Of a stretch of 64,000 nt of DNA, positions 1 through 64,000 are shown in pieces. The position numbers were made by a program, and so were the translations under genes. The notes under the pieces were generated by a model. The model was given only the letters and a program-made list of their open reading frames with translations, ran no database searches and was not told where the DNA came from. The DNA comes from Thermanaerovibrio velox DSM 12556. GTDB lineage: Bacteria > Synergistota > Synergistia > Synergistales > Synergistaceae. The stretch is from the NCBI RefSeq assembly GCF_000237825.1, contig NZ_CM001377.1, positions 1,700,276-1,764,275 of the forward strand. Reading direction: 5' to 3'. The number at the start of each line of letters is the position of its first letter. The stretch's first letter is position 1.

Positions 1-3
1 ATC

Positions 4-41
4 GAGAGGGCCGCCCGGGGCAAATCCCGGGCGGCCCTCTC
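4..41. terminator. Strong hairpin terminator
   Basis: A perfect 16-bp inverted repeat (4-19 with 26-41) with a 6-nt loop, followed by a short AT-rich stretch. It probably ends a gene lying before the window, or acts in both directions next to the deaminase gene that ends at 154. A smaller C5/G5 hairpin follows at about 51-71. Confidence 0.75.
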
Positions 42-153
42 TAATTCGAACGCGCTTCCCCCTAAGGGGGCGCCCCCGGTGCCCATGGCCATCAAGGTTG
101 AAAGCCCAGGCCGGGACGGAGGGGTGAGGGGCGGGGTCGAGTTAAAAGGGTTG

Positions 154-741
154 TCACTTAAGTATCATCTTCTTCTCCCCCGCCTGGTAGACCTGGGACA
201 TCCCGGCGTAACCCTCCCTTATGGAGCTCACCCTAGCCTCCAGCTGGGACCTCTCGGGCTCCTGGATGGACTTGATCATCTCCATTATGGAGTGCTTGGT
301 GTAGTACTGGTTCTTAGGGGTTGGATGGTCGCAGCCGAAGACCTCCTTCAGCATCTTGAGGTCGTGTGGTATGTTGAAGTCCTCCTTGGTGTGCTCGTAG
401 CCGAAGAAGTAGAAGATGTCCTTGAAGCCGGACCAGGCGAGGGCGGATATGCACATGGAGCAGGGCTCGTGGGTGGACAGGAAAAGGCAATCCGATGGGT
501 CCGGATGCCCCTGAAGCTCGTAGAAGAGCTTTATGGTGTACACCTCCCCGTGCCACAGGGGGGAGAACGCATCCTGGTTGGTACCCGCCACCACCAAGGA
601 CAGGTCATCCCGCCTCAACACCGCGGCGCCAAATACCTTGCAGCCTATCCGTACCGCCTTCTCCGTGAGGGGCATTATGTCCTGCTCGATCACGTCGAGG
701 AACCTCGTTGCAAGTGCTAGGTGGTCGTACTTCTGCAACAC
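154..741 (-). CDS. Nucleoside/cytidine deaminase family protein
   Basis: A 195-aa cytosolic zinc-dependent deaminase of the cytidine/deoxycytidylate/guanine deaminase fold. The zinc site is visible as HGE at residues 64-66 (His ligand and catalytic Glu) and PCSMC at 93-97 (two Cys ligands). The substrate cannot be read from the motifs: a free base, nucleoside or nucleotide is possible, and the longer C-terminal half is unlike TadA. The start is GTG at 741, preceded by an AGGGGGTG ribosome site; TTG at 738 is equally possible. A TATAAT box lies about 30 bp upstream (near 768-774), so it is probably transcribed alone. Confidence 0.8.
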   Translation of the reverse strand: MLQKYDHLALATRFLDVIEQDIMPLTEKAVRIGCKVFGAAVLRRDDLSLVVAGTNQDAFSPLWHGEVYTIKLFYELQGHPDPSDCLFLSTHEPCSMCISALAWSGFKDIFYFFGYEHTKEDFNIPHDLKMLKEVFGCDHPTPKNQYYTKHSIMEMIKSIQEPERSQLEARVSSIREGYAGMSQVYQAGEKKMILK

Positions 742-851
742 ACATCACCCCCTTGGATTTTATTTGATTATACACGATGAAAATCCATGTCCTGGGGTAC
801 CCCATGTGGGTAGGGCTAGTTAAACGCCAAGGCCCTTAGGGACCTATCCCC

Positions 852-881
852 AAGGCCCGTACGGATGCCCCGCCGGGCCTT
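852..881 (-). terminator. Terminator of the M15 cassette
   Basis: Inverted repeat AAGGCCCG / CGGGCCTT (852-859 with 874-881) overlapping the stop codon of the M15 gene; it probably ends the DUF1659-to-M15 transcript. Confidence 0.55.
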
Positions 882-1191
882 AGGTTTTCACGCCCAGGTG
901 CACGAACCCCCGCATGGGGTACAGCACCACCTGGTTGAACCCCAGCGCTTTGGCCATCTCCCCAAGCTCGGGCTGCCTAGCCTTAACGCAGGCCACGTCC
1001 GCCGCTAACCCCTTGGTATGCAGGCTGTGAGCCACCCCGCCTACCGCCCGGTTGTGCCTTTGACACCGGTAGCCGCTGGTCACCCTAAGCGGTCCCCACC
1101 GGTCCTCCAGGGCATCGAATAGCTTAAGGTACCGCGGGTCCATGCGGCACTCGCCGCAGCAACGGCACTTAAAGCGCCTAAGGTCAGCCAT
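880..1191 (-). CDS. Peptidase M15A family, D-Ala-D-Ala carboxypeptidase-like
   Basis: A 103-aa minimal M15A domain. The zinc signature SxHxxGxAxD is present as S56, H58, G61, D65, and the C-terminal FVHLGV supplies H98. The N-terminus carries a Cys cluster (C9, C11, C12, C15), common in small phage-type M15A proteins. The family cleaves D-Ala-D-Ala or the peptide stems of peptidoglycan. There is no signal peptide, so export would need a partner. It overlaps the YvrJ gene by 8 nt and is last in a four-gene cassette. Probable role: cell-wall hydrolase with a holin-like partner, or a domesticated phage endolysin. Confidence 0.85.
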   Translation of the reverse strand: MADLRRFKCRCCGECRMDPRYLKLFDALEDRWGPLRVTSGYRCQRHNRAVGGVAHSLHTKGLAADVACVKARQPELGEMAKALGFNQVVLYPMRGFVHLGVKT

Positions 1192-1351
1192 TCCCTCCCA
1201 CCTCCAACTGGAAGGTCCTCTCTATGGCGGATTTGAGATCCGACACCGCCTGGGTCAGCCCCTCTATCCGGGCCTCCATCCGGACCAAGAGGTATGAGGC
1301 CACCAGGATGGAGAAGGCGGTCTGAACGCCGGACGCTATCATCTCGTTCAC
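1184..1351 (-). CDS. YvrJ family small membrane protein
   Basis: A 55-aa protein starting at GTG (1351) behind an AGGGGGAT ribosome site. It has one hydrophobic segment (about residues 9-24, ending SYLLVRMEARIE) followed by an amphipathic helix, the pattern of the YvrJ family. YvrJ proteins are known to occur next to DUF1659 and DUF2922 genes, as here. The single membrane helix with a short charged tail is holin-like, but that function is inference. It ends inside the M15 gene (8-nt overlap), implying translational coupling. Confidence 0.75.
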   Translation of the reverse strand: MNEMIASGVQTAFSILVASYLLVRMEARIEGLTQAVSDLKSAIERTFQLEVGGNG

Positions 1352-1382
1352 TGCCGATCCCCCTTCCAGGGTCTAGAAAAGA

Positions 1383-1402
1383 GCCGGGGGCAAGCCCCCG
1401 GC
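1383..1402 (-). terminator. Intra-cassette hairpin
   Basis: Perfect 9-bp repeat GCCGGGGGC / GCCCCCGGC separated by AA, lying between the DUF2922 stop and the YvrJ start. There is no clear U-tract; it could partly terminate or stabilise the upstream mRNA. Confidence 0.5.
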
Positions 1403-1470
1403 GTCACACGAATCAGACATAGGTCACCGGCATCCCCAGGGCCCAAGGGCCCCGGAGGGGAATGGGGAAC

Positions 1471-1668
1471 CTAGAACAGCTTGCTCGTCCCCGTATCCAC
1501 CAGCAGGCAGGAGTCCACCGCTACGGGGACCGGGAAGATCCCCTTGGAGGCCATGAGCTCCATCACCGGGCGCACCTGCTCAGCGGTGAGATCCCCCTTG
1601 GGATGCTTAAGGTTCACCGTAAGCCCCTTGCCCTCCTGGGTAGTAAACCTCATGCGCAGCGTCTTCAT
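1471..1668 (-). CDS. DUF2922 family protein
   Basis: A 65-aa protein with the DUF2922 layout: a basic N-terminal strand (MKTLRMRFTTQEGK), a central segment around DLTAEQVRPVMELMA, and a C-terminal strand ending in a Thr/Ser-rich tail. The function of the family is unknown. It is second in the DUF1659-DUF2922-YvrJ-M15 cassette, 43 nt downstream of the DUF1659 gene. Its ribosome site is weak (AGAGGTGATCC before the ATG at 1668). Predicted cytosolic, no membrane segment. Confidence 0.75.
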   Translation of the reverse strand: MKTLRMRFTTQEGKGLTVNLKHPKGDLTAEQVRPVMELMASKGIFPVPVAVDSCLLVDTGTSKLF

Positions 1669-1711
1669 CTATGGATCACCTCTCCGTGTATCCGTGTATT
1701 GGTGTTAAGCT

Positions 1712-1939
1712 TTAGGCCACAAGGCCGTCGGTATCCTGCTTCAGGACCTCCAGCACCGGGAGCTCCAGCAGGCCCCCAAGGGCCTGGGATACCTGGTGCA
1801 GGTCCTCTGCGCCGATATCACCCCTAACAAGCCCCAGGGGTACGGTCTTTATGACCGGCTTGCCGTTCTCCCCGATCCCTCCGTTAAGGCGGAGCACCAC
1901 CCTGCTTTTAACGTTTTGATAACTGGCCAATGGGATCAC
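1712..1939 (-). CDS. DUF1659 family protein
   Basis: A 75-aa protein of unknown function matching the DUF1659 pattern: N-terminal SRVVLRLNGG strand, a middle segment (GKPVIKTVPLGLVRGDI) and a helical C-terminus (DLHQVSQALGGLLEL). It is first in the cassette. The start is preceded by a consensus AAAGGAGGG ribosome site, and a TTGACA-17-TATCCT promoter lies 55-83 bp upstream. DUF1659 and DUF2922 are known to co-occur. Confidence 0.75.
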   Translation of the reverse strand: MIPLASYQNVKSRVVLRLNGGIGENGKPVIKTVPLGLVRGDIGAEDLHQVSQALGGLLELPVLEVLKQDTDGLVA

Positions 1940-1993
1940 CCTCCTTTGAACCCTTTTGATCTAGAGCCCGGGCCATGCCTTGTCGGCAAGGGC

Positions 1994-2022
1994 AGGATAT
2001 CATGCCTCCTTTGGGTTGTCAA
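1994..2022 (-). promoter_or_regulatory. Sigma-70-type promoter of the DUF1659 cassette
   Basis: On the minus strand, TTGACA (2017-2022), a 17-nt spacer and TATCCT (1994-1999). It faces the DUF1659 gene and diverges from the promoter at 2093-2121. Confidence 0.6.
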
Positions 2023-2092
2023 CAATCAAGATAAAGATAACTATATGTAATCATATCCCGGGGTTGAATAAAACCAAAATTCTAAATACACC

Positions 2093-2121
2093 TTGACCCA
2101 ATGGTTAATGTATGCTAACTT
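2093..2121 (+). promoter_or_regulatory. Promoter of the glycerophosphodiesterase gene
   Basis: TTGACC (2093-2098), 17-nt spacer, TAACTT (2116-2121). The predicted start near 2128 leaves a leader of about 100 nt containing the hairpin at 2149-2185. Confidence 0.5.
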
Positions 2122-2148
2122 AGGATATTGAAGACCCCGCAAGAGCGC

Positions 2149-2185
2149 AGAGACCCGCGGGCCACAGGGTGGCTTGCGGGTCTCT
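2149..2185 (+). promoter_or_regulatory. Leader hairpin upstream of the GDPD gene
   Basis: A 10-bp stem AGAGACCCGC / GCGGGTCTCT (2149-2158 with 2176-2185), with an inner GCCAC/GTGGC stem. It lies between the predicted promoter and the coding start and is followed only by CCTTATTAG, a poor U-tract. It could be an attenuator, the end of a short RNA or an mRNA stabiliser. Confidence 0.5.
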
Positions 2186-2227
2186 CCTTATTAGTAGGGG
2201 TCATAAAAAAGGGGGGAGTGACGGCAG

Positions 2228-2935
2228 ATGATGGTGATAGGACACAGGGGGGCCGCGGGGCTCGCGCCGGAGAACACCCTGGGGGCCATAAGGAAGGGGC
2301 TTGAGCTTGGGGTCCAGGGGATAGAGGTGGACGTGCAGCTCACCCGGGACGGCAAGCCGGTGATAATCCACGACTTCTCAGTGGACAGGACCTCAAACGG
2401 GACCGGGGAGGTGGCGAACCTCACCCTGGAGGAGATCCGACGACTGGACGCGGGGAGCTGGTTCGGTCGGGAGTTCCAGGGGGAACGGATACCAACCCTG
2501 GTGGAGGTGCTGGAGACGGTGCCACCGAACGTCATGTTGAACCTGGAGCTCAAGCAGATCACCTTCCAGCGCCGGGGCCTTGAGGAGGCGGTGGCCAAGG
2601 AGCTCAAGCAGTTCGGCAGGTGGGACAACGTGGTAGTATCATCCTTCGACCACAAGGCCCTTGAGACCATCAAGGGACTGCTGGAGGACCTTCGCATAGG
2701 ACTTCTAACCTACAACTACCTGCTCAACCCACAGGTCTACCTGGACTCCCTAGGGTTCCAGGCCTACAGCGTGCATCCCGCGTTCGAGCTGGTGGACCAG
2801 CAGGACTGCAAGGCCTACAAGGAACGGGGGCTTAAGGTCTTCTGCTACACCGTGAACCACCACGAGACCGCCCGGGAGATCGAGGCCCTAGGGGTGGACG
2901 GCATCTTCACCGACCGGCCGGACCTGTTCCTCTAA
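2228..2935 (+). CDS. Glycerophosphodiester phosphodiesterase
   Basis: A 235-aa cytosolic GDPD TIM barrel. It hydrolyses deacylated phospholipids to glycerol-3-phosphate and an alcohol. Visible catalytic motifs are HRGAAGLAPENT near residues 6-17 (catalytic His and substrate-binding Arg/Glu), EVDVQLTRDG (metal ligands) and IIHD; the C-terminus ends with the usual GVDGIFTDRPD. There is no signal peptide, so the intracellular UgpQ type is more likely than periplasmic GlpQ. Start is ATG 2228 after a GGGGGGAG ribosome site; ATG 2231 is an alternative. An MFS carrier follows 84 nt downstream and may share its transcript. Confidence 0.9.
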   Translation: MMVIGHRGAAGLAPENTLGAIRKGLELGVQGIEVDVQLTRDGKPVIIHDFSVDRTSNGTGEVANLTLEEIRRLDAGSWFGREFQGERIPTLVEVLETVPPNVMLNLELKQITFQRRGLEEAVAKELKQFGRWDNVVVSSFDHKALETIKGLLEDLRIGLLTYNYLLNPQVYLDSLGFQAYSVHPAFELVDQQDCKAYKERGLKVFCYTVNHHETAREIEALGVDGIFTDRPDLFL

Positions 2936-3019
2936 GCCCCCGAGGGCCAATCATCGCTAAATCAACCCAGGTCCCAAGGACCACCGCCCATTAAAGAATG
3001 GAAAAGAGGAGGACTGCCC

Positions 3020-4288
3020 ATGAACCGAAATGTTAAAAAGTGGATAACCCTGTTCTGCCTCGCCTTCTCAGGAGGCATAATCTATCAGCTTCCTTACCTT
3101 AGGGAACAGTTCTACATACCACTGCAGGAGGCCCTCAGGATAAACAACACCCAGATAGGGAACCTCATGACCGTCTACGGCATAGCGAACCTCTTCCTGT
3201 ACCTTCCGGGGGGCATATTGGCGGACCGGCTGCCCTACAAGAAGCTGGTGCCCTTCTCCCTCATCACCACCGGCCTCACGGGCCTTTACTACTCCACCTT
3301 CCCGGGCTATCCAATTGCCCTGGGGATCCACGTGATATGGGCGTTCACCACGGTGTTCACCTTCTGGCCCACCATGCTCAAGAGCGTCAAGATGCTGGGG
3401 GACAGCTCCGAACAGGGACGACTCTTCGGCTTCCTGGACTTCGGACGGGGACTCTCCGCCACATTGAGCGCATTCGGGGCCCTCTTCATCTTCAAGGCCT
3501 TCGGCGCCACCCGGCTGGGGCTTAAAGGGGCCATCGTCTTCTACTCGGTGGCCATGATCATCCTGGGCGTGGTGGTCTACTTCCTGCTGGAGGAGAAGAA
3601 GGGAGAGGTGGCGGAGGGCAACACGTCCATCTTCGACGGCATCGGCGACGTCTTGAGGATGCCCGCCATATGGCTATCCGCCATGATAATCTTCGCCGGG
3701 TACAGCATAGGGGCGGGGCTCACCTATATAACCCCGTACCTGACCAACGTCTTCAAGATGTCGGTCTCCATGGGGGCCTTCATAGCTATCATAAGGACCT
3801 ACGGCCTAAGGCTCGGCGGAGGCCCCGTGGGGGGCATAATAGCGGACCGGATCGGCTCCTCCACCAAGTTCATAAGGATCGGCTTCCTCGTCATCGCTAC
3901 CCTGGTGGGCTGTCTGTACATAATACCCGGGGAACCCAAGCTGCTCATGGTGATGCTCGGCACCACCCTCGCCGCCTCGTTCTGCGTCTTCGCGGTCAAG
4001 GGCACCTACTTCGCACCGGTGGACGAGATCCGGATACCCAACTCCCTGGCGGGAGCCGCCTACGGGGCCATAAGCCTGGTGGGGTACCTGCCGGACACCT
4101 TCATCTACAGCTACTTCGGCAACCTCCTGGACAGGTACCCGGGCATCCAGGGCTACAGGCTCATATTCCTCTCCCTGATCGTCCTGGCGGGCATCGGCTT
4201 CGCCTCCGCCCACATGCTCTTAAAGTACATAAGGAACGAATCGGAAACTCCAGCGGAAGCCCTGGAGCCCGCAGGGGCGGAGGAGTAG
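3020..4288 (+). CDS. MFS transporter (YihN/YqcE-like)
   Basis: A 422-aa protein with about 12 membrane helices in two six-helix halves. The MFS signature between helices 2 and 3 appears as GGILADRLPYKK, and its second-half repeat as GGIIADRIGSS. The central loop (about residues 195-215) is acidic, and the C-terminal tail is Glu/Ala-rich and soluble. The substrate is unknown; the general pattern resembles the YihN/YqcE group. Position after the GDPD gene suggests a phosphodiester or polyol-type solute, which is a weak inference. The start has a GAGGAGG ribosome site. A terminator follows at 4336-4358. Confidence 0.85.
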   Translation: MNRNVKKWITLFCLAFSGGIIYQLPYLREQFYIPLQEALRINNTQIGNLMTVYGIANLFLYLPGGILADRLPYKKLVPFSLITTGLTGLYYSTFPGYPIALGIHVIWAFTTVFTFWPTMLKSVKMLGDSSEQGRLFGFLDFGRGLSATLSAFGALFIFKAFGATRLGLKGAIVFYSVAMIILGVVVYFLLEEKKGEVAEGNTSIFDGIGDVLRMPAIWLSAMIIFAGYSIGAGLTYITPYLTNVFKMSVSMGAFIAIIRTYGLRLGGGPVGGIIADRIGSSTKFIRIGFLVIATLVGCLYIIPGEPKLLMVMLGTTLAASFCVFAVKGTYFAPVDEIRIPNSLAGAAYGAISLVGYLPDTFIYSYFGNLLDRYPGIQGYRLIFLSLIVLAGIGFASAHMLLKYIRNESETPAEALEPAGAEE

Positions 4289-4335
4289 ATTCAAAGAACA
4301 AGGCCCTAAGCGCGGCTTGAACCCTTAAGACCAAA

Positions 4336-4358
4336 GGAGGGGGCACAAAGCCCCCTCT
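4336..4358 (+). terminator. Terminator after the MFS gene
   Basis: Stem GGAGGGGGC / GCCCCCTCT (one G-U pair) with loop ACAAA. It sits between two convergent genes and may serve both. Confidence 0.6.
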
Positions 4359-4433
4359 ATCCTTCCACGCCTCTTTATCACTTCTCCGCCTCCGCCGCAC
4401 TTCTCCTCCCCGCCGCCCAACCCCCGAAGGGCC

Positions 4434-5913
4434 TCAGTCCGGCATCTCCCTAAGCGCTCTGCGGCTCACCTTGCCGGTGCTGGACAGGGGCAGCTCCTTT
4501 AGGATGACCACCTTTCGGGGCACCTTGAAATGCGCCAGCCTCTCCTTGGCGAAGTCGATTATCTGGCCGGGGGGACGCCTCCTGCCCCTCCTTCAACACC
4601 ACGAAGGCCTTAACCACCTGACCGGTCATGCTGTTGCTCTCCCCCACCGCCACCGCCTGGGACACCGCCGGGTGCTCCATAAGCGCCATCTCCACCTCCT
4701 GGGGATAGACGTTGAAGCCCCCCACTATTATTATGTCCGTGGCCCTGTCCAGAACGGTGATGTAGCCGTCCTGAATCCGCACCACGTCCCCGGTGTCAAA
4801 CCACCCGTCCTTGAAGCGGGCGGCGGTGTTAACCGGATCCCTGAAGTAACCCCTAGTGATGGACGGCCCCTTTAGCCAAAGAACCCCCTCGGAGGCGTCG
4901 TCCAAGAGGTTGCCCTCCAAGTCCCTTATCTGATGCTCGTAGCCCCTTATCATGGTGCCAACCGTGCCAAGCCGCCTTGAGTCATAGCTCGGGTTTATGG
5001 ACACCACCGGTGAGCATTCAGTAAGCCCGTAACCCTCGAGTATCGGGGCCCCCAGGAGCTCCTGGCAGCGCCTGTCCATATCCACGTTGAGCTTGTCCCC
5101 GCCGGATATTATGAAGGACACGCCTTCCGGCCTCTCCCCGCCCCTCAAGACCGCCCCCATGAGCATGGACAGCATGGTGGGCACCGCCACTATACCGGTT
5201 ACCTTCGCGGCGTTAATGGCGCTCAACGCGGAGTCCGCGGGCACGAAGGAGGGCAGTATCGCCTGGGCTATATCACCCACCAGGGGAAGGATGCCGGACA
5301 CGCTGTAACCCAAGGTGTGGAAGTTGGGCAGGGCGTTAAGCATCACCTCCCCGGGCCGCAGGAACTCCACGTGCTCGATGGAGGACGTCACGTTGTTCAG
5401 TATGTTCCCATGGGATATGGGAACCGCCTTGGGCAAGCCGGTGGTACCGGAGGTGCTGAAGACCACCGCGGTATCGGGGTCGTCAAGCTCCGAAGCCCCC
5501 CGGCCGGTGAAGGGCCGCAGGGGACCCTCTAAACCGCAGGGGGCGGAGGGCATCCCCGCCCTGGAAAGGGCCTCCCCTATCTCCGGGCGGTCCTCCACAT
5601 AGGCCACCCCGTGAAGGTCCAGGATGGATATGGTCCTAAGAAGCGCCTCAGCCCCGGATCGGGCGTTCATGGGGGCCACGGCTCCCCCAAGGCTCCAGCA
5701 GGCTATCGACAGGGCCAGCACCATGGGACAGTTGGGCATGAGGATCCCCAGCCTCATCCCCTCCCGGAAACCCGACTCCTCCAGCACCCTCCGGCTCTTC
5801 AAGACCAGGTCCGCCAGATCCCCCCGGCCCCTCCAGTTCCCCATCCACCAGTAACAGGAAGCCCCGGGCGAATCCTCCAGCTTCCCCTTAAGAACCCTCT
5901 CCAGACGATCCAT
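4434..5913 (-). pseudogene. AMP-dependent synthetase/ligase, frameshifted near the C-terminus
   Basis: An acyl-CoA synthetase-like ANL enzyme (carboxylate + ATP to acyl-AMP, then usually a thioester). The P-loop FSTSGTTGLPKA (about residue 150), the A5 motif EGYGLTECSP and the A8 region DGWFDTGD are intact. As written, the frame runs to 4450 and its last ~35 residues are nonsense after GQEAS. Removing one base from the G6 run at 4569-4574 restores IIDFAKERL and the catalytic-lysine motif LSSTGKVSRRAL, giving a normal 492-aa protein ending at 4434. This is a sequencing error or a recent slippage mutation. ATG 5913 has a GAGAGGGGAT ribosome site. It lies 64 nt downstream of the receptor-like gene on the same strand. 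Confidence 0.85.
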
Positions 5914-5977
5914 GTGCTATCCCCTCTCGACACTTAAAACTCAGGCATTCAATCGAATATTTTAATTATACCATCCC

Positions 5978-7516
5978 CTACCGGGGCCCCATCCATATCC
6001 GCCGCTGGAACGCCGCCCCCCGGGGCCCTACGTATATGAGCGCCATGGCCTTGTTGTGCGGGGCATGGGTGGAGGGATCTATCGACAGGGTGGCATGAAC
6101 CAGCGACAAGGACCTGGTATCCGAGAGGGCATACCTTATCCCCTCCGGGGAGAAGGAGGAGGCCCTGGAAAGCGCGTCCCCCGCCCACCTCACCCCATCA
6201 TAGGCCAGCATGGCGGGCAGGACCATATACCTCGGCAGACGGTCCTTGTACCTGTCCGCGTAGCCCTCCACGAAGGGCTGCACGTAAACGTCCCCAGGGG
6301 AGGCATCGGCGATCCACCAGCTGTTGGACATGAGCTTCATGTCCCTCCCCAACCCCTCCGGGTTGCCCAGGGCCACCAGGGGGCCGGCAAAACCCGAGGA
6401 CCTCAAGTGGGGAAAAAGCCTCATCAGGTCCTCACCGAACACGAAGGCAACCACCGGATCGGAGCCGCCGGGAAGGAGCTGCAAGGGCACCAGGGAGCCG
6501 CCTCCCCCGGTGGACACGTCAAACCTGCCCCTGACCTCCCCGCCGATGGCCCCGAACGAGGCCTCAAAATGCCTCTCCGCCTCCACGGACCTCCTGCTGG
6601 AACCGTCGAACACGACAAACGCCCCGGTCCTGTTAAGCCCCTGGCGGACGAAGTAAGCGGATATGCGCCCCTCCATGGCGGGGGAGGCCAGCATGGCGAA
6701 CATGAAGGGGTTGGGCTTGTAGGGGCTCACCGCCGGCACCAACGGGTCCTTGGCGTCCACCGCTATGATCGGGGTCCTGGCCCTCTCGCTCCATCCAACC
6801 AGCCCAAGGGCCCCCTTGTCACCCACCGCGGACAGCACCACGTGAGGACGGGTCCTCTCCTTCATCCGATCCCCCAGCTCCTCCCAAGGGGGAGATCCGG
6901 GATCATGGCTGTCAAAACCCAAAAGCCTCACCCGATACCCCCTGACACCCCCCTGGGAGTTGATCTGCTCCACCGCCATCTGGGCGGCCCTCAGCATCAC
7001 CTGCCCCTCGGGGCCCCCAGGACCGCTCAAGGGGGCCAGAAGGGTTATCCTGAACTCCCCCCCGTCGGGCCCCCTTTCCGACATCATCCGATAAACCCCA
7101 AAGGATAGGGCGGCGAAAAGCCAAAGAACCCCCATGGCGGCCCAAAGCACCTGGGACGGGGTAAGACGGCCTATCATCCCCCTTCCATGGGAACCGCCCC
7201 TCCTGTCAGACCTCATCGCCTCGGAGCTGGTGCCGTAAAACCTCCGGGACAGCACCGCCAGGGCGGATGCCCCCCACAGGGCCTTATCCCTCTCCATCCC
7301 AAAACGGTCCTCCAGGGCCTCCGCCACGTAAACCCCCTCGGAGGAGTCCACCGGCATCTCGTACCCCATCTCCAGGGCGGTACGAAGGGCCATCACAAAG
7401 GTGAAAAACCACTCCCGGCCCTCCGCCCCATGGGTCTCCAAAAGCTGCTGGAGCCTGTCCGGGTCCTCCAAAAGGTCCCTGCCGTACCGCTCTATTACCT
7501 CCCCTATCCTATCCAT
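5978..7516 (-). CDS. Membrane-anchored receptor-like protein with a periplasmic LivJ-type domain
   Basis: A 512-aa protein when started at ATG 7516 (GGAAGAG ribosome site); the open frame continues upstream to 7642, but that stretch looks like promoter sequence. It has three parts. Residues 1-50 are a small cytosolic helical domain (IERYGRDLLEDPDRLQQLL) of a kind fused to various signalling proteins. One membrane helix spans about 122-142. A type-I periplasmic ligand-binding domain of the branched-chain amino acid receptor family fills about 155-512 (TLLAPLSGPGG at its start). No kinase, cyclase or transporter domain is attached. This suggests a ligand sensor that signals to an unknown cytosolic partner. 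It is divergent from the HD-GYP gene and upstream of the AMP-ligase. Confidence 0.75.
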   Translation of the reverse strand: MDRIGEVIERYGRDLLEDPDRLQQLLETHGAEGREWFFTFVMALRTALEMGYEMPVDSSEGVYVAEALEDRFGMERDKALWGASALAVLSRRFYGTSSEAMRSDRRGGSHGRGMIGRLTPSQVLWAAMGVLWLFAALSFGVYRMMSERGPDGGEFRITLLAPLSGPGGPEGQVMLRAAQMAVEQINSQGGVRGYRVRLLGFDSHDPGSPPWEELGDRMKERTRPHVVLSAVGDKGALGLVGWSERARTPIIAVDAKDPLVPAVSPYKPNPFMFAMLASPAMEGRISAYFVRQGLNRTGAFVVFDGSSRRSVEAERHFEASFGAIGGEVRGRFDVSTGGGGSLVPLQLLPGGSDPVVAFVFGEDLMRLFPHLRSSGFAGPLVALGNPEGLGRDMKLMSNSWWIADASPGDVYVQPFVEGYADRYKDRLPRYMVLPAMLAYDGVRWAGDALSRASSFSPEGIRYALSDTRSLSLVHATLSIDPSTHAPHNKAMALIYVGPRGAAFQRRIWMGPR

Positions 7517-7673
7517 GACCTTGGACTCTTCCAAACTCCCATTCCCCCGTTCCCAACGCTTAAGGCTAATTCTATAATAAATGCCGCCAAAACTAAGCCG
7601 CCGCCGGAAGAGCATGGGGTATGGAATTTTCTTGTTTTTCATATATACTTAAGCTGAGATAACCATCTTGGGG

Positions 7674-7689
7674 TCCTCCCCGGGGAGGA
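7674..7689 (+). promoter_or_regulatory. Palindrome covering the ribosome site of the HD-GYP gene
   Basis: TCCTCCCCGGGGAGGA is a perfect 16-bp palindrome whose right half is the Shine-Dalgarno sequence (GGGGAGGAG) 7 nt before ATG 7697. Folding would hide the ribosome site; with a minimal loop only about 6 bp can pair. Confidence 0.45.
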
Positions 7690-7696
7690 GTGGAGC

Positions 7697-8860
7697 ATGA
7701 AACACGCCGCCAGGTATCGCAGAATCGTGCCGGTAGAGGAGGTCCCGTCCTATCCGGACGCGGTCTTCGTCCAGAACATCTTCAACGCCGCGGGAAGCGC
7801 CGTGCTGGTGCCCAATAAGGTCCCCATCGGGGAGATACTGGCCAAGTTCAAAAACCCAGACAGGCTCGTGTCATCCCTCAAGGGTCAGGGGATCGACCAG
7901 GTGGAGCTGGAGTTCTCCCACCGGGTGGACAATCGGGTCATGAAGGAGCTCCTCAAGCAGATAGACTCCTCCTTCGAGACCGTGAACCCCGAGGTGAGCC
8001 AGGAGGTGGGCCGCACCATGTCGGACATCTTCTCCAAGCTCACCATAGACCAGAAGTTCAACTTCCCAAAGGGTGAGGTGGACCGCCTTGGGGGCATGTT
8101 GAGCCAGGAGATCCGCAAGACATCCCAGATACTCTACTCCCTCACATCCCCGGAGCAGACCGACTCGTACACCCAGACCCACAGCCTCAACGTGTCCCTT
8201 CTGGCGGGGTTCCTGGCCAAGAGGCTGTGCGAGATAAAGAAGTGCGAGCAGCCCCTGGTGGACAAGGCGGTCAAGGCGGGGCTCCTCTTCGACCTGGGCA
8301 AGAGCGCCATGCCAAGGGAGATCCTGGAGAAATCCGAACCCCTCACACCGGAGGAGCGGGAGATCATAAAGCAGCACCCCCTGCACAGCGAGAGGATAGC
8401 AAGGCAGTCCGGCGTGGACGACCAGGACATACTGCTCGGCATAAGGCACCACCACGAGCGGTGGGACGGCTCCGGGTACCCCGATGGCCTCAAGGGGAAG
8501 GACATCCCCATGATAGCCCGCATCCTGGCGGTGGCGGACACCTTCGACGCCATGACCAGCAACAGGGGCTACAAGGACGCGGTATCCGCCAAGGCGGCCT
8601 TCAACTTCGTTATGAGCGCCAACGAGACCCACTTCGACCCCGACGTCTGCAAGGTGCTGCTCAGCGGCATGGGCATATACCCCCCGGGATCGGTGGTGGA
8701 GCTATCGGACGGCACCGTGGGAACCGTGGCGGCCTCCACGGAGGGCAACCTGCTGCAGCCCAAGATACTGGTGCGGGAGAAGGACGGCTCGGTCAGGATC
8801 ATAGAGCTGCACAAGGAGACGCACCGGAAGCTCTTCATAAAGCGGGCCCTGGACGTGTAG
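7697..8860 (+). CDS. HD-GYP domain protein with altered HD motif
   Basis: A 387-aa cytosolic protein. Residues 1-130 form an N-terminal region like those preceding HD-GYP domains (DUF3391-type), and residues about 150-340 are the HD-GYP domain, which in active members hydrolyses c-di-GMP at a two- or three-metal site. Most ligands are visible: H162, H227/H230, HHHE at 251-254, and the GYP signature RWDGSGYP at 255-262. The defining HD pair, however, reads FDLGK with Phe198 in place of His, so one metal ligand is lost. It may be a c-di-GMP binding effector, not a hydrolase, or have weak activity. A short extra C-terminal beta domain (about 330-387) follows. It is divergent from the receptor-like gene. 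Confidence 0.88.
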
Positions 8861-8996
8861 CCCAAGGGGACTTGCCCCCTGTCCCCAAGACGCCTAAGGG
8901 GCCTCAGAAAGCCCCCAGGGGTGCAAGGGGCCTAGCCGTCGGGGGCAATTCCAGGGGCCGGTGGGTTCCTGCAGCACCGCAAAACGGCAAGAAGGA

Positions 8997-9027
8997 CGGG
9001 CCCGGCGGGATAACCGCACCGGGCCCG
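8997..9027. terminator. Bidirectional terminator between hd-gyp and iadA
   Basis: Stem CGGGCCCGG / CCGGGCCCG (8997-9005 with 9019-9027). A smaller hairpin GGGCAC/GTGCCC is at 9045-9059. The rest of the 234-bp gap shows no gene. Confidence 0.6.
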
Positions 9028-9094
9028 GTTCCGTCCCGGGCAAAGGGCACCAAGTGCCCCACGAAAAACCGCCGGGGCCCCAGCAGGAGCGGTC

Positions 9095-10267
9095 TTAACG
9101 GGGGGAGAAGGTCCCCTTGAGCAGCAGCTCCCGGTCCCTCACGGCCATGACTCCGCGGCTCAGCACATGCCTTATCCTCAAATCCTGGTCCACCAACACC
9201 AGATCCGCGTCAAAACCCTCCGCCACAAAGCCCTTGCCCGGCAGCCGGTGGAAGAGGGCGGGGGAGCTGGTTATCACCCTGACCGCCGTCTCCAACGGGA
9301 CGCCCTCCTCTTGCACTGCATCCCTCACCTCCTCCCAGAGGGAGGTAACCCTCCCGACCGTGAGCCCCTTGAAACGGCCCCCCTGGTCGAACACCGGAAG
9401 GCTTCCCTGGCCGTCGGAGCTGAAGCATATCCTGGAGGGGTCAACCCCCGCATGGAGCATCTCCTTCAACCCCCGGGAGCACTTCACCTCCCCCTCCTCC
9501 AGGAACTGCGGCGTGGTGCTGGTGGTGAGGTCCACCACCCCCCCGTCCAGGGCAAAGGCCACGGCCTCCCGGAAAAGATCCGGGTTCCGGTTCACGTGGG
9601 TGGGTATGAACTGGTCCACCGGTATCTCCGTACCTTGGGCGGCCTCCCGGAGCATGCTCAACCCCCTGGGGCCGTCTCCCATGTGGACGTTCACCTTTCC
9701 CCCAAAGCCCTTGAGCATGCCCCCAACCCTCGCGGCGGAGGCGATCTTGAGCAGCTCCTCCAGCGACGGCTGGCTCGATCGGTGGTCCGAAAGGGCCACC
9801 TCCCCCACCCCTATAACCTGCTCCACCAGGGCTATGTCGGACCTTATGGAGCCCGTAAGTGTCGCCACCGGCAGCTGATAGGACCCCACCATGACCCAGG
9901 CGCTTATACCCTCCGCCCAAAGCCCCCGGGCCTTGGCCACCAGGGAGGCCACGGATCGGGTAACGTCATCGGTGCCCAAGACGCCTATGACGGTGGTTAT
10001 CCCGCCGGTCAACGGGTCCTCCACCGGCATCTCCGGGGTCCTGGTGGCGGGCCCCCCCTCACCGCCGCCTCCCAGGATGTGAACGTGGTTGTCGATGAAC
10101 CCGGGGAGCAGCAGGAGCCCCCTCCCGTCCACCACCTCCATGCCGGGAATACACACCCCTCCAAGATCCCCCAACGCAACGACCTTCGGCCCCACGCACA
10201 ACACGTCACAACAGCCCTTCGCCTCCGGGGCGAACACCTCCGCACCCTTAAAAAGATAAGACCTCAA
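9095..10267 (-). CDS. iadA: Isoaspartyl dipeptidase
   Basis: A 390-aa amidohydrolase-fold enzyme that releases L-aspartate from beta-linked Asp dipeptides formed in damaged proteins. The binuclear zinc site is visible: DNHVH at 60-64, the GEVALSDHRSSQPS segment around residue 160, THVNRN (His ligand) and SSDGQGS (catalytic Asp). Length matches E. coli IadA. TTG 10267 overlaps the stop of the GntR gene through TTGA, so the two are translationally coupled. The divergent yfcC carrier completes an uptake-and-cleavage module. Cytosolic. Confidence is high because the motif order is complete. Confidence 0.93.
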   Translation of the reverse strand: MRSYLFKGAEVFAPEAKGCCDVLCVGPKVVALGDLGGVCIPGMEVVDGRGLLLLPGFIDNHVHILGGGGEGGPATRTPEMPVEDPLTGGITTVIGVLGTDDVTRSVASLVAKARGLWAEGISAWVMVGSYQLPVATLTGSIRSDIALVEQVIGVGEVALSDHRSSQPSLEELLKIASAARVGGMLKGFGGKVNVHMGDGPRGLSMLREAAQGTEIPVDQFIPTHVNRNPDLFREAVAFALDGGVVDLTTSTTPQFLEEGEVKCSRGLKEMLHAGVDPSRICFSSDGQGSLPVFDQGGRFKGLTVGRVTSLWEEVRDAVQEEGVPLETAVRVITSSPALFHRLPGKGFVAEGFDADLVLVDQDLRIRHVLSRGVMAVRDRELLLKGTFSPR

Positions 10268-11016
10268 CCGTCCCTACCTCCCCGACGGGAAACCCGCCCT
10301 CTCCTCCTGTCCCCGTTCCACATGTCCAGGAACAGCTCCTCCCGACCGCCAAAGGCTATCCGGTATCCCCGAGTGCTCCTAAGATGCTCCTCAGCCGCCC
10401 GCCTGGCCCCTTCCGCGTCCCGCCTCTCTATGGCGTCCACGATTAACCGGTGCTCCGCCAAGCTCCCGCTTCCCCCGTCCTCGGAGGGGGGAAGGAAGTC
10501 GATCAAGGCGTGCACGTAGAGCTGACTCCTCCAGTAGACCAGCCGAAAGGCCTTTAGGAGGTACCCGTTGCCCCCCATCTCCGCCACCGCCATGTGGAAC
10601 TCGTCGTTGGCGGCACAGTAGCCCTCCAGGTCCCCCAGGTCCGCCATCGCCTGCTCCCGGGCGTTTATCTCCTTGAGCCTCCCAACGTCCGACGCATCCG
10701 CCTCCTGGGCGGCCCGGAACGCCAGGTACCCCTCTAAAAGCTCCCTGGCGGAGAACACCTCCAGCATGTCCGACCGGGTAAGCCGGGGCACCACGTAGCC
10801 CCGCCTCCCCTTCTCCTTCACCAGCACCCCGTCCGCCACCAACGCCGCAAGACCGTGCCTGACCGGGGTCCTGCTGAGCCCAAGCTCCTCCGCCAGGGCG
10901 GGCTCGGTTATCCTGTCCCCCGGCATGTACCGGCGCTTAACTATGCCGGATATAACATGTCCCGTTACCTCCCTCAGTGCCCCCAGGTGATCTTCCTGCA
11001 CTACTCCCCCTCCCAT
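10264..11016 (-). CDS. GntR family regulator, FCD subfamily
   Basis: A 250-aa repressor-type protein. An N-terminal winged helix-turn-helix spans about 15-78 (EELGLSRTPVRHGLAAL is the recognition region), and an FCD ligand-binding domain about 85-225 (ARELLEGYLAF, DEFHMAVAEM). FCD regulators usually bind a carboxylate or amino acid, often with a metal. It is co-transcribed with iadA and divergent from yfcC. Two copies of a WTGGATYCATT element in the promoter region (11019-11049) are the likely operators. The start may be the ATG at 11016 or GTG about five codons later. Confidence 0.88.
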   Translation of the reverse strand: MGGGVVQEDHLGALREVTGHVISGIVKRRYMPGDRITEPALAEELGLSRTPVRHGLAALVADGVLVKEKGRRGYVVPRLTRSDMLEVFSARELLEGYLAFRAAQEADASDVGRLKEINAREQAMADLGDLEGYCAANDEFHMAVAEMGGNGYLLKAFRLVYWRSQLYVHALIDFLPPSEDGGSGSLAEHRLIVDAIERRDAEGARRAAEEHLRSTRGYRIAFGGREELFLDMWNGDRRRGRVSRRGGRDG

Positions 11017-11018
11017 CT

Positions 11019-11054
11019 ATGGATTCATTGTGCTATTATTGGATCCATTATAAC
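11019..11054 (+). promoter_or_regulatory. yfcC promoter with paired GntR-type operators
   Basis: ATGGATTCATT (11019-11029) and TTGGATCCATT (11039-11049) are near-identical partly palindromic elements exactly 20 bp apart. A candidate -35 TTGTGC (11028-11033) and -10 TATAAC (11049-11054), 15-nt spacer, enclose the second copy, the geometry expected for repression. Confidence 0.5.
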
Positions 11055-11096
11055 GAAGCCCCGGGCCAAATCAACCCCGGATCGGAGGTGACAACG

Positions 11097-11189
11097 ATGA
11101 GAGCCCCAGGGCCTTGGGAGTACGGCGAGGGGCACGAAGGTACCGGAGTTTTCTGCAGCACCTGTTCACCAAATCAAACATGCCTATGA
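11097..11189 (+). CDS. Small Cys-rich ORF in the yfcC leader
   Basis: A 30-aa reading frame with an excellent ribosome site (GGAGG, 8-nt spacing to ATG 11097). Its C-terminus contains FCSTCSPNQTCL, three Cys in ten residues. The stop overlaps an in-frame ATG of the yfcC frame (ATGA at 11186-11189) and lies 17 nt before the likely yfcC start. It could be a leader peptide coupling yfcC translation to cysteine supply or redox state, or a real small protein. I recognise no family. Confidence 0.45.
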   Translation: MRAPGPWEYGEGHEGTGVFCSTCSPNQTCL

Positions 11190-11206
11190 GAGGGGGATGC
11201 GGAAGG

Positions 11207-12733
11207 ATGAGCGGACCTTCCCAGCAAGACAAGAAGAACAAGACCACCTGGATGCTGGATACCTACATAATCATCTTCCTGGTGGTGGCGTTCATGGCGG
11301 CTCTCACGTACGTGGTGCCGGTGGGCAAGTTCGAGACCCATGAGGTAAAGTACACCGTTTCGGGCAAGGAGAAGAGCAGGACGGTGCTCAAACCCGAGAC
11401 CTTCACCCTGGTGAAGGACGAGGCGGGCAGCCCCCTCAAGAAGGGGATCAAGCTCTTTGAACCCGGAGGGGAGGTGGGGTTCCTCAACTACGCCTTCGAG
11501 GGGCTGGTCTCCGGTGACAAGTGGGGATCCGCGGTCGGAGTGGTGGCGTTCATACTCATAATCGGCGGTGCCTTCGGGATAATCCTGAGGACCGGGGCGG
11601 TTGAAAACGGCATAATGGCCATCATAAACAAGCTACAGGGGAAGGAGATCCTGCTGCTGCCCATCCTGTTCGTCCTCTTCTCCCTCGGGGGCGCGGTGTT
11701 CGGCATGGGGGAGGAGGCCATCCCGTTCGTCATGATCCTATGCCCGGTATGCGTGGCCATGGGCTACGACTCGGTGACCGCCATCCTGGTGTCCTACGTG
11801 GCCACCCAGATAGGCTTCGCCACCAGCTGGATGAACCCCTTCAGCGTGGCCATAGCCCAGGGGGTAAGCCAGATACCGGTGCTTTCCGCCGCGGGGTTCA
11901 GGATAGCCATGTGGGGATTCTTCACCCTCTTCGGCATCGCCTTCACCATAAGGTACGCCCGGAAGGTCAAGGCCAACCCGGAAACATCGATCTCCTACAA
12001 GACCGATGAGTTCTTCCGGAAGGACATATCCTCCCACAAGGCAGAGGGAGGCAGGTTCACCCTGGGCCACGGCCTGGTGGTGCTCACCGTGGCGGCAGGC
12101 ATAGCCTGGGTCATCTGGGGGGTCGTCCAGGAGGGCTACTACATCCCCGAGATAGCCACCCAGTTCTTCGTGATGGGCCTCCTGTGCGGGATCATAGGGG
12201 TCCTCTTCAAGCTTGAGGGCATGAGGGTCAACGACATCGCCACCAGCTTCCGCAAGGGGGCGGAGGACCTGGTGGGGGCTGCCCTCGTGGTGGGCATGGC
12301 CAAGGGCATAGTGCTGGTCCTCGGCGGCACCGATCCATCTAACCCCACGGTGCTCAACACGGTGCTCCACTACACCGGCGAGGCCTTCAAGGGGCTCCCC
12401 GCCGCGGTATCCGCGTGGTTCATGTACATCTTCCAGTCCTGCTTCAACTTCTTCGTGGTCTCCGGTTCCGGACAGGCGGCGCTCACCATGCCCCTCATGG
12501 CTCCCCTGTCGGACATCTTGGGGGTCTCCCGGCAGGTGGCGGTGCTGGCGTTCCAGCTGGGGGACGGCTTCACCAACCTCATCGTCCCCACCTCCGGGGT
12601 CCTCATGGCCTGCCTTGGGGCCGCAAGGATAGACTGGACCCAGTGGGCCAGGTGGCAGATAAAGTTCCAGGGGCTGCTCTTCTTCTTCGGCTCCCTCTTC
12701 GTGATAGGAGGGGTCCTGTTCGGACTCAAGTAG
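11207..12733 (+). CDS. yfcC: YfcC family (DcuC-like) membrane transporter
   Basis: A 508-aa integral membrane protein with about 12-13 helices. It aligns closely with E. coli YfcC as I remember it, sharing LTSL-type first helix, VVPVG, the soluble segment SGKEKSRTV, and the blocks GGAVFGMGEEA and ATQIGFATSWMNPF. The family is related to C4-dicarboxylate carriers and is proposed to move amino acids or peptides. Next to iadA the likely substrate is an isoaspartyl dipeptide or aspartate, which is inference. ATG 11207 has an AGGGGG ribosome site and matches the YfcC N-terminus; ATG 11186 is an alternative coupled to the leader ORF. Confidence 0.9.
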   Translation: MSGPSQQDKKNKTTWMLDTYIIIFLVVAFMAALTYVVPVGKFETHEVKYTVSGKEKSRTVLKPETFTLVKDEAGSPLKKGIKLFEPGGEVGFLNYAFEGLVSGDKWGSAVGVVAFILIIGGAFGIILRTGAVENGIMAIINKLQGKEILLLPILFVLFSLGGAVFGMGEEAIPFVMILCPVCVAMGYDSVTAILVSYVATQIGFATSWMNPFSVAIAQGVSQIPVLSAAGFRIAMWGFFTLFGIAFTIRYARKVKANPETSISYKTDEFFRKDISSHKAEGGRFTLGHGLVVLTVAAGIAWVIWGVVQEGYYIPEIATQFFVMGLLCGIIGVLFKLEGMRVNDIATSFRKGAEDLVGAALVVGMAKGIVLVLGGTDPSNPTVLNTVLHYTGEAFKGLPAAVSAWFMYIFQSCFNFFVVSGSGQAALTMPLMAPLSDILGVSRQVAVLAFQLGDGFTNLIVPTSGVLMACLGAARIDWTQWARWQIKFQGLLFFFGSLFVIGGVLFGLK

Positions 12734-12755
12734 CGGCGCCAGGGAACGACAAAAA

Positions 12756-12783
12756 CCGGGGCCCCTAAGGACCGGGGCCCCGG
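12756..12783. terminator. Shared terminator of yfcC and the phosphatase gene
   Basis: Stem CCGGGGCCCC / GGGGCCCCGG (12756-12765 with 12774-12783) between convergent genes. Confidence 0.65.
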
Positions 12784-12796
12784 CGTCATTCATAAG

Positions 12797-14440
12797 CTAC
12801 CTGGCGCTGGCCTTGAAGAGCTCCACCGCCTTAAGCGGCACGTAGACCTTGCCGGTCTTGGGGGAGAGAACGCATACCCCCCCCAGATCCACCACCCTGC
12901 CGCCAATGCGCATCAAGTCCTTGCTCAAGGGCATCTCCGCCCGGGCCGCCCCCTTGCGGACCACCAACACGGGGTTTGAGGGGTCCGTCTTGTCAAGCTC
13001 CGCCGATGCCCCTATCGCACGGAAGGCCTCTTCCGCGTCCACGAAAAGAGCCCCCGTGGCCTTCTCCAGGGACGTGCCCATCTCCCTTGCACATATCTTG
13101 GCTATATCGGTGTTCTCGATGGTGGCCAGGGGCTTATCAAGGCCGTAGTAGTTTATGAACAGGTCCTCCCCGGTGTGCCCGTTGGTGGTCCAGCCTATGG
13201 GGCTCCTCTTGGATATTATGGGACCCAGCACGTAGTTCATGCTCCCCTTCTTTGCATCCCTTACGGCCTTGACCTCGTCGTCCGTGAGGTCCGACACGCC
13301 GTAGAAGCTCGCCACCACCTCCCGGATCTTCATCTCCGACCGATCATCCCCAAGCACCTTCTCCACCCCTTCGCCGGTGAGCTTGGCACCCTTAAGGGGA
13401 TCCAAAAGGGCGTTAAGGGGGAGCTTGGAGTAGTTCTTATCGGTCACCTTGCTGCCCAAGGACATCCCACCGTTGCCGTGGTCCGAGAAGACCATCACCA
13501 GGGTGTTCCGATCCTTCCGGGCAAAGTCCATGGCCACCCTCACCGCATCGTCGAAGGCCAGCACGTCGGACACCACCCCAACCGGATCGTTGGCGTGGGA
13601 GGCCCAGTCTATCTTGGAGCCCTCAACGAATAGGAAGAACCCGTCCGGGTCCTTGGATAGGAGCTCGATGGCCTTGGATGTCATCTCCGCCAGGCTGGGC
13701 TGCGACGGGGCCACCAGGGGACGGTCGAACTCATAGGCCAGGTCGTCCTCCGCGAAAAGACCGAACACCGGGCCGGAGGAGAGAGACCTCATCTCATCCT
13801 TGGTGGTGATGACCTTGTAGCCCCTGCGGTTGAGCTCCTCCAGGAGGTCCTCACCGTCCTCCCTCGTACCCCCCTTGGACTTGGGCAGGAGGTACTTACG
13901 GCCTCCCCCGAACACCACCTGGAAACCGCCGTAGACCTGCTGCTCCCCGATCTCGTTGTAATCATTTCTGTCCGGCCAGTGGGCGGAATATCCCGCGGGG
14001 CTCGCATGCTGCACGTTGCTGGTCACCACGATGCCCGTGGCCTTACCCATTAGCCTGGCGGCCTCCATAACCGACGCCACGGGACGCCCCATGTCACCGG
14101 AGGCCACCTTGGGCACCCCTGGCATGGTGACGCTCCAGGGCAAAACCCCTATGGCCTTGTCGCTGGCCTTGTGACCGGTGGCGAAGGCGGTGGCGGCGGG
14201 GGCAGAGTCGGTTATGAGGCTCTCGGCAGCCCAGGTCCTGACCCTTCCCACCTGCATCTGGTCCATCGCCAGGGGGCCTCCCTTGTACCACCGGGCAATG
14301 GTGGTGTGGGTGGCTCCGGTACCGTCACACATGAGCACGATCACGTTCTTAACCTTGGCGTCCGCGACTCCCCCAAGGGCCAACACGAAAAGCCCCAGCA
14401 GAAGACCCAAAACCCTCAACCTCACCGAAGAACGCCTCAT
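12797..14440 (-). CDS. Alkaline phosphatase, secreted
   Basis: A 547-aa PhoA-family enzyme hydrolysing phosphomonoesters in the periplasm. A signal peptide occupies about residues 1-28 (basic start, Leu-rich core, ending VADA). Metal and catalytic motifs are present: MCDGTGATH (Asp ligand), TDSAPAATAFATG (nucleophilic Ser), FSDHGNGG, and NGHTGEDL (His ligand). The last ~90 residues, ending YVPLKAVELFKA, resemble a copper-amine-oxidase-N type cell-surface repeat. ATG 14440 was chosen because it gives a clean signal peptide; TTG 14446 also fits the GGGAGG ribosome site. It follows the M24 peptidase gene in the same direction after a 97-nt gap. Confidence 0.9.
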   Translation of the reverse strand: MRRSSVRLRVLGLLLGLFVLALGGVADAKVKNVIVLMCDGTGATHTTIARWYKGGPLAMDQMQVGRVRTWAAESLITDSAPAATAFATGHKASDKAIGVLPWSVTMPGVPKVASGDMGRPVASVMEAARLMGKATGIVVTSNVQHASPAGYSAHWPDRNDYNEIGEQQVYGGFQVVFGGGRKYLLPKSKGGTREDGEDLLEELNRRGYKVITTKDEMRSLSSGPVFGLFAEDDLAYEFDRPLVAPSQPSLAEMTSKAIELLSKDPDGFFLFVEGSKIDWASHANDPVGVVSDVLAFDDAVRVAMDFARKDRNTLVMVFSDHGNGGMSLGSKVTDKNYSKLPLNALLDPLKGAKLTGEGVEKVLGDDRSEMKIREVVASFYGVSDLTDDEVKAVRDAKKGSMNYVLGPIISKRSPIGWTTNGHTGEDLFINYYGLDKPLATIENTDIAKICAREMGTSLEKATGALFVDAEEAFRAIGASAELDKTDPSNPVLVVRKGAARAEMPLSKDLMRIGGRVVDLGGVCVLSPKTGKVYVPLKAVELFKASAR

Positions 14441-14537
14441 GGACAAAGAACCCTCCCTACCGAAAATGGATTGCCGTGCGATTCACCATGTTAATCCAGC
14501 ACGGTAAGTAAAATTCTACACCAAAATTACAGAAAAC

Positions 14538-15627
14538 TTAAGGTGTCGTCATGAGCTCCTTCGGGAAGGAGTTCAGCACCTCCGCACCGGCCTCCCCCAC
14601 CGCCACCAGGTCCTCTATGCGAACCCCCAGCTTGCCTGGGATGTATATCCCGGGCTCCACGCTGAACACGTTCCCCACCTCCAGGGGGGTATCGTTACCC
14701 TCCACGATATAGGGCCCCTCGTGCACCTCCAGCCCTATGCCGTGGCCAAGGCGGTTGAGGAAGTGCTCCCCGTACCCCGCCCGGGCTATCACATCCCGGG
14801 CCGCCCGGTCAACCTCCTGGGCCGCCACCAAGGGTCGCACCGCCCCTATGCCCTTAAGCTGGGACTCCAAAACCACCCGGTATACCTCGGCGGACTCGTC
14901 CGGCACACCCCCCAGGAAGAAGGTCCTGGTCATGTCGGAGCAGTACCCCCCCACCCGGCAGCCGAAGTCCAGCACCGCACAGTCCCCCTCCTCTCCCACC
15001 GCATCCCCTCCCCCATAGTGGGGCATGGAGGCGTTGGCCCCAAAGGCCACTATGGGGTCGAAGGAGGGCACCGTGCCAAGCTCATCGAAACTCTTGAGGA
15101 TGAACTCCTTCACCCGCCTCTCGGACAGGCCAGGCCGCAGGAATCGGTACACCTTATCCATCACAAGATCCGCCAGACCAGAGGCCTTGCGCATCAGGGC
15201 CAGCTCCTCCGGGGACTTGACACGCCTCATGGGATCCAAGACCTTGGCGCCGTTCACGTACCGGGCCTTCAACACCCCTTGAGCATCTATCAGGTCCACC
15301 GCCCGCATGCCGCAGTTTATCCCTATCACCTCCCCCCTCGAGGCCCAGGCTCCTGCAACCCTCCCCAAAGGCCCCCGCAAAACCATCCCGGTCGTCCCAC
15401 ACGAAAAGGGGCACCCCCTCCATGTGCCGCCCCATCTCCTGCCGGTAAAGCAGGGGCACAAGGCCGAAACAGCCCTTCCTCGACACCATGAGCCCCTTGC
15501 AGCGCTCGTCCTGGAACAGGTCCAGCCCCACAAGGTACAAGAGGTCCCCTGAGGGCCCCACGAACAACCCGTCCAAACCCTCCTCCTCAAGCCTCTCCAT
15601 CAACCGCTCCAGCCTCTCCAGGTTCAA
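14538..15627 (-). pseudogene. M24 family aminopeptidase (Xaa-Pro type), frameshifted
   Basis: Two overlapping frames encode one protein. The N-terminal creatinase-like domain (TTG 15627, LERLMERLEEEGLDGLF onward) continues to about 15335. The catalytic pita-bread domain follows in another frame with all five metal ligands: DFGCRVGGYCSD (two Asp), GHGIGLEVHEG (His), EPGIYI (Glu) and RIEDLVAV (Glu). Deleting one base from the C6 run at 15332-15337 joins them as LEGEVIGIN and gives 362 aa, the normal length. It is probably functional if the extra base is a sequencing artefact. The enzyme would cleave X-Pro bonds of peptides in the cytosol, useful for a peptide fermenter. Confidence 0.85.
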
Positions 15628-15768
15628 TTACCCCACCCCCTAGGCGTTGATATGACAATAATACATCAGCGCTAACCCATTAAAGGAATTTTTTGCTACC
15701 CCTATGGCGGTATTGGAATTTATGATATATATTATTATCCGTCAGAACTAAAGGAGGTGCTCCTCTCC

Positions 15769-16446
15769 ATGAAGCCCATTCGTATACTCATAACCGAGGA
15801 CGACCCCATGGTGTCCTTCATCATAGGACGGCTCGTCAACTCCCTGGGGGACTTCCTGCTGGTCGGTCAGGCCCAGAACGGCAGGGAGGCGCTGGAGCAG
15901 ATCAGGGCCCACAAGGTGGACCTGGTGCTGCTGGATCTGTCCATGCCGGAGGTGAACGGCAAGGAGGTCATGCTGGATCTTAGGAACAACGGCATGGACT
16001 CCGACGTGATAATAATAACCAGCTCATACCGCAAGGAAGACGCGGTGGAAGCCCTCCGGCTCGGGGCCTGGGACTACATCGTAAAGCCCTTCTCCTACGA
16101 CCGGCTCCGGGTCTCCCTGGACTCCTACAAGGACGCGTTCCGCTTCCGGGCATCCCTCCCGTCGGAGCTAAGCCAGGAACAGCTGGATCGGGTCTTCTAC
16201 CCCGAGAGCCGGCTCAACCTCTACTCCACCTCGGGGATCCAGCGGGGCGACACCGCCCAACGCATAATGGACGTACTGACCCAGGAGGAACGCCCCCTCT
16301 CCGCAGGGGAGATAGCGGACAAGATCGGCATATCCCGCATAACCGTCCGCAAGTACTGCGAGGCCCTGGTATCCACAGGAAGGCTGATATCCCAGAACCA
16401 CTACCAGCCCAAGGGACGACCCATAAAGAAATACCAGCCCATATAG
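15769..16446 (+). CDS. Response regulator, CitB/DcuR-like
   Basis: A 225-aa two-component regulator. The receiver domain (1-120) has the acidic pocket TEDDP, phospho-acceptor D56 in LLDLSMP, and K106 in VKPF. The C-terminal DNA-binding part (about 160-225) is a helix-turn-helix (AGEIADKIGISRITVRKY), the layout of the CitB/DcuR/DctR group that controls organic-acid uptake. ATG 15769 is 11 nt after GGAGG; an in-frame GTG at 15757 lies inside the ribosome site and is rejected. A hybrid kinase follows 19 nt downstream, so the pair is one system. Confidence 0.9.
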   Translation: MKPIRILITEDDPMVSFIIGRLVNSLGDFLLVGQAQNGREALEQIRAHKVDLVLLDLSMPEVNGKEVMLDLRNNGMDSDVIIITSSYRKEDAVEALRLGAWDYIVKPFSYDRLRVSLDSYKDAFRFRASLPSELSQEQLDRVFYPESRLNLYSTSGIQRGDTAQRIMDVLTQEERPLSAGEIADKIGISRITVRKYCEALVSTGRLISQNHYQPKGRPIKKYQPI

Positions 16447-16465
16447 ACGGGTCGGTGATGATCGG

Positions 16466-18178
16466 ATGGCCCTTAAAATAGATCTGGAGGATGTCCCTCA
16501 CCCAGCCGTGCTTTTCCCCCCCGGCGGGACCCCAATGGGGGCTAACTCCAAAGGGGAGGAGTTCCTGGCCACCTTTGGCTGGGATGGTCCGGCCCCAGCC
16601 GGGGAATCCGTATCCATAGGGGGTAGGCGGTTTTTCCCCGTAAGGCTCGCATCTCTACCGAGGGGAGATGTCTTCGCACTGGTGGAGGAGTCGTGTCCTC
16701 CCACAAGGGACCTCTTCATATCCCAGATAAGCCACGAGATAAGAAACCCCTTGAACAACATCATAGGCATGTCCGAGATGTGTCTTTCCGCGGAGAGCCC
16801 TAACCGGAGGTGGCTTGAGTGCATAAAGGAGGCCTCGAGCCACTTGCTTAGGATAGCCAACGACCTGCTGGACCTGTCCTCCGCCAGAAACGACCTGGAG
16901 CTCCGGCTTGCCCCCTATGAGGTCCGCAAGCTCATATCAAACACGATCCGCTTCGTGGCCCCCATGGCGGAGGCCAAGGGACTCATCCTTTTAACCAAGA
17001 TAAGCCCCTCGCTGCCCAAACTGCTGAACGGAGACCAGGACAGGATAAGGCAGATCCTGCTCAACCTGCTCACCAACGCCATAAAGTTCTCGGAACAGGG
17101 CAAGATAACCGTAGAGGCCACCATAGAAGGCTCGGATCTCGTCATATCCGTCACCGACAGCGGCCGGGGAATACCTAAAGAACAGCTGGACAAGATATTC
17201 CTCCCCTTCTACCAGACGTCCCCTTCGGACCGGGGACAAGGGCGGGGACTGGGGCTTGCCATATGCATGAAGCTTGCGGAGTCCATGGGGGGCACCATCT
17301 CGGTTCAAAGCGTCCCCGGCAAGGGGTCCTCTTTCTCCCTAAAGGTGCCCGCGGCGGAAGCGGAGGGGCAACCCGCCTCCTTCGAGGACGCCCAGAAGGC
17401 CCAAACCCTCCACGCGGCCCCCGACTCAAGGCCCCTGCAAATACTCCTGGCGGAAGACGACCCCCTCAACCGGGAACTGGTTCAAACCGCCCTATCCGCC
17501 ATGGGACACTCGGTGAAATCCGCGTCCACCGGCATGGAGGCCCTCCGGGCCTTCTCAACCCATCGTTTCGACCTGGCAATACTGGACGTGAACATGCCAC
17601 AAGGGGACGGGGTCTGGCTTGCAAGACAGATACGGCTCCTGGAGTCAAAAGACCCCTCGCGGGCAAGAACCCCCCTCATAGCCCTCACCGCCTGCGCCAC
17701 GGAGGAGGACCGGCAGCGGTGCCTCAAGGCGGGGATGGACCTTTTTCTCACGAAACCGGTCCCCCTGGCGGAGCTGAAGGCCGCGGTTGAGGGAGCCGCC
17801 GGCGGAGGCAACCCCGCAGGATCGAGGGCAGATGCCCCCGCAGTGGACACCCAGCGGCTAATGGACCTCTCCTCCGGGGAGCTGGAGGTGGTTGGCAAGG
17901 CCCTCACCCTCTTCAAGGAGGGGGTCCCCATAATGTTGGAGACATTGCGGCTTCTGCTGCACCGAAACGACCTTAACGGCGCCGCGTCGGTGGTCCACAA
18001 GCTCAAGGGCCGGTTTGCCACGGTGGGGCATCAGGAGGCGGCGGAATACCTGGCGGCCCTGGAAGACCGACTCAAGAAAGGCCAAGGGGATGACCCGGAC
18101 CAAGTGATAAGCCGGATCAACCAGGCCACCAGGGAGGTGCTCGCGGCCTACGAGGCCATAAACATCAAGCCGATTTAA
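16466..18178 (+). CDS. Cytosolic hybrid histidine kinase with receiver and Hpt domains
   Basis: A 570-aa soluble kinase with no membrane helix. A short N-terminal PAS-like segment (1-78) is followed by HisKA with phospho-His90 in SQISHEIRNPLN and HATPase_c with N-box NLLTNAIKFS, DSGRGIP and GRGLGLAI. A receiver domain follows (AILDVNMPQGDG, about residue 370), then an Hpt domain with His near 511 (VVHKLKGRF). It is a full internal phosphorelay that could pass phosphate to the adjacent regulator. The location immediately upstream of the molybdenum-hydroxylase operon suggests it senses an intracellular state linked to that pathway, which is inference. Confidence 0.9.
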   Translation: MALKIDLEDVPHPAVLFPPGGTPMGANSKGEEFLATFGWDGPAPAGESVSIGGRRFFPVRLASLPRGDVFALVEESCPPTRDLFISQISHEIRNPLNNIIGMSEMCLSAESPNRRWLECIKEASSHLLRIANDLLDLSSARNDLELRLAPYEVRKLISNTIRFVAPMAEAKGLILLTKISPSLPKLLNGDQDRIRQILLNLLTNAIKFSEQGKITVEATIEGSDLVISVTDSGRGIPKEQLDKIFLPFYQTSPSDRGQGRGLGLAICMKLAESMGGTISVQSVPGKGSSFSLKVPAAEAEGQPASFEDAQKAQTLHAAPDSRPLQILLAEDDPLNRELVQTALSAMGHSVKSASTGMEALRAFSTHRFDLAILDVNMPQGDGVWLARQIRLLESKDPSRARTPLIALTACATEEDRQRCLKAGMDLFLTKPVPLAELKAAVEGAAGGGNPAGSRADAPAVDTQRLMDLSSGELEVVGKALTLFKEGVPIMLETLRLLLHRNDLNGAASVVHKLKGRFATVGHQEAAEYLAALEDRLKKGQGDDPDQVISRINQATREVLAAYEAINIKPI

Positions 18179-18224
18179 TACTGCTTGGCACCACGGATGA
18201 CGATGTATTGACGGTCCCGTGTTA

Positions 18225-18252
18225 CCATCCCCCCTTGGAAAGGGGGGATTGG
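18225..18252 (+). promoter_or_regulatory. Hairpin enclosing the ribosome site of the first hydroxylase gene
   Basis: C6 (18229-18234) pairs with G6 (18242-18247), extended by TT/AA and AT/AT. The G6 arm is the Shine-Dalgarno for TTG 18255, and TTTTG follows directly. It can be read as a terminator of the two-component genes or as a switch that hides the ribosome site. Confidence 0.6.
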
Positions 18253-18254
18253 TT

Positions 18255-18728
18255 TTGTCCATAGGCTTCACTTTGAACGGCCGGGAGGTCCGCTTCTGCC
18301 CCTCCCCCAAACAGCGGCTGCTGGACATGCTGCGGGAGCTGGGGATGACCAGCGTCAAGGAGGGCTGCTCCGAGGGGGAGTGCGGGGCCTGCACGGTGGT
18401 AATGGACGGCGAGCCCGTGGCATCCTGCACCGTCATGGCCTTCCAGGCGGAGGGATCCCGGATAGTAACCCTGGAGGGGCTGGCAGAGAAGGGGCTGCTT
18501 CACCCCATCCAAAGGGCCTTCGCGGAGCACGGGGCGGTGCAGTGCGGCTTCTGCACCCCGGGGATGATAATGGCCCTGTATGCCCTCCTCGTGAAAAACC
18601 CCTCCCCCACCAGGGAACAGGTGGCGGAGGCGATATCCGGCAACCTGTGCCGATGCACCGGGTACCTGCCCATCATAGAGGCCGCCATGGACGCCTCCAG
18701 GAGGATCGATGCCCATGCTGCGCCTTAG
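18255..18728 (+). CDS. Molybdenum hydroxylase, [2Fe-2S] subunit
   Basis: A 157-aa XdhC/CoxS-type iron-sulfur subunit of the xanthine-dehydrogenase family. Both clusters are intact: plant-type C38, C43, C46, C58 and the alpha-helical cluster C97, C100, C132, C134 (CGFCTPG, NLCRCTGY). It relays electrons from the molybdenum site to FAD. Start TTG 18255 is chosen because the G6 ribosome site lies 7 nt upstream and the family begins right there (ISFTLNG-like). Its end overlaps the FAD-subunit start by about 14 nt. Confidence 0.92.
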   Translation: MSIGFTLNGREVRFCPSPKQRLLDMLRELGMTSVKEGCSEGECGACTVVMDGEPVASCTVMAFQAEGSRIVTLEGLAEKGLLHPIQRAFAEHGAVQCGFCTPGMIMALYALLVKNPSPTREQVAEAISGNLCRCTGYLPIIEAAMDASRRIDAHAAP

Positions 18729-19549
18729 ACCCAAGAGCTTGGGAGAGCTCGTAGAGCAGGTCCTGCAGGCCCCCCACGGGCTTCCGATACATCGCCGGGG
18801 GGACGGACCTCACCATAAGGATTCACCTTGATGGCTTAGACCTCCACCTGGCGGACATAACCTCCCTGGAGGATCTAAAAGGGATCTCCCTCTACCCCCA
18901 TGGGTACCGGGTGGGCTCCACCGTCACGTTCTCGAGGATAAGCGCTTCAAATCACCTTCCCGGGGGCCTTCGGGCCATGGCCTCCAAGGTGGGGTCCCCC
19001 CAGATAAGGAGCCGGGGAACCATGGGGGGCAACGTGGGGAACCTGTCCCCCGCGGGGGATGCGATCCCCATGCTGATGGCGCTAAACGCCACCATGGAGG
19101 TGCTTCAGTTCCAGGAGGAAGCGGTGATCCCCGGGTCCATCCCCATGGGGGACATGAAGCCCGGCCCCTTCGGGGTTCTACCGGGCCCCAGGGACCTCAT
19201 AACCGGCTTCTCCATCCCCCGATGGGACTTCTCCCACTTCGGCAAGGTGGGGTCCCGGAGGACCGTGACCATATCGAAGCTCAGCGTGGGCTGTGCCCTC
19301 GACCGAGGTGGGAAAAGGTGCCGGCTGTACCTTGGAGCGGTTGGATCTCTCCCCATCCGGTGCGGCGAGGCGGAGGACGCCATCGTGAACCTCTCCGGCC
19401 GAGAGCTCCTGGCGGAGCTCCCGGCAATCCTGTCCCGGGCGGTGGAGAGGGCGATACCCAACAGGGCCTCCATGCCCTACAAAAGGGAAGCGGTAAAGGC
19501 TCTGGGACTTGAACTGGCCCAGGACTTGGTTTCCGAAGGGGGGGTCTGA
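18715..19549 (+). pseudogene. Molybdenum hydroxylase, FAD-binding subunit, frameshifted
   Basis: The CoxM/XdhB-like subunit. Its first ~20 codons (MLRLRPKSLGELVEQVLQ) run from ATG 18715 (or 18709) into a C6 run at 18770-18775. The rest, RYIAGGTDLTIRIHLDGL onward, is in the next frame. Deleting one C gives APTGFRYIAGGTDL and a normal ~277-aa protein. FAD motifs are AGGTDL and SRGTMGGNVGN. The open frame alone would start at 18911 and lack the first FAD loop. Intact genes on both sides suggest a recent change or a sequencing error. It sits within the S-M-L gene order of one enzyme complex. Confidence 0.85.
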
Positions 19550-19550
19550 G

Positions 19551-21815
19551 ATGAGCCGCTGGAACTGGATTGGCGTATCCGTGCCCCGGCTGGACGGGCT
19601 CCAGAAGGTGACCGGGGAGTTCCTATTCCTGGAGGACCGGGGAAGGCCAAAGGGGCTCCTGTACGGCCGCCTCATCACAAGCCCGGTGGCCAACGGCATA
19701 GTGCACGGATTCAGGACTGAAAAGGCCAAGGGGATAGGGGACCTGGTCAGGATCTTCACCCCCATGGACGACCCCATGAGGACCCCTTACAACAGCTCCG
19801 TGTACCTGGACGACCAGCAGGACCTAAGGGACGAGAGGATATTCACCGACCGGCCCCTCTTCCTGGGTGACCCGGTTGGGGCGGTGTTGGCGGAGACCCC
19901 GGAGGGGGCCCTGCGGGCCGCTCAGGCGGTGGAGGTGCTTGTCCAGGAGCTGCCCCCGGTTCTGACCCCCCTCAAAGAAGGGGTCCCTTCTCCGCTCCCC
20001 AAGAAGCCCCGGTTCATAGAGGGAAGGATCGCATGCGGAGAAGACCCGCCCCCCATGGAGGGGACGGTGGAGATCGCGGTAACGGTCCGCACCCCCAAGG
20101 TCCACCACGGGGCCATGGAGAACCACATATGCCTGTCCTACATGGACGGTCCGGTGCTGACGGTGGAGTCCCCGTGCCAGATGCCCTTCACGGTGCGCCA
20201 CGCCCTGTCCAAGGCCCTGGGGCTTCCCATGAGCCGAATAAGGGTGATAAAGGCCCCCATGGGGGGCTCCTTCGGGGGGAAACAGGAGGTCTTCCTGGAG
20301 ACCCGATGCGCCCTCATGACCCTCCTAACCGGCAGACCCGTGCTGCTCAAGACCAGCAGGCGGGAGAGCATCATATCCACCAGGAGCAGGGCCGCCGTGG
20401 AGGGTACCGTCAGGATGAGGGCGCTTCCGGATGGCACGTTGCTCAGCCGCTCCGTGGAGGTGCTGTGCGACTCCGGGGCCTACGCCACCGGGGGACACCG
20501 GATAACCATGGCCATGGGGAAGAAGACCTTCAGGCTCTACCGCATACCCCGTCAGGAGTTCGTGGGCCGCACTTACTTCACCAACACGGTGCCCAGCGGG
20601 GCCTGCAGGGGCTACGGCTCCCCTCAGATTCACGCCATAACCGAGATAGCTCTGGACCTGCTGGCCCGGAAACTCCACATGGACCCGGCGGAGCTCAGGC
20701 TCAAGAACCTGGTCCACCCCTTCGACCTGGACCCCACCGGGGCTCCCCCGCTTGGGAACGCCCGGGTCAGGGACTGCCTTGAGGAGGGGCTCCGGGCCTT
20801 CCGCTGGGAGGAGCGGAAGCGGCACATCCTGGGATCCAGAGGTGACGGGAGGTTCAAGACCGGCATAGGCCTCGCCTGCTGCACCCACGGCAACGGCTAC
20901 TACGGGTCCCCCTTCGCGGACGTGATGGGCATGACCATAAGCCTCTGCGAGGACGGTTCCGTCCTGGTCAACGGGGCCTTCGAGGAGCTGGGCAACGGCA
21001 CCATGACCGCCATGACCCAGATAGTGGCGGACGCCATGGACCTACCCCTGGAGCGGGTCTTCGTGGCCGAGGCGGACACGCACCTCACCCCCTTTGACGT
21101 GGGCTGCGTGGCCAGCCGGGTGACCCACGTGTGCGGCGCCTGCGCCCTGGAGGCGGCGCTCAAGCTCAGGTCCCGGATAGCAAGGGCATTCCTCGCCCTT
21201 AACGGCATAGGGCAGGACCGGGCGGACCAGGTGGTGTTCCAGGACGGGGTGGTTAGCATGGATGGCCTGTCCATGAGCTACGGCTCCCTGGCCAGCAGGT
21301 CGACAAAGGAGCTGGGGGATATCCTGTGGGAGAACGTGATCTTCAAGCCCCAGGGGAACCCCGCCTCGTACGCGGTACACTTCGCCCAGGTGGAGGTGGA
21401 CACCCTGACGGGGCTCGTCCGGGTCACGGACTACCTGGCCTGCCACGACGTGGGACGGGCCATAAACCCCATGATGGTGAAAGGCCAGATATACGGGGGG
21501 GTCCAGATGGGCATCGGGTTGGCCCTCATGGAGGAGATCCGCTACGACAAAAGGGGGGTACCCCTCAACGGGTCCTTCAGCAGGTACCACATGCCCAACG
21601 GCCCGGAGATGCCGGACATAAAGGTGATGTTGGTTGAAAGGGGGGAGGAGGGGGGGCCCTTCGGGGCCAAGAGCGTGGGGGAGATAGCCACCGTTCCGGT
21701 GGCGCCCGCCATATGCAACGCGGTCAACATGGCCGTTGGAACCAAAATGACGGAGCTGCCCTTCACCCCAGAGCGGATAGTGGGGGCACTGCGTTCCAGG
21801 GGGGATGGGGATTGA
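19551..21815 (+). CDS. Molybdenum hydroxylase, molybdopterin-binding large subunit
   Basis: A 754-aa catalytic subunit of the xanthine dehydrogenase/aldehyde oxidase family, which adds oxygen from water to a carbon next to nitrogen in heterocycles or to an aldehyde. Cofactor and active-site motifs are intact: APMGGSFGGKQE (about 230-240), MENHICL, SGACRGYGSPQ and the catalytic-Glu loop GAKSVGE near residue 710. ATG 19551 follows the FAD-subunit stop by one base. The substrate cannot be read from sequence; the lyase homologue and betaine carrier downstream point to an imidazole-type intermediate. Confidence 0.92.
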   Translation: MSRWNWIGVSVPRLDGLQKVTGEFLFLEDRGRPKGLLYGRLITSPVANGIVHGFRTEKAKGIGDLVRIFTPMDDPMRTPYNSSVYLDDQQDLRDERIFTDRPLFLGDPVGAVLAETPEGALRAAQAVEVLVQELPPVLTPLKEGVPSPLPKKPRFIEGRIACGEDPPPMEGTVEIAVTVRTPKVHHGAMENHICLSYMDGPVLTVESPCQMPFTVRHALSKALGLPMSRIRVIKAPMGGSFGGKQEVFLETRCALMTLLTGRPVLLKTSRRESIISTRSRAAVEGTVRMRALPDGTLLSRSVEVLCDSGAYATGGHRITMAMGKKTFRLYRIPRQEFVGRTYFTNTVPSGACRGYGSPQIHAITEIALDLLARKLHMDPAELRLKNLVHPFDLDPTGAPPLGNARVRDCLEEGLRAFRWEERKRHILGSRGDGRFKTGIGLACCTHGNGYYGSPFADVMGMTISLCEDGSVLVNGAFEELGNGTMTAMTQIVADAMDLPLERVFVAEADTHLTPFDVGCVASRVTHVCGACALEAALKLRSRIARAFLALNGIGQDRADQVVFQDGVVSMDGLSMSYGSLASRSTKELGDILWENVIFKPQGNPASYAVHFAQVEVDTLTGLVRVTDYLACHDVGRAINPMMVKGQIYGGVQMGIGLALMEEIRYDKRGVPLNGSFSRYHMPNGPEMPDIKVMLVERGEEGGPFGAKSVGEIATVPVAPAICNAVNMAVGTKMTELPFTPERIVGALRSRGDGD

Positions 21816-21817
21816 CC

Positions 21818-23320
21818 GTGACGTTGGGAGAGGGCCCCATAGGGGTTGAACAGGTTGTGGCGGCGGCGTTTGGGGAGCCCGTCAGCGTGTCCGGCGAAGC
21901 TCTGGCCCGCTGCAGGGCGGTTTGGAAGGCCCTGATGGACATAGCGGACCGGGGGAACCCAAAGGTCTACGGGCTCAACACCGGGGTGGGGATAAACAAG
22001 GACCAGACCGTGACCCGGGAGAGCTACGGGGTCTACAACCTCAACATGCTCAAGGTCCACTGCGTGGGGCTCAGCCCCTACGCCTCGGCGGAAGAGGCCC
22101 GGGGGACCATGTTCCTCAAGCTCCACCACCTGGCCATGGGCTACACCGGGATAACCCCCGGCTACGTGGAGCTCCTAAGGGAGATGTTGAACCGGGGGAT
22201 ATACCCCGCCATCCCGCTGCGGGGGTCCGTCGGGGAGGCGGATATAACCTCCCTATCCCACCTGGGGCTGGTGATGGCCGGGGAGGGCTTCGTCATGGAC
22301 ACCCAAGGGCTCCGCCCCGCCGGGGAGGCCTTGAGGGAAGCGGGACTACAACCCATCAAGCCGGGCCCCAAGGACGGGCTGGGGCTTGTGACCTCCAACG
22401 CCCTGGGAGAGGCTCTGGGGTGTCTTGCGCTGCACCGGGCCAAGTCCCTCATGGACCTGGCGGACCTGTCCTATGCGATGACCCTGGAGGGCTTCCATGG
22501 GAACCTGTCCCCCCTGGACGAGAGGGCCCTGGCGCTCCACCCCTCCAAGGGGGTCAAGGTCACCGCTTCCAACGCAAGGCGGTTCCTGACGGGAAGCTAC
22601 CTGGAAGGGGGGGCCAAATCCCTTCAGGACCCCCTGTCCATAAGATGCTCCCCCATGGTCCACGGGGCGGTAAGGGATGCCTTGAACGCCGCGGAGGAGG
22701 CCCTCACGGGGTACATCAACACCCCGGACGACAACCCCCTGGCCTTCGAGGACGGCACCGTAATCCCCTGTGCGCTTTTCGAACCCCTGGGGTGGGTCTT
22801 GGAGTTCGAGAAGCTGAAGGCCGCCCTCTGCCACCTGTCCCAGACGGTGGCCCGTAGGACCCTGCGGCTCGGCTCTGACCGGTTCACCGGGCTTCCCCGG
22901 TTCCTCAACCCATGTACATCCATGTGCCACGCCTTCGGGGTAATCCAGAAGACCGTGTCTTACCTTCAGGCGGAGAACCGGCATCTAAGCAACCCCTGCT
23001 CCTTCGACGTGGAGTCCCTGTCGGAGGACCAGGAGGACCGGGGGTGCAATACCCCCATGGTGATGGACCACCTCAAGAGGATGTTGGACAACCTCGAGGT
23101 GATGCTGGCCATAGAGATCCTCCACGGGGCCCAGGCCATGGACATGAGGGGGGCCTCCTATGGAAGGGGGACCTCCAGGGCCCTAGGGAAGCTCAGGGAA
23201 AGGGTGCCCTTCATGGATGAGGATAGGGACCTCTCGCTGGACGTGGCAAGGGCGGTGGAGGCGGTGAGATCCGGGGAGCTGATCGAGGCTGCCAGATCCC
23301 CCTGGGGATGCGGGGGGTGA
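21818..23320 (+). CDS. Aromatic ammonia-lyase-fold protein lacking the MIO triad; ergothionase-like candidate
   Basis: A 500-aa member of the HutH/PAL superfamily by overall pattern: YGLNTGVG (Tyr51), QDPLSIRCSPMVHG (270-283), DDNPLAF (304-310), QAENRHLSNP and an all-helical C-terminus. The Ala-Ser-Gly that cyclises into the MIO electrophile is replaced: GSVGASGD becomes GSVGEADI (136-143). The active-site GNFHG block reads ALFEP (319-323). It is therefore not a classical histidine ammonia-lyase. Known MIO-less relatives include ergothionase, which eliminates trimethylamine from ergothioneine. The BCCT carrier downstream fits a betaine substrate. GTG 21818 starts two bases after the preceding stop. 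Confidence 0.85.
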   Translation: MTLGEGPIGVEQVVAAAFGEPVSVSGEALARCRAVWKALMDIADRGNPKVYGLNTGVGINKDQTVTRESYGVYNLNMLKVHCVGLSPYASAEEARGTMFLKLHHLAMGYTGITPGYVELLREMLNRGIYPAIPLRGSVGEADITSLSHLGLVMAGEGFVMDTQGLRPAGEALREAGLQPIKPGPKDGLGLVTSNALGEALGCLALHRAKSLMDLADLSYAMTLEGFHGNLSPLDERALALHPSKGVKVTASNARRFLTGSYLEGGAKSLQDPLSIRCSPMVHGAVRDALNAAEEALTGYINTPDDNPLAFEDGTVIPCALFEPLGWVLEFEKLKAALCHLSQTVARRTLRLGSDRFTGLPRFLNPCTSMCHAFGVIQKTVSYLQAENRHLSNPCSFDVESLSEDQEDRGCNTPMVMDHLKRMLDNLEVMLAIEILHGAQAMDMRGASYGRGTSRALGKLRERVPFMDEDRDLSLDVARAVEAVRSGELIEAARSPWGCGG

Positions 23321-23423
23321 TTGGAGGGCAAACGGTTTTCCCTAGGCATTGGGTTTGGGGTTGACGACACAGCGCGTCGTGTTTGGTCGAAATCTTCTGT
23401 ATCAGGGGAAGGGAGGAGTAGGG

Positions 23424-25019
23424 ATGATATCCAAGGAAGGGATGAGGATAAGGGGAGAGGTCTTCTACCCCATGGCGGCGATATTCCTTGGGGCCATAGC
23501 CCTTGGGGTCTTAGCACCGGAGGCCTTTTACAAGGCCGAGTCCGCCATAGTGGAGTTCGCTTTCGTCAAGTTCGGCTGGCTCTTCCAACTCTCCAGCGTG
23601 ATGTTCCTCGGGATCTGCATTTACCTTGGGCTGTCCAAGTACGGGGATATAAAGTTCGGCGGGAAGGACGCCAAACCCACCCTAACGGACTGGCAGTGGT
23701 TCTCCATATCCCTCTGCGGAGGCATCGCCACCGGCATCCTCTTCTGGGGAATCGCGGAGCCCATCACCCACTTCATGAGCCCTCCGGACTTCCTGGGCCT
23801 CAAGCCCGGGACCGAAGGGGCCGCCATGTTCTCCATGACCACCACCTTCATCCACTGGACGTTCATCCCCTACGCCATGTACGCCATAGCGGGGCTTGGG
23901 ATAGCCTACTGCGCCTACAACATGAAGCTGCCCTACGCGGTGAGCTCCACCCTCTACCCCCTGTTCGGCCGGAGGGCCACGGGGCTCACCGGAGCGGTGG
24001 TGGACAACATATGCCTCCTCGCCATAGCCGGAGGGGTCGCGGCGGTGCTGGGGGTGGGGGCCATGCAGGCGGGAAGCGGACTTAACAGCCTCACGGGGAT
24101 AAAGACCGGCAAGACCGTGTGGGCCGCGGTGCTGGCTATCACCGTGTCCATATACATCATATCCTCCTACTCGGGGATAATGAGGGGCATAAGGATACTG
24201 TCGGACTACAACGCCAAGATATTCCTCTTCATGATGCTCTTCTTCTTCGCCGTGGGCCCCACCAGCTTCATCCTTAACCTCGGGGTCCAGGGCTTCGGGC
24301 ACTTCATAAACCACTTCTTCGAGCGGACCATGTACCTATCCCCCATAGACGGCAGCCCCTGGCCCAGGTGGTGGCCCGTGTACTACTGGGCCATCTGGCT
24401 GGCCTATGCCCCCCTCATAGGCATGTTCCTGGCGAGACTCTCCTACGGCAGGACCATAAGGCAGTTCCTGCTCTTCAACCTGGTGCTCCCCTCGGTGTTC
24501 GGCCTCGTCTGGTTCTCCATCTTCGGGGGCAGCGCCATCTACTCCCAGATCCACGGGGGCAAGATATGGGAGTCCATCCAGGGCTCCGGCCTTGAGGTCT
24601 CGGTGTTCGCCTTCCTGAAGAACGCCCCGCTGGGGGTCCTGTGGTCATGGGTTTTCATAGCGGTTCTGATACTCTCCATCGTCACCCTCTGCGACTCCAT
24701 GACCACCACCGTGGCATCCCTGTCAATGAGCGGATCCCACATGGAGGGCAAGGAACCCCCGGCGAGGATGAAGATATTCTGGGGCGTGGTCATGGCCTCC
24801 ATGGCCATAATCAACCTCCTGAGCAGCTCCGGCAAGATCTCCGGCATAGACGCCACCAAGCAGATCGCCACGGTGGCGGGCTTCCCGATACTGTTCTTCA
24901 TGTGCCTCATGGCCTTTGGGACCGTGAGGGCCATAGTCAAGGGCATGGGGGAGACGGTGGAAGACCAGGAGGAGCTCCGGGGAGCATTGGAAGAGGAAGG
25001 GGCGGAGGAGGCCATATAG
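23424..25019 (+). CDS. BCCT family betaine/carnitine/choline-type transporter
   Basis: A 531-aa carrier with about 12 helices. The BCCT signature is clear: a Trp-rich stretch (WWPVYYWAIWLAYAP) followed by GMFLARLSYGRTIRQF. The glycine-rich stretch of helix 3 reads GGIATGILFWGIAEP, departing from the BetP-type GMGIG motif, so ion coupling may differ. Family substrates all carry a quaternary ammonium. As the last gene of the hydroxylase-lyase operon it probably imports the compound broken down. ATG 23424 follows a GGGAGG ribosome site. The 103-nt gap after the lyase gene holds a small hairpin (ACGAC..GTCGT). Confidence 0.92.
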   Translation: MISKEGMRIRGEVFYPMAAIFLGAIALGVLAPEAFYKAESAIVEFAFVKFGWLFQLSSVMFLGICIYLGLSKYGDIKFGGKDAKPTLTDWQWFSISLCGGIATGILFWGIAEPITHFMSPPDFLGLKPGTEGAAMFSMTTTFIHWTFIPYAMYAIAGLGIAYCAYNMKLPYAVSSTLYPLFGRRATGLTGAVVDNICLLAIAGGVAAVLGVGAMQAGSGLNSLTGIKTGKTVWAAVLAITVSIYIISSYSGIMRGIRILSDYNAKIFLFMMLFFFAVGPTSFILNLGVQGFGHFINHFFERTMYLSPIDGSPWPRWWPVYYWAIWLAYAPLIGMFLARLSYGRTIRQFLLFNLVLPSVFGLVWFSIFGGSAIYSQIHGGKIWESIQGSGLEVSVFAFLKNAPLGVLWSWVFIAVLILSIVTLCDSMTTTVASLSMSGSHMEGKEPPARMKIFWGVVMASMAIINLLSSSGKISGIDATKQIATVAGFPILFFMCLMAFGTVRAIVKGMGETVEDQEELRGALEEEGAEEAI

Positions 25020-25064
25020 GGCCGAACCTTGGGTTCCCCAAGGTTATACCTGACGACAGAGTCC

Positions 25065-25098
25065 ACGGGCCTGGAGGGGCATGCCCCTCCAGGCCCGT
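25065..25098. terminator. 34-bp perfect palindrome, shared terminator
   Basis: Both 17-nt halves match perfectly (25065-25081, 25082-25098). It lies between the convergent BCCT and ADP-ribosylglycohydrolase genes. A second hairpin, AACCTTGGG/CCCAAGGTT, sits at about 25025-25045. Confidence 0.7.
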
Positions 25099-25141
25099 CT
25101 CACCTGTAAGCCCCGGTTTCACCGGGACTGCCCCAGGGCCC

Positions 25142-25939
25142 TCAGGTAATGCTCGGGGGGTATTGGGCCTCGAACTCCCCCAGGATCCCCCTGAGGCGTT
25201 CGTCCAGGAAGGCCATCGCCTGATCCCGCAACGCCCTCGGTATCCCGTAGAAGGCCTCCGCCACGGAGCCCGCCACGGCCCCAAGGGTATCCGTGTCCCC
25301 CCCTAAGGACACGGCGTTCCGCACCGCCTCCTCGAAGCTCCGGGACTCAAAGAAGGCCTGCAGGGCCTGGGGAACCGTGTCCTCACAGGCGGAGCTGAAG
25401 GAGTATCCCTCCCTTATCTCATCCAGGGTGAAGCCCGTGGGATAGTAGTTGTCTTGCACGTGCCTCCGCATATCCTCCAGGGATGCCCCGGAGCGGGCCA
25501 GGAACACCGCGGAGGCCACCGCCTCCGCCCCCTTAATGGCCTCCGGATGGTCATGGGTCACCCTGGTGACCTCAAAGGCGAGCTCCCTGGCCTCCTCAAG
25601 GCCCCTGGCGGCGAAACCGCAGGGGCTCACCCTCATGGCGGCCCCGTTGCCCCGGCTCCCGTAAGGGGCGGGCTCGGGGGACGAGAGCCAGCGGGCGAAC
25701 ATGGAGCCGTAACCCCGGTCCGGGTAGAGCCTCCCAAGCTCCCTCATGCACCTCACCGCGTTATCCCCCACCAGGGAGACGATACCCCGGCTAACCAGGA
25801 TCGCCTTCGCCACGGCGAGGGTCATCACGGTGTCATCGGTGAACCGGCACCGGGGGTGGAAGAGCTCGAAATCCCTACCCTTGTGCCCGGTCCTCTCGAA
25901 CCGGGAGCCCACGATGTCCCCTATTATGGCTCCCAACAT
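25142..25939 (-). CDS. ADP-ribosylglycohydrolase family protein
   Basis: A 265-aa all-helical, Mg-dependent hydrolase of the DraG/ARH family, which removes ADP-ribose from proteins or processes ADP-ribosyl compounds. Metal-binding motifs are present: GAIIGDIVGS at the N-terminus, FTDDTVMT (about 33-40), GNGAAMRVSP, THDHPEAIKGA and SLGGDTDTLGA near 215. Length is typical. No mono-ADP-ribosyltransferase gene is nearby, so the substrate is unknown. ATG 25939; cytosolic. It is convergent with the BCCT gene. Confidence 0.92.
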   Translation of the reverse strand: MLGAIIGDIVGSRFERTGHKGRDFELFHPRCRFTDDTVMTLAVAKAILVSRGIVSLVGDNAVRCMRELGRLYPDRGYGSMFARWLSSPEPAPYGSRGNGAAMRVSPCGFAARGLEEARELAFEVTRVTHDHPEAIKGAEAVASAVFLARSGASLEDMRRHVQDNYYPTGFTLDEIREGYSFSSACEDTVPQALQAFFESRSFEEAVRNAVSLGGDTDTLGAVAGSVAEAFYGIPRALRDQAMAFLDERLRGILGEFEAQYPPSIT

Positions 25940-26077
25940 ACAACGTCCCCCCTCACCTTGATGACAAGCGCAACCCCGCCCCCCAGGACGGGGCGCTGCC
26001 CTGCGGCGTCCAACCCCTGGATCTGCTCGAAACGAACCGGCACCTCCAGCAGGCCCCCCTGGAGGCCGGCTGCCCCC

Positions 26078-27499
26078 CTACTCCCAGTAGCCCTCCCCGG
26101 AGAGATCCTGGGCCTCAATCTCCCCGGAGGGGACCGCCTCCACCCCCTTGAGGCGCCTCTCTATGGTCTTGGTCTTGCCGCTCACCTTTTCAAGGTGGTT
26201 ACCCGCCTCCTGGATCTTCTTCTGGGCCTTCTCCAGGAGATCCCCGAACTTGCCGAACTCCGTCTTGACTTGGCCTAAAAGGTTCCACACCTCCGAGGAA
26301 CGCTGCTGGATCGCCAAGGTCCTAAATCCCATCTGGAGGCTGTTCAAAAAGGCCCCCAACACCGTGGGCCCCACCGGCACAACCCGGTGCTGGGTCATGA
26401 GCCGGTCCAACAGCCCGTCCGCCCGAAGGGCCTCCGCGTAAAGCCCCTCCACCGGGAGGTACATGATCGCAAAATCCGTGGTCCTAGGAGGACACACGTA
26501 CTTATCCCTTATCTTCTTGGCCTCCTCCTCGAGCCTCTTAAGAAGGGCGTTTCGGCTGGCCTCCGCCCTCCCCCGATCCCCCTCCTCCAAGGCGCTCTCC
26601 AACCGCTGGTAGTCCTCCTGGGGGAACTTGGCGTCTATGGGAAGCCACACCGGCTCCTGATCCCCCGGCAGCTTCACCGCGAACTCCACCTGGCCGCTAC
26701 CCAAAGTCACGTTCTTGCCGTACTGCTCGGGGGTCAACAGCTGCTCCAACAGGTTGCCCAGCTGGACCTCCCCCCAGGTGCCCCTAACCTTAACGTTGGA
26801 AAGCACCCGCTTAAGGTCCCCCACGTCCCCCGCCAGGGTCTTCATCTCCCCAAGGCCCTGGTGAACCTTCTCAAGCCGCTCGGAAACGCTGCTGAAGGCC
26901 TCCCCAAGACGCTTCTCAAGGGCACTGTGCAGCTTCTCCTCCACCACCTCACGCATCCTGTCCAGCTTCTCCTCGCTGCTGCGCCTCATGTCCTCAACAC
27001 CGGCGGTCATGGACTTCCTCACCTCGTCCAGGGACGTCCGAACCGTATCGTTTATCCCCAAGAGCCTGGAGTTCACCGTCTCGGAGAGCTCGCTGAGCCT
27101 CCCGGAGAAGCCGTTCATCCCCTCGTTCAAAGACCTCAAAACCGCCTCGTTCCCCCCGGAGAGCTTGGCGCTCACCGTCTCGGAGAGCTCGTTAAGCCTC
27201 CTCGAGAAGTCCATCATCCCATGGTTCAACACCTCAAGCTGCCTCTTGCCCGAGGACTCCACCGCCTCCCGAAGCTCCATCCGCTGATCCGACTGCCCCC
27301 GGGACAGCTCCTCCCGAAGGGCCCGGAGCTCCTGCCTTATGAGATCCCCCTCCCGCCTCAAGGACTCATCTAAACGGCTGAGCTGCCGTTCCAGCTCTTG
27401 GGCGCTTAAAACCCCCTTCATCATCCCAAGAACCCTCAGCAGTAGCCCCACCGACAGCAAGATACCGACCAACCCCAACGGGACTAAAATACCCCCCAA
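26078..27499 (-). CDS. rmuC: DNA recombination protein RmuC
   Basis: A 473-aa protein with an N-terminal membrane helix (about 4-26), a long coiled coil (about 35-210, many NELSETV-like heptads) and the C-terminal RmuC nuclease-like domain (about 235-420; TWGEVQLGNLLEQLL, PIDAKFPQEDY, CPPRTTDFAIMYLP). RmuC limits inversions between short repeats in E. coli; its biochemical activity is unsettled. It is transcribed alone, divergent from gdhA. Motif match and domain order are standard. Confidence 0.93.
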   Translation of the reverse strand: MGGILVPLGLVGILLSVGLLLRVLGMMKGVLSAQELERQLSRLDESLRREGDLIRQELRALREELSRGQSDQRMELREAVESSGKRQLEVLNHGMMDFSRRLNELSETVSAKLSGGNEAVLRSLNEGMNGFSGRLSELSETVNSRLLGINDTVRTSLDEVRKSMTAGVEDMRRSSEEKLDRMREVVEEKLHSALEKRLGEAFSSVSERLEKVHQGLGEMKTLAGDVGDLKRVLSNVKVRGTWGEVQLGNLLEQLLTPEQYGKNVTLGSGQVEFAVKLPGDQEPVWLPIDAKFPQEDYQRLESALEEGDRGRAEASRNALLKRLEEEAKKIRDKYVCPPRTTDFAIMYLPVEGLYAEALRADGLLDRLMTQHRVVPVGPTVLGAFLNSLQMGFRTLAIQQRSSEVWNLLGQVKTEFGKFGDLLEKAQKKIQEAGNHLEKVSGKTKTIERRLKGVEAVPSGEIEAQDLSGEGYWE

Positions 27500-27632
27500 A
27501 CCACCTCAACCCCCTCAACTTAAGCTAAATTTCGCATCCCATGCGCCCTTAACTGATATGATATTTCAAAGCCCCTGGGGGGCTCAAGGTGAATCCTTTG
27601 ATCCTAAGCATGAAGCCAAAGGGGGGTCTTTG

Positions 27633-28877
27633 ATGGTCTACGACCTTTACTCCATGTTCAAGAAGCAGGTGTTGGCGGCGGAACCGTACCTGGGGGCCAA
27701 CTCGGAGCTCTTACCGATCTTCCTGGAGCCCAAGGAGGTTACGGAGTACACGCTGCCCCTTAGGATGTCCGACGGGTCGGTCCTGCCGGTGAAGGCCTGG
27801 CGCAGCCGGCACAACAACGCCCTAGGCCCCTACAAGGGGGGGGTCCGGTTCTACCGGGAGGCATCTCGGGAGGAGATAATGGCCCTCTCGGGATGGATGA
27901 CCGTGAAGTGCTCCGCCGCGGGCCTGCCCTTCGGGGGGTCCAAGGGGGGCGTCAAGATAGACCCTCACCAGCTGGATCAGGAGGAGCTGGAGCGGCTCGC
28001 CAGGCTCTACGCCGCCGCCACCGCTCAGGACAGCGGGGAGGACGTGGAGATACCGGCCCCGGACGTGAACACCAACCCCCAGGTGATGGCCTGGTTCCTG
28101 GACACCTACGAGAAGCTCAAGGGCATCAACTCCCCTGCGGCCTTCACCGGGAAGCCGCCGGAGGTGGGGGGCTCCAAGGGACGGGGGGAGGCGGGGGCCA
28201 TGGGGGGCTCCTTCGTGCTGGAGGAGTTCCTCAAGGGAAGGGGCCTGGACCCCCGGGATCTGAAGGTGGCGATCCAGGGCTACGGGAGCCTCGGGATAAC
28301 CGCCCACAAAGCCTTGAGCTCCATGGGGCTCAAGGTGGTGGCCATATCGGACAGCCACGGGGGAGTCTACCGGGAGGGGGGGCTGGACCCGGAGGACCTG
28401 AGCGCCCACAAGATGATGACCGGCCTGCTCAAGGACTACAAGGACGCGGACAACATAGCGGGGGACGAGATATTCCAGGTGGACTGCCACATCCTGGTAC
28501 CCGCGGCGCTGGAGTGCGCCATAACCGCTCACAACGCCGGATCGATAAGGGCCAAGGTGGTGCTTGAGCTGGCCAACGCCCCCACCACTCCCGAGGCGGA
28601 TCAGATACTGCAAGCCGGCGGGACCGTGGTCATCCCGGACGTGCTGGCCAACTCCGGGGGGGTCACGGTGAGCTACTTCGAATGGGTCCAGTGCCGCTCC
28701 GGGGAGATGTGGCGGCAGCAGAAGGTGGTCCGCAAGCTCAAGGAGAAGCTCCGGGAGGCCATTGGGGAGACCATGGCCCTGTCGGACACGTACAAGATAC
28801 CCTTGAGGACCGCCGCCTTCGTCCGGGGGGTAGGAAGGGTGCTCAGGGCGATGAAACTGAAGGGGATATGGCCGTAG
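27633..28877 (+). CDS. gdhA: Glutamate dehydrogenase
   Basis: A 414-aa hexameric-type GDH interconverting glutamate and 2-oxoglutarate plus ammonia, a central step in amino-acid fermentation. Motifs: PYKGGVRF, the catalytic-Lys region AGLPFGGSKGGV, PAPDVNTNPQVMAWF, FTGKPPEVGGS, the Rossmann loop QGYGSLG with SDSHG after strand 2 (NAD-type acidic end), and IPDVLANSGGVTVSYFEW. ATG 27633 was chosen for its AGGGGGG ribosome site and family N-terminus; the open frame upstream is non-coding. A TATGAT box near 27557-27562 may be its -10. The cardiolipin synthase gene follows 14 nt later. Confidence 0.95.
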   Translation: MVYDLYSMFKKQVLAAEPYLGANSELLPIFLEPKEVTEYTLPLRMSDGSVLPVKAWRSRHNNALGPYKGGVRFYREASREEIMALSGWMTVKCSAAGLPFGGSKGGVKIDPHQLDQEELERLARLYAAATAQDSGEDVEIPAPDVNTNPQVMAWFLDTYEKLKGINSPAAFTGKPPEVGGSKGRGEAGAMGGSFVLEEFLKGRGLDPRDLKVAIQGYGSLGITAHKALSSMGLKVVAISDSHGGVYREGGLDPEDLSAHKMMTGLLKDYKDADNIAGDEIFQVDCHILVPAALECAITAHNAGSIRAKVVLELANAPTTPEADQILQAGGTVVIPDVLANSGGVTVSYFEWVQCRSGEMWRQQKVVRKLKEKLREAIGETMALSDTYKIPLRTAAFVRGVGRVLRAMKLKGIWP

Positions 28878-28891
28878 GGTGATCCGGGGCG

Positions 28892-30481
28892 ATGCGCCGG
28901 AGGTCCTTCTCGATAGCACTGCTGATCCTTTTGGTGCCGTTTGGGCTGCTCCTCCTGCTGAACCTGAGGTCCAGCAGGGCGGCCCTCTTCTGGCTTCTTA
29001 AGAGCTGGTCCCACGGGGGGCTCCTGGAGGAGCTCTTGAACCTCCTCCGGGACACCGCAAGGCAGGTCCTTAAGACCGCCGCCAGCCCCGTGATGGTGGC
29101 CGCCTACGGGACCATCGTGGGCATCATCATCCTGCTCGAAAACCGCAACCCCGACAGGACGGTGGCTTGGCTCATGGTACTGGCCTTCGTGCCCCTCCTG
29201 GGGCTTGGGCTTTACCTGCTCCTGGGCCCCCGGTTCGCCTCCGCCAAGAGGCTGAGGCAGCGGCACCTAATAACGTCCCGCAGGCGCCAGAGATCTCAAA
29301 GGCCCCTGGTATCATCCAGTGACCCGGGCCCTGGGGACGGGTTGGACGGGGCATCCAGGCTGCTGTCCCTCGTGGGGGAGTCGTTACCCCTGGGATACCG
29401 GGAGCTGCTGGTGACATCGGATTCCTCGTCCGCCTTCGGGGCCCTCTTCTCCGCCGTAGAGGGGGCCAGGGAGTTCGTCCACTGCGAGTTCTTCTCCATC
29501 TCGGACGACCGGACCGGACAGGCCTTTGGGGAACTCCTCAAGGCCAAGGCCCGGCAAGGGGTTCAGGTCCGGCTCCTTTACGACGGGGTTGGCAGCTGGG
29601 GGCTCCGGCACCGGTTCGTGGAGGACCTGAGGGAGGCGGGGGTGAAGACCGCCCCGTTCCTTCCCATATCGTTCCCCATGTTCCGCAGGGAGTTCAACTA
29701 CAGGAACCACCGGAAGATCGCGGTGGTGGACGGGCAGGTGGGGTTCATCGGCGGTTTCAACATAGGGGACAAGTACATGGGGCTTTCAAAGCGCCTGAGT
29801 CCCTGGCGGGACACCATGGCGAGGTTCACGGGTCAGGCCGCCATGGGGCTGGACAACCTGTTCCGGAGGGACTGGCTCTTCGCCGCCTCGGAGGAGCTGC
29901 CCCTCCACACCCTTTGCCCCAAGCCCAGTCCCCCCTTCGTCCAGCTGGCCCAAGGAGGCCCCGACTCACCCCACGAGGACCTCATAAAGCACGCTTACCT
30001 GGCGGTGATAAACGGTTCCCGACGGCGCCTTTGGATCACCACCCCGTACCTGGTACCAGGCCAGGAGATCCTCTGGGCCCTCACCAACGCATCCCTCCGG
30101 GGGGTGGACGTGCGGGTGGTGATACCGTCCATCCCGGACCATTTCACCGTCTTCTGGGCATCCCGCTATCACGTAAGGGAGCTCCTGGAGTCGGGGGTAC
30201 GGGTGTACCTGTATCGGCGGGGGTTCATCCACGCGAAGACCCTGATAGCGGACGACTCCACCGCATCGGTGGGAACGGTCAACATGGACGTTCGAAGCCT
30301 GGAGATAAACTACGAGGCCCAGGCCTTCGTGTTCGACCCCAGGGCGGTGGAGAGGCTGGAGGCGGACTTCGTAAAGGATTTCATGGACAGCCAGGAGGTA
30401 ACGTTCGACCAGTGGCGGGATAGGCCCTTGGGGCACCGGCTCCTTGAGTCCTCATTCCGCCTCCTTTCCCCGGAGCTCTAG
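28892..30481 (+). CDS. cls: Cardiolipin synthase, PLD type
   Basis: A 529-aa membrane enzyme that condenses two phosphatidylglycerols into cardiolipin. Hydrophobic segments at about 5-24, 65-85 and 92-112 anchor it. Two PLD active-site motifs are complete: NHRKIAVVDG (with GGFNIGD after it) and IHAKTLIADD (with GTVNMD after it). It forms an operon with gdhA. Its last 30 bp overlap the end of the convergent phosphoesterase gene, so transcription terminators must lie inside coding sequence. Confidence 0.93.
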   Translation: MRRRSFSIALLILLVPFGLLLLLNLRSSRAALFWLLKSWSHGGLLEELLNLLRDTARQVLKTAASPVMVAAYGTIVGIIILLENRNPDRTVAWLMVLAFVPLLGLGLYLLLGPRFASAKRLRQRHLITSRRRQRSQRPLVSSSDPGPGDGLDGASRLLSLVGESLPLGYRELLVTSDSSSAFGALFSAVEGAREFVHCEFFSISDDRTGQAFGELLKAKARQGVQVRLLYDGVGSWGLRHRFVEDLREAGVKTAPFLPISFPMFRREFNYRNHRKIAVVDGQVGFIGGFNIGDKYMGLSKRLSPWRDTMARFTGQAAMGLDNLFRRDWLFAASEELPLHTLCPKPSPPFVQLAQGGPDSPHEDLIKHAYLAVINGSRRRLWITTPYLVPGQEILWALTNASLRGVDVRVVIPSIPDHFTVFWASRYHVRELLESGVRVYLYRRGFIHAKTLIADDSTASVGTVNMDVRSLEINYEAQAFVFDPRAVERLEADFVKDFMDSQEVTFDQWRDRPLGHRLLESSFRLLSPEL

Positions 30482-31654
30482 GCCGAATATGAGGTCGAAC
30501 ACCGTGACCTCCGGGGGGGCCAGCAGCCTCACCGGTGCCCCCCAGGTACCGGTGCCGGCGCTCACGTACATGAGGCTCTCCCGGAAGGGCCCCTTGAGCC
30601 CCACGAGCCCCATGGAGTGCCGGTAGGCGGAACGGGCCAGCAGGGAGAAGGGGAAGATCTGCCCCCCGTGAACGTGGCCGCAGAGCATGAGGTGGAACTT
30701 GCCGGCGGAGGCCCGCCGAAGGGCGGGACGGTGTTTCAGGCCTATGACGAAGGCCCCTTCCGGCCTCTTAAGCCCCTCCCAGAATCGGTCCTCCCCCTCC
30801 CGGTCCTCCCGGCTCAAGGAGGCCCTGGGGGCGTCATCCACCCCCGCCATGACCACCGGGCCGCTGGAGACCGCCTCGTTCCTCAGAACCTTAAAGCCGC
30901 AAAGCCGGTGGAACTCCTCCGCCATCCTATCCCCCGCGTAGTGTTCGTGATTCCCCAACACCGCAAAGGCCCCAAGGGGAGGGGCCACCGAACGCAGCTG
31001 CTCCGCCACGTCCTCTAGCCCCTCCGCCGGACCGTCCAACAGGTCCCCGGTGGAGACCAACATGTCCGGGCGCAGGTCCTTTATGGCGGCCACCAGGCGT
31101 CTCACGAAGGGCCTGTCGTTCACCATCCCAAGGTGCAGATCCGATATCTGGACCACCCGCAGGGATAGGCCCCTTGGGATGTCCGGCGAGGCGATTACGA
31201 ACCGGCGGACCTGGACGGATGAGGCCTCCTTAAGCCCGAAGGCCACGGCTCCTATGGCCCCCACCAGGGAAAGCCAGAGGTCCAGAGGGGGCCTTAGGAA
31301 GGCGAAGGGCCAGGCGGGGGGAAGCCCCAGCATCACCAGGGGCAGCCAGAGGGCCCTAAGTGCCAGCACCACCCACACCAGCACCGCCCATAGGAAACAG
31401 AGGGGGACCATGAGGTACGACCCCTCCTCGAAAAGCCTGAAGAGCCACGAGAGCCCCGCGGGAACCCTTATGAGGTGGCGGATGAACGGGAAGGCCGCGA
31501 GGGGCACCAGGACTATCATGGCCGTAACCGCCCCATCGAATGGGTAGACCCATCTCCTGTAGGCCCACAAGGTCAACCCCAGCAGCAAGAAGGCCCCCAG
31601 GGCAGACAAGGAGTGCCCCAGCCTGTCCCGGCGGAGCGATTCAACGGCCCTCAT
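30452..31654 (-). CDS. Membrane-bound calcineurin-like metallophosphoesterase
   Basis: A 400-aa protein with about four to five N-terminal helices (about 15-150) and a cytosolic phosphoesterase domain (about 160-400). The five metallophosphoesterase blocks are visible: ISDLHLG, STGDLLDG, LGNHEHY, GLKHRP and CGHVHGGQI. Similar proteins include YkuE/LpxH-like lipid phosphatases, so a membrane-lipid substrate is plausible but unproven. ATG 31654 overlaps the upstream gate-protein gene by 14 nt; TTG 31678 is an alternative. It is third in an operon with two gate-domain proteins. Confidence 0.88.
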   Translation of the reverse strand: MRAVESLRRDRLGHSLSALGAFLLLGLTLWAYRRWVYPFDGAVTAMIVLVPLAAFPFIRHLIRVPAGLSWLFRLFEEGSYLMVPLCFLWAVLVWVVLALRALWLPLVMLGLPPAWPFAFLRPPLDLWLSLVGAIGAVAFGLKEASSVQVRRFVIASPDIPRGLSLRVVQISDLHLGMVNDRPFVRRLVAAIKDLRPDMLVSTGDLLDGPAEGLEDVAEQLRSVAPPLGAFAVLGNHEHYAGDRMAEEFHRLCGFKVLRNEAVSSGPVVMAGVDDAPRASLSREDREGEDRFWEGLKRPEGAFVIGLKHRPALRRASAGKFHLMLCGHVHGGQIFPFSLLARSAYRHSMGLVGLKGPFRESLMYVSAGTGTWGAPVRLLAPPEVTVFDLIFGLELRGKEAE

Positions 31655-32102
31655 CTTCCCGAACCCTGAAAGCCCCAAGGGGGAGGAACCTAGCGCAAAG
31701 GGCGGTCACCGCCACCGCCACGGAAAGCCGGGATAAGAGCAGGAGCCATCCGTTGGCCCCCACCGCCACGAAGACCATGGTGTCCTCCACCACCGCATGG
31801 CAAGCCACCAGGAAGAGCACCACCAGGAAACGGTCCTTGAAGGACAACCCCTCCTCCTCGGAGACCTGGATTATCACCCCCGCCCCATAGGCGAGCCCGA
31901 AGGCAAGCCCCACCAGAAGGGGAAGGGCTGCCCGCCTGGACATGCCGAGCAGCCTGGAGACCGGGGAGAAGAGCCCCAGCATCCTCTCCATCAGTTTGTA
32001 GTCCCGGGCCAGCTGCATGAGGATCATGAGGGGCACCACGATCACCGCCAGGTTCTTGACCGTCTTAAAAGCCCCTAGGGTTATCTTGAAAGCCAGCTCC
32101 AT
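31641..32102 (-). CDS. Nucleoside-recognition (gate) domain protein
   Basis: A 153-aa membrane protein with four to five helices carrying the short gate domain (LPLLVGLAFGLAYGAGVI). It is the second half of a pair: the preceding 146-aa gene has another gate domain. Such split pairs resemble SpmA/SpmB and YjiG/YjiH and may form a heterodimeric transporter. ATG 32102 begins 2 nt after the upstream stop (TGATCATGG). The substrate is unknown; the adjacent phosphoesterase gives no clear hint. Confidence 0.8.
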   Translation of the reverse strand: MELAFKITLGAFKTVKNLAVIVVPLMILMQLARDYKLMERMLGLFSPVSRLLGMSRRAALPLLVGLAFGLAYGAGVIIQVSEEEGLSFKDRFLVVLFLVACHAVVEDTMVFVAVGANGWLLLLSRLSVAVAVTALCARFLPLGAFRVREDEGR

Positions 32103-32104
32103 GA

Positions 32105-32545
32105 TCAGCCCCCCCAAGCCATGCCCAAGACCATCCCCGCCGCGGACGCCATGAGCACCCTTATGGCCGCCATTAGCCAAAAGGAGAGCCCGAGCCTTCG
32201 GCACAGGGCCCCCTCCACGAATAGGTTGTGGGAAAAGGACAGCATCAGGGCCAGGGTGGTTATCTGGTGTCCCGTGAGCGCCAGGGCCTTCATGGCCCCT
32301 ATGGCGGCGTACAGGTTAAGGGCGTTCCCTATCACCAACACCATGGCGGCCTCCCCGGGAAGCCCGAAAAACCGCATGAGGGGCTCACAGGCCCTGGATA
32401 TCCAGCCAATCACAGGGGTGGCCCCCAAGAGGGACACCACGATGTAAACCGGAACAGATATCTTAACCAGCGTCCAAGTGGTCTTGAGCCCAAGACGCAG
32501 CCCCCGGACCAAGGAACCCTTGAAAAACTCCCAACCTCCGTCCAA
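32105..32545 (-). CDS. Nucleoside-recognition (gate) domain protein
   Basis: A 146-aa, four-helix membrane protein with a gate-like segment (VLVIGNALNLYAAIGAM) and HNLFVEGALCRR. It is first in the operon with a second gate protein and a metallophosphoesterase, all closely packed. The pair probably acts as one transporter, as inferred for SpmA/SpmB-like and YjiG/YjiH-like pairs; no spore genes are in the window. The start has no strong ribosome site, so the N-terminus is uncertain. Confidence 0.78.
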   Translation of the reverse strand: MDGGWEFFKGSLVRGLRLGLKTTWTLVKISVPVYIVVSLLGATPVIGWISRACEPLMRFFGLPGEAAMVLVIGNALNLYAAIGAMKALALTGHQITTLALMLSFSHNLFVEGALCRRLGLSFWLMAAIRVLMASAAGMVLGMAWGG

Positions 32546-32625
32546 ACCTCATCCCCCCCGACGGGGAATAGATTAACACATTCCACCCCGAAGCACACGG
32601 ACCAAGGATCCATCAGCTGCCCCCT

Positions 32626-32654
32626 TTGACCTTTTGAACGGTTAGACTTATCCT
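32626..32654 (+). promoter_or_regulatory. Promoter of the DMT transporter gene
   Basis: TTGACC (32626-32631), 17-nt spacer, TATCCT (32649-32654), 36 bp before the ATG at 32691. Confidence 0.6.
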
Positions 32655-32690
32655 GAAGCTTACCAAACACGGGAGGATGCGGGATAAGAC

Positions 32691-33587
32691 ATGACTCTGT
32701 TAGGACTATTCCTTGGATTAGTTACCGCTTGTCTTTGGGCGCTGTCCCCCATACTGCTCAAGGTGGGGATGAGGGGGGTGAGACGGGAGGACATAAACCC
32801 CATGCGGTCCTTTGGGTTCTTAGGCGGTATGACCCTGATAGCCCTGGCGTCTCGGTCCGGGGGGTTCGTTCCGTCCACCCTTTGGGCGGTGCCGCTGGTG
32901 GTGGTCAACGTATACCTTGGCAACGTGCTGGGGGACTACCTTTACTTCGGGGCCATAAAGGAGCTGGGGGTGAGCAGGGCTGTTGCGGTGGGGAGTTCCT
33001 ATCCTCTCATGGTGATGATCGTATCCTCCCTGTGGCTTGGGGAGAGGCCCTCGATCTGGCACGCGGGGGCCACCCTGGCCATAGTGGCGGGGCTTGCCCT
33101 CCTTAGGATGGAGAGGTCCCGGGAGGAGGCGGAGGCCTATCCTCTCAAGGGTTACGTTAAGGCCCTGTCCGCTTCCCTATGCTGGGGTGTGAGCATCCCG
33201 ATAACCAAGTGGCTCGTGACCAGCGGGGGATTCTCCCCGGTGGGGGCCAACTGGTGGAGGTCTTTGGCGCTCTTCGTGATCGCCTGGGGCATGTGGTTCC
33301 TGGGTCCGGGCAAGCAGCGTAGCCGGAGGGCGGCGCTGCTCAAGATACCCCTTAAGACGTGGCTCGTGCTCAACGCCTCCGGTGCGGTGGGGTTGGCCCT
33401 GGGGGGCTACACCTTTGCGGTGGCCCTGAGGATATGCCCCGCGTCGCTCATAACCCCCATAACCGCCTCCAGCCCTCTCATAACCGCCCTGGCGGCGGTG
33501 TGGTTCATGAAGGAGCGGCTGGCAAGGCACCAGTGGATAGGGGTGGGCATGGTGGTCCTGGGCTCTGGGGTTATAGGGATACTTTGA
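32691..33587 (+). CDS. DMT superfamily transporter, EamA type
   Basis: A 298-aa protein with ten helices arranged as two EamA repeats (about 1-140 and 150-298). Typical features are LWALSPILLKVGMR at the first repeat, YFGAIKELGVSRAVAVGSSYP, and CPASLITPITASSPLITAL in the second. EamA carriers mostly export amino acids or metabolites; the direction and substrate here are unknown. It has its own promoter and a GGGAGG ribosome site. It ends one base before the convergent gene's stop region. Confidence 0.88.
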   Translation: MTLLGLFLGLVTACLWALSPILLKVGMRGVRREDINPMRSFGFLGGMTLIALASRSGGFVPSTLWAVPLVVVNVYLGNVLGDYLYFGAIKELGVSRAVAVGSSYPLMVMIVSSLWLGERPSIWHAGATLAIVAGLALLRMERSREEAEAYPLKGYVKALSASLCWGVSIPITKWLVTSGGFSPVGANWWRSLALFVIAWGMWFLGPGKQRSRRAALLKIPLKTWLVLNASGAVGLALGGYTFAVALRICPASLITPITASSPLITALAAVWFMKERLARHQWIGVGMVVLGSGVIGIL

Positions 33588-33588
33588 G

Positions 33589-33999
33589 CTAGCCCTTGAC
33601 GTCCAGGCGCCCCTTGGGGGGGGAGGTCCGACGGGGAGGCTCCAGGGAATCCTCTGGGCGGGGCTCCGGGGGCAAAAGGTCTATCATGGCCTTGACGGAG
33701 GAGTATATCTCCTCCAGCTCCGCGGGTTCCAGGGGCTCGTTGGCGATCCGGGAGCGCCGCTTGCCCTTTATCAGGTAGTAGTCGTCCAGCAGGGCCTCCA
33801 CGTTGCCCATGAACTTAAGGGAGGCCTTCTGGAACTCCTTGGTGTAGTGGTCCAGCAGCTCCTGGTTGCCGTTGGCCCGGGCCTGGTCGATCCTGTCCGC
33901 CAGGGTGGAAAGCACCGCCACCAGGCGCTCGGCGTTAAAGGCGCACCTTTTGATCCGCTCCGCCGGGGAGCCCTGTGGAGTATCGGCGGTAACGCTCAA
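33589..33999 (-). CDS. Hypothetical helical protein
   Basis: A 136-aa soluble protein of unknown function. It is mostly alpha-helical (about 12-85, with IKRCAFNAERLVAVLSTL and DHYTKEFQKASLKFMGNVEALLDDYY), followed by a Pro/Arg/Asp-rich tail of about 30 residues. TTG 33999 is preferred because CGGAGG lies 7 nt upstream; ATG 34020 covers that ribosome site. A TATAAT box lies about 30 bp upstream on the minus strand. I recognise no family and see no catalytic motif. Confidence 0.65.
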   Translation of the reverse strand: MSVTADTPQGSPAERIKRCAFNAERLVAVLSTLADRIDQARANGNQELLDHYTKEFQKASLKFMGNVEALLDDYYLIKGKRRSRIANEPLEPAELEEIYSSVKAMIDLLPPEPRPEDSLEPPRRTSPPKGRLDVKG

Positions 34000-34069
34000 G
34001 ACAACACCTCCGAAAGGCATGTGGAGTGATTTGCGGCTTTATTATACTTCGGAACGGCGGTGAGAATCC

Positions 34070-35287
34070 ATGAAGGGGCTTGTAAGGTCGCTTAGGCACA
34101 GGAACTTCCGGCTCTTCTTCACTGGCCAGGCCATATCGCTCACCGGGTTTTGGATGCAGAAGGTGGGCACCGGCTGGCTGGTGTACCGGCTCACCAGCTC
34201 CCCCATGGCGCTTGGGACCGTGGACTTCGCCGCCTCGATCCCCATGTTGTTTCTAACCCCCTTCACCGGGGCGCTGCTTGATCGGTGGGACCTTAAGTCC
34301 GTGCTGTTCCTGTGTCAGGCCCTGTGCGCCCTTCAGGCCCTGGCGTTAGGGGTGTTGACCCTGACGGGGCTCATATCCTACTGGCACGTGATACTCCTAA
34401 GCCTGGCCATGGGGGTCATAAACTCCTTCGAGATGCCCACCAGGCACTCCCTGGTGCCCTACCTTCTGGAGGACCGATCGGACCTTGGGAACGCCCTGGC
34501 ACTGAACTCCTCCCTTTTCAACCTGGCCCGTCTGGTGGGTCCCAGCGTGGCGGGCTTCGCCATAGCCAAGATGGGGGAGGGGTTCTGCTTCATGGCCAAC
34601 GCGGCCTCTTACCTGGCCACCCTTAAGGCCATAAGGATGATGCGGCTGCCCCACAAGACGAGGCCCGAAGGGGAGAGGTCTTCGCCCCTTCAGGACATCT
34701 CGGAGGGCTGGCGATACGGCTCCTCCAACCGGGTCATAAGGGCGGTGCTGCTCGCCATGACGGCCCTCTCGTTCTTCGCCTTCCCATATCTTGTGATGCT
34801 CCCCGCGGTGGCGAAGGACGTGCTCCAGGGGGACAGCAGGACCCTGGGGTTCCTCACCTCCGCCACCGGAGTCGGGGGGATAACGGGGTCCCTGTTCATG
34901 GCCTCCGGCGCCATGGGGATGGACCTAACCCGCCTGCTCCCGAGGGCCACCGTGGCGTTCGGGGCCGCCCTGGTGGTCTTTGGGCTCTCAAGCTCTCCCC
35001 TGCCATCCATGCTCTCCGTGGGCGCCGCCGGGTTCTTCATGGTCCTGTGCCTCATAGGGGCCAACACCCTGCTGCAGCTCACCTCCGAGGACTCCAAGAG
35101 AAGCCGGGTAATGGGGCTCTACATCCTATCCGTGATGGGCATGGGGCCCTTCGGAAGCCTCATAATAGGCGGCATCTCCAAGGCCTTGACCGTCGGCACC
35201 GCCCTGTCCGTCGGGGGAGCCATGACCGCCCTGTGCGGCCTGGGGCTCTTCAGGGCCTTCAGGCCGGGGAAACCCCAGGATCTCTAA
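34070..35287 (+). CDS. MFS transporter, MFS_3/EntS-like
   Basis: A 405-aa carrier with 12 helices. The N-terminus (LRHRNFRLFFTGQAISLTGFWMQKVGTGWLVYRLT) followed by PFTGALLDRWDLKS is typical of the MFS_3 group that includes the enterobactin exporter EntS. Members usually export small hydrophobic molecules or drugs. No siderophore genes are nearby, so the substrate is unknown. The 3' end overlaps the convergent GntR gene by 29 bp. Confidence 0.87.
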   Translation: MKGLVRSLRHRNFRLFFTGQAISLTGFWMQKVGTGWLVYRLTSSPMALGTVDFAASIPMLFLTPFTGALLDRWDLKSVLFLCQALCALQALALGVLTLTGLISYWHVILLSLAMGVINSFEMPTRHSLVPYLLEDRSDLGNALALNSSLFNLARLVGPSVAGFAIAKMGEGFCFMANAASYLATLKAIRMMRLPHKTRPEGERSSPLQDISEGWRYGSSNRVIRAVLLAMTALSFFAFPYLVMLPAVAKDVLQGDSRTLGFLTSATGVGGITGSLFMASGAMGMDLTRLLPRATVAFGAALVVFGLSSSPLPSMLSVGAAGFFMVLCLIGANTLLQLTSEDSKRSRVMGLYILSVMGMGPFGSLIIGGISKALTVGTALSVGGAMTALCGLGLFRAFRPGKPQDL

Positions 35288-35933
35288 AGGGGAAACCCAT
35301 CCGACCCGCCACCTCCCGGATGTGGAGCCTCATGAGGCGCTCCGCCTCATCCGCATCACCGGCGGACAGGGCGTTTATCACCGCCTGGTGGTCCATCGTG
35401 GAGGCCCTGCCCTCCCCCACCTCTTCGGCGAAGAGGTCCCGGTGGAACACCGCGAACGCAAAGGTCTTGGCCAGCGGACGCTCCAGGCACTCCCGCAAGG
35501 TCCTGCTCCCCGATGACTCCGCCACCAGCCGGTGGAAGCTCCAGTTGGCGTCTATGTAGGCCTCCAGATCCATCCCCTTCACCGCCGCGATCTCCCGGTG
35601 AAGCTCCTCCTCAAGGCGCCTTATCACCGATGGCTTCATCCGCAAGGCCCCCTTCCGGGCCGCCATGCCCTCGAGGACCTCCCTTATCTCGAAGGCATCC
35701 CGTATCTCATCCTCCGAGGGATCCGCCACCCAGGCCCCCCCGTTCCTCACCACGTTTATGAGGCCGTCCGCATCAAGCCTCCTGAAGGCCTCCCTCACCG
35801 GGGTCCTGCTTATGCCCAAAAGGTCCGCCAGCCCGTTCTCGTAAAGCCTCTCCCCGGGCTTGAGCTCCCCCAACATTATCTTCCGCCGAACCACCCTGTA
35901 GGCCTCGTCGGCGGCGGTTGAACCGATCAACAA
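35259..35933 (-). CDS. GntR family regulator, FCD subfamily
   Basis: A 224-aa transcription factor: winged HTH about 5-70 (DLLGISRTPVREAFRRLD), FCD ligand domain about 80-205 (IREVLEGMAA, DANWSFHRLVAES, DHQAVINALSAGD). The His/Asp residues expected for FCD metal binding are present. It overlaps the upstream RNase HI gene through TTGA, so it is translated from the same mRNA. The target is unknown: the convergent MFS gene is a candidate, but the shared 3' ends argue against simple divergent control. Confidence 0.88.
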   Translation of the reverse strand: MLIGSTAADEAYRVVRRKIMLGELKPGERLYENGLADLLGISRTPVREAFRRLDADGLINVVRNGGAWVADPSEDEIRDAFEIREVLEGMAARKGALRMKPSVIRRLEEELHREIAAVKGMDLEAYIDANWSFHRLVAESSGSRTLRECLERPLAKTFAFAVFHRDLFAEEVGEGRASTMDHQAVINALSAGDADEAERLMRLHIREVAGRMGFPFRDPGVSPA

Positions 35934-36370
35934 GTCCCTTCCCCTCCTTCTTCAAAACCCACGGCCCGGAGGTCCCTCCTGTCTATGGCCTCGTTGGACA
36001 GCCGGTCCGCCTGCCGGTTCTCCTCCCTGGGAATCCACTTGAAGGATACCTCGAGCCCCCGGCAAAGTTCCCGAACCCTGGAGGCCAGCGCCCTTAAATG
36101 GGGCATGTTTATCTTCCACTTCCCGGTGACCTGGCTTATCACCAGCTGGCTGTCCCCCATGACCAAAACCGACCTTATCCCCCTGCGGCGCACCTCCTCC
36201 AAGAGGGCTATCAAGGCCTGATACTCCGCCTCGTTGTTGGTCCGGTGACCGAGGAACCCCCGGTACTCCCAGATCACGGATCCGCCGTCGTCCACAAGGA
36301 GCGCCCCGGCACCGGCAACGCCGGGGTTGCCCCTGGAGGCTCCGTCAAAATACCCCTTTACCAAACTCAT
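35927..36370 (-). CDS. rnhA: Ribonuclease HI
   Basis: A 147-aa RNase H fold that cuts RNA in RNA-DNA hybrids. The four carboxylates are visible: Asp in YFDGASRGNPG, Glu in NNEAEYQAL, Asp in GDSQLVISQV, and Asp in NRQADRLSN. There is no basic-protrusion helix typical of E. coli RnhA, as in archaeal-type or Sulfolobus-like RNase HI. ATG 36370 (MSLVKGYFDG) has a GGCGGAG ribosome site; the longer frame to 36412 lacks one. Confidence 0.92.
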   Translation of the reverse strand: MSLVKGYFDGASRGNPGVAGAGALLVDDGGSVIWEYRGFLGHRTNNEAEYQALIALLEEVRRRGIRSVLVMGDSQLVISQVTGKWKINMPHLRALASRVRELCRGLEVSFKWIPREENRQADRLSNEAIDRRDLRAVGFEEGGEGTC

Positions 36371-36470
36371 CTCCGCCTTTCGCGCCAAACGGATCAGCCG
36401 CTGTGGCATCATCTAAAATGTTATATAATCTCTGGAAAACAAGGCCCCTTGCAAGAAGGGAGGGTACCGG

Positions 36471-36860
36471 GTGATATACGTCTTCAAAAGCCATAGGGAC
36501 CTCATATCCGCCAGGGAAGACATACTGAAAACCCTGCGGGAGCTCAACCCCGCTAGGGCCCTGCGAATCTACGTGGCCATCAACGAGGCCCTCAACAACG
36601 CCTTCTTTCACGGCAAGGCCCCGGTAACCCTTAAGATAGAAAAGGATACCAAAGAATCGGGAAAAGGGGAACGGCTTGTCATATCCGTTTCCTGCGGCGG
36701 AAGTGGTTTTACCCCGCCAAAGGGGCTTCCGGAAGACCACGTGCCCAACGGCAGGGGTCTTTACCTGATGCGGGCTATGGCGAACAGCGTTCGGTTCGAG
36801 GACCGGGGGAGACGGGTCGTCATGGAGTGCCCCACGGGGGATTCATCGTCCCGGGGTTGA
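36471..36860 (+). CDS. Anti-sigma factor-type ATPase (RsbW/SpoIIAB-like)
   Basis: A 129-aa GHKL ATPase/serine kinase of the HATPase_c_2 group. The N-box is AINEALNNAFFHG (about 38-50), followed by a G1-like SGFTPP and a G2 box NGRGLYLMRAMAN (about 92-104). In partner switching such proteins bind a sigma factor or target and phosphorylate a STAS antagonist. The STAS gene follows 81 nt downstream, and an RsbU-like phosphatase is at 41.3 kb. A TATAAT box at 36424-36429 may drive it. No sigma factor is in the window. Confidence 0.85.
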   Translation: MIYVFKSHRDLISAREDILKTLRELNPARALRIYVAINEALNNAFFHGKAPVTLKIEKDTKESGKGERLVISVSCGGSGFTPPKGLPEDHVPNGRGLYLMRAMANSVRFEDRGRRVVMECPTGDSSSRG

Positions 36861-36941
36861 ACCGTGGGGATCCGGGGCGGCATGGACAAGGACTTAAATC
36901 AACCTGGGAGGGACTCAGGTTTCTGCAAAGGGGGAGCTGCC

Positions 36942-37244
36942 ATGAGCTACCAGGTTTCTCTAGAAGACCAGGCTGTAAGGGTAACGGTTCAAGGACATCT
37001 CTACGTGGAGGACGCGGCGGACCTGAAGGGACTGCTGTTCGAACACATAGACGAGGGACGCTGCAACTTCATCTTCGACTTCAACAAGCTGGACTACATC
37101 GACAGCGCCGGGCTCGGGCTCCTCATAAGCATCCAGAAGCGGGTAGTGCCCATGGGGGGCAAGGTGTTGGCCCTGGGGGCCCACGGGATCGTGAGGGAGA
37201 TATTCGAGCTCACCAGGCTGGACAGGATATTCTTCCCAAGGTAA
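36942..37244 (+). CDS. STAS-domain anti-sigma factor antagonist (RsbV/SpoIIAA-like)
   Basis: A 100-aa single STAS domain. The phosphorylatable serine lies in the conserved loop DFNKLDYIDSAGLGLL (about 49-64). The unphosphorylated form would bind the upstream RsbW-like kinase and free its partner. ATG 36942 has an AAGGGGGAG ribosome site and gives the family length; an upstream in-frame start at 36864 would add 26 unconserved residues. A terminator overlaps the stop codon. Confidence 0.9.
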   Translation: MSYQVSLEDQAVRVTVQGHLYVEDAADLKGLLFEHIDEGRCNFIFDFNKLDYIDSAGLGLLISIQKRVVPMGGKVLALGAHGIVREIFELTRLDRIFFPR

Positions 37245-37275
37245 AGGGGCGGGGAGGCGCTACCCCCGCCCCTTT
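37243..37275. terminator. Shared terminator of STAS and permease genes
   Basis: Stem AAAGGGGCGGGG / CCCCGCCCCTTT (37243-37254 with 37264-37275), A-rich on one flank and T-rich on the other, which suits both convergent genes. Confidence 0.7.
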
Positions 37276-37293
37276 GGGAGGAGCATCTCTAAG

Positions 37294-38461
37294 CTAACCC
37301 ACCAGGGAACCGAACAGCATCCCCGCCACGGTGGAGAGCAGAACCACCAGGACCAGGTAGGTGACGGTCTTCTTGGGCCCCAGTATGCTGTTTATGACCA
37401 GCATGCTGGGCAGGGAGAGGGCAGGCCCCGCCAGGAGCAGCGCCAGCGCCGGGCCCTTGCCCATGCCGGCCCCCATGAGGCCCTGCAGTATCGGGACCTC
37501 CGTCAGGGTGGCGAAGTACATGAACGCACCGGAGACGGAGGCGAACAGGTTGGCCCATATGGAATTACCACCCACCAACATGGCCACGTAGCGGCTTGGG
37601 ATAAGCGCCTCGTGGCCGGGACGGCCAAGCAGGAACCCCGCCACCATGACGCCGCCGAAGAGCAGGGGCATCACCTGAAGGGCGTAGCCCCAGGTGGAGT
37701 TGAACCACTCCCTTCTCTCCTCGGAGCTGAACCAGGCAGCGGAAGAGAAGACGGTCATGCCAAGGCCCAACAAGGCAACGTACCACTTAACGGAGTATAT
37801 GCTCCGCCAGAGCTGGTTGTCCGTCTTGGGGGAAGCCCAGTTGGCGAACACCAGGAATATAACCATGCCGGCCATGTAGAACACGGTCTTCCAAAGGGGC
37901 CTCCCGGAGTAATCCTCTGGGAGCTGGGCAAAACCCTCCTGACGGACCATCTCCTCCTTCCGGAATAGGAAGGCCATGATCAGCCCTATCACCACGCTGA
38001 AGACGATCCGCCCCCACCGCCCGGGCAAGCCCCATCTGGAAACCCAGGATCCGGGCGGTCATGACTATGGCCAACACGTTTATGGCAGGTCCCGAGTACA
38101 GGAACGATGTGGCAGGACCAAGGCCGGCGCCGCGCTTGTATATGCCCGCGAAAAGGGGCAGCACCGTGCAGGAGCAGACCGCCAGTATGGTTCCCGAAAC
38201 CGATGCCACCGAGTACGCCACCCATTTCTTAGCGGAGGCCCCTAGGTACTTCATCACCGACTGCTGGCTTACGAAGACCGAGATGGCACCGGCGATGAAA
38301 AAGGCGGGGATGAGGCAGAACAGCACGTGCTCCCGAGCGTAGTCGGACATCATGGCCACGGACTCGTAAAGCCCCGCCATGACCCGGGGGTGCCCCTCGG
38401 GGAGGAAGTAAAAGACCAGGAAGAACGCCAATATGCCAAGGAACTTGTTCCTGTCGCTCAT
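37294..38461 (-). pseudogene. ArsP/DUF318-type permease, frameshifted
   Basis: Two frames make one membrane protein of about 388 aa with some eight to ten helices. The first half (ATG 38461) includes the signature AVCSCTVLPLFAGIYKRG and FLYSGPAINVLAIVMTARILG. The second half resumes as RIVFSVVIGLIMAFLF and ends VAGMLFGSLVG. Removing one base of the C5 run at 38011-38015 joins them as GLARAVGRIVFSVV. The family exports trivalent organoarsenicals (ArsP) or unknown solutes; the Cys pair in CSC suggests a thiol-reactive substrate. It lies downstream of arsR and the CPKC thioredoxin gene, after a hairpin terminator. Confidence 0.85.
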
Positions 38462-38488
38462 GGAATCATCTCCATATCCTTACGTTAT

Positions 38489-38505
38489 TTGAACTCAACT
38501 TGAAC
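38489..38505. repeat. Tandem TTGAAC pair upstream of the permease
   Basis: TTGAAC at 38489-38494 and again at 38500-38505, 11 bp apart (one helical turn), 28-44 bp before the permease start. It may be a regulator site or chance. Confidence 0.3.
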
Positions 38506-38540
38506 CTTCGTGGCATATATTTCACCTATGCACCCCTTAA

Positions 38541-38562
38541 AAGGGCCCCTCGGGGCCCCTTT
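38541..38562 (-). terminator. Terminator between the thioredoxin-like gene and the permease
   Basis: On the minus strand AAAGGGGCCCC / GGGGCCCTTTT with a short loop and a T-run, 9 nt after the stop at 38572. Partial read-through could set a lower permease level. Confidence 0.6.
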
Positions 38563-38571
38563 AGGTCCAGG

Positions 38572-38808
38572 CTAAATATCGGATAGCAGCTCCTTCACCC
38601 TCTCATACGTGGGCAGCTGACCCGCTATGAGCACCTTACGGTCCACCGCCAGAGCCGGGGTGGACATGACGCCGAAGTCCATTATCTCGTTTATGTCGCT
38701 CACCTTTCGGATCTGGCAGTTCAACCCCAGCTCCGCCGCGGCCTTCTCCGCCATCTCCTGAAGCTTCTTGCACTTAGGACAACCGGTTCCCAGTATCTGG
38801 ATCTCCAT
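38572..38808 (-). CDS. Small thioredoxin-fold protein with CPKC
   Basis: A 78-aa redox protein of the TR-disulfide/thioredoxin_3 type: GTGCPKCKKLQEM at 7-19 (active-site Cys10 and Cys13) and a cis-Pro in STPALAV (about 49-55). These proteins are often encoded with DUF318 permeases and ArsR regulators, as here. It probably passes reducing power to, or takes thiol adducts from, the permease substrate. ATG 38808 follows a GGAGG-like site. It lies 91 nt after arsR in the same operon. Confidence 0.88.
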   Translation of the reverse strand: MEIQILGTGCPKCKKLQEMAEKAAAELGLNCQIRKVSDINEIMDFGVMSTPALAVDRKVLIAGQLPTYERVKELLSDI

Positions 38809-38899
38809 CTTTAAAACCCCTCCGATCGTTTGGTATTCGAACTAGTTGGGCACCCCACGGCCCATATCCCCTACCTCTTATCCGTTTTTACATCGAGGT

Positions 38900-39235
38900 T
38901 CAACCACAGGAACAGCTGCGGCATCCCTCAATGTTCCCCCCATTGGGGACGGAAGAAAGACGGCCTATGCAGGAGACCAGTGACACAAGGCATGTCATCC
39001 TGAGACCGTAGTAGACGTTGAGGCCCTCCTTCCGGCAGTACAGTATCCCCGCCTCCTTCATCAGGGACAGATGCTTGCTTATGGTGGTCCTGTCAAAGGG
39101 GAACAGGTCCGATATCTGGCACACGCACATCTCCCGGCTTCCCAGGGCCTCCAGGATCCTAAGCCTGACCGGGTGGGCCAAGGCCTTGAGCACCTCCACC
39201 CGGGGATCGAAACCGGTCACGCCGTCCGTATCCAA
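38900..39235 (-). CDS. arsR: ArsR family metalloregulator
   Basis: A 111-aa winged-helix repressor. It begins near TTG 39235, with DNA-binding segment DRTTISKHLSLMKEAGIL (about 49-66). The classical inducer site is present as EMCVCQISDLF (about 35-45), and the C-terminus adds a Cys-rich tail (EGCRSCSCG). Arsenite or another thiophilic ligand would bind these cysteines and release DNA. The operator at 39363-39386 overlaps its own promoter. It controls the thioredoxin-like gene and probably the permease. Confidence 0.9.
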   Translation of the reverse strand: MDTDGVTGFDPRVEVLKALAHPVRLRILEALGSREMCVCQISDLFPFDRTTISKHLSLMKEAGILYCRKEGLNVYYGLRMTCLVSLVSCIGRLSSVPNGGNIEGCRSCSCG

Positions 39236-39238
39236 AGG

Positions 39239-39340
39239 CTAACGACCTCCCATCTCGCAGAACCGCTTGATCCACATCTCCCACATGGCTCCCCCGTGAG
39301 GACAGCCCTTGAGATCGACGAACACAAAAGCCCGGGGCAC
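39239..39340 (-). CDS. Small ORF preceding arsR
   Basis: A 33-aa frame from GTG 39340 (GAGGTTCAGG ribosome site) ending 3 nt before the arsR start codon. The predicted peptide contains VFVDLKGCPHGGAMWEMW and a C-terminal Cys. Its position at the start of the transcript and the tight junction suggest it is translated and coupled to arsR. I recognise no family. An earlier in-frame TTG at 39358 is possible. Confidence 0.45.
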   Translation of the reverse strand: MPRAFVFVDLKGCPHGGAMWEMWIKRFCEMGGR

Positions 39341-39362
39341 ACCCTGAACCTCACAACCCAAG

Positions 39363-39400
39363 ATATGTGGCAATTTTATCACATATATTGCACAAGTCAA
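39363..39400 (-). promoter_or_regulatory. arsR promoter and ArsR-type operator
   Basis: On the minus strand: -35 TTGACT (39395-39400), 16-nt spacer, -10 TAAAAT (39373-39378). An inverted repeat ATATGTG-N10-CACATAT (39363-39386) covers the -10 and the predicted start, as expected for autorepression by ArsR. Confidence 0.7.
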
Positions 39401-39426
39401 CCAACCGCGGGGCAAGGGAAAGCGGC

Positions 39427-40113
39427 CTAGAAGGCCAGGTACAGGAACCGGGCGGCGGCGGCAAGCATTATCAGCCCCGCCAGGAGGCGGAAGGCCCTTT
39501 CCCCGGCGCTGAGCCACCGGCTCTCAATGACTCTCCTTATGGCGGCCCCGGAAAGGCCCGCCAGGATGAACGGCACCGAGTGCCCCATGGAATACACGAG
39601 CATGAGTAGCGCCCCACTTACCGCACTTCCGGATCCCACCGCCGCGCTCAGCATGGCTATGAGGAACGGGGAGGAACAGGGAGAGGACACCACCGCCAAG
39701 GCAGATCCGGTGAGCACCGCCCCAAGGGGGCCCGGGGGGAAACCGATGGTGCGAAGCCTTGGCGTTGGGAGCTCCACAAGCCCCAGGACCGCGAGCCCGG
39801 ACAGTAGGAGCATCCCACCTATGAGGCCGTAAAAAAAACCTCCTCCCCTGCCTAAGAGGGCCCCCAGGGCGGAGGCACCAGCCCCAAGGGGAACGTAAAC
39901 CAACCCAATGCCCAAGGCGAGACACCCACCGAGCAGCAGCCCCTTCCGGGTGGAGACGTCCCTATCCCCCCCCACCACCGCCATGGTCAGCGGTGCGGTG
40001 ACTAGGAAGCAGGGGGACAGGGCGCCCACAAGCCCTATGGCCCCTGCGTACAGCAGCTTATGGGCAAAGCCCACCCGGGAGAGGGCAGAAAGATCAAGGA
40101 GATCGAGGATCAA
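39427..40113 (-). CDS. CcdA/DsbD-type transmembrane electron carrier
   Basis: A 228-aa protein with six helices. Its two conserved Cys lie in LVGALSPCFLV (helix 1) and VVSSPCSSPFLI (helix 4), the pair that shuttles electrons from cytosolic thioredoxin across the membrane. Start TTG 40113 overlaps the stop of the thioredoxin-domain gene through TTGA, so the two form a CcdA-ResA/TlpA-like pair. It probably reduces periplasmic disulfides or supports the nearby thiol-related permease system. Confidence 0.88.
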   Translation of the reverse strand: MILDLLDLSALSRVGFAHKLLYAGAIGLVGALSPCFLVTAPLTMAVVGGDRDVSTRKGLLLGGCLALGIGLVYVPLGAGASALGALLGRGGGFFYGLIGGMLLLSGLAVLGLVELPTPRLRTIGFPPGPLGAVLTGSALAVVSSPCSSPFLIAMLSAAVGSGSAVSGALLMLVYSMGHSVPFILAGLSGAAIRRVIESRWLSAGERAFRLLAGLIMLAAAARFLYLAF

Positions 40114-40625
40114 TCCACCGGCACCCCCATCTGCCGGAACAACCCCACTATCTCATCGGCGGTGAGAGGCCCTTCGTGGAAGGTGAAAAGGTGCTTCCCA
40201 TCACCGGAGCGATACTCCACGAGACCCAATACGTCCCCCTTGGGCACCTCCATGGGAACCCCCTTGGGGCCAAAGAAGAACTGGGTGGGGATTACCCGCA
40301 GGGGGAAACCCTTCGCCAGGGACTGGTCCTCCCAGACGTCCGCGAAGATCACCCGCACCTTACCCTTAAGCAGCCTCTCCGCCTTCACCAGCTCCGGCGC
40401 CATCTCACGGCAGGGACCGCAGTACTCGGAGCCGAAGTCTATCATAACCGGCATGGGGGATGCCAAGGCCTCGGATATCGCTCCCCGGTCCCTCACCTGA
40501 AACGTAAACCCTCCGGCCTTTACCTCCCTCCTCCTGTCCCATTCCCTCATGCCCCATGCGGAACCTATTACCAGCACTGCCAAAGCCAGAGCCCACAACC
40601 TCTTGTCCTTCCAGGCCAAACGCAA
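40110..40625 (-). CDS. Membrane-anchored thioredoxin-domain protein
   Basis: A 171-aa protein with an N-terminal membrane anchor (about 9-24) and a periplasmic thioredoxin domain. The active site is SEYCGPCREM (about 67-76), and the cis-Pro lies in RVIPTQFFFGPKG. It is a likely partner of the CcdA-type protein encoded directly after it, acting as a thiol-disulfide exchanger outside the membrane. The signal could be uncleaved, since no clear peptidase site is seen. Confidence 0.88.
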   Translation of the reverse strand: MRLAWKDKRLWALALAVLVIGSAWGMREWDRRREVKAGGFTFQVRDRGAISEALASPMPVMIDFGSEYCGPCREMAPELVKAERLLKGKVRVIFADVWEDQSLAKGFPLRVIPTQFFFGPKGVPMEVPKGDVLGLVEYRSGDGKHLFTFHEGPLTADEIVGLFRQMGVPVD

Positions 40626-40665
40626 CTACCTCCTAACCCTCAAGAAAGCCCTCTCCAACGAAACG

Positions 40666-40878
40666 TCACTCCACGAGCCGGAATCTAAGACGCCCCACCC
40701 CTTCGACGAAGAATAGATAGTCCCCCTCCGGGGATGGGCGGCTCCGCTCCATCCAGGCCAGAACCTCATGATGTATCCAGCAGGCCAAATCCTCCCGCCC
40801 CTCCACCGGGAAGGGGCTGAAACTATGATGATCCTCCTCCGGAGGACCCCAAAGGCCCATGGGGCCCTTGTAAGCCAT
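40666..40878 (-). CDS. Hypothetical protein
   Basis: A 70-aa protein with acidic and aromatic content (PEEDHHSFSPFP, CWIHHEVLAWMERS) and a C-terminal beta strand (YLFFVEGVGRLRFRLVE). No family recognised. ATG 40878 lies 3 nt after the stop of a 31-aa ORF, so both may be one transcription unit with the thioredoxin pair downstream. One Cys and three His could bind metal, but this is speculation. Confidence 0.55.
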   Translation of the reverse strand: MAYKGPMGLWGPPEEDHHSFSPFPVEGREDLACWIHHEVLAWMERSRPSPEGDYLFFVEGVGRLRFRLVE

Positions 40879-40881
40879 TCA

Positions 40882-40977
40882 TCACCCGGCCACTATGGTG
40901 CTCATGATCATCCGGAAATCCCTGCCGTGCCTTGAAACCATCTCAAGCCAGTACTCCGACGTGATCCGCACCTTCAT
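40882..40977 (-). CDS. Small ORF, 31 aa
   Basis: ATG 40977 follows GTGAGGT; the peptide MKVRITSEYWLEMVSRHG continues to an MSTIVAG end. The stop lies 3 nt before the start of the 70-aa gene, suggesting coupling. Base composition matches coding neighbours. No family recognised. Confidence 0.4.
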   Translation of the reverse strand: MKVRITSEYWLEMVSRHGRDFRMIMSTIVAG

Positions 40978-41077
40978 AACCTCACCTCACATCCTACAAG
41001 GCCGGGGGAAAATCCCCCTTCCCGGATTGCATGAACTTCAAGCAAGGAGCTCACGGCCCCTGAGCTTAAGAAACCCC

Positions 41078-41308
41078 TCAGCCGCAGCCCGGGGGCTCAT
41101 CACCTTGGGGAACTGCAACACGGGACAGCAGGTCCCGGATGTCCTTTGAGCAGCAACGGCCCTCGGGGTGGAGCTCCTTGCACCTCATGAGGGTGCATGC
41201 CCCGGTCATGGCCTTCACGTCCTCCAGGGTCCTGGCCCCCTTTTCCACGGCCCTGATTATGTCCCCCTCCGTAACGTTGGAACACCAACACACCACCGGA
41301 TCGTTCAA
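41078..41308 (-). CDS. BFD-like [2Fe-2S]-binding protein
   Basis: A 76-aa protein matching the bacterioferritin-associated ferredoxin/NAD(P)H-nitrite-reductase Fe-S domain. It has CWCSNVTEGDIIRAV at the start (C7, C9) and a second Cys group GACTLMRCKEL plus CC near 52-53. It probably donates or accepts electrons, or handles Cu/Fe in accessory proteins such as CopZ-like fusions. Its start is 7 nt after the stop of the RsbU-like gene. Partner not identified. Confidence 0.82.
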   Translation of the reverse strand: MNDPVVCWCSNVTEGDIIRAVEKGARTLEDVKAMTGACTLMRCKELHPEGRCCSKDIRDLLSRVAVPQGDEPPGCG

Positions 41309-41314
41309 CGATGC

Positions 41315-42463
41315 CTACCTCCCAAAACACAGCATTGTAACGTCATCCCTCGCGGGGGAACCGCCCAGGAAGGCCTTGAACTCCTGGGCTATCCTGTCCA
41401 GTATGCCCTTGGGGTCCAGGTGACAGGCCCCCTCAAAGGCCTCCTTCACCCTGCGATGGCCAAACCTTGCGGCCCCGGCCTCCTGATCCGCCATCCCGTC
41501 GGTACACAGGAGGAGCCTCGCCCCCTTGGGGAACGACACCCTCACGGACTGCAGGGTCTCCATTTCCCCGAGGCCCGCCACGGGGGTCCCCACCGCGTCC
41601 AGGAACTTGGCCCCCTTGCCGGGGACGAACAGCAGGGGACGGACGTGGTTGCCCGCGTTAACCACCTTGCACAGCCCGTTCCCCGTGTGGATCACCGCCG
41701 CCTGAAGACATATGAAGTAGTCGTACAGCATCTCCTCCCCGGCGAACCGCTGGGCCACGGAGCGCACCAAGAGCTCCGGCTCAAGGGGACCCTTCGTCAG
41801 CCGGACCCAGTCGGACACCCATTCCCTCACGAAAAGGGAGATGAGGGCCCCGTCCAGTCCATGTCCGCTCACGTCCACCAGGTAAGCCAGGGTCTGTTCC
41901 CCCATGGAGATCACCTCGTAGAAGTCCCCCCCTATCTTAGAGGCGGGTTCGAAGTAGGCGGCCCCCTCAAGCCCATCCATGGGGGGTATCTTGGGCAGCA
42001 GCTTCCTGTGTATGCTGGCCGCCTTGGCGAACTCCTCCTCCAAGGCCCGCCGGGCCTCCCTTAGCTTTGCGGTCATCACCTCCAGCTCCTCAAGGTACAC
42101 CTCCGCCTGGGCCTCCGCCCTCAGCCGCTCGGACAGATCTATGGCGGTGACGAAAAGGGCGTCCCCCCCCTCCCAGCGGCCCCTGGCGAAGTGGAACTCC
42201 ATCTCCATGGGCTTGCCGGATGAGGCTAAAAGCGAGTAGCGGCCGATGCGCAGCATCCTTTCCCTGGATATGAAGGACCTAAAGGCTTCCCGCTGATCCT
42301 GGGGCAGGAAGCTGGCGAAGTCCGCGCCCTTCAACACCTCCAAGGGGAGCCCTAAAAGGAACGCGGCGGGCAAACCCGCCTCCAGCACCCGACCGGTACG
42401 GTCCAACACGAAAAAGAGGTCCGGATGATAGTTGAACACCGCAGATAGGTTTTCCCCTTCCAA
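41315..42463 (-). CDS. PAS-PP2C (RsbU/SpoIIE-like) phosphatase
   Basis: A 382-aa protein: PAS domain about 5-110 (FFVLDRTGRVLEAG), coiled coil about 115-155, PP2C-type serine phosphatase about 165-382. Metal motifs are SKIGGDFYE, VDVSGHGLDGAL, LCTDGMAD and ARDDVTMLCF. Such enzymes dephosphorylate STAS antagonists; the RsbW/STAS pair at 36.5-37.2 kb is the obvious candidate partner. The start is TTG 42463. The BFD-like gene follows 6 nt later. Confidence 0.9.
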   Translation of the reverse strand: MEGENLSAVFNYHPDLFFVLDRTGRVLEAGLPAAFLLGLPLEVLKGADFASFLPQDQREAFRSFISRERMLRIGRYSLLASSGKPMEMEFHFARGRWEGGDALFVTAIDLSERLRAEAQAEVYLEELEVMTAKLREARRALEEEFAKAASIHRKLLPKIPPMDGLEGAAYFEPASKIGGDFYEVISMGEQTLAYLVDVSGHGLDGALISLFVREWVSDWVRLTKGPLEPELLVRSVAQRFAGEEMLYDYFICLQAAVIHTGNGLCKVVNAGNHVRPLLFVPGKGAKFLDAVGTPVAGLGEMETLQSVRVSFPKGARLLLCTDGMADQEAGAARFGHRRVKEAFEGACHLDPKGILDRIAQEFKAFLGGSPARDDVTMLCFGR

Positions 42464-42490
42464 AATCCCACCCCCAAAGGGTCCTCGAAG

Positions 42491-42502
42491 AGATTATAAT
42501 CT
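42491..42502. promoter_or_regulatory. Palindromic -10 region
   Basis: AGATTATAATCT is a perfect 12-bp palindrome with TATAAT on both strands, centred between the divergent phosphatase and ybaK genes. Neither strand shows a good -35. Confidence 0.4.
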
Positions 42503-42549
42503 TTCCTGCCAAGGGCGTCCTCAGCGTCCCAAGGAGGAGGATGGGTTAG

Positions 42550-43029
42550 TTGAAGCATAAGGCCAAGACCAATGCGGTGAGGATAATGGAGTCAATGGGC
42601 ATAGATTTCAGGCTGGAGGAGTACGAAGTGGACCCGTCGGACCTGTCCGCCCAGGCGGTGGCGTCCAAGGTGGGGCTCCCGCTTAGACAGGTCTTCAAGA
42701 CCCTGGTGCTCAAGGGGGACAAGACCGGGCATCTGGTGGCGGTGATCCCGGGGGACAAGGAGCTGGACACCAAGGCCCTGGCGGCGGAATCGGGGAACAA
42801 ACGGGTGGAGCTGGTGAACCTCAAGGACCTTCAGCCCCTCACGGGATACGTCCGAGGGGGATGTTCCCCGGTGGGGATGAGGAAGCAGTTTCCCACGTAC
42901 GTGGACCAAAGCGCCCGGGAGTTCCCCTTCGTATCGGTCAGCGCCGGCTTGAGGGGGCTTCAGGTCCTCATAGCTCCCGAGGACCTGATAAGGGCCTGTT
43001 CCGGGAAGTGGGCTTCCATAGCTAGATGA
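42550..43029 (+). CDS. ybaK: YbaK/EbsC family aminoacyl-tRNA deacylase
   Basis: A 159-aa trans-editing enzyme. The pattern DPSDLSAQAVASKVGLP, the catalytic-Lys segment VFKTLVLKGDK, and the glycine-rich loop GYVRGGCSPVGMRK are those of Cys-tRNA(Pro) deacylase YbaK. It removes cysteine misloaded on tRNA(Pro). TTG 42550 follows an AAGGAGGAGG site. It is upstream of trkA in the same direction with a 49-nt gap. Confidence 0.92.
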   Translation: MKHKAKTNAVRIMESMGIDFRLEEYEVDPSDLSAQAVASKVGLPLRQVFKTLVLKGDKTGHLVAVIPGDKELDTKALAAESGNKRVELVNLKDLQPLTGYVRGGCSPVGMRKQFPTYVDQSAREFPFVSVSAGLRGLQVLIAPEDLIRACSGKWASIAR

Positions 43030-43078
43030 TCTTATAAAAAGGCAAACCGATAAGGCCTCTGGAAGGAGCGTCACGGCA

Positions 43079-44443
43079 TTGAGGATAGTCATCGTCGGAG
43101 CCGGGGAAGTGGGTTTCAACGTGGCCCGGAGTCTCTCCCAAGACGGTCACGATGTAGTGGTGGTGGAGGAGAACCAAGAGAGGTTCTCCAAGGTCTCGGA
43201 GGAGCTGGACGTGATGACCGTGGAGGGCAACGGCTCCCGGCCGATGATCCTGGAGAGGGCCGGGGTGGCTCCCGGGGGCAGCACGGACATGCTCATAGCC
43301 TGCACGAACCGGGATGAAGTGAACATCCTGGCCTGCTGGATAGCCAAACAGGCGGGGGTGCCTAAGGTCATCGCCCGAGCGGTGGGGCTGGAGTTCACCG
43401 ACTCGCCGGAATGGGGGGAAAAGCTGGGGATAGACATGATGGTTTCCCCTGAACGCTCCGTGGCCTACGAGGTCGATAACCTCCTGAGGGCCCGGTGGGC
43501 AACCCACTCGATGGACGTGGCCTCCGGGGCGGCCTCCATCTACGCGGTTCCGATCAGGGAGGACTGCCCCTCCTTGGATTTGAGCCTGGCGGAGATACGA
43601 GAACGCCACCGGGACCTAATAATGCTGGTGGTGTACATAAAGCGGGGGGACAGGGGCTTCATCCCCAACGGCAGAGACCGGTTGAAGCGGGGGGACCTCT
43701 GCTATTGCCTTTGTTACAAAGGGCAAACCCCCATGATGGCGGGGGTCCTGTGGCCCCCCATGGCGGGGGGGATAAAAAGGGCCTTTGTGGTTGGTGGGGG
43801 CAAGGTGGGCTTCCAGGTGTCAAGGAGGCTGGCCTCCAACGGGGTGAGCGTGAAGCTCATAGACCATGAACGGGAGAAGTGCAAGCGTCTCTCCAGGGAG
43901 CTCGAGCGGGTGGATGTGATATGGGGGGACGGTTCCGACGAAGGGCTGTTGCTCCAAGAGGGCATCGACAGCTCCTGCGCTTTCATCAGCACCACCGGCT
44001 CGGACGAGAACAACATAATCCTGAGCGTGCTCGGCAAGAACCTCGGCGCCGCCAAGAGCATAGGGGTGGTGAAGAAGCGGAGCTACCTGAAGATGGCGGG
44101 GATCCTTCCCATAGATTCGTTGGTAAACAGGAACATGGCGCTGTCGGATCTCATAATAACCAGCGTCCGGTACCCACAGGGTAATGAGCGGGTCTCCCTC
44201 CTTGAGGACATCGGGGCGGAACTGGTGGAGACCGTGATCCCCACCGACAGCCCCTCGGCGGGCAAGACCCTCATGGAGCTTGATATTCCCCAAGGGGCGG
44301 TCATCGGCATGATAACCCGTGGGGACAGCAGCTTCATACCCAATGGGCTCACCAGGCTGATGCCCCACGACCAGGTGGTGGTCTTCTCTGAAGAGGACAA
44401 GACCCGGGACGTATTGGCATCGTTGGGGGTGCGCGAGGATTGA
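43079..44443 (+). CDS. trkA: Trk potassium uptake regulator TrkA
   Basis: A 454-aa cytosolic protein with two RCK units. Each has a Rossmann NAD-binding loop (VGAGEVGFNVARSL about 5-18; VGGGKVGFQVSRRL about 240-253) followed by an RCK-C domain. It binds NAD(H)/ATP and gates TrkH. Start TTG 43079 is 10 nt after GGAAGGAG. trkH begins inside its stop codon (TTGA), so the two are made together. Confidence 0.95.
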   Translation: MRIVIVGAGEVGFNVARSLSQDGHDVVVVEENQERFSKVSEELDVMTVEGNGSRPMILERAGVAPGGSTDMLIACTNRDEVNILACWIAKQAGVPKVIARAVGLEFTDSPEWGEKLGIDMMVSPERSVAYEVDNLLRARWATHSMDVASGAASIYAVPIREDCPSLDLSLAEIRERHRDLIMLVVYIKRGDRGFIPNGRDRLKRGDLCYCLCYKGQTPMMAGVLWPPMAGGIKRAFVVGGGKVGFQVSRRLASNGVSVKLIDHEREKCKRLSRELERVDVIWGDGSDEGLLLQEGIDSSCAFISTTGSDENNIILSVLGKNLGAAKSIGVVKKRSYLKMAGILPIDSLVNRNMALSDLIITSVRYPQGNERVSLLEDIGAELVETVIPTDSPSAGKTLMELDIPQGAVIGMITRGDSSFIPNGLTRLMPHDQVVVFSEEDKTRDVLASLGVRED

Positions 44444-45888
44444 GGCCCCTCATAGCGGTGAAGTTCGTCTCCCTCCTGGTGTTCGTGGTGACCGCCTGCA
44501 TGATATGGCCCTTAGGCTGGGCGATCCTGTCCCACGGCACCGACGTGATGCCCCTGTGCGGCTCCATCGCCACCGGGGGCCTTCTCTCCACGGCCCTCTG
44601 GTCCCTTTCCCGCCGGGCGGATGCGTCCAAGATGACCACCCGGGAGGCCTTTCTTGCGGTCACCATGTCCTGGGCAGCCGCCTCTGCCGTAGGGGCCATG
44701 CCCTTCTACCTCTCCGGAGCCACGGCCACTTACACGGACGCATTCTTTGAGGCCATGTCAGGCTTCACCACCACGGGCTCATCGGTGCTCACGGACGTGG
44801 AATCCCTCCCCAGGGGGATACTCTTCTGGAGGAGCCTTACCCACTGGCTCGGGGGCATGGGGATAATCGTCTTGACATTGGCGGTTCTGCCCGCTCTAGG
44901 CATAGGGGGTGTTCAGCTATTCAAAGCGGAGGTCCCAGGACCGGTGCCGGAGAAGCTCACCCCTCGAGTGGGGAGGACCGCCGCCATCCTTTGGGGGGTA
45001 TACCTAGCCATGTCCGCCGCCCAGACCCTGTTGCTCCTCCTGGGGGGGATGAGCCTGTTCGACTCTCTCATACACACCTTCGGGACCATGGCCACCGGAG
45101 GTTTTTCCTCTTACAACCAGAGCGTAGGGCACTTCCAAAGCCCGTTCATCCAGTGGGTTATAATAACCTTCATGTTCCTGGCGGGGGCCAACTTCTCCCT
45201 TCACTACACGGCCCTGAAGGGCAGGGACCTGCGGGTCTTCCTAAAGGACAACGAGTTCATGTTCTACCTGGCGGTTACCACCGCATCCACCCTGGCGGTG
45301 ATGGGCTTTACCCATGGGCATTTCAGCCGCTTCGAGGAGAGCCTCCGGGCCTCTGCCTTTCAGGTGATAAGCATACTAACCACCACCGGGTTCGCCACCG
45401 TGGACTATGAAAAATGGCACCCCGGGGCGCAGGGGATACTGTTCTTCCTCATGTTCATAGGGGGATGCGCTGGCTCAACCGGTGGAGCCATAAAGAACGT
45501 GAGGATCCTTGTCCTGCTTAAGCACATCGCCCACGAGGCATACCTCCTCATACACCCGAGGGCCATAAGGACCATACGGCTGAACGGCAGAGCCATCCCC
45601 CCGGGGGTCATAAGCTCCATAGGGGCCTTTTTCTCCCTCTACATGATGGCCTACGGTATAACCGCCGCCTTGGCCTGTGCCTTCGGGACCGACCTGACCA
45701 CCGCCCTCTCCGGAGCCGCCGCAACCCTTGGTAACATCGGCCCCGGCTTCGGCATGGTGGGCCCCGCGGAGAACTACGCGGGACTCTCCGGTGGAGCTAA
45801 GTGGACCTTCGCCATCGCCATGATGGCAGGACGGCTGGAGCTCTTCACCCTGGCGGTCCTCTTCAGCCGGGCCTGTTGGACCAAATAG
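44440..45888 (+). CDS. trkH: Trk potassium uptake channel TrkH
   Basis: A 482-aa membrane protein with four M1-P-M2 repeats. Selectivity-filter loops are visible as SGFTTTGSSV, TMATGGFSSY, STTGFAT-like (ILTTTGFATV) and TLGNIGPGFG. It imports K+ under control of TrkA. TTG 44440 overlaps the trkA stop. It ends 34 nt before the convergent GGDEF-HD-GYP gene. Confidence 0.95.
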   Translation: MRPLIAVKFVSLLVFVVTACMIWPLGWAILSHGTDVMPLCGSIATGGLLSTALWSLSRRADASKMTTREAFLAVTMSWAAASAVGAMPFYLSGATATYTDAFFEAMSGFTTTGSSVLTDVESLPRGILFWRSLTHWLGGMGIIVLTLAVLPALGIGGVQLFKAEVPGPVPEKLTPRVGRTAAILWGVYLAMSAAQTLLLLLGGMSLFDSLIHTFGTMATGGFSSYNQSVGHFQSPFIQWVIITFMFLAGANFSLHYTALKGRDLRVFLKDNEFMFYLAVTTASTLAVMGFTHGHFSRFEESLRASAFQVISILTTTGFATVDYEKWHPGAQGILFFLMFIGGCAGSTGGAIKNVRILVLLKHIAHEAYLLIHPRAIRTIRLNGRAIPPGVISSIGAFFSLYMMAYGITAALACAFGTDLTTALSGAAATLGNIGPGFGMVGPAENYAGLSGGAKWTFAIAMMAGRLELFTLAVLFSRACWTK

Positions 45889-45922
45889 ACAAGGCGCAAG
45901 GGCTTGACCAGGCCCCATTCGC

Positions 45923-47971
45923 TCAGCCCACCAACCCCGTGAGGGCCCGGACCACAAGGGGATCGTACCAGGTGCCCGCCTTGGAGGCTATCTCCTCCAG
46001 GGCGGCCTCCGCGGAGAACGGAGGCCTGTAGGGCCGGCCGGAGGTTATGACCTCATAGGAGTCCGCCACCCGAAATATCCTGCATAGCAGGGGGATCCCC
46101 TCCCCCTTGAGGCCGTGGGGGTAACCGGTGCCGTCGTAGTTCTCGTGGTGGTGCAGTATCAACCTGGCAATGCCCACCAGGTCCTCGGAGGACGCGTTGG
46201 CGATCCGATAGCCCGTCTCCGGGTGCTTGCGAACCAAGGACCATTCGTATTCGTCCAGCTCCCCCGGACGGGTGAGCATATCCGGGTCCGCCTCCACCAT
46301 CCCCACGTCATGGTACTCCCCCAGCAACATGAGCTTCTCCATCTCCTCGTCGTCCAGCCCCATGCACCGGCCTATGCCTATGCAGAGGTTCGCCACCCTC
46401 CGGCGGTGCTCCGGGCTCTCGCAGGACCGACTCCCAAGGTCCACCATGAGGGACTTCACTATGTTCTCCCTCACGAAGTCCCGCTCCTTGAGCTTAAGGG
46501 CGTACATGTCGTCCTCCGAGCGTTTCAGCACCAGCCCCATGTCCTCCCCGGCGGACCTCTTCACCCCCACCCCAAAGGTTATCTTGTAGGGCACCGGACG
46601 TCGGTTCATCTCCATCAACGAAAGCCGGCGGGCTATCTGGGCGGCGGTCTCCGGATCGGTCTTGGGCAGCAGCACCACGAACTCGTCGCCTCCCCAGCGG
46701 GCCAGCACGTCCTCCTTCCGGAGGCTGTTCTTCAGGCGTTCCGCCACGTCCACCAGCAGCCGGTCCCCCTCGTGGTGGCCGAAGACGTCGTTGGTGAGCT
46801 TAAGGCCGTCCACGTCCCCCATGAGGACGCATATGGGAAGCTGCCGCTCCGTGTCCAGGCGCCGCATCTCCTCCTCGAAGAAGCGGCGGTTGTAAAGCCC
46901 AGTAAGGGGGTCGTGATAGCTCATCTGCTTCATTACTTCCTCCGCCGCCCGCTTCTCGGTGACGTCCCTGCATATGACGCCAAGGGCCGCCACGAAGCCG
47001 TCCACCCCCCTCATGGGGTGCACCGAGGCGTCAAAGACGGACCTCCTGCCTTCAAGACGAACCTCCATGTCCCGCCTTTTGGCGGCCCCCTCCGCAAGGG
47101 CCGATGACAGGAAGTCCCGCCACGACCGGGCATACTCCCCTTCCCCCAGTATCTCCTCCGGCGTAAGGCCCTTCACATGCTCAAGGGTAAGACCCCTGCG
47201 GGACAAGAAGGCGGGGTTGGCGTAAAGACACCTCAAGTCCCGATCCACCACCACCACCAGCTCCTCCATGGAGTCAAAAAGCTCTATTATCCGCTCCTCC
47301 ATGTTCTTGGCGTTCCGCCGGGCCTCCTCCGCCTCCCCTGCCAGGGCCTTTTGGGCAATCACGGCGTCCCTGCGGCTTGCCTCCAGGGAGAAACAGCGGC
47401 CCACCAGCTCGCCGTTCAGCTCCTTGAGGACCCTAAAAAGCTGCCGGTTCTGCAGGGACCCCGCCAGGGAGTTGAGGATCACCGACAGGAAGACCAGCTT
47501 CACGTCCGGCACGTCCTCATAGGGCATGATGCCCACGAACATTCCCATCACCCGGCTGCTGGTGGCGATGGGATGCAGCATCACCTGGAAGGACTCGTCC
47601 GACGAGGTTCTCACGGTGCGCCTGTTGACCTCCAAGGCCCAGGCGAAGGAACCGTCCTCGATGAGCACGTCCTTCTCCCGTTCCACCAGGGGAAGCTTTG
47701 AAGAGGGGTAGCAGCCCGCCAGGTTGAAGCTCGGAAAGTCGTGCCCCACGATGTAAAAGGCGAAGGCGATAAAGGGCAGCACCGATCGGATCTGGGAGGC
47801 GGCGTCCTCTACCACGTCCTCGTCGCAGGAGCCGTCCTGGGAGCGCATGTGGCGGTTGAACTCCATGGCCAGCTGCAAGGCCCTTACGGCCTCCATCTTC
47901 TCCTTCAAGGCCTCCTCAAGCTGGGCCTCCAGCTGGGTTATCCGGGCCTCAAGCTTATTCACCAACCCCAT
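45923..47971 (-). CDS. PAS-GGDEF-HD-GYP protein, bifunctional c-di-GMP enzyme
   Basis: A 682-aa cytosolic protein. A coiled coil (about 1-40) and a GAF-like sensor region (about 50-220) precede PAS (about 235-350, ELVVVVDRDLRCLYAN). GGDEF (about 365-525) has active RWGGDEF and inhibitory-site RKED five residues before it. HD-GYP (about 530-682) has GEYHDVG, HHHENYDGTGYP. It could both make and break c-di-GMP. ATG 47971 starts 2 nt after the HDOD gene stop. The locus is next to the polysaccharide operon, transcribed in the same direction. Confidence 0.9.
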   Translation of the reverse strand: MGLVNKLEARITQLEAQLEEALKEKMEAVRALQLAMEFNRHMRSQDGSCDEDVVEDAASQIRSVLPFIAFAFYIVGHDFPSFNLAGCYPSSKLPLVEREKDVLIEDGSFAWALEVNRRTVRTSSDESFQVMLHPIATSSRVMGMFVGIMPYEDVPDVKLVFLSVILNSLAGSLQNRQLFRVLKELNGELVGRCFSLEASRRDAVIAQKALAGEAEEARRNAKNMEERIIELFDSMEELVVVVDRDLRCLYANPAFLSRRGLTLEHVKGLTPEEILGEGEYARSWRDFLSSALAEGAAKRRDMEVRLEGRRSVFDASVHPMRGVDGFVAALGVICRDVTEKRAAEEVMKQMSYHDPLTGLYNRRFFEEEMRRLDTERQLPICVLMGDVDGLKLTNDVFGHHEGDRLLVDVAERLKNSLRKEDVLARWGGDEFVVLLPKTDPETAAQIARRLSLMEMNRRPVPYKITFGVGVKRSAGEDMGLVLKRSEDDMYALKLKERDFVRENIVKSLMVDLGSRSCESPEHRRRVANLCIGIGRCMGLDDEEMEKLMLLGEYHDVGMVEADPDMLTRPGELDEYEWSLVRKHPETGYRIANASSEDLVGIARLILHHHENYDGTGYPHGLKGEGIPLLCRIFRVADSYEVITSGRPYRPPFSAEAALEEIASKAGTWYDPLVVRALTGLVG

Positions 47972-47973
47972 GG

Positions 47974-49215
47974 CTAATCCTCCTCCCTTGAGGGGAAGAA
48001 TATGCCGCTTATCTCCCGAACCTGGCGCTCCGCCTGGACGAACACCGGTTCTATGACGTTGACCGAAAACCCCAAAAGGTCCCAATGATAGGGGGAGATC
48101 TCGGGCACCATGAGGCTTCCGCTGGTGCCGAACCTGGACGCCACCGCGAAGGCGTCCGCCACGTGTATCAGCACCTCCTCCGGCACCTTGGCCCCCGAGG
48201 GATTGTGGTGGAACCTCACAAGCTCGTATATGCTTGAGGGGATCTTCCACTCCTTCATGGCGTAGTAGCCCAGGTGGGCGTGGTCGAACCCCAGCACCTC
48301 CCGCTCCGCCTCGTAAAGCGGCATCCCCTTGGACGACAGGGCCACCGCCTCCGCCATGGCAAAGGGGGCCTTAACGTATAGGATCATCCGCCCTATGTCG
48401 TGCATGAGCCCCGCCAGGAAGAACCGCTCCTCCTCCTTGAGGCCCATCTTGGCGGCCAGCACCCGGGCAAACACCCCGCAGCACACCGAGTGGTCCCAAA
48501 AGGACCGCATGGACACGTAGCCCGGGGCCACCCCCTTGAAGGCGGATACCACCGATATGCCCATGGCCAACGTCATGAGCTCCCGGACCCCCACGATGGT
48601 TATGGCCCGGCTAACGCTCTCAACCCGGGAGGCAAGGCCGTAGAAGGAGCTGTTGACGAGCCTTAAAAGCTTGGCGGAAAGGCTCTGGTCCTTGCTCACC
48701 ACCCGGGCTATCTGCTCCACCGAACTGGAGGGGCGGCTTACCACCTCCCCTATCTTGTGGTAAACGTCCGGGAGGGTGACGAAGGACACCATGGCGGCGA
48801 GCTCCTGGGGGCTCAGCTTCCGCCTTGCCCCCTGCCTTGCGGGGGGAAGACAGCCGATGTCCACCAGCGGCACGTGGCCCCCCCTCTTAAGAGCCCTGGC
48901 CAGGGCCATGGAGGAACACCGGAAAAGCTCCTCCATGTGGGGAGCCATGGCCCCCTTGGAGTGGAAGAATGGGGACAAGAGCTCCCTGGCCCTCTCCATA
49001 AAGGCAGCGTCGGAGGAGGATCCCTCCCTCTTAACGGGAGGAATAGAGCCCTCCTGGGCCACCGACGCCTCCACCACCCCCCAGGCCTTAAGGGTCTTTA
49101 TGTAGGAGTCCCTTATGACCGCCCCCTTGGGAAGGATGAACCGGCCGTTAGGGGCCAGAAGGTCCTCCTCCAGCACCATTCCATCTTTGAGCTCCGAGAC
49201 CTTGACCTTAGGCAC
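47974..49215 (-). CDS. HDOD domain signalling protein
   Basis: A 413-aa cytosolic protein with an N-terminal beta region (VKVSELKDGMVLEEDLLAPNG, as often found before HD domains) and a C-terminal HDOD domain (about 140-340). It keeps LAGLMHDIGRMIL and FDHAHLGYYAMKEW. HDOD proteins act in signal transduction, often with c-di-GMP enzymes; catalytic activity is uncertain. GTG 49215. It is coupled to the GGDEF-HD-GYP gene (2-nt gap) and lies 99 nt downstream of the GT2 synthase. Confidence 0.88.
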   Translation of the reverse strand: MPKVKVSELKDGMVLEEDLLAPNGRFILPKGAVIRDSYIKTLKAWGVVEASVAQEGSIPPVKREGSSSDAAFMERARELLSPFFHSKGAMAPHMEELFRCSSMALARALKRGGHVPLVDIGCLPPARQGARRKLSPQELAAMVSFVTLPDVYHKIGEVVSRPSSSVEQIARVVSKDQSLSAKLLRLVNSSFYGLASRVESVSRAITIVGVRELMTLAMGISVVSAFKGVAPGYVSMRSFWDHSVCCGVFARVLAAKMGLKEEERFFLAGLMHDIGRMILYVKAPFAMAEAVALSSKGMPLYEAEREVLGFDHAHLGYYAMKEWKIPSSIYELVRFHHNPSGAKVPEEVLIHVADAFAVASRFGTSGSLMVPEISPYHWDLLGFSVNVIEPVFVQAERQVREISGIFFPSREED

Positions 49216-49314
49216 CTCTACCCTCCCCCAACACCGCTTGGGACGCGGCTAGAAGATCGTTTAATCATGCTTCTTAATTCTACATCCAACCGGAGCCTCT
49301 TGTGGTTAAAATTT

Positions 49315-50622
49315 CTAGAACTTGCCTCGCCTTAGCACCCACCAGGGGGCCATGGAGGAGTCCCGGTGGCCCTGGGCCGCGATCTCCCAGAGTATGGCGA
49401 AGGCGGACCACAGGCGGCACATGAAGGTGAAGGCCGGGAAGATGGGGATGAGGGGAAGGAATCGGATGTCGTCCCGGGGCCGCTCGGTGAGGCACAGCAT
49501 GGCCGCCAGGTAGAAGAACACCGTCACCCCAAGGTAGAAGAGGTATATCCAAAGAAAAACGTAAAGGACCTTGCCGAGGCTCAAGGTTAAAAACGAAAAG
49601 CAAGTGTAGACCAGCAGCATCAGTGGCGTGATTATCTGGAAGTAGAAGCCCCCAACCAGGGTCACCAGGAAGTTGCGCCACCCCATGAGGGACGGGGAGA
49701 AGGACTTGAGGTGTTTGCGGACGTAGATGTAGAACAGATCCCCGTCCCAGCGGAGGCGCTGTTTTAAAAAGCCCCGGAGGGTGTCGGGCACGTCGGTGTG
49801 GCCCATCACCTCCGGGTCGAAGACTATCCGCATACCCGGGTTCCTGCCGAAGTAGTTCTTTATCCTCATGGTGAGGTCCAGGTCCTCGGCGCTTCCGCTG
49901 TCCCATCCCAGCACCAGCTCCAGGATCTCCCGGCGGAAGACCCCGAAGGCGCCGGATATGTTGTTCACCGTGTTGAACTGGCTCAAGCCGGTCTTGGCGG
50001 TGAGTATGGAAAGGAGGTACTCCAACCCCTGGAGGGCCGCCACCGGGGAGGCCCTCCAGTTTCGGACCCTAAGGCAGCCCGCCAGGGCCGCCACGTTGGG
50101 GTCCGCGAAGTGGCGCACCGCCTTCAGCACCATGTCGTTGTCGAAGGAGGTGTCCCCGTCCAGGGCCATGACCACCGCCCCTTCCGCCGCGTTAAGCCCC
50201 GCGTTCAGGGACGACACCCGCCCTCCCCGCTGCCACTTGGGGAGCACCCTGAGGGTGCGGCCCGGAAGGGACTTCACCATCTCCTCCATCTCAAGGGCCG
50301 CCCGGTAGGTGTCCCGGTTCCGAACCGCCCCGTCTATGACCGGGATTATCTCTATCTCCCCGTCGTAAAGCTGAAAGGCCAGGCTTTTTATGGTCTTCTT
50401 CACGTCCTCGCCCTCGGAGTAGCAGGTGATGACGCACGACACCTTGGGCCTGCCGGTGGGCATCTTATGGGGCACGTGGACCTTGTGCATCACGTAGCGA
50501 ATGAGCCCCAGGGCAACCAGAAGGTAATAGGGAAGCTCCAGGAACACCACCCACGGCACGAACCTAAGGAGCTCCACAAAGGCCCTTGAGTCCTGGAGGT
50601 TAAGCGGAGGCCACAAGGTCAA
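49315..50622 (-). CDS. Membrane GT2 glycosyltransferase, polysaccharide synthase-like
   Basis: A 435-aa processive glycosyltransferase. One N-terminal helix (about 20-43) is followed by a GT-A domain (about 58-300) with SCVITCYSEGE, DxD in ALDGDTSF, SAEDLDLTMR and the processivity motif QRLRW, then about four helices to the end. This matches cellulose/PNAG synthases, which polymerise and translocate a glycan. There is no PilZ domain, so c-di-GMP control would need another protein, probably the TackOD1/GGDEF-like one. TTG 50622 overlaps that gene's stop through TTGA. Confidence 0.9.
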   Translation of the reverse strand: MTLWPPLNLQDSRAFVELLRFVPWVVFLELPYYLLVALGLIRYVMHKVHVPHKMPTGRPKVSCVITCYSEGEDVKKTIKSLAFQLYDGEIEIIPVIDGAVRNRDTYRAALEMEEMVKSLPGRTLRVLPKWQRGGRVSSLNAGLNAAEGAVVMALDGDTSFDNDMVLKAVRHFADPNVAALAGCLRVRNWRASPVAALQGLEYLLSILTAKTGLSQFNTVNNISGAFGVFRREILELVLGWDSGSAEDLDLTMRIKNYFGRNPGMRIVFDPEVMGHTDVPDTLRGFLKQRLRWDGDLFYIYVRKHLKSFSPSLMGWRNFLVTLVGGFYFQIITPLMLLVYTCFSFLTLSLGKVLYVFLWIYLFYLGVTVFFYLAAMLCLTERPRDDIRFLPLIPIFPAFTFMCRLWSAFAILWEIAAQGHRDSSMAPWWVLRRGKF

Positions 50623-51971
50623 TCCCCCCGAAGGCGGGCCGCGAAGAGGTCCCCGTCGTCGTCCCGCTGCAGGTCCTCGGGCACCGAGAGCATCTTTATC
50701 TCCATGCGCAGGGGGACCCCGCGGCTTTCAACCTTTCCCGCCAGGGCCTCCAGGCGGCCCTTGAGCACGCTGCCGCCGGACCTTGGGGTCTTGGGGAGCA
50801 GAAGCAGCACCTCCCCCGCCTCGGTCCTGGTGCTCACGTCGGTGGCCCGCACCATCTCCCTTATGCGGCCTATGAGCTCCCGGAAGGCCTGGCTTCCGGC
50901 GGTCCTTCCCATGGAGTCCAAGAAGGCCTCCAGGTTGGGGAATCTTATCAGCATGAGGCAGAAGGGCTCCACCGGGGGACGTTTGGAGAGGCCCACCATC
51001 CAGTTCAGTATGTGCATGAAGGGCTCTGGCTTCATGTAGTTCAGGGTGTCCAGCACCGCGTACCGGTCCTCCATCTCACCGGTTTGAACCGCCAGTATGC
51101 CCTTATCGGTTATCCGGTAGCGGTAGAAGTTCCTGGGCACCAGGGCCTCCGGCTCGGTCATGAGGCCGCACAAAAGGCAGTGGCAGGACACCTGGGGCTC
51201 CGGGAAGGACTTGCCGCAGTCCCGGCAGCGGTAGCTCTCCATGGGCCTGTCGTAGTCGGCACCTATGTGCCTGAGCCTTGAGCCGCAGAAGGGGCACCGC
51301 ATCTCCCCGGACTTCAGGAAGTCCTCCTCGGGACCCACCCGGCCACACACGAAACAGTGTATGAAGGGCACCTGCTCAAAGTCCATGCTGGAGCAGAAGG
51401 GACACAGGTCCACGCAGTTTATGTGCCCACCGTCGCACCTGGGACAATAGCGAACCCGCTCCACGAGCCCCGAAGGGGTTGCCTCCCTTATGAACCCCCT
51501 GTCGCTAAGGTTCGATATCCATCCCCGGGGCTCCAGAAGGCCGTTCCCGATGGCCTCCATGAGGGGCCAGTGGTAGACCTGGGAGGTGAGGGGGATCAGG
51601 ACCGGTTCCAGGTCCCTCTGGGGACGGGTGTAGAGGAACGCGAGGAGTCGGTAGTCCAGGCTCTCCGCCAGCATCGAGGGGGACACGTCATCGATCCTCA
51701 TCCTGGCGTCCTGGGTGAAGCGCACCAGGTCCTCCTCCGAGCGCCCCACCCCGTCGCACAGGTGTTGGGTCAAGTTGTCCAGCGGGGCGGTCAGGAAGAC
51801 CGGGATGAGGACCCCGTCAAGCCTACCCCTTATGCGTCGGATCGCCTCCTCCGCCCCCTGGAAGGGCTCCACCAGAACCCCCGCCACATCGCCCAAAGGC
51901 AGTGTCTCCGGGGACGCCGGGGAGGTCAGGCGAAGGAACGAAAGGCCGTTAAGATCCACCCTGTCATTCAT
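50619..51971 (-). CDS. TackOD1 zinc-ribbon protein with degenerate GGDEF domain
   Basis: A 450-aa cytosolic protein. About residues 100-300 hold a multi-Cys module (YCPRC, CPFCSSMDF, CFVCGRVGPE, CPFCGSRLRHIG, CRDCGKSF, CHCLLCG) that fits the TackOD1 output domain. The C-terminal 320-440 is a GGDEF fold whose signature reads EAGEV (384-388), so it cannot make c-di-GMP. It keeps RATD at 375-378, the RxxD inhibitory site at the exact 5-residue spacing. This resembles PelD, a c-di-GMP receptor for polysaccharide export. It lies between the HlyD adaptor and the GT2 synthase. Confidence 0.8.
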   Translation of the reverse strand: MNDRVDLNGLSFLRLTSPASPETLPLGDVAGVLVEPFQGAEEAIRRIRGRLDGVLIPVFLTAPLDNLTQHLCDGVGRSEEDLVRFTQDARMRIDDVSPSMLAESLDYRLLAFLYTRPQRDLEPVLIPLTSQVYHWPLMEAIGNGLLEPRGWISNLSDRGFIREATPSGLVERVRYCPRCDGGHINCVDLCPFCSSMDFEQVPFIHCFVCGRVGPEEDFLKSGEMRCPFCGSRLRHIGADYDRPMESYRCRDCGKSFPEPQVSCHCLLCGLMTEPEALVPRNFYRYRITDKGILAVQTGEMEDRYAVLDTLNYMKPEPFMHILNWMVGLSKRPPVEPFCLMLIRFPNLEAFLDSMGRTAGSQAFRELIGRIREMVRATDVSTRTEAGEVLLLLPKTPRSGGSVLKGRLEALAGKVESRGVPLRMEIKMLSVPEDLQRDDDGDLFAARLRGD

Positions 51972-51983
51972 CGGGATACCTCC

Positions 51984-53066
51984 TCAGTCGAAGACCTTCC
52001 GGAACAACCCGCAGATGCCCCCCAGGTATTGGGGGCACAGCGGGAACGACACGGTCACGGGCAGCGAGTCCACCAGGCTCTGAGGTTCCACCGACCGATC
52101 CAGCCTTACCGGCACCAACACGGACCGCCCATCCGAACGTGGGTCCTGGACGGACAGCACCGGGGAGCCCTCCACATGCCCCGGGAGCTTCCTGCCGTCC
52201 GGGAAGCGTACCGTCACCGGCACACCGGGGCTAGAGCGGCCCAGCTTCCTGGGGTCTAGATAACAGATCACCCTCACGTCCCCGAGGCTGCCGAGGGACA
52301 GCACCGGCCCCCCCAGGGCCACCCCGTGCCCCTGGGGGGCGAAGACCTCGAGGATCACCCCGTCCTCCGGGGAGGCAACGGTCCGTTCAAGGGTCCCCTC
52401 CAGGGCCTTGAGCTCCCCCTCCAGCTGGGCGATCCTAGCCCGCCTCTGGGCCTCGTACTGCCTTATGGATGTATCGTCCACCTCCTGGGGCTCCAGCAGC
52501 GCCGACGACTGGGCAAGCGCCGCCCTGGCGGCCTCCAGCCTTCCCCGGGCCTCCTCCAGCTCCGCCCTGGTGGCGGCCCCCTGTCGGAAAAGGGTCTCCA
52601 CGGACCTCAGGTACTCCATCTGGCGGGACAGGTTCAGCCGGTTGGCCCTCACAAGGGCCTCCTGCCCGGACCCGGGCCTGAGGGCCGCCGCTTTAAGCCC
52701 CGCCCCCTTTAGGGCCCGAAGCTCCTCCCGCAAGGCATTGGCCCTAAGGGGGGCGGAGGGGTCTTTCACGACGAAAAGCACGTCCCCGGCCCCCACCCTA
52801 TCCCCGGGCCTTAAGGACAGGGAAGCCACCACCCCACCCAATGGGGACGATATGACCCGCCTCTCCATGACCAGCACTCCCGGGGCGGAGGCCAACAGGT
52901 AAAAGGCCGTTGCGCGCCACAGGAGCAGGATAAGCGGGGAGGACACCACCAGCAAAAGGGCGTACCAACGCCAGCGGAGGAAGGCCCTCTTAGGGGGGCC
53001 GTACTCAACCCTAACCCCCCGGTCCACGTCCTCCCTGACCTTCTTAGGGCTGAAGCTGATCTTCAT
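51984..53066 (-). CDS. HlyD-like periplasmic adaptor
   Basis: A 360-aa protein: short cytosolic N-terminus, one membrane helix (about 33-58), lipoyl/barrel-sandwich halves (SSPLGGVVASLSLRPGDRV; DGVILEVFAPQGHGVALGG) flanking a coiled-coil hairpin (about 100-235), and a beta-barrel end. This is the architecture of HlyD/EmrA adaptors and of Alg44-type polysaccharide adaptors. It would bridge the GT2 synthase and the outer-membrane channel. It overlaps the TolC-fusion gene by 4 nt (ATGA). Confidence 0.88.
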   Translation of the reverse strand: MKISFSPKKVREDVDRGVRVEYGPPKRAFLRWRWYALLLVVSSPLILLLWRATAFYLLASAPGVLVMERRVISSPLGGVVASLSLRPGDRVGAGDVLFVVKDPSAPLRANALREELRALKGAGLKAAALRPGSGQEALVRANRLNLSRQMEYLRSVETLFRQGAATRAELEEARGRLEAARAALAQSSALLEPQEVDDTSIRQYEAQRRARIAQLEGELKALEGTLERTVASPEDGVILEVFAPQGHGVALGGPVLSLGSLGDVRVICYLDPRKLGRSSPGVPVTVRFPDGRKLPGHVEGSPVLSVQDPRSDGRSVLVPVRLDRSVEPQSLVDSLPVTVSFPLCPQYLGGICGLFRKVFD

Positions 53067-55282
53067 CTAGGACCACCCCCTTCGGGCATTGATAAGAGGT
53101 CCTCCAGTGACTGGATCCATATGCCGGAAACCGACCCCGCCAGGCGCTCCTTGAGCTTAGGGAGGACGCCGCTGAAGAGGCCCATCCTTCCCAGGGGATA
53201 AAAGCTCTCATCCGGAGGCCCTCCCCTCTCCACCGAAACCGCCATGGACAGTCCCACGGCCCCGGCGGCCCTGACCAGGCGTTCCATCCTCTCCGCGGCG
53301 GCAAGGGGGTTGGATACGTATATCATGCAGGTCACATCCTGGACCCCGGAGACCTTGAGCAAGCCCAAGGTCTCCGGGAGGAACTCCCCCTCCAGGTACC
53401 TTGGGTGAATTGCCATGGATACCCGCCAGGGGGAGGCGCAAGCGGCGGCCCTAACGGACTCCAGGGTCTCCCTCAGGTACTTGACCCGGTTCCCCGGGGT
53501 TACCGCCTCCAACTGGTCCGGCTCAAGGTCCAGGTGGAGCCCCTCGAAGGGAAGGTCCCGAAGGGATGACACCAATGAGACCAGATGGGGCCTGCCCTCG
53601 GGGGTTATCCACCAGGGGTCCCCCAGGCAGAGCTCGATTTTAATCCCCATATCCGAGGCCCTGCGCAGGGCTTCAATCAGGTTATTCCTGGCCCCTTGGT
53701 TCTTAAGGATCTCCCGGACCCCTTGGGAGGTGAACGAGACCCGGAGGGCGGTTATCCCCAAGGCATTAGCCTCCTCCAACACGTGAAGCCCCCCCTTGAG
53801 AAGCCCGTCCCCGCCCCACATGTACGCCCCAAGGGGGACGGTATCGGCGGAGGGTTTGGACCGGTTGGCCGCAACATCCCGGTCGTAAGTCCCCGTGCCG
53901 TTGGATGGGGCCTTGAAGCTGGAGAGGCCGGAGAACCAGAGGGAGATTAGCCTCTCCCCCTCGGCGTGGAGGGCCATGGGGGTGACCGCCCAGACCTGGC
54001 CGGGGGCTTGGGAGGGGATCCCTGGGTCCTCCAGCACCTCCAGCAGCTCCGCGTGGTACTGGGCCCCGGTGCCCTCCGCGTCAATGAGGGCAAGGGCGGA
54101 GTTCATCACGTCCAGGTGGGCCCGGAGCAGCCTCTCCGCCGTGTCCCCCGGGATCGCCCCGTGCCTCAGCCGGGCGGTCCTTAGGGCCTCCAGGGCGGCC
54201 TTGAGCCTGGCCAGGGAGAACTCCCCCTGGGCCAAGGCATACCGGAACTTGGAAGATCCCTCCGCCAGATAGGATTCGAGGCCCATCCGATGGGCGGACA
54301 TCTCCGCCTCCAGGGCGTTAAGGCGCCTTATCTCCGCGGAAGCCTCCAGGGAGGCCGCCTTAGGCTCCCCCTCCGGGAAGGCAAAGCTCAGGGACACGAA
54401 GGCCTCCTCCCCGTAGCGCCCCGGGGACTCCTTGGTGATCTGGAAGCCCCCCTGCAGGTAGGAATCGTACTGTCCCCTGGCCCTGTGGCCCACGAGGGAA
54501 CTTCTAAGGTCCGCCGCATCCCTCATGGCCTTGAGCTCACCGCTGAACTCCCGGGCGATCCTCAGGGCTTCATCGCAGGAAAGGCTCACGGGCTTCATCG
54601 GCGGCACCCCCACGTCCAGGTCCAGGGGCAAGGGGTTCAGGATCCCGGCGGACCTCCTTATGACCCCAAGGGCGGCGTCCTCCACCGCCTTTGAGGCCGC
54701 CGCCTCCCGGCGGGCCAGGAGGAACCAGCTCTTCATCTCCATGAGGTCGGACTCGAGGAGGAACCCCTGGGAGGCCCTGGCCTCCATCACCGGGATGAAC
54801 CGTCCCTCCAGGGCCAGGAAGCCGTTTAGGACCTCCATCCTGCGTCGGGCGGTCCAGAGGGACACCCATGCCTTTCTCAGGGCGGTGAGGTTGGCCCGTT
54901 TTACGTAGTAGAACCGCCGCAGGGCCTCCAGCTCCGCCAGGCGGGCCTCCGCCTCCGCTATACGCTCCTTGTGCCAGGAGCCGAAGAGCGGTAGCCTGGT
55001 CCCAACCCGGAGCGAGTAACTGGAGTATCCCTCCACCTGGGAGGATCCGCTTCTGGAGAGGGGCTCGTTGACCCCCCTGGCGGAGAGCTCCGCGAAGAAC
55101 CAAGCGCCAGACCGCTCCCTCACCGCCTCCAGCGCCAGGTGGGCCGCCGCGAGCTCCTCCGAGGCCTTCAGCACCTCCAGGCCCAGGGGCACCCGGGCCT
55201 CCAGCTCGGGAAGCGTGAGCGGGGAAGCGCTGACCGCCGGGACGAACAACAGCACCAACAAAAAGGCCAAACGAAAGACCAC
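53063..55282 (-). CDS. TolC-like outer-membrane protein fused to a TIM-barrel glycosidase
   Basis: A 739-aa protein with a signal peptide (about 1-19, ending VSA). Residues about 20-445 have the TolC/OEP pattern: two long helical repeats (LAAAHLALEAVRERSG; AEARLAELEALRRFYYVK) and beta strands (QYDSYLQGGFQITKES). Residues about 480-739 form a TIM-barrel-like domain (LGAYMWGGDGLL, GLHLDLEPDQ, MAIHPRYLEGEF), like glycoside hydrolases or PelA/PgaB-type enzymes. TolC termini face the periplasm, so the hydrolase would sit there, trimming the glycan on its way out. GTG 55282, AAAGGAGG ribosome site. First gene of the export operon. Confidence 0.8.
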   Translation of the reverse strand: MVFRLAFLLVLLFVPAVSASPLTLPELEARVPLGLEVLKASEELAAAHLALEAVRERSGAWFFAELSARGVNEPLSRSGSSQVEGYSSYSLRVGTRLPLFGSWHKERIAEAEARLAELEALRRFYYVKRANLTALRKAWVSLWTARRRMEVLNGFLALEGRFIPVMEARASQGFLLESDLMEMKSWFLLARREAAASKAVEDAALGVIRRSAGILNPLPLDLDVGVPPMKPVSLSCDEALRIAREFSGELKAMRDAADLRSSLVGHRARGQYDSYLQGGFQITKESPGRYGEEAFVSLSFAFPEGEPKAASLEASAEIRRLNALEAEMSAHRMGLESYLAEGSSKFRYALAQGEFSLARLKAALEALRTARLRHGAIPGDTAERLLRAHLDVMNSALALIDAEGTGAQYHAELLEVLEDPGIPSQAPGQVWAVTPMALHAEGERLISLWFSGLSSFKAPSNGTGTYDRDVAANRSKPSADTVPLGAYMWGGDGLLKGGLHVLEEANALGITALRVSFTSQGVREILKNQGARNNLIEALRRASDMGIKIELCLGDPWWITPEGRPHLVSLVSSLRDLPFEGLHLDLEPDQLEAVTPGNRVKYLRETLESVRAAACASPWRVSMAIHPRYLEGEFLPETLGLLKVSGVQDVTCMIYVSNPLAAAERMERLVRAAGAVGLSMAVSVERGGPPDESFYPLGRMGLFSGVLPKLKERLAGSVSGIWIQSLEDLLSMPEGGGPR

Positions 55283-55447
55283 CGCGCTCCCTCCTTTGTG
55301 GGACGCACTCCATGGGACCTGGTCCCAACCGCCCAGGCTAATTATTAACGATTATACCCCTTGAGCAGCACAACCCCCAGCACCAGTTCCCCCAGCAGAT
55401 GCGGGCATGTGGTTCGTCAGTTCAATGTTCTAAATATTTAGCTTATA

Positions 55448-55476
55448 TTGACTAAGCCTATTAATTTGAATAATAT
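55448..55476 (+). promoter_or_regulatory. Promoter of the AGCS symporter gene
   Basis: TTGACT (55448-55453), 17-nt spacer, TAATAT (55471-55476) in a strikingly AT-rich island. The rest of the 282-bp gap 55283-55564 shows no gene. Confidence 0.65.
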
Positions 55477-55564
55477 TTTGATGCCCGCCGACGACGTTCT
55501 TAAAGACATAACGACAATGCGCGGTTAAAGGGCTAAAAATCCCAAGCAAACGGAGGTTTCATCC

Positions 55565-56968
55565 ATGGATTCCATCTTATCCTCCCTGCAAGGGGCGGTA
55601 AGCACCGCCAACGGGGTGCTCTGGGGCAAGATCATGGTGTGGCTGCTCCTGGGCACCGGTGTCTTCTACACCCTGCGTCTCCGGTTCCCCCAGGCAAGGC
55701 ACTTCCTTCACATGTTCAAGGCCACGTTGAAGGGTCGGGACTCCTCCGGCAAGGGGATAACCCCCTTCCAGGCCCTCTGCACCGGCCTGGCGGCCCAGGT
55801 GGGGACCGGGAACCTGGCAGGGGTGGCCACCGCCCTGGTGTCCGGAGGCCCCGGCGCGGTCTTCTGGATGTGGATGACCGCGGTGCTCGGCATGGCCACC
55901 ATCTTCGCCGAGGCAACCCTGGCCCAGGTGTTCCGGGTGAAGGACAAGGACGGCAACTACCGCGGGGGACCCGCGTACTACCTCGAAAAGGGGCTGGGCC
56001 AGCGCTGGATGGGGGTTCTGTTCGCCCTGTCCATAATACTGGCCATGGCCTTCGTTTTCAACGCGGTGCAGAGCAACTCCATAGCCGCGGGACTTAGGGG
56101 GGCCTTCGGCATGAAGGAGCTGCCGGTGGCGCTCTGCCTCATGGCGGTGACGGGCCTTGTGATATTCGGGGGCCTCAAGCGGATAGCCAAGGTGGCGGAG
56201 GTGGTGGTGCCCTTCATGGCCATGGCCTACATCCTGGTCTCCCTCTACGTGGTGATCTCTCACATCACCCTTTTGCCCCAGGTGATATCCCTCATCTTCA
56301 AGAGCGCCTTCGGCGTAAAGGCCGCGGCGGGAGGTGTCCTGGGTCACACGGTGGCCCAGGCCTTCCGCTACGGGGTGGCCCGGGGCCTCTTCTCCAACGA
56401 GGCGGGCATGGGCTCCACCCCCAACGCCCACGCCACCGCGGAGGTGAAACACCCCGCAGGCCAGGGCTTCGTGGCCATGATGGGGGTCTTCGTGGACACC
56501 ATACTCATCTGCTCCGCCACCGCCTCCATAATCCTCCTCTCCGGGGAGCTCCAAAGCGGCAAGACCGGCATAGAGCTCACCCAGATGGCGGTCCGGAGCA
56601 CCATAGGCCCCCTGGGCCCCTCCTTCATAGCCGCGGCGGTGCTCTTCTTCGCCTGGACCTCCATACTCGGCAACTACTACTACGGGGAGAGCAACCTCCT
56701 CTACCTCTTCCCCAACTGCGGCAAGGGCGGGCTTGCGATCTACAGGGCCATGGTGCTGGGGATGCTGCTCTTCGGCGCCATGACCTCGGTGCCCCTGGTC
56801 TGGGAGCTGGCGGACCTTTTTAACGGCGTGATGGCCCTCCTCAACCTCGTCGGCATACTGCTGCTGTCCAACATAGCCGCAAGGCTCCTTAGGGACTACG
56901 AGGACAATATCCTGTCCCAAGCGGAGATCCCGGAGGGCTCCGAACTAGCCCCGGACAGGAGCTGCTGA
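55565..56968 (+). CDS. AGCS family sodium:alanine/glycine symporter
   Basis: A 467-aa membrane carrier with about 11 helices. Signature blocks: FQALCTGLAAQVGTGNLAGV (about 70-89), GGPAYYLEKGLG, and RGLFSNEAGMGSTPNAHA (about 273-290). It couples Na+ to alanine or glycine uptake. It has a strong promoter, a CGGAGG ribosome site, and a terminator at 57012-57040, so it is monocistronic. Confidence 0.94.
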   Translation: MDSILSSLQGAVSTANGVLWGKIMVWLLLGTGVFYTLRLRFPQARHFLHMFKATLKGRDSSGKGITPFQALCTGLAAQVGTGNLAGVATALVSGGPGAVFWMWMTAVLGMATIFAEATLAQVFRVKDKDGNYRGGPAYYLEKGLGQRWMGVLFALSIILAMAFVFNAVQSNSIAAGLRGAFGMKELPVALCLMAVTGLVIFGGLKRIAKVAEVVVPFMAMAYILVSLYVVISHITLLPQVISLIFKSAFGVKAAAGGVLGHTVAQAFRYGVARGLFSNEAGMGSTPNAHATAEVKHPAGQGFVAMMGVFVDTILICSATASIILLSGELQSGKTGIELTQMAVRSTIGPLGPSFIAAAVLFFAWTSILGNYYYGESNLLYLFPNCGKGGLAIYRAMVLGMLLFGAMTSVPLVWELADLFNGVMALLNLVGILLLSNIAARLLRDYEDNILSQAEIPEGSELAPDRSC

Positions 56969-57011
56969 GCCGGCGGGAGGCGCCGCTAGACCCTCCAAAT
57001 TCAAAGCCCCT

Positions 57012-57040
57012 AGGGCCGCCCGATACTCCCGGGCGGCCCT
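57012..57040 (+). terminator. Terminator after the AGCS gene
   Basis: Stem AGGGCCGCCCG / CGGGCGGCCCT with a 7-nt loop and following TTATCC. Its core resembles the hairpin at 4-41. Confidence 0.7.
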
Positions 57041-57052
57041 TATCCTATGCGC

Positions 57053-57081
57053 TTTCAAAGTCCGGGACTTTAATTTAAAAT
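57053..57081 (+). promoter_or_regulatory. Promoter of the PAS-GGDEF-HD-GYP gene
   Basis: TTTCAA (57053-57058), 17-nt spacer, TAAAAT (57076-57081), 35 bp before the start codon. Confidence 0.5.
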
Positions 57082-57115
57082 ACCTACCAAAGAGAGCCGT
57101 CGGGAGGTGACACGT

Positions 57116-59683
57116 TTGACCAGCCCCATGGACAATGATTTGCTGCAGGACCTCTTCCGCCGTCTCCCCCTTCCGTTCGCCCTTCACGAGATGATATACC
57201 TCCCCGACGGAAGGCCCCACGACTACCGCTTCATATGGGTGAACCAGGCGTTCCTGGACGCCCTGGGGCTCAAGGAGTCCCCGGAGGGGAAGACCCTAAG
57301 GGAGGCCTTCCCGGAGGTCCTGAAGGACTCCTTCGACTGGGTGGCCTTCTTCTCCTCCGCCGCCGCCGGGTACGGGGTGCGGAAGGCCTTGGTCTTCTCA
57401 GAAAACCTCAAAAGGCCCTTCAACGTCATCTCCTTCTCACCTCGGCCAGGGACCTTCGCGGCCATCTTCCAGGACGTTTCCGATGAGTTGAACCGGATAA
57501 GGCTCCTGGAGGAGTCCGGTGAGCGGATCAAGGCGATATCCCTGGAGTTCGAGACCGTCTTCGAGGGGATCCAGGAGGGGGCCTTCCTCGTAGAGGTTTC
57601 GGAGGAGGGCTTCAAATACCTCATGGTGAACCAGAATTACCGCGTGATAACCGGCATAGGGGACCTGGACGTCCGGGGGCTTAAGGCATCCCAATTCCTG
57701 GGGGAGGCCGCCTCCCATGAGATAGAGGAGAACTATCGGCTCTGCATATCCCGGAAGGAGACGCTTAACTTTAAGGAGAAGCTGGTCACCGGGGAGGGTA
57801 TCCGGGTACTGAGCACGGTCCTCATACCGGTGGCCAACGGGGAAGGAGCCCCCCACATCCTGGGGTTCATAAAGGACGTCACGGAGCAGGAGAGGGCCCA
57901 GGAGGAACGGGATGAGGCCCTCTCAAGGTACCGGGCCATGTTCAACGACCACTCGGCGGTGATGCTCCTGATAGAGCCCAAGTCCGGCAGGATCGTGGAC
58001 GCGAACCCCGCGGCGGCGAACTTCTACGGCTACTCGGTGGATGAACTGCGATCCATGAAGGTCCAGGACATAAACATCCTGCCCCAGGAAGAGGTGGAAC
58101 GCCGGCGGCTCAAGGCCCTGAGCGGAAGGCAGCGGTACTTCCTGTTCCCCCATCGTCTTAGAAGCGGCGAGGTTCGCATGGTGGACGTATACTCCGCCCC
58201 GGTGGACGTCATGAGGGAGAAACTGCTCTTCTCCATCATATTCGACGTCACCGACCGGGAGAGGATACGGAAACAGCTGGAGGAGGAGAAGGAGCTCTTC
58301 AAGACCACCTTGATGTCCATAGGGGACGGGGTGGTGACCACCGACCAGTCCGGGATCATCACCTCCGCCAACCCGGAGGCCTGCCGGCTCTCCAACAGGT
58401 CCCAGGGGAGCCTTCTGGACGCGAACTTCTCGGATGCCTTCCCCCTTCTGGACCCCAAGACCGGGGACGTCCGGGATCCCTTGGGGGCAGCGTTGAAGAC
58501 CGGGAGGACCCTCCACATATCCGAGCTGCTCCTGCGGGTCCCCGGCAACGAGCTGCACGTGTCGGGCTCCGCGTCTCCCATAAAGGACCAACTGGGGGAG
58601 GTCATGGGGGGGGTTGTGGTCCTGCGGGACATCACCCACGAGAAGAAGTGGCGGGATAGGATGCTATTCATGAGCTACCATGACTCCCTAACTAGGCTTC
58701 CAAACCGCAGGTTCCTGGAGGAGCAGATGGCCCAGCTGGAGGAAGAGCAGTCGTTCCCCGTGGCGGTCATGATGGCGGACGTGAACGGCCTTAAGATGAC
58801 CAACGACGCATTCGGCCACGAGCGGGGGGACGCACTTTTGGTAGCCGCCGCCCGGCTGCTCAAGGGGGCTTGCCGAAGGGGGGACGTGGTGGGCCGATGG
58901 GGAGGCGACGAGTTCGTGCTGCTGCTCCCCGGCGCCACCCCCGACGGGGCCAGGATAGCGGCGGAACGGATAGCGGAGGCGGCGTCCAAAGCCAGGCTCG
59001 GGGACCTGGAGATCAGCATCGCCCTAGGATGGGGGGCCAAGGTGGATCCCTCCCAGAGACTGCATCAGGCCCTGAAGGAAGCGGAGGAGATGATGTACCG
59101 CCACAAGCTAACCGAGGGCAGGGAACAACGCCGAAGGATCCTGGACCAGATCTTGGCGTCCCTGGGGGCGAGATCCCACGAGGACGAGGGACACAGAAAC
59201 CGGCTAAGACGGCTCTGCATCAACATCGGGAGCACTGGGGGGCTCAACTGGGAGGCCCTAGAGGACCTGGAAAGGCTCTGCCTGTACCACGACCTCGGCA
59301 TGATAGCCGTACCTGCCAGGACCTTGCTCAAGCCAGGCGGCCTAGGCGAGCCGGAATGGTTAGACGTAAGGCGCCACACCGAGGTGGGCTACCGCATCGC
59401 CCAGAACATTCCGGAGCTGGCGGGAGTTGCGGACCTTATACTCCTCCACCACGAACGGCACGACGGATCCGGCTACCCCAGGGGGCTCAAGGGGCTTCAG
59501 ATACCGGTTCAGTGCCGGATATTCGCCCTGGCGGACAGCTACGACGCCATGACCCAGCCAAGGCCTTACCGCACATCCGTATCCCCCAGGGAGGCGCTGA
59601 AGGAGATAGAGTCCCAGCGGGGACTTCTCTTTGACCCGGATCTCACAGACCTGTTCATCCGAGTGGTGTCCCAGGAGATCTGA
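57116..59683 (+). CDS. Triple-PAS GGDEF-HD-GYP protein
   Basis: An 855-aa soluble sensor. About four PAS-like regions (about 10-125, 145-265, 270-390, 400-510; for example HSAVMLLIEPKSGRIVDANP) precede GGDEF (about 520-680, RWGGDEFVLLLP with RRGD inhibitory site) and HD-GYP (about 690-855, LYHDLGM, HHERHDGSGYPRG). Both enzyme signatures are intact, so it may control c-di-GMP in both directions. TTG 57116 is 8 nt after GGGAGG; GTG 57107 overlaps the ribosome site. Not linked to an obvious target gene. Confidence 0.9.
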   Translation: MTSPMDNDLLQDLFRRLPLPFALHEMIYLPDGRPHDYRFIWVNQAFLDALGLKESPEGKTLREAFPEVLKDSFDWVAFFSSAAAGYGVRKALVFSENLKRPFNVISFSPRPGTFAAIFQDVSDELNRIRLLEESGERIKAISLEFETVFEGIQEGAFLVEVSEEGFKYLMVNQNYRVITGIGDLDVRGLKASQFLGEAASHEIEENYRLCISRKETLNFKEKLVTGEGIRVLSTVLIPVANGEGAPHILGFIKDVTEQERAQEERDEALSRYRAMFNDHSAVMLLIEPKSGRIVDANPAAANFYGYSVDELRSMKVQDINILPQEEVERRRLKALSGRQRYFLFPHRLRSGEVRMVDVYSAPVDVMREKLLFSIIFDVTDRERIRKQLEEEKELFKTTLMSIGDGVVTTDQSGIITSANPEACRLSNRSQGSLLDANFSDAFPLLDPKTGDVRDPLGAALKTGRTLHISELLLRVPGNELHVSGSASPIKDQLGEVMGGVVVLRDITHEKKWRDRMLFMSYHDSLTRLPNRRFLEEQMAQLEEEQSFPVAVMMADVNGLKMTNDAFGHERGDALLVAAARLLKGACRRGDVVGRWGGDEFVLLLPGATPDGARIAAERIAEAASKARLGDLEISIALGWGAKVDPSQRLHQALKEAEEMMYRHKLTEGREQRRRILDQILASLGARSHEDEGHRNRLRRLCINIGSTGGLNWEALEDLERLCLYHDLGMIAVPARTLLKPGGLGEPEWLDVRRHTEVGYRIAQNIPELAGVADLILLHHERHDGSGYPRGLKGLQIPVQCRIFALADSYDAMTQPRPYRTSVSPREALKEIESQRGLLFDPDLTDLFIRVVSQEI

Positions 59684-59751
59684 CCCCCGGGGGCATCGGG
59701 AGGACACAAGGGGACCGAAGGGTGCTAAACTCCACCCGGAGGTGATCCCAA

Positions 59752-60951
59752 TTGACGAACCACGTGAGGCAAGAACAGGCCCTGGCGGAGGCGTTCCGCT
59801 TCCTGGAGGACCACCGGGAGGCCGCCTGCGCCATGTCGGATCGGATAGGGGACAATCCGGAGCTCGGGGGAGAAGAGATCAACACCTCCGGGGAGTTCAA
59901 AAGGGCTCTTTTGGACTGGGGATTTCAGGTTGAAGACCGTCTGCTGGGGCTTAAGACCGCCTTCCGTGGGACCTGGGGGCACGGACCGGTTAGGATAGCC
60001 CTCCTGGCGGAGATGGACGCGCTGCCAGAGATAGGGCACGGCTGCGGCCACAACCTGCACGGCACCGCCTCGGTCTTCGCCGCCCTGGCCCTGGCCAAGG
60101 CGCTGAACCCCTCGGAGGCCACGATCACGCTTTTCGGCACACCCGCGGAGGAGACCCAGGGGGCCAAGGCGGCCATGGCGGACGCGGGCCTTTTCGACCA
60201 GGAGGACCTGGCCCTCATGTTCCACTGCTGTTCAAAGGTGAACTTCGTGGACTACCGTTCCATGGCCATGGACTCCTTGGAGTTCACGTTCACCGGCCAG
60301 ACCTCCCACGCCGCAGCGGCACCGTGGGAGGGGAGGAACGCCCTCAACGGGGTCAACCTGTTTTTCCACTCCCTGGACATGCTGCGCCAGCACGTGAAGC
60401 CCTCGGTACGCATGCACGGCATAGTGACGCTGGGGGGCACCGCCCCCAACGTGGTCCCCGGGGAGGCCAGGACCCATTGGTACTTCCGATGCCCCACCAG
60501 GGAGGAGCTGAACCCCCTCTTGGAACGGGTGCTCAACTGCGCCAGGGGCTGCGCCATGGCCACGGAGACCCAGGTGTCATGGCGGAACAACGAGACCAGC
60601 TTCGATGACATGATGCCCAACCCCCCGGCGGAGGAGGCCATGGGGGAGGTGCTCAAGGACCTGGGCTTCAACCTCTCAAAGGGACCGGGACCCTCGGGAT
60701 CCACCGACGTGGGCAACGTCAGCCGCCGCTGCCCCGCCCTCCAGCCGGAGCTTGCCATCTGGGACGATCCGGTTCCGCTTCACACCCGGGAGTTCGCAAG
60801 GATAACCAAGACGCCAAGGGCCCACCAAACCCTTATACAGGGCGCAAAGGCCCTGGCCGCCATGGCCATGAGGGTGGTCTTCCAGGACCACCTGAGGGAG
60901 CGGATGCACCGGGCCTTCCTGGACTCCAAGGGGAATGATAGGACCGACTGA
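59752..60951 (+). CDS. M20 family amidohydrolase (AbgB-like)
   Basis: A 399-aa cytosolic metalloamidase. Metal ligands: AEMDALPEIGHGCGHNLHG (Asp and His), PAEETQGAK (Glu pair), MFHCCSK (His) and the C-terminal HTREFA. A lid-dimerisation domain is inserted at about 185-305 (FTGQTSHAAAAPWEGRNAL). It resembles p-aminobenzoyl-glutamate hydrolase B and carboxypeptidase-like M20D enzymes that free amino acids from N-acyl or peptide forms. TTG 59752 follows GGAGGTGAT. A hairpin at 60974-61004 ends it. Confidence 0.92.
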   Translation: MTNHVRQEQALAEAFRFLEDHREAACAMSDRIGDNPELGGEEINTSGEFKRALLDWGFQVEDRLLGLKTAFRGTWGHGPVRIALLAEMDALPEIGHGCGHNLHGTASVFAALALAKALNPSEATITLFGTPAEETQGAKAAMADAGLFDQEDLALMFHCCSKVNFVDYRSMAMDSLEFTFTGQTSHAAAAPWEGRNALNGVNLFFHSLDMLRQHVKPSVRMHGIVTLGGTAPNVVPGEARTHWYFRCPTREELNPLLERVLNCARGCAMATETQVSWRNNETSFDDMMPNPPAEEAMGEVLKDLGFNLSKGPGPSGSTDVGNVSRRCPALQPELAIWDDPVPLHTREFARITKTPRAHQTLIQGAKALAAMAMRVVFQDHLRERMHRAFLDSKGNDRTD

Positions 60952-60973
60952 ATCGGAGGAGGAGAACTACAAG

Positions 60974-61004
60974 GCCCGGGCAGGACTTTCCCCCCCGCCC
61001 GGGC
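60974..61004. terminator. Terminator between the M20 and chemoreceptor genes
   Basis: GCCCGGGC (60974-60981) paired with GCCCGGGC (60997-61004), between convergent genes. Confidence 0.5.
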
Positions 61005-61053
61005 GCTTAAGGCCGAACCCTAACCTCAAAGACCGGGCAGAACGCCCAGCACC

Positions 61054-62823
61054 CTAGGCAGGTAGCGGCACCGCAGATCCCACAAGGGCCGGGACGGAAT
61101 CCCTGCCCTTGGCTCCCTCCTCAACCCTGAAGCGGTCCAGCTCAACGTTTATCCTCCGCACCAGCTCGGTAAGGCTGACCGCCCCCTGGGCCACCTGCTC
61201 CGCCGCAGAGCCCACGTCACCCATCTGGTGCTTCACCACTTCCGCCGACTGGGCAACCTCCCTTATCCTCTCCGTCATGGCCTGGACCGCAGAGGCTATC
61301 TCCTGGGCGCTTGCGGCCTCCTCCTCCGCGGTGGCCGCCATGTCCTGGGCCGCCATGGATATGCCGTTCAGGCTCTGGTTTATCACCTCAAAGGCCTCCA
61401 AAACCTTCCGGGAAAGCGCCTCCACCTCGTCGGCCCCCTTGGCGTTCTCCTCCACGGACTCCACCACCACGTTGAGATCCCTGGATATGGCCTCCGCTAT
61501 GTCCGATATGCTCCTCGCCGCCTGGGCGGACTCCTCCGCCAGCTTGCGAACCTCCTCCGCCACCACCGCGAAGCCCCGGCCGTGCTCCCCCGCCCGGGCG
61601 GCCTCTATGGCGGCGTTCAGCGCCAACAGGTTCGTCTGGTCCGCTATCCCACCTATCTGAGACACTATGGTCTGGATGGCCTTGGCCCGCTCGTGCAGCT
61701 TCTCCACCATCTCCATGGAGCTCCTGGCCTTGTCCGCCACGGTCACTATGGACTCCACCGCCTGCCTCACAAAGCCCATCCCCGCGTCCTGCTGCTCCTT
61801 CGCCTTAACCACCTGCTCCGCCACCTCGGTGCTCTTGGTGGCCGCAAGGGACGCCGCAGAGGCCACCTCCTCCACGCTGGCGTTTATCTCCTCCGCGCCG
61901 GACGCCAGGTCCTCAAGGCCGGATATGGACATATCCGCGCTGGCCCTGGTCTCCTGAACCGCCGCGTTGGTCTCCTCCGCCATGGCGGAGAAGCTCTCCG
62001 CCTCACCGCTCACCCCACAGGCCAAGGACCGAATTTCCAAAAGGGCTCCCCCCACCCGGCCGCAGAGGTACTCCACGTTGGTGTACAACTCCCCTATCTC
62101 ATCCTTAAACCGGTCGGGGGCCTTAAAGGACAGATCCAGTTCCTCCGCCATGTGCTTCACCGCGCCCCCAAGCTCCCTAAGAGGCCTGGTTATGGAAAGG
62201 GCGGTCGCCACCGCGAGGAGCAGCTCCAGGACGAGCACGGAAAGTGCCACCGCCCAGCCGATCCTATAAGCCCTCCGGGACTCCTCCTCCACCTTGGCGT
62301 TCTCCTGGTCCAGGACCCTCTTAGCCCCCTCCTCAAGGGCCGCCATGGCCGCCACGGCCCTCTCGGTCCTCCCCCTAGCCTGGGCAAGGAAGGCTTGGAC
62401 GTCCCCGTCCGAAAGCCTGGAGGCCTCGTCCAGAACATCCATCATGCCCTTGAGGGCCTCCACCGCCTCCTTGTGGGCCTCCCGGGAACGCTGGTCCAGT
62501 TCAATGGTCCCCTCGTAGGCCTTCAAGGACTCCAACGCAGCCCCCAGGGCCCTTCGGCCCTCGGCGAAGCAGGCCTCCCTCTCCGCACCTTGAACCATGA
62601 GGCCCCTGTAAAGGCCTATCTCCCCCGCAGCAAGGTTGAACTTCGCCTCCCCGGCGTGGAAAAGGCCCACACCCCCCACCTGGTACATGGCGCGGGCCAC
62701 TTCCTTCGCCCCCCCAAGCTTCCAAAAGAGGACGGCCCCCATGGAAGCCAAACCCAAACAGCCTATCACCACCAAGGCCCATACCCTGAAAGCCACCGAG
62801 AAACTGCGAAGAAACCGGAGCAT
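61054..62823 (-). CDS. Methyl-accepting chemotaxis protein
   Basis: A 589-aa chemoreceptor: membrane helix about 11-34, a periplasmic four-helix-bundle sensor about 35-185, second helix about 190-212, HAMP about 212-265, and a cytosolic signalling hairpin. The tip is [20 protein letters not shown] with [18 protein letters not shown]. Its presence implies flagellar motility. The ligand is unknown. ATG 62823 is preferred over GTG 62829 because GGGAGG lies 8 nt upstream. Confidence 0.94.
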
Positions 62824-62866
62824 CTCCACAACCTCCCAATCAACTTAATTAGATATGGTATCCTTA

Positions 62867-62895
62867 ATTCTACGGACCGCCTTGGGGAAAGTCAA
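62867..62895 (-). promoter_or_regulatory. Promoter of the chemoreceptor gene
   Basis: Minus strand TTGACT (62890-62895), 17-nt spacer, TAGAAT (62867-62872), about 45 bp before the start codon. Confidence 0.65.
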
Positions 62896-63000
62896 TAAAG
62901 AGCAAACAAGTGGGGCCTCGGTCATACCCGCTGACCCTACCGCCCCCCCGGACTGCACCTGGGACGGGCGGGTTCTGAGGACCCGGGGCCCCGGTTGGGA

Positions 63001-64000
63001 CTAGCCTTCCCTCCTCACCCTCACCATGGCCTCGGATAGCCTGGTGTTCCACCTAGGGGTTATATTGGGACCTATAAGGCGGTTGACCCCCTCCTGGCCG
63101 GAAAAGACCATGCACACCCCATTGGCAAGCCCATCCAGCGATGAGAAGCGGACCCGTGCCCGACCGAAGGGGGACTCGAGCCAACCCTCGTCCCCCTGGG
63201 CAATGCCGAGGGCCCTCAACTCACCGGGAGAAAGGCAGGCCCAAGGGCCATCCCCGCCTCCAGCCCACTCCGAAAGGGCCCAACCGTTCACCCCGTCGTG
63301 CCGGTGGGGGGTTATCAACTCAAAGAGGTCAATCCCCTTGGGAACACCCAGCTCCCAAAACCTTAAGGTCAGATCCTTCCCACCGGGAAACCTGAAAACC
63401 CCCTGATGACGCCGGGGATGCGGGAAGCGCCAAATCCCCTCCGCCACCTCCACAAGGCCGGGGGCGGACAGGACCGACCTCACCACCCGCTCCGCGGCGG
63501 AAACCACCGCGGGCCTCTCCCCCAGAAGAACCAAGAGCCGATCCAAGACCTCCCCCTCGTAGGGCACCGGCCCTCCCGAAACTTCCCAGAGGGGGTTCAC
63601 CAACTGGATCAGATCGTGCCAGTAGCTGAAGACCACTCCCTTCGGCTGCTCCGGGAAGGGGGCCACCGGTATCACCAGGGAACAGCGCCTGGCGGTGGCG
63701 GAAAGCCTCCAGTCAAGGCAGACGCTGAACAGTCCTTCCCCCTTGAGGACCTCCTCCAACGTCCCCGCATCCTGGGACTGGGTCACCGGGTTGCACCGGG
63801 AGAACACCGCCACCTCCACCGGGGGCTCCTTCGCGTCCCCTATGAACCGACCCACCGAAGGCCTGGGGGCCCACCTGCCGAAGCAGTCCCCCACAAGGTC
63901 CGATGGCACCGGGGCCTCGTCGTCGGCGCTGAACACCATGCCACCCCCGGGCACGTCCTGGCTTCCCAACAGGAAAACCATGGCGTCCAACCCCCGCATC
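63001..64000 (-). CDS. Molybdopterin oxidoreductase, C-terminal part (cut by window edge)
   Basis: The last 332 or more residues of a larger gene whose start lies beyond the window. The pattern VAVFSRCNPVTQSQDAG, VCLDWRLSATARRCSLVIP and FPEQPKG is the third domain of DMSO-reductase-family enzymes (NP..Q..D, then a string of ADVVLP-type residues). ELGVPKGIDLFELITPHRHDGVN onward is the molybdopterin-dinucleotide-binding barrel (LSPGELRALGIAQGDEGWLESPFG). The substrate cannot be told without the N-terminal half. It ends upstream of the chemoreceptor gene on the same strand, after which lies a 177-bp gap. Confidence 0.75.
   Translation of the reverse strand, partial: MRGLDAMVFLLGSQDVPGGGMVFSADDEAPVPSDLVGDCFGRWAPRPSVGRFIGDAKEPPVEVAVFSRCNPVTQSQDAGTLEEVLKGEGLFSVCLDWRLSATARRCSLVIPVAPFPEQPKGVVFSYWHDLIQLVNPLWEVSGGPVPYEGEVLDRLLVLLGERPAVVSAAERVVRSVLSAPGLVEVAEGIWRFPHPRRHQGVFRFPGGKDLTLRFWELGVPKGIDLFELITPHRHDGVNGWALSEWAGGGDGPWACLSPGELRALGIAQGDEGWLESPFGRARVRFSSLDGLANGVCMVFSGQEGVNRLIGPNITPRWNTRLSEAMVRVRREG

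Follow-up and report, generated by a model that had tools for sequence, protein, structure and literature searches.

What does a bacterium degrade with an operon that joins a three-subunit molybdoenzyme of the XO family, an MIO-less lyase and a BCCT carrier? Such a gene set lies in the window analyzed here, a stretch of 64,000 nucleotides of Thermanaerovibrio velox DSM 12556 (contig NZ_CM001377.1), whose genome of 1.88 Mb is a single contig and whose named relatives are Synergistota. An earlier note on this DNA had proposed betaine import, loss of trimethylamine and hydroxylation of the ring, with ergothioneine as the first-choice substrate. Our comparisons of sequences indicate that the gene set of this anaerobe is very probably a genuine operon for the breakdown of ergothioneine, conserved in other bacteria and related to a recently described pathway. 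The computed evidence covers gene content, homologies, the conservation of linkage, the linkage of hut genes to the cluster in relatives and the genome's own hut genes, while substrate, reaction direction, transport and regulation are what we infer. The features of the locus are as follows.

15769..16446, + strand: response regulator with a C-terminal helix-turn-helix, DcuR/DpiA-like (Pfam Response_reg and HTH_11)
16466..18178, + strand: hybrid histidine kinase with HisKA, HATPase, receiver and Hpt domains (Pfam)
18227..18249, + strand: hairpin ATCCCCCC-TTGGAAA-GGGGGGAT, over the probable RBS of the small subunit
about 18255..18728, + strand: [2Fe-2S] small subunit of the XO-family enzyme (Pfam Fer2 and Fer2_2)
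18715..19549, + strand: FAD subunit gene with a +1 frameshift, ATG at 18715 and stop at 19549 (three-frame translation; FAD_binding_5 on the 3' part)
19551..21815, + strand: Mo-binding large subunit, proposed reductive thiourocanate desulfhydrase (Pfam MoCoBD_1/2)
21818..23320, + strand: MIO-less PF00221 lyase, putative ergothionase (ergothioneine trimethylamine-lyase), from PDB and fold matches, motifs and tree
23424..25019, + strand: BCCT carrier of an ergothionase-linked subfamily, proposed ergothioneine importer (Pfam BCCT)

The closest characterized homologue of the lyase is an ergothionase and not a histidine ammonia-lyase, as judged from bit scores, fold match and tree. Its best PDB match was the Treponema denticola ergothionase 6s7j (354 bits), followed by histidine ammonia-lyase (206 bits), and the predicted model (mean pLDDT 82) had 6s7j as its top fold match (TM-score 0.92, 39% identity), with ammonia-lyases after it. 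The MIO-forming Ala-Ser-Gly is replaced, GSVGEADITSL standing where the genome's own HutH has GSVGASGDLCPL, and the lyase had thus been described correctly as MIO-less. Like 6s7j, the lyase has the ergothionase motifs NKD, IQKT and ED, whereas ammonia-lyases are without NKD and IQK; residues N60, K61, D62, Q377, K378, E406 and D407 of these family motifs are invariant. In a tree of 104 rows, 100 NKD lyases, including those of T. denticola and the window, split from the ammonia-lyases with full support. An identity as HutH was rejected, since the lyase has no ASG MIO triad and scored 307 bits against a HutH model cut-off of 539. Clade, motifs and fold uphold the trimethylamine elimination proposed earlier, and the lyase very probably removes trimethylamine from ergothioneine.

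Within this tree, the lyase of the window falls in a Synergistota subclade of eight rows, where Ile, Val or Ala replaces the Trp that precedes NKD and an Arg follows ED. The differences beside these two motifs, together with the 39% identity to the characterized enzyme, weigh against our explanation of the operon. The same departures from the T. denticola ergothionase could fit another trimethylated betaine as the substrate, either hercynine or an oxidized ergothioneine such as the sulfonate, which we consider improbable. Hercynine would yield urocanate directly and leave the XO-family enzyme without a task, XO enzymes from the same sub-clade are found with canonical lyases too, and the carrier is common to loci with canonical lyases (63% identity). 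Ergothioneine is therefore preferred, the earlier choice having named the right substrate class for a lyase that falls inside the ergothionase clade.

The gene set, whose assignments were confirmed by Pfam, recurs across phyla more than expected by chance. One pattern scan of species genomes returned 166 relatives of the lyase, and 80 named loci were examined. An XO large subunit was found within 10 kb of the lyase in 60 of the 80 loci, a BCCT carrier in 56 and both in 52, so that the conserved co-occurrence on which the earlier reading had been staked was found, and the survey does not refute that reading. Loci with XO, BCCT and lyase genes span Synergistota, Bacillota, Spirochaetota and Calditrichota, and the order small-FAD-large-lyase-BCCT, or a near variant, recurs within Synergistota. 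About half of the 20 loci without XO genes belong to cyanobacteria or to aerobes such as Pseudochrobactrum. Three XO enzymes that at first appeared unlinked (G017, G011, G013) are neighbors of an ergothionase of a divergent subtype, which comes with a carrier of the YfcC type. A 2026 paper (PMC13405746), relying on one BLAST search, judged ergothionase to be confined to a small number of genera; the 166 relatives in one pattern scan suggest that it is more widespread.

What the molybdoenzyme does with the lyase product is the second question. The large subunit falls in a single ergothionase-linked XO clade of 85 rows, with homologues from gut anaerobes, and the trees show that the XO enzymes nearest to that of the window occur with no fewer than three lyase subtypes. 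Because one XO clade accompanies several subtypes, its substrate is most likely their shared product, thiourocanate. The earlier note had the enzyme oxidatively hydroxylate the ring of thiourocanate (or urocanate), like xanthine dehydrogenase on purines. Most members of the family are indeed oxidative hydroxylases (PMC12771579), the enzyme retains the catalytic Glu motif GAKSVGE, and the best NCBIfam model is the xanthine dehydrogenase XdhA, at 518.5 bits. The identity as XdhA was itself rejected, as the equivalog cut-off is 780 bits. By contrast, the closest PDB structure is the reductive 4-hydroxybenzoyl-CoA reductase, and an XO homologue of gut bacteria that reductively removes sulfur by C-S cleavage has been reported for ergothioneine catabolism (Feng et al., JACS 2025, as related in PMC12771579).

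The neighborhood of the cluster in other lineages also argues against hydroxylation. Among 21 Synergistota genomes, 8 have HutU at most 20 kb from an ergothionase where 0.56 would be expected; the genomes are partly non-independent but come from four genera, and one of the eight lyases (G036) is interrupted by a stop codon. HutI/FtcD or a canonical HutU (about 69-76% identical to that of this genome) adjoins the cluster at loci of Sporomusa, Blautia, Clostridia, Tissierellales and Spirochaetia, and a single packed run at one locus holds HutU, small, FAD and large subunits, ergothionase, BCCT carrier, a second lyase and HutI. Given this linkage to hut genes, the product of the XO enzyme would be urocanate, which implies that sulfur is lost and not that a hydroxyl group is gained. 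Ring hydroxylation is thus probably wrong, and we give it little weight; the enzyme probably desulfurizes thiourocanate to urocanate.

We therefore favor, with good though not full confidence, an ergothioneine-catabolic operon of the following kind. The BCCT carrier would bring in ergothioneine, and the MIO-independent ergothionase would split it into trimethylamine and thiourocanate. The three-subunit XO-family enzyme would reductively convert thiourocanate to H2S and urocanate, which would go on towards glutamate via HutU, HutI and FtcD encoded elsewhere. The upstream response regulator and the cytosolic kinase would control the operon. The HutH-FtcD-HutI genes of this genome map to 943-948 kb and HutU to 1,228.9 kb, so that urocanate can be used. 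An XdhC chaperone gene is also present, so that such an XO enzyme can be matured, and no MttB was found in the genome, so that the trimethylamine is probably excreted. The frameshift in the FAD subunit gene and the distance of the hut genes from the operon in this genome count against the explanation.

The same genes and the same end products would also fit a reversed order, in which the XO enzyme first turns ergothioneine into hercynine and the lyase then makes urocanate. This order is very unlikely, as the lyase clade holds the characterized ergothionase, which is active on the thione (6s7j), and the desulfhydrase described acts on thiourocanate in the account given in PMC13405746. A role in synthesis was rejected as well. 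In the metallopterin-dependent ergothioneine synthase, a module of the DMSO-reductase type is joined to a cysteine desulfurase in one protein and occurs with EgtD (PMC9516567), whereas the domains of the window are XO-type. No member of the EgtD family was found in the genome, and the EgtD step of ergothioneine synthesis is thus not shown. Lyase first and desulfurization second is the order that we retain.

The completeness of the route in this strain hinges on the reality of the frameshift in the FAD subunit gene. Translation from the ATG at 18715 terminates early, and both the AGGTDL FAD motif and the remainder of the protein are in a different frame. Alignment with two sister genomes, in both of which the gene is open, located one surplus base beside a run of six C at 18770-18775. 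The enzyme, called complete in the earlier note, is therefore not intact as sequenced. The frameshift may be a sequencing or assembly error or a real recent lesion. If it is real, the operon would be decaying, and the pathway would halt at thiourocanate, released with trimethylamine for other bacteria. The extra base relative to both sister genomes is what such decay would leave, but every other gene of the operon is intact and conserved, the FAD gene is open in the sisters, and the base adjoins a homopolymer, a common site of sequencing errors; we regard decay as a minority possibility, roughly one chance among several. Decay would be compatible with the ergothioneine operon as an explanation of origin.

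The carrier is a member of the BCCT superfamily by Pfam, and this assignment, together with the linkage to ergothionase, upholds the betaine import proposed earlier, as a prediction. All eleven Synergistota BCCT proteins of at least 64% identity, that of the window included, adjoin the lyase, and the next best has 44%; one of the eleven (G175) is on a separate contig, the assembly breaking within the lyase gene. The same subfamily (about 58-68%) is found beside ergothionases in Alkaliphilus, Clostridium and others. An identity as a glycine betaine transporter of the BCCT family was rejected (394.9 bits against an equivalog cut-off of 650), the TM8 box reading WAIWLAY and not WAWWIAW as in BetP and TmaT. 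We lean slightly towards a dedicated ergothioneine-importer subfamily, marked by YYWAIWLAYAP in TM8 and retained with the reductive XO enzyme in both Synergistota and Bacillota even as the lyase subtype changes. No description of a dedicated BCCT importer of ergothioneine was found in the literature searched; for BetP of C. glutamicum, a role with ergothioneine has only been suggested (PMC12689799). If this holds, a BCCT carrier dedicated to a thione betaine would be seen here for the first time, and the capacity of strict anaerobes to break ergothioneine down fully to urocanate would be common far outside the gut.

As described in the earlier note, a two-component relay immediately precedes the operon; it is encoded on the same strand, and its kinase is fairly called cytosolic, since a hydrophobicity scan showed no membrane segment (highest 19-residue mean 1.24). 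The pair is kept upstream in both sister genomes, with the regulator 93-96% identical and in the same place, and it probably controls the operon. The hairpin formed by ATCCCCCC and GGGGGGAT occurs once in the genome and at the same position in both sisters. An Rfam scan of the window returned no family, and because the wider hairpin region folds no better than shuffles (z -1.44), a role for the hairpin is only a suggestion. The BCCT subfamily, a likely ergothioneine importer, and this genus-conserved hairpin over the RBS of the first gene are the least described parts of the locus.

The antioxidant ergothioneine is common in the diet, and its conversion by anaerobes to trimethylamine and H2S is relevant to the chemistry between diet and microbes. 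As a genomic marker, the conserved gene set could distinguish complete breakdown to urocanate from release of thiourocanate, and the operon supplies a candidate importer family that can be tested. It would also extend the pathway beyond gut bacteria, to Synergistota, Sporomusa, Alkaliphilus, Calditrichales and spirochaetes.

Among known systems, the aerobic route of the Burkholderia type uses ergothionase and then thiourocanate hydratase, and its first step is common with that of the window. Loci without XO genes, such as that of Pseudochrobactrum, have a distant urocanase homologue (31-32%) instead. The T. denticola ergothionase (6s7j, 6s7q) resembles the window's lyase in fold, MIO loss and the NKD, IQKT and ED motifs, but at 39% identity, its Trp before NKD being Ile and its His after ED being Arg in the window. 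The 4-hydroxybenzoyl-CoA reductase (PDB 1rm6) is the closest solved XO-family structure and a reductive precedent in the family; it is not a member of the ergothionase-linked clade and has a very long branch in the tree, and the two differ in a motif (GGGFGAR versus GGSFGGK). BetP and TmaT share with the window's carrier the BCCT fold and a Trp in TM8, but the TM8 box is FYWAWWIAWSP, as in the trimethylamine carrier, against YYWAIWLAYAP, and the window's subfamily is found only at ergothionase clusters in Synergistota.

The nearest system is the gut pathway of Feng et al. (JACS 2025), and the earlier statement that no described pathway has this exact set no longer holds, going by the accounts of that work in PMC12771579 and PMC13405746. 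According to the latter, a thiourocanate desulfhydrase releases H2S in gut anaerobes, and ergothionase activity is reported for [Clostridium] symbiosum; we found XO, lyase and BCCT genes beside molybdenum-cofactor and XdhC genes in this species. The XO enzyme of Feng et al. presumably belongs to the ergothionase-linked clade of the window. As far as those accounts describe it, the gut pathway shares with the window an ergothionase-type lyase and an XO-family enzyme, and C. symbiosum and Blautia have the same gene set. The window differs in phylum and habitat, in its divergent lyase subclade, in its own two-component system and in its BCCT subfamily, whose identity to the carriers of C. symbiosum and Blautia is 37% and 36%, respectively.

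The strong hairpin found at the gene for the [2Fe-2S] small subunit of the xanthine-oxidase-family molybdoenzyme (XO) occurs only once in the genome and is kept in two sister genomes with the same operon.

Window 18227-18249: strong C6/G6 hairpin, spanning the probable small-subunit ribosome-binding site

The FAD-subunit gene contains a one-base frameshift adjoining a C6 run (window 18770-18775), which is absent from the two sister genomes.

Variant clusters with an XO of the same clade were found in three other genomes.

L173 (genome G017), L175 (G013) and L176 (G011): variant clusters

In these clusters, a YfcC-type carrier replaces the BCCT carrier, and the ergothionase is of a Pseudochrobactrum-like subtype. 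At the XO-less loci L131-L134, L071 and L086, a distant urocanase homologue (31-33%) is encoded close to ergothionase, which fits an aerobic thiourocanate-hydratase route.

Lyases of a third subfamily were also found near ergothionase clusters.

L104:8188-9723, (+): HAL-like third-subfamily lyase, adjoining an ergothionase cluster

Further members occur at L114, L116, L118, L079/L041, L043, L100, L123 and L129. They have the motif GSVGY(L/I)xxEAH, with the MIO-forming Ala-Ser-Gly wholly deleted, and among solved structures are nearest to ammonia-lyases (276 bits, versus 197 bits for ergothionase). Their function is possibly another MIO-independent elimination.

The XO large subunit has a GACRGYG motif (window protein residues about 350-356) that, judging from the homologous xanthine oxidase, presumably lies close to the Mo site. 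Of the 90 alignment rows, 60 have its Cys in front of the conserved Arg. This Cys could bear on sulfur removal; in contrast, 4-hydroxybenzoyl-CoA reductase, the closest solved structure, has GAMRGHG at this site.
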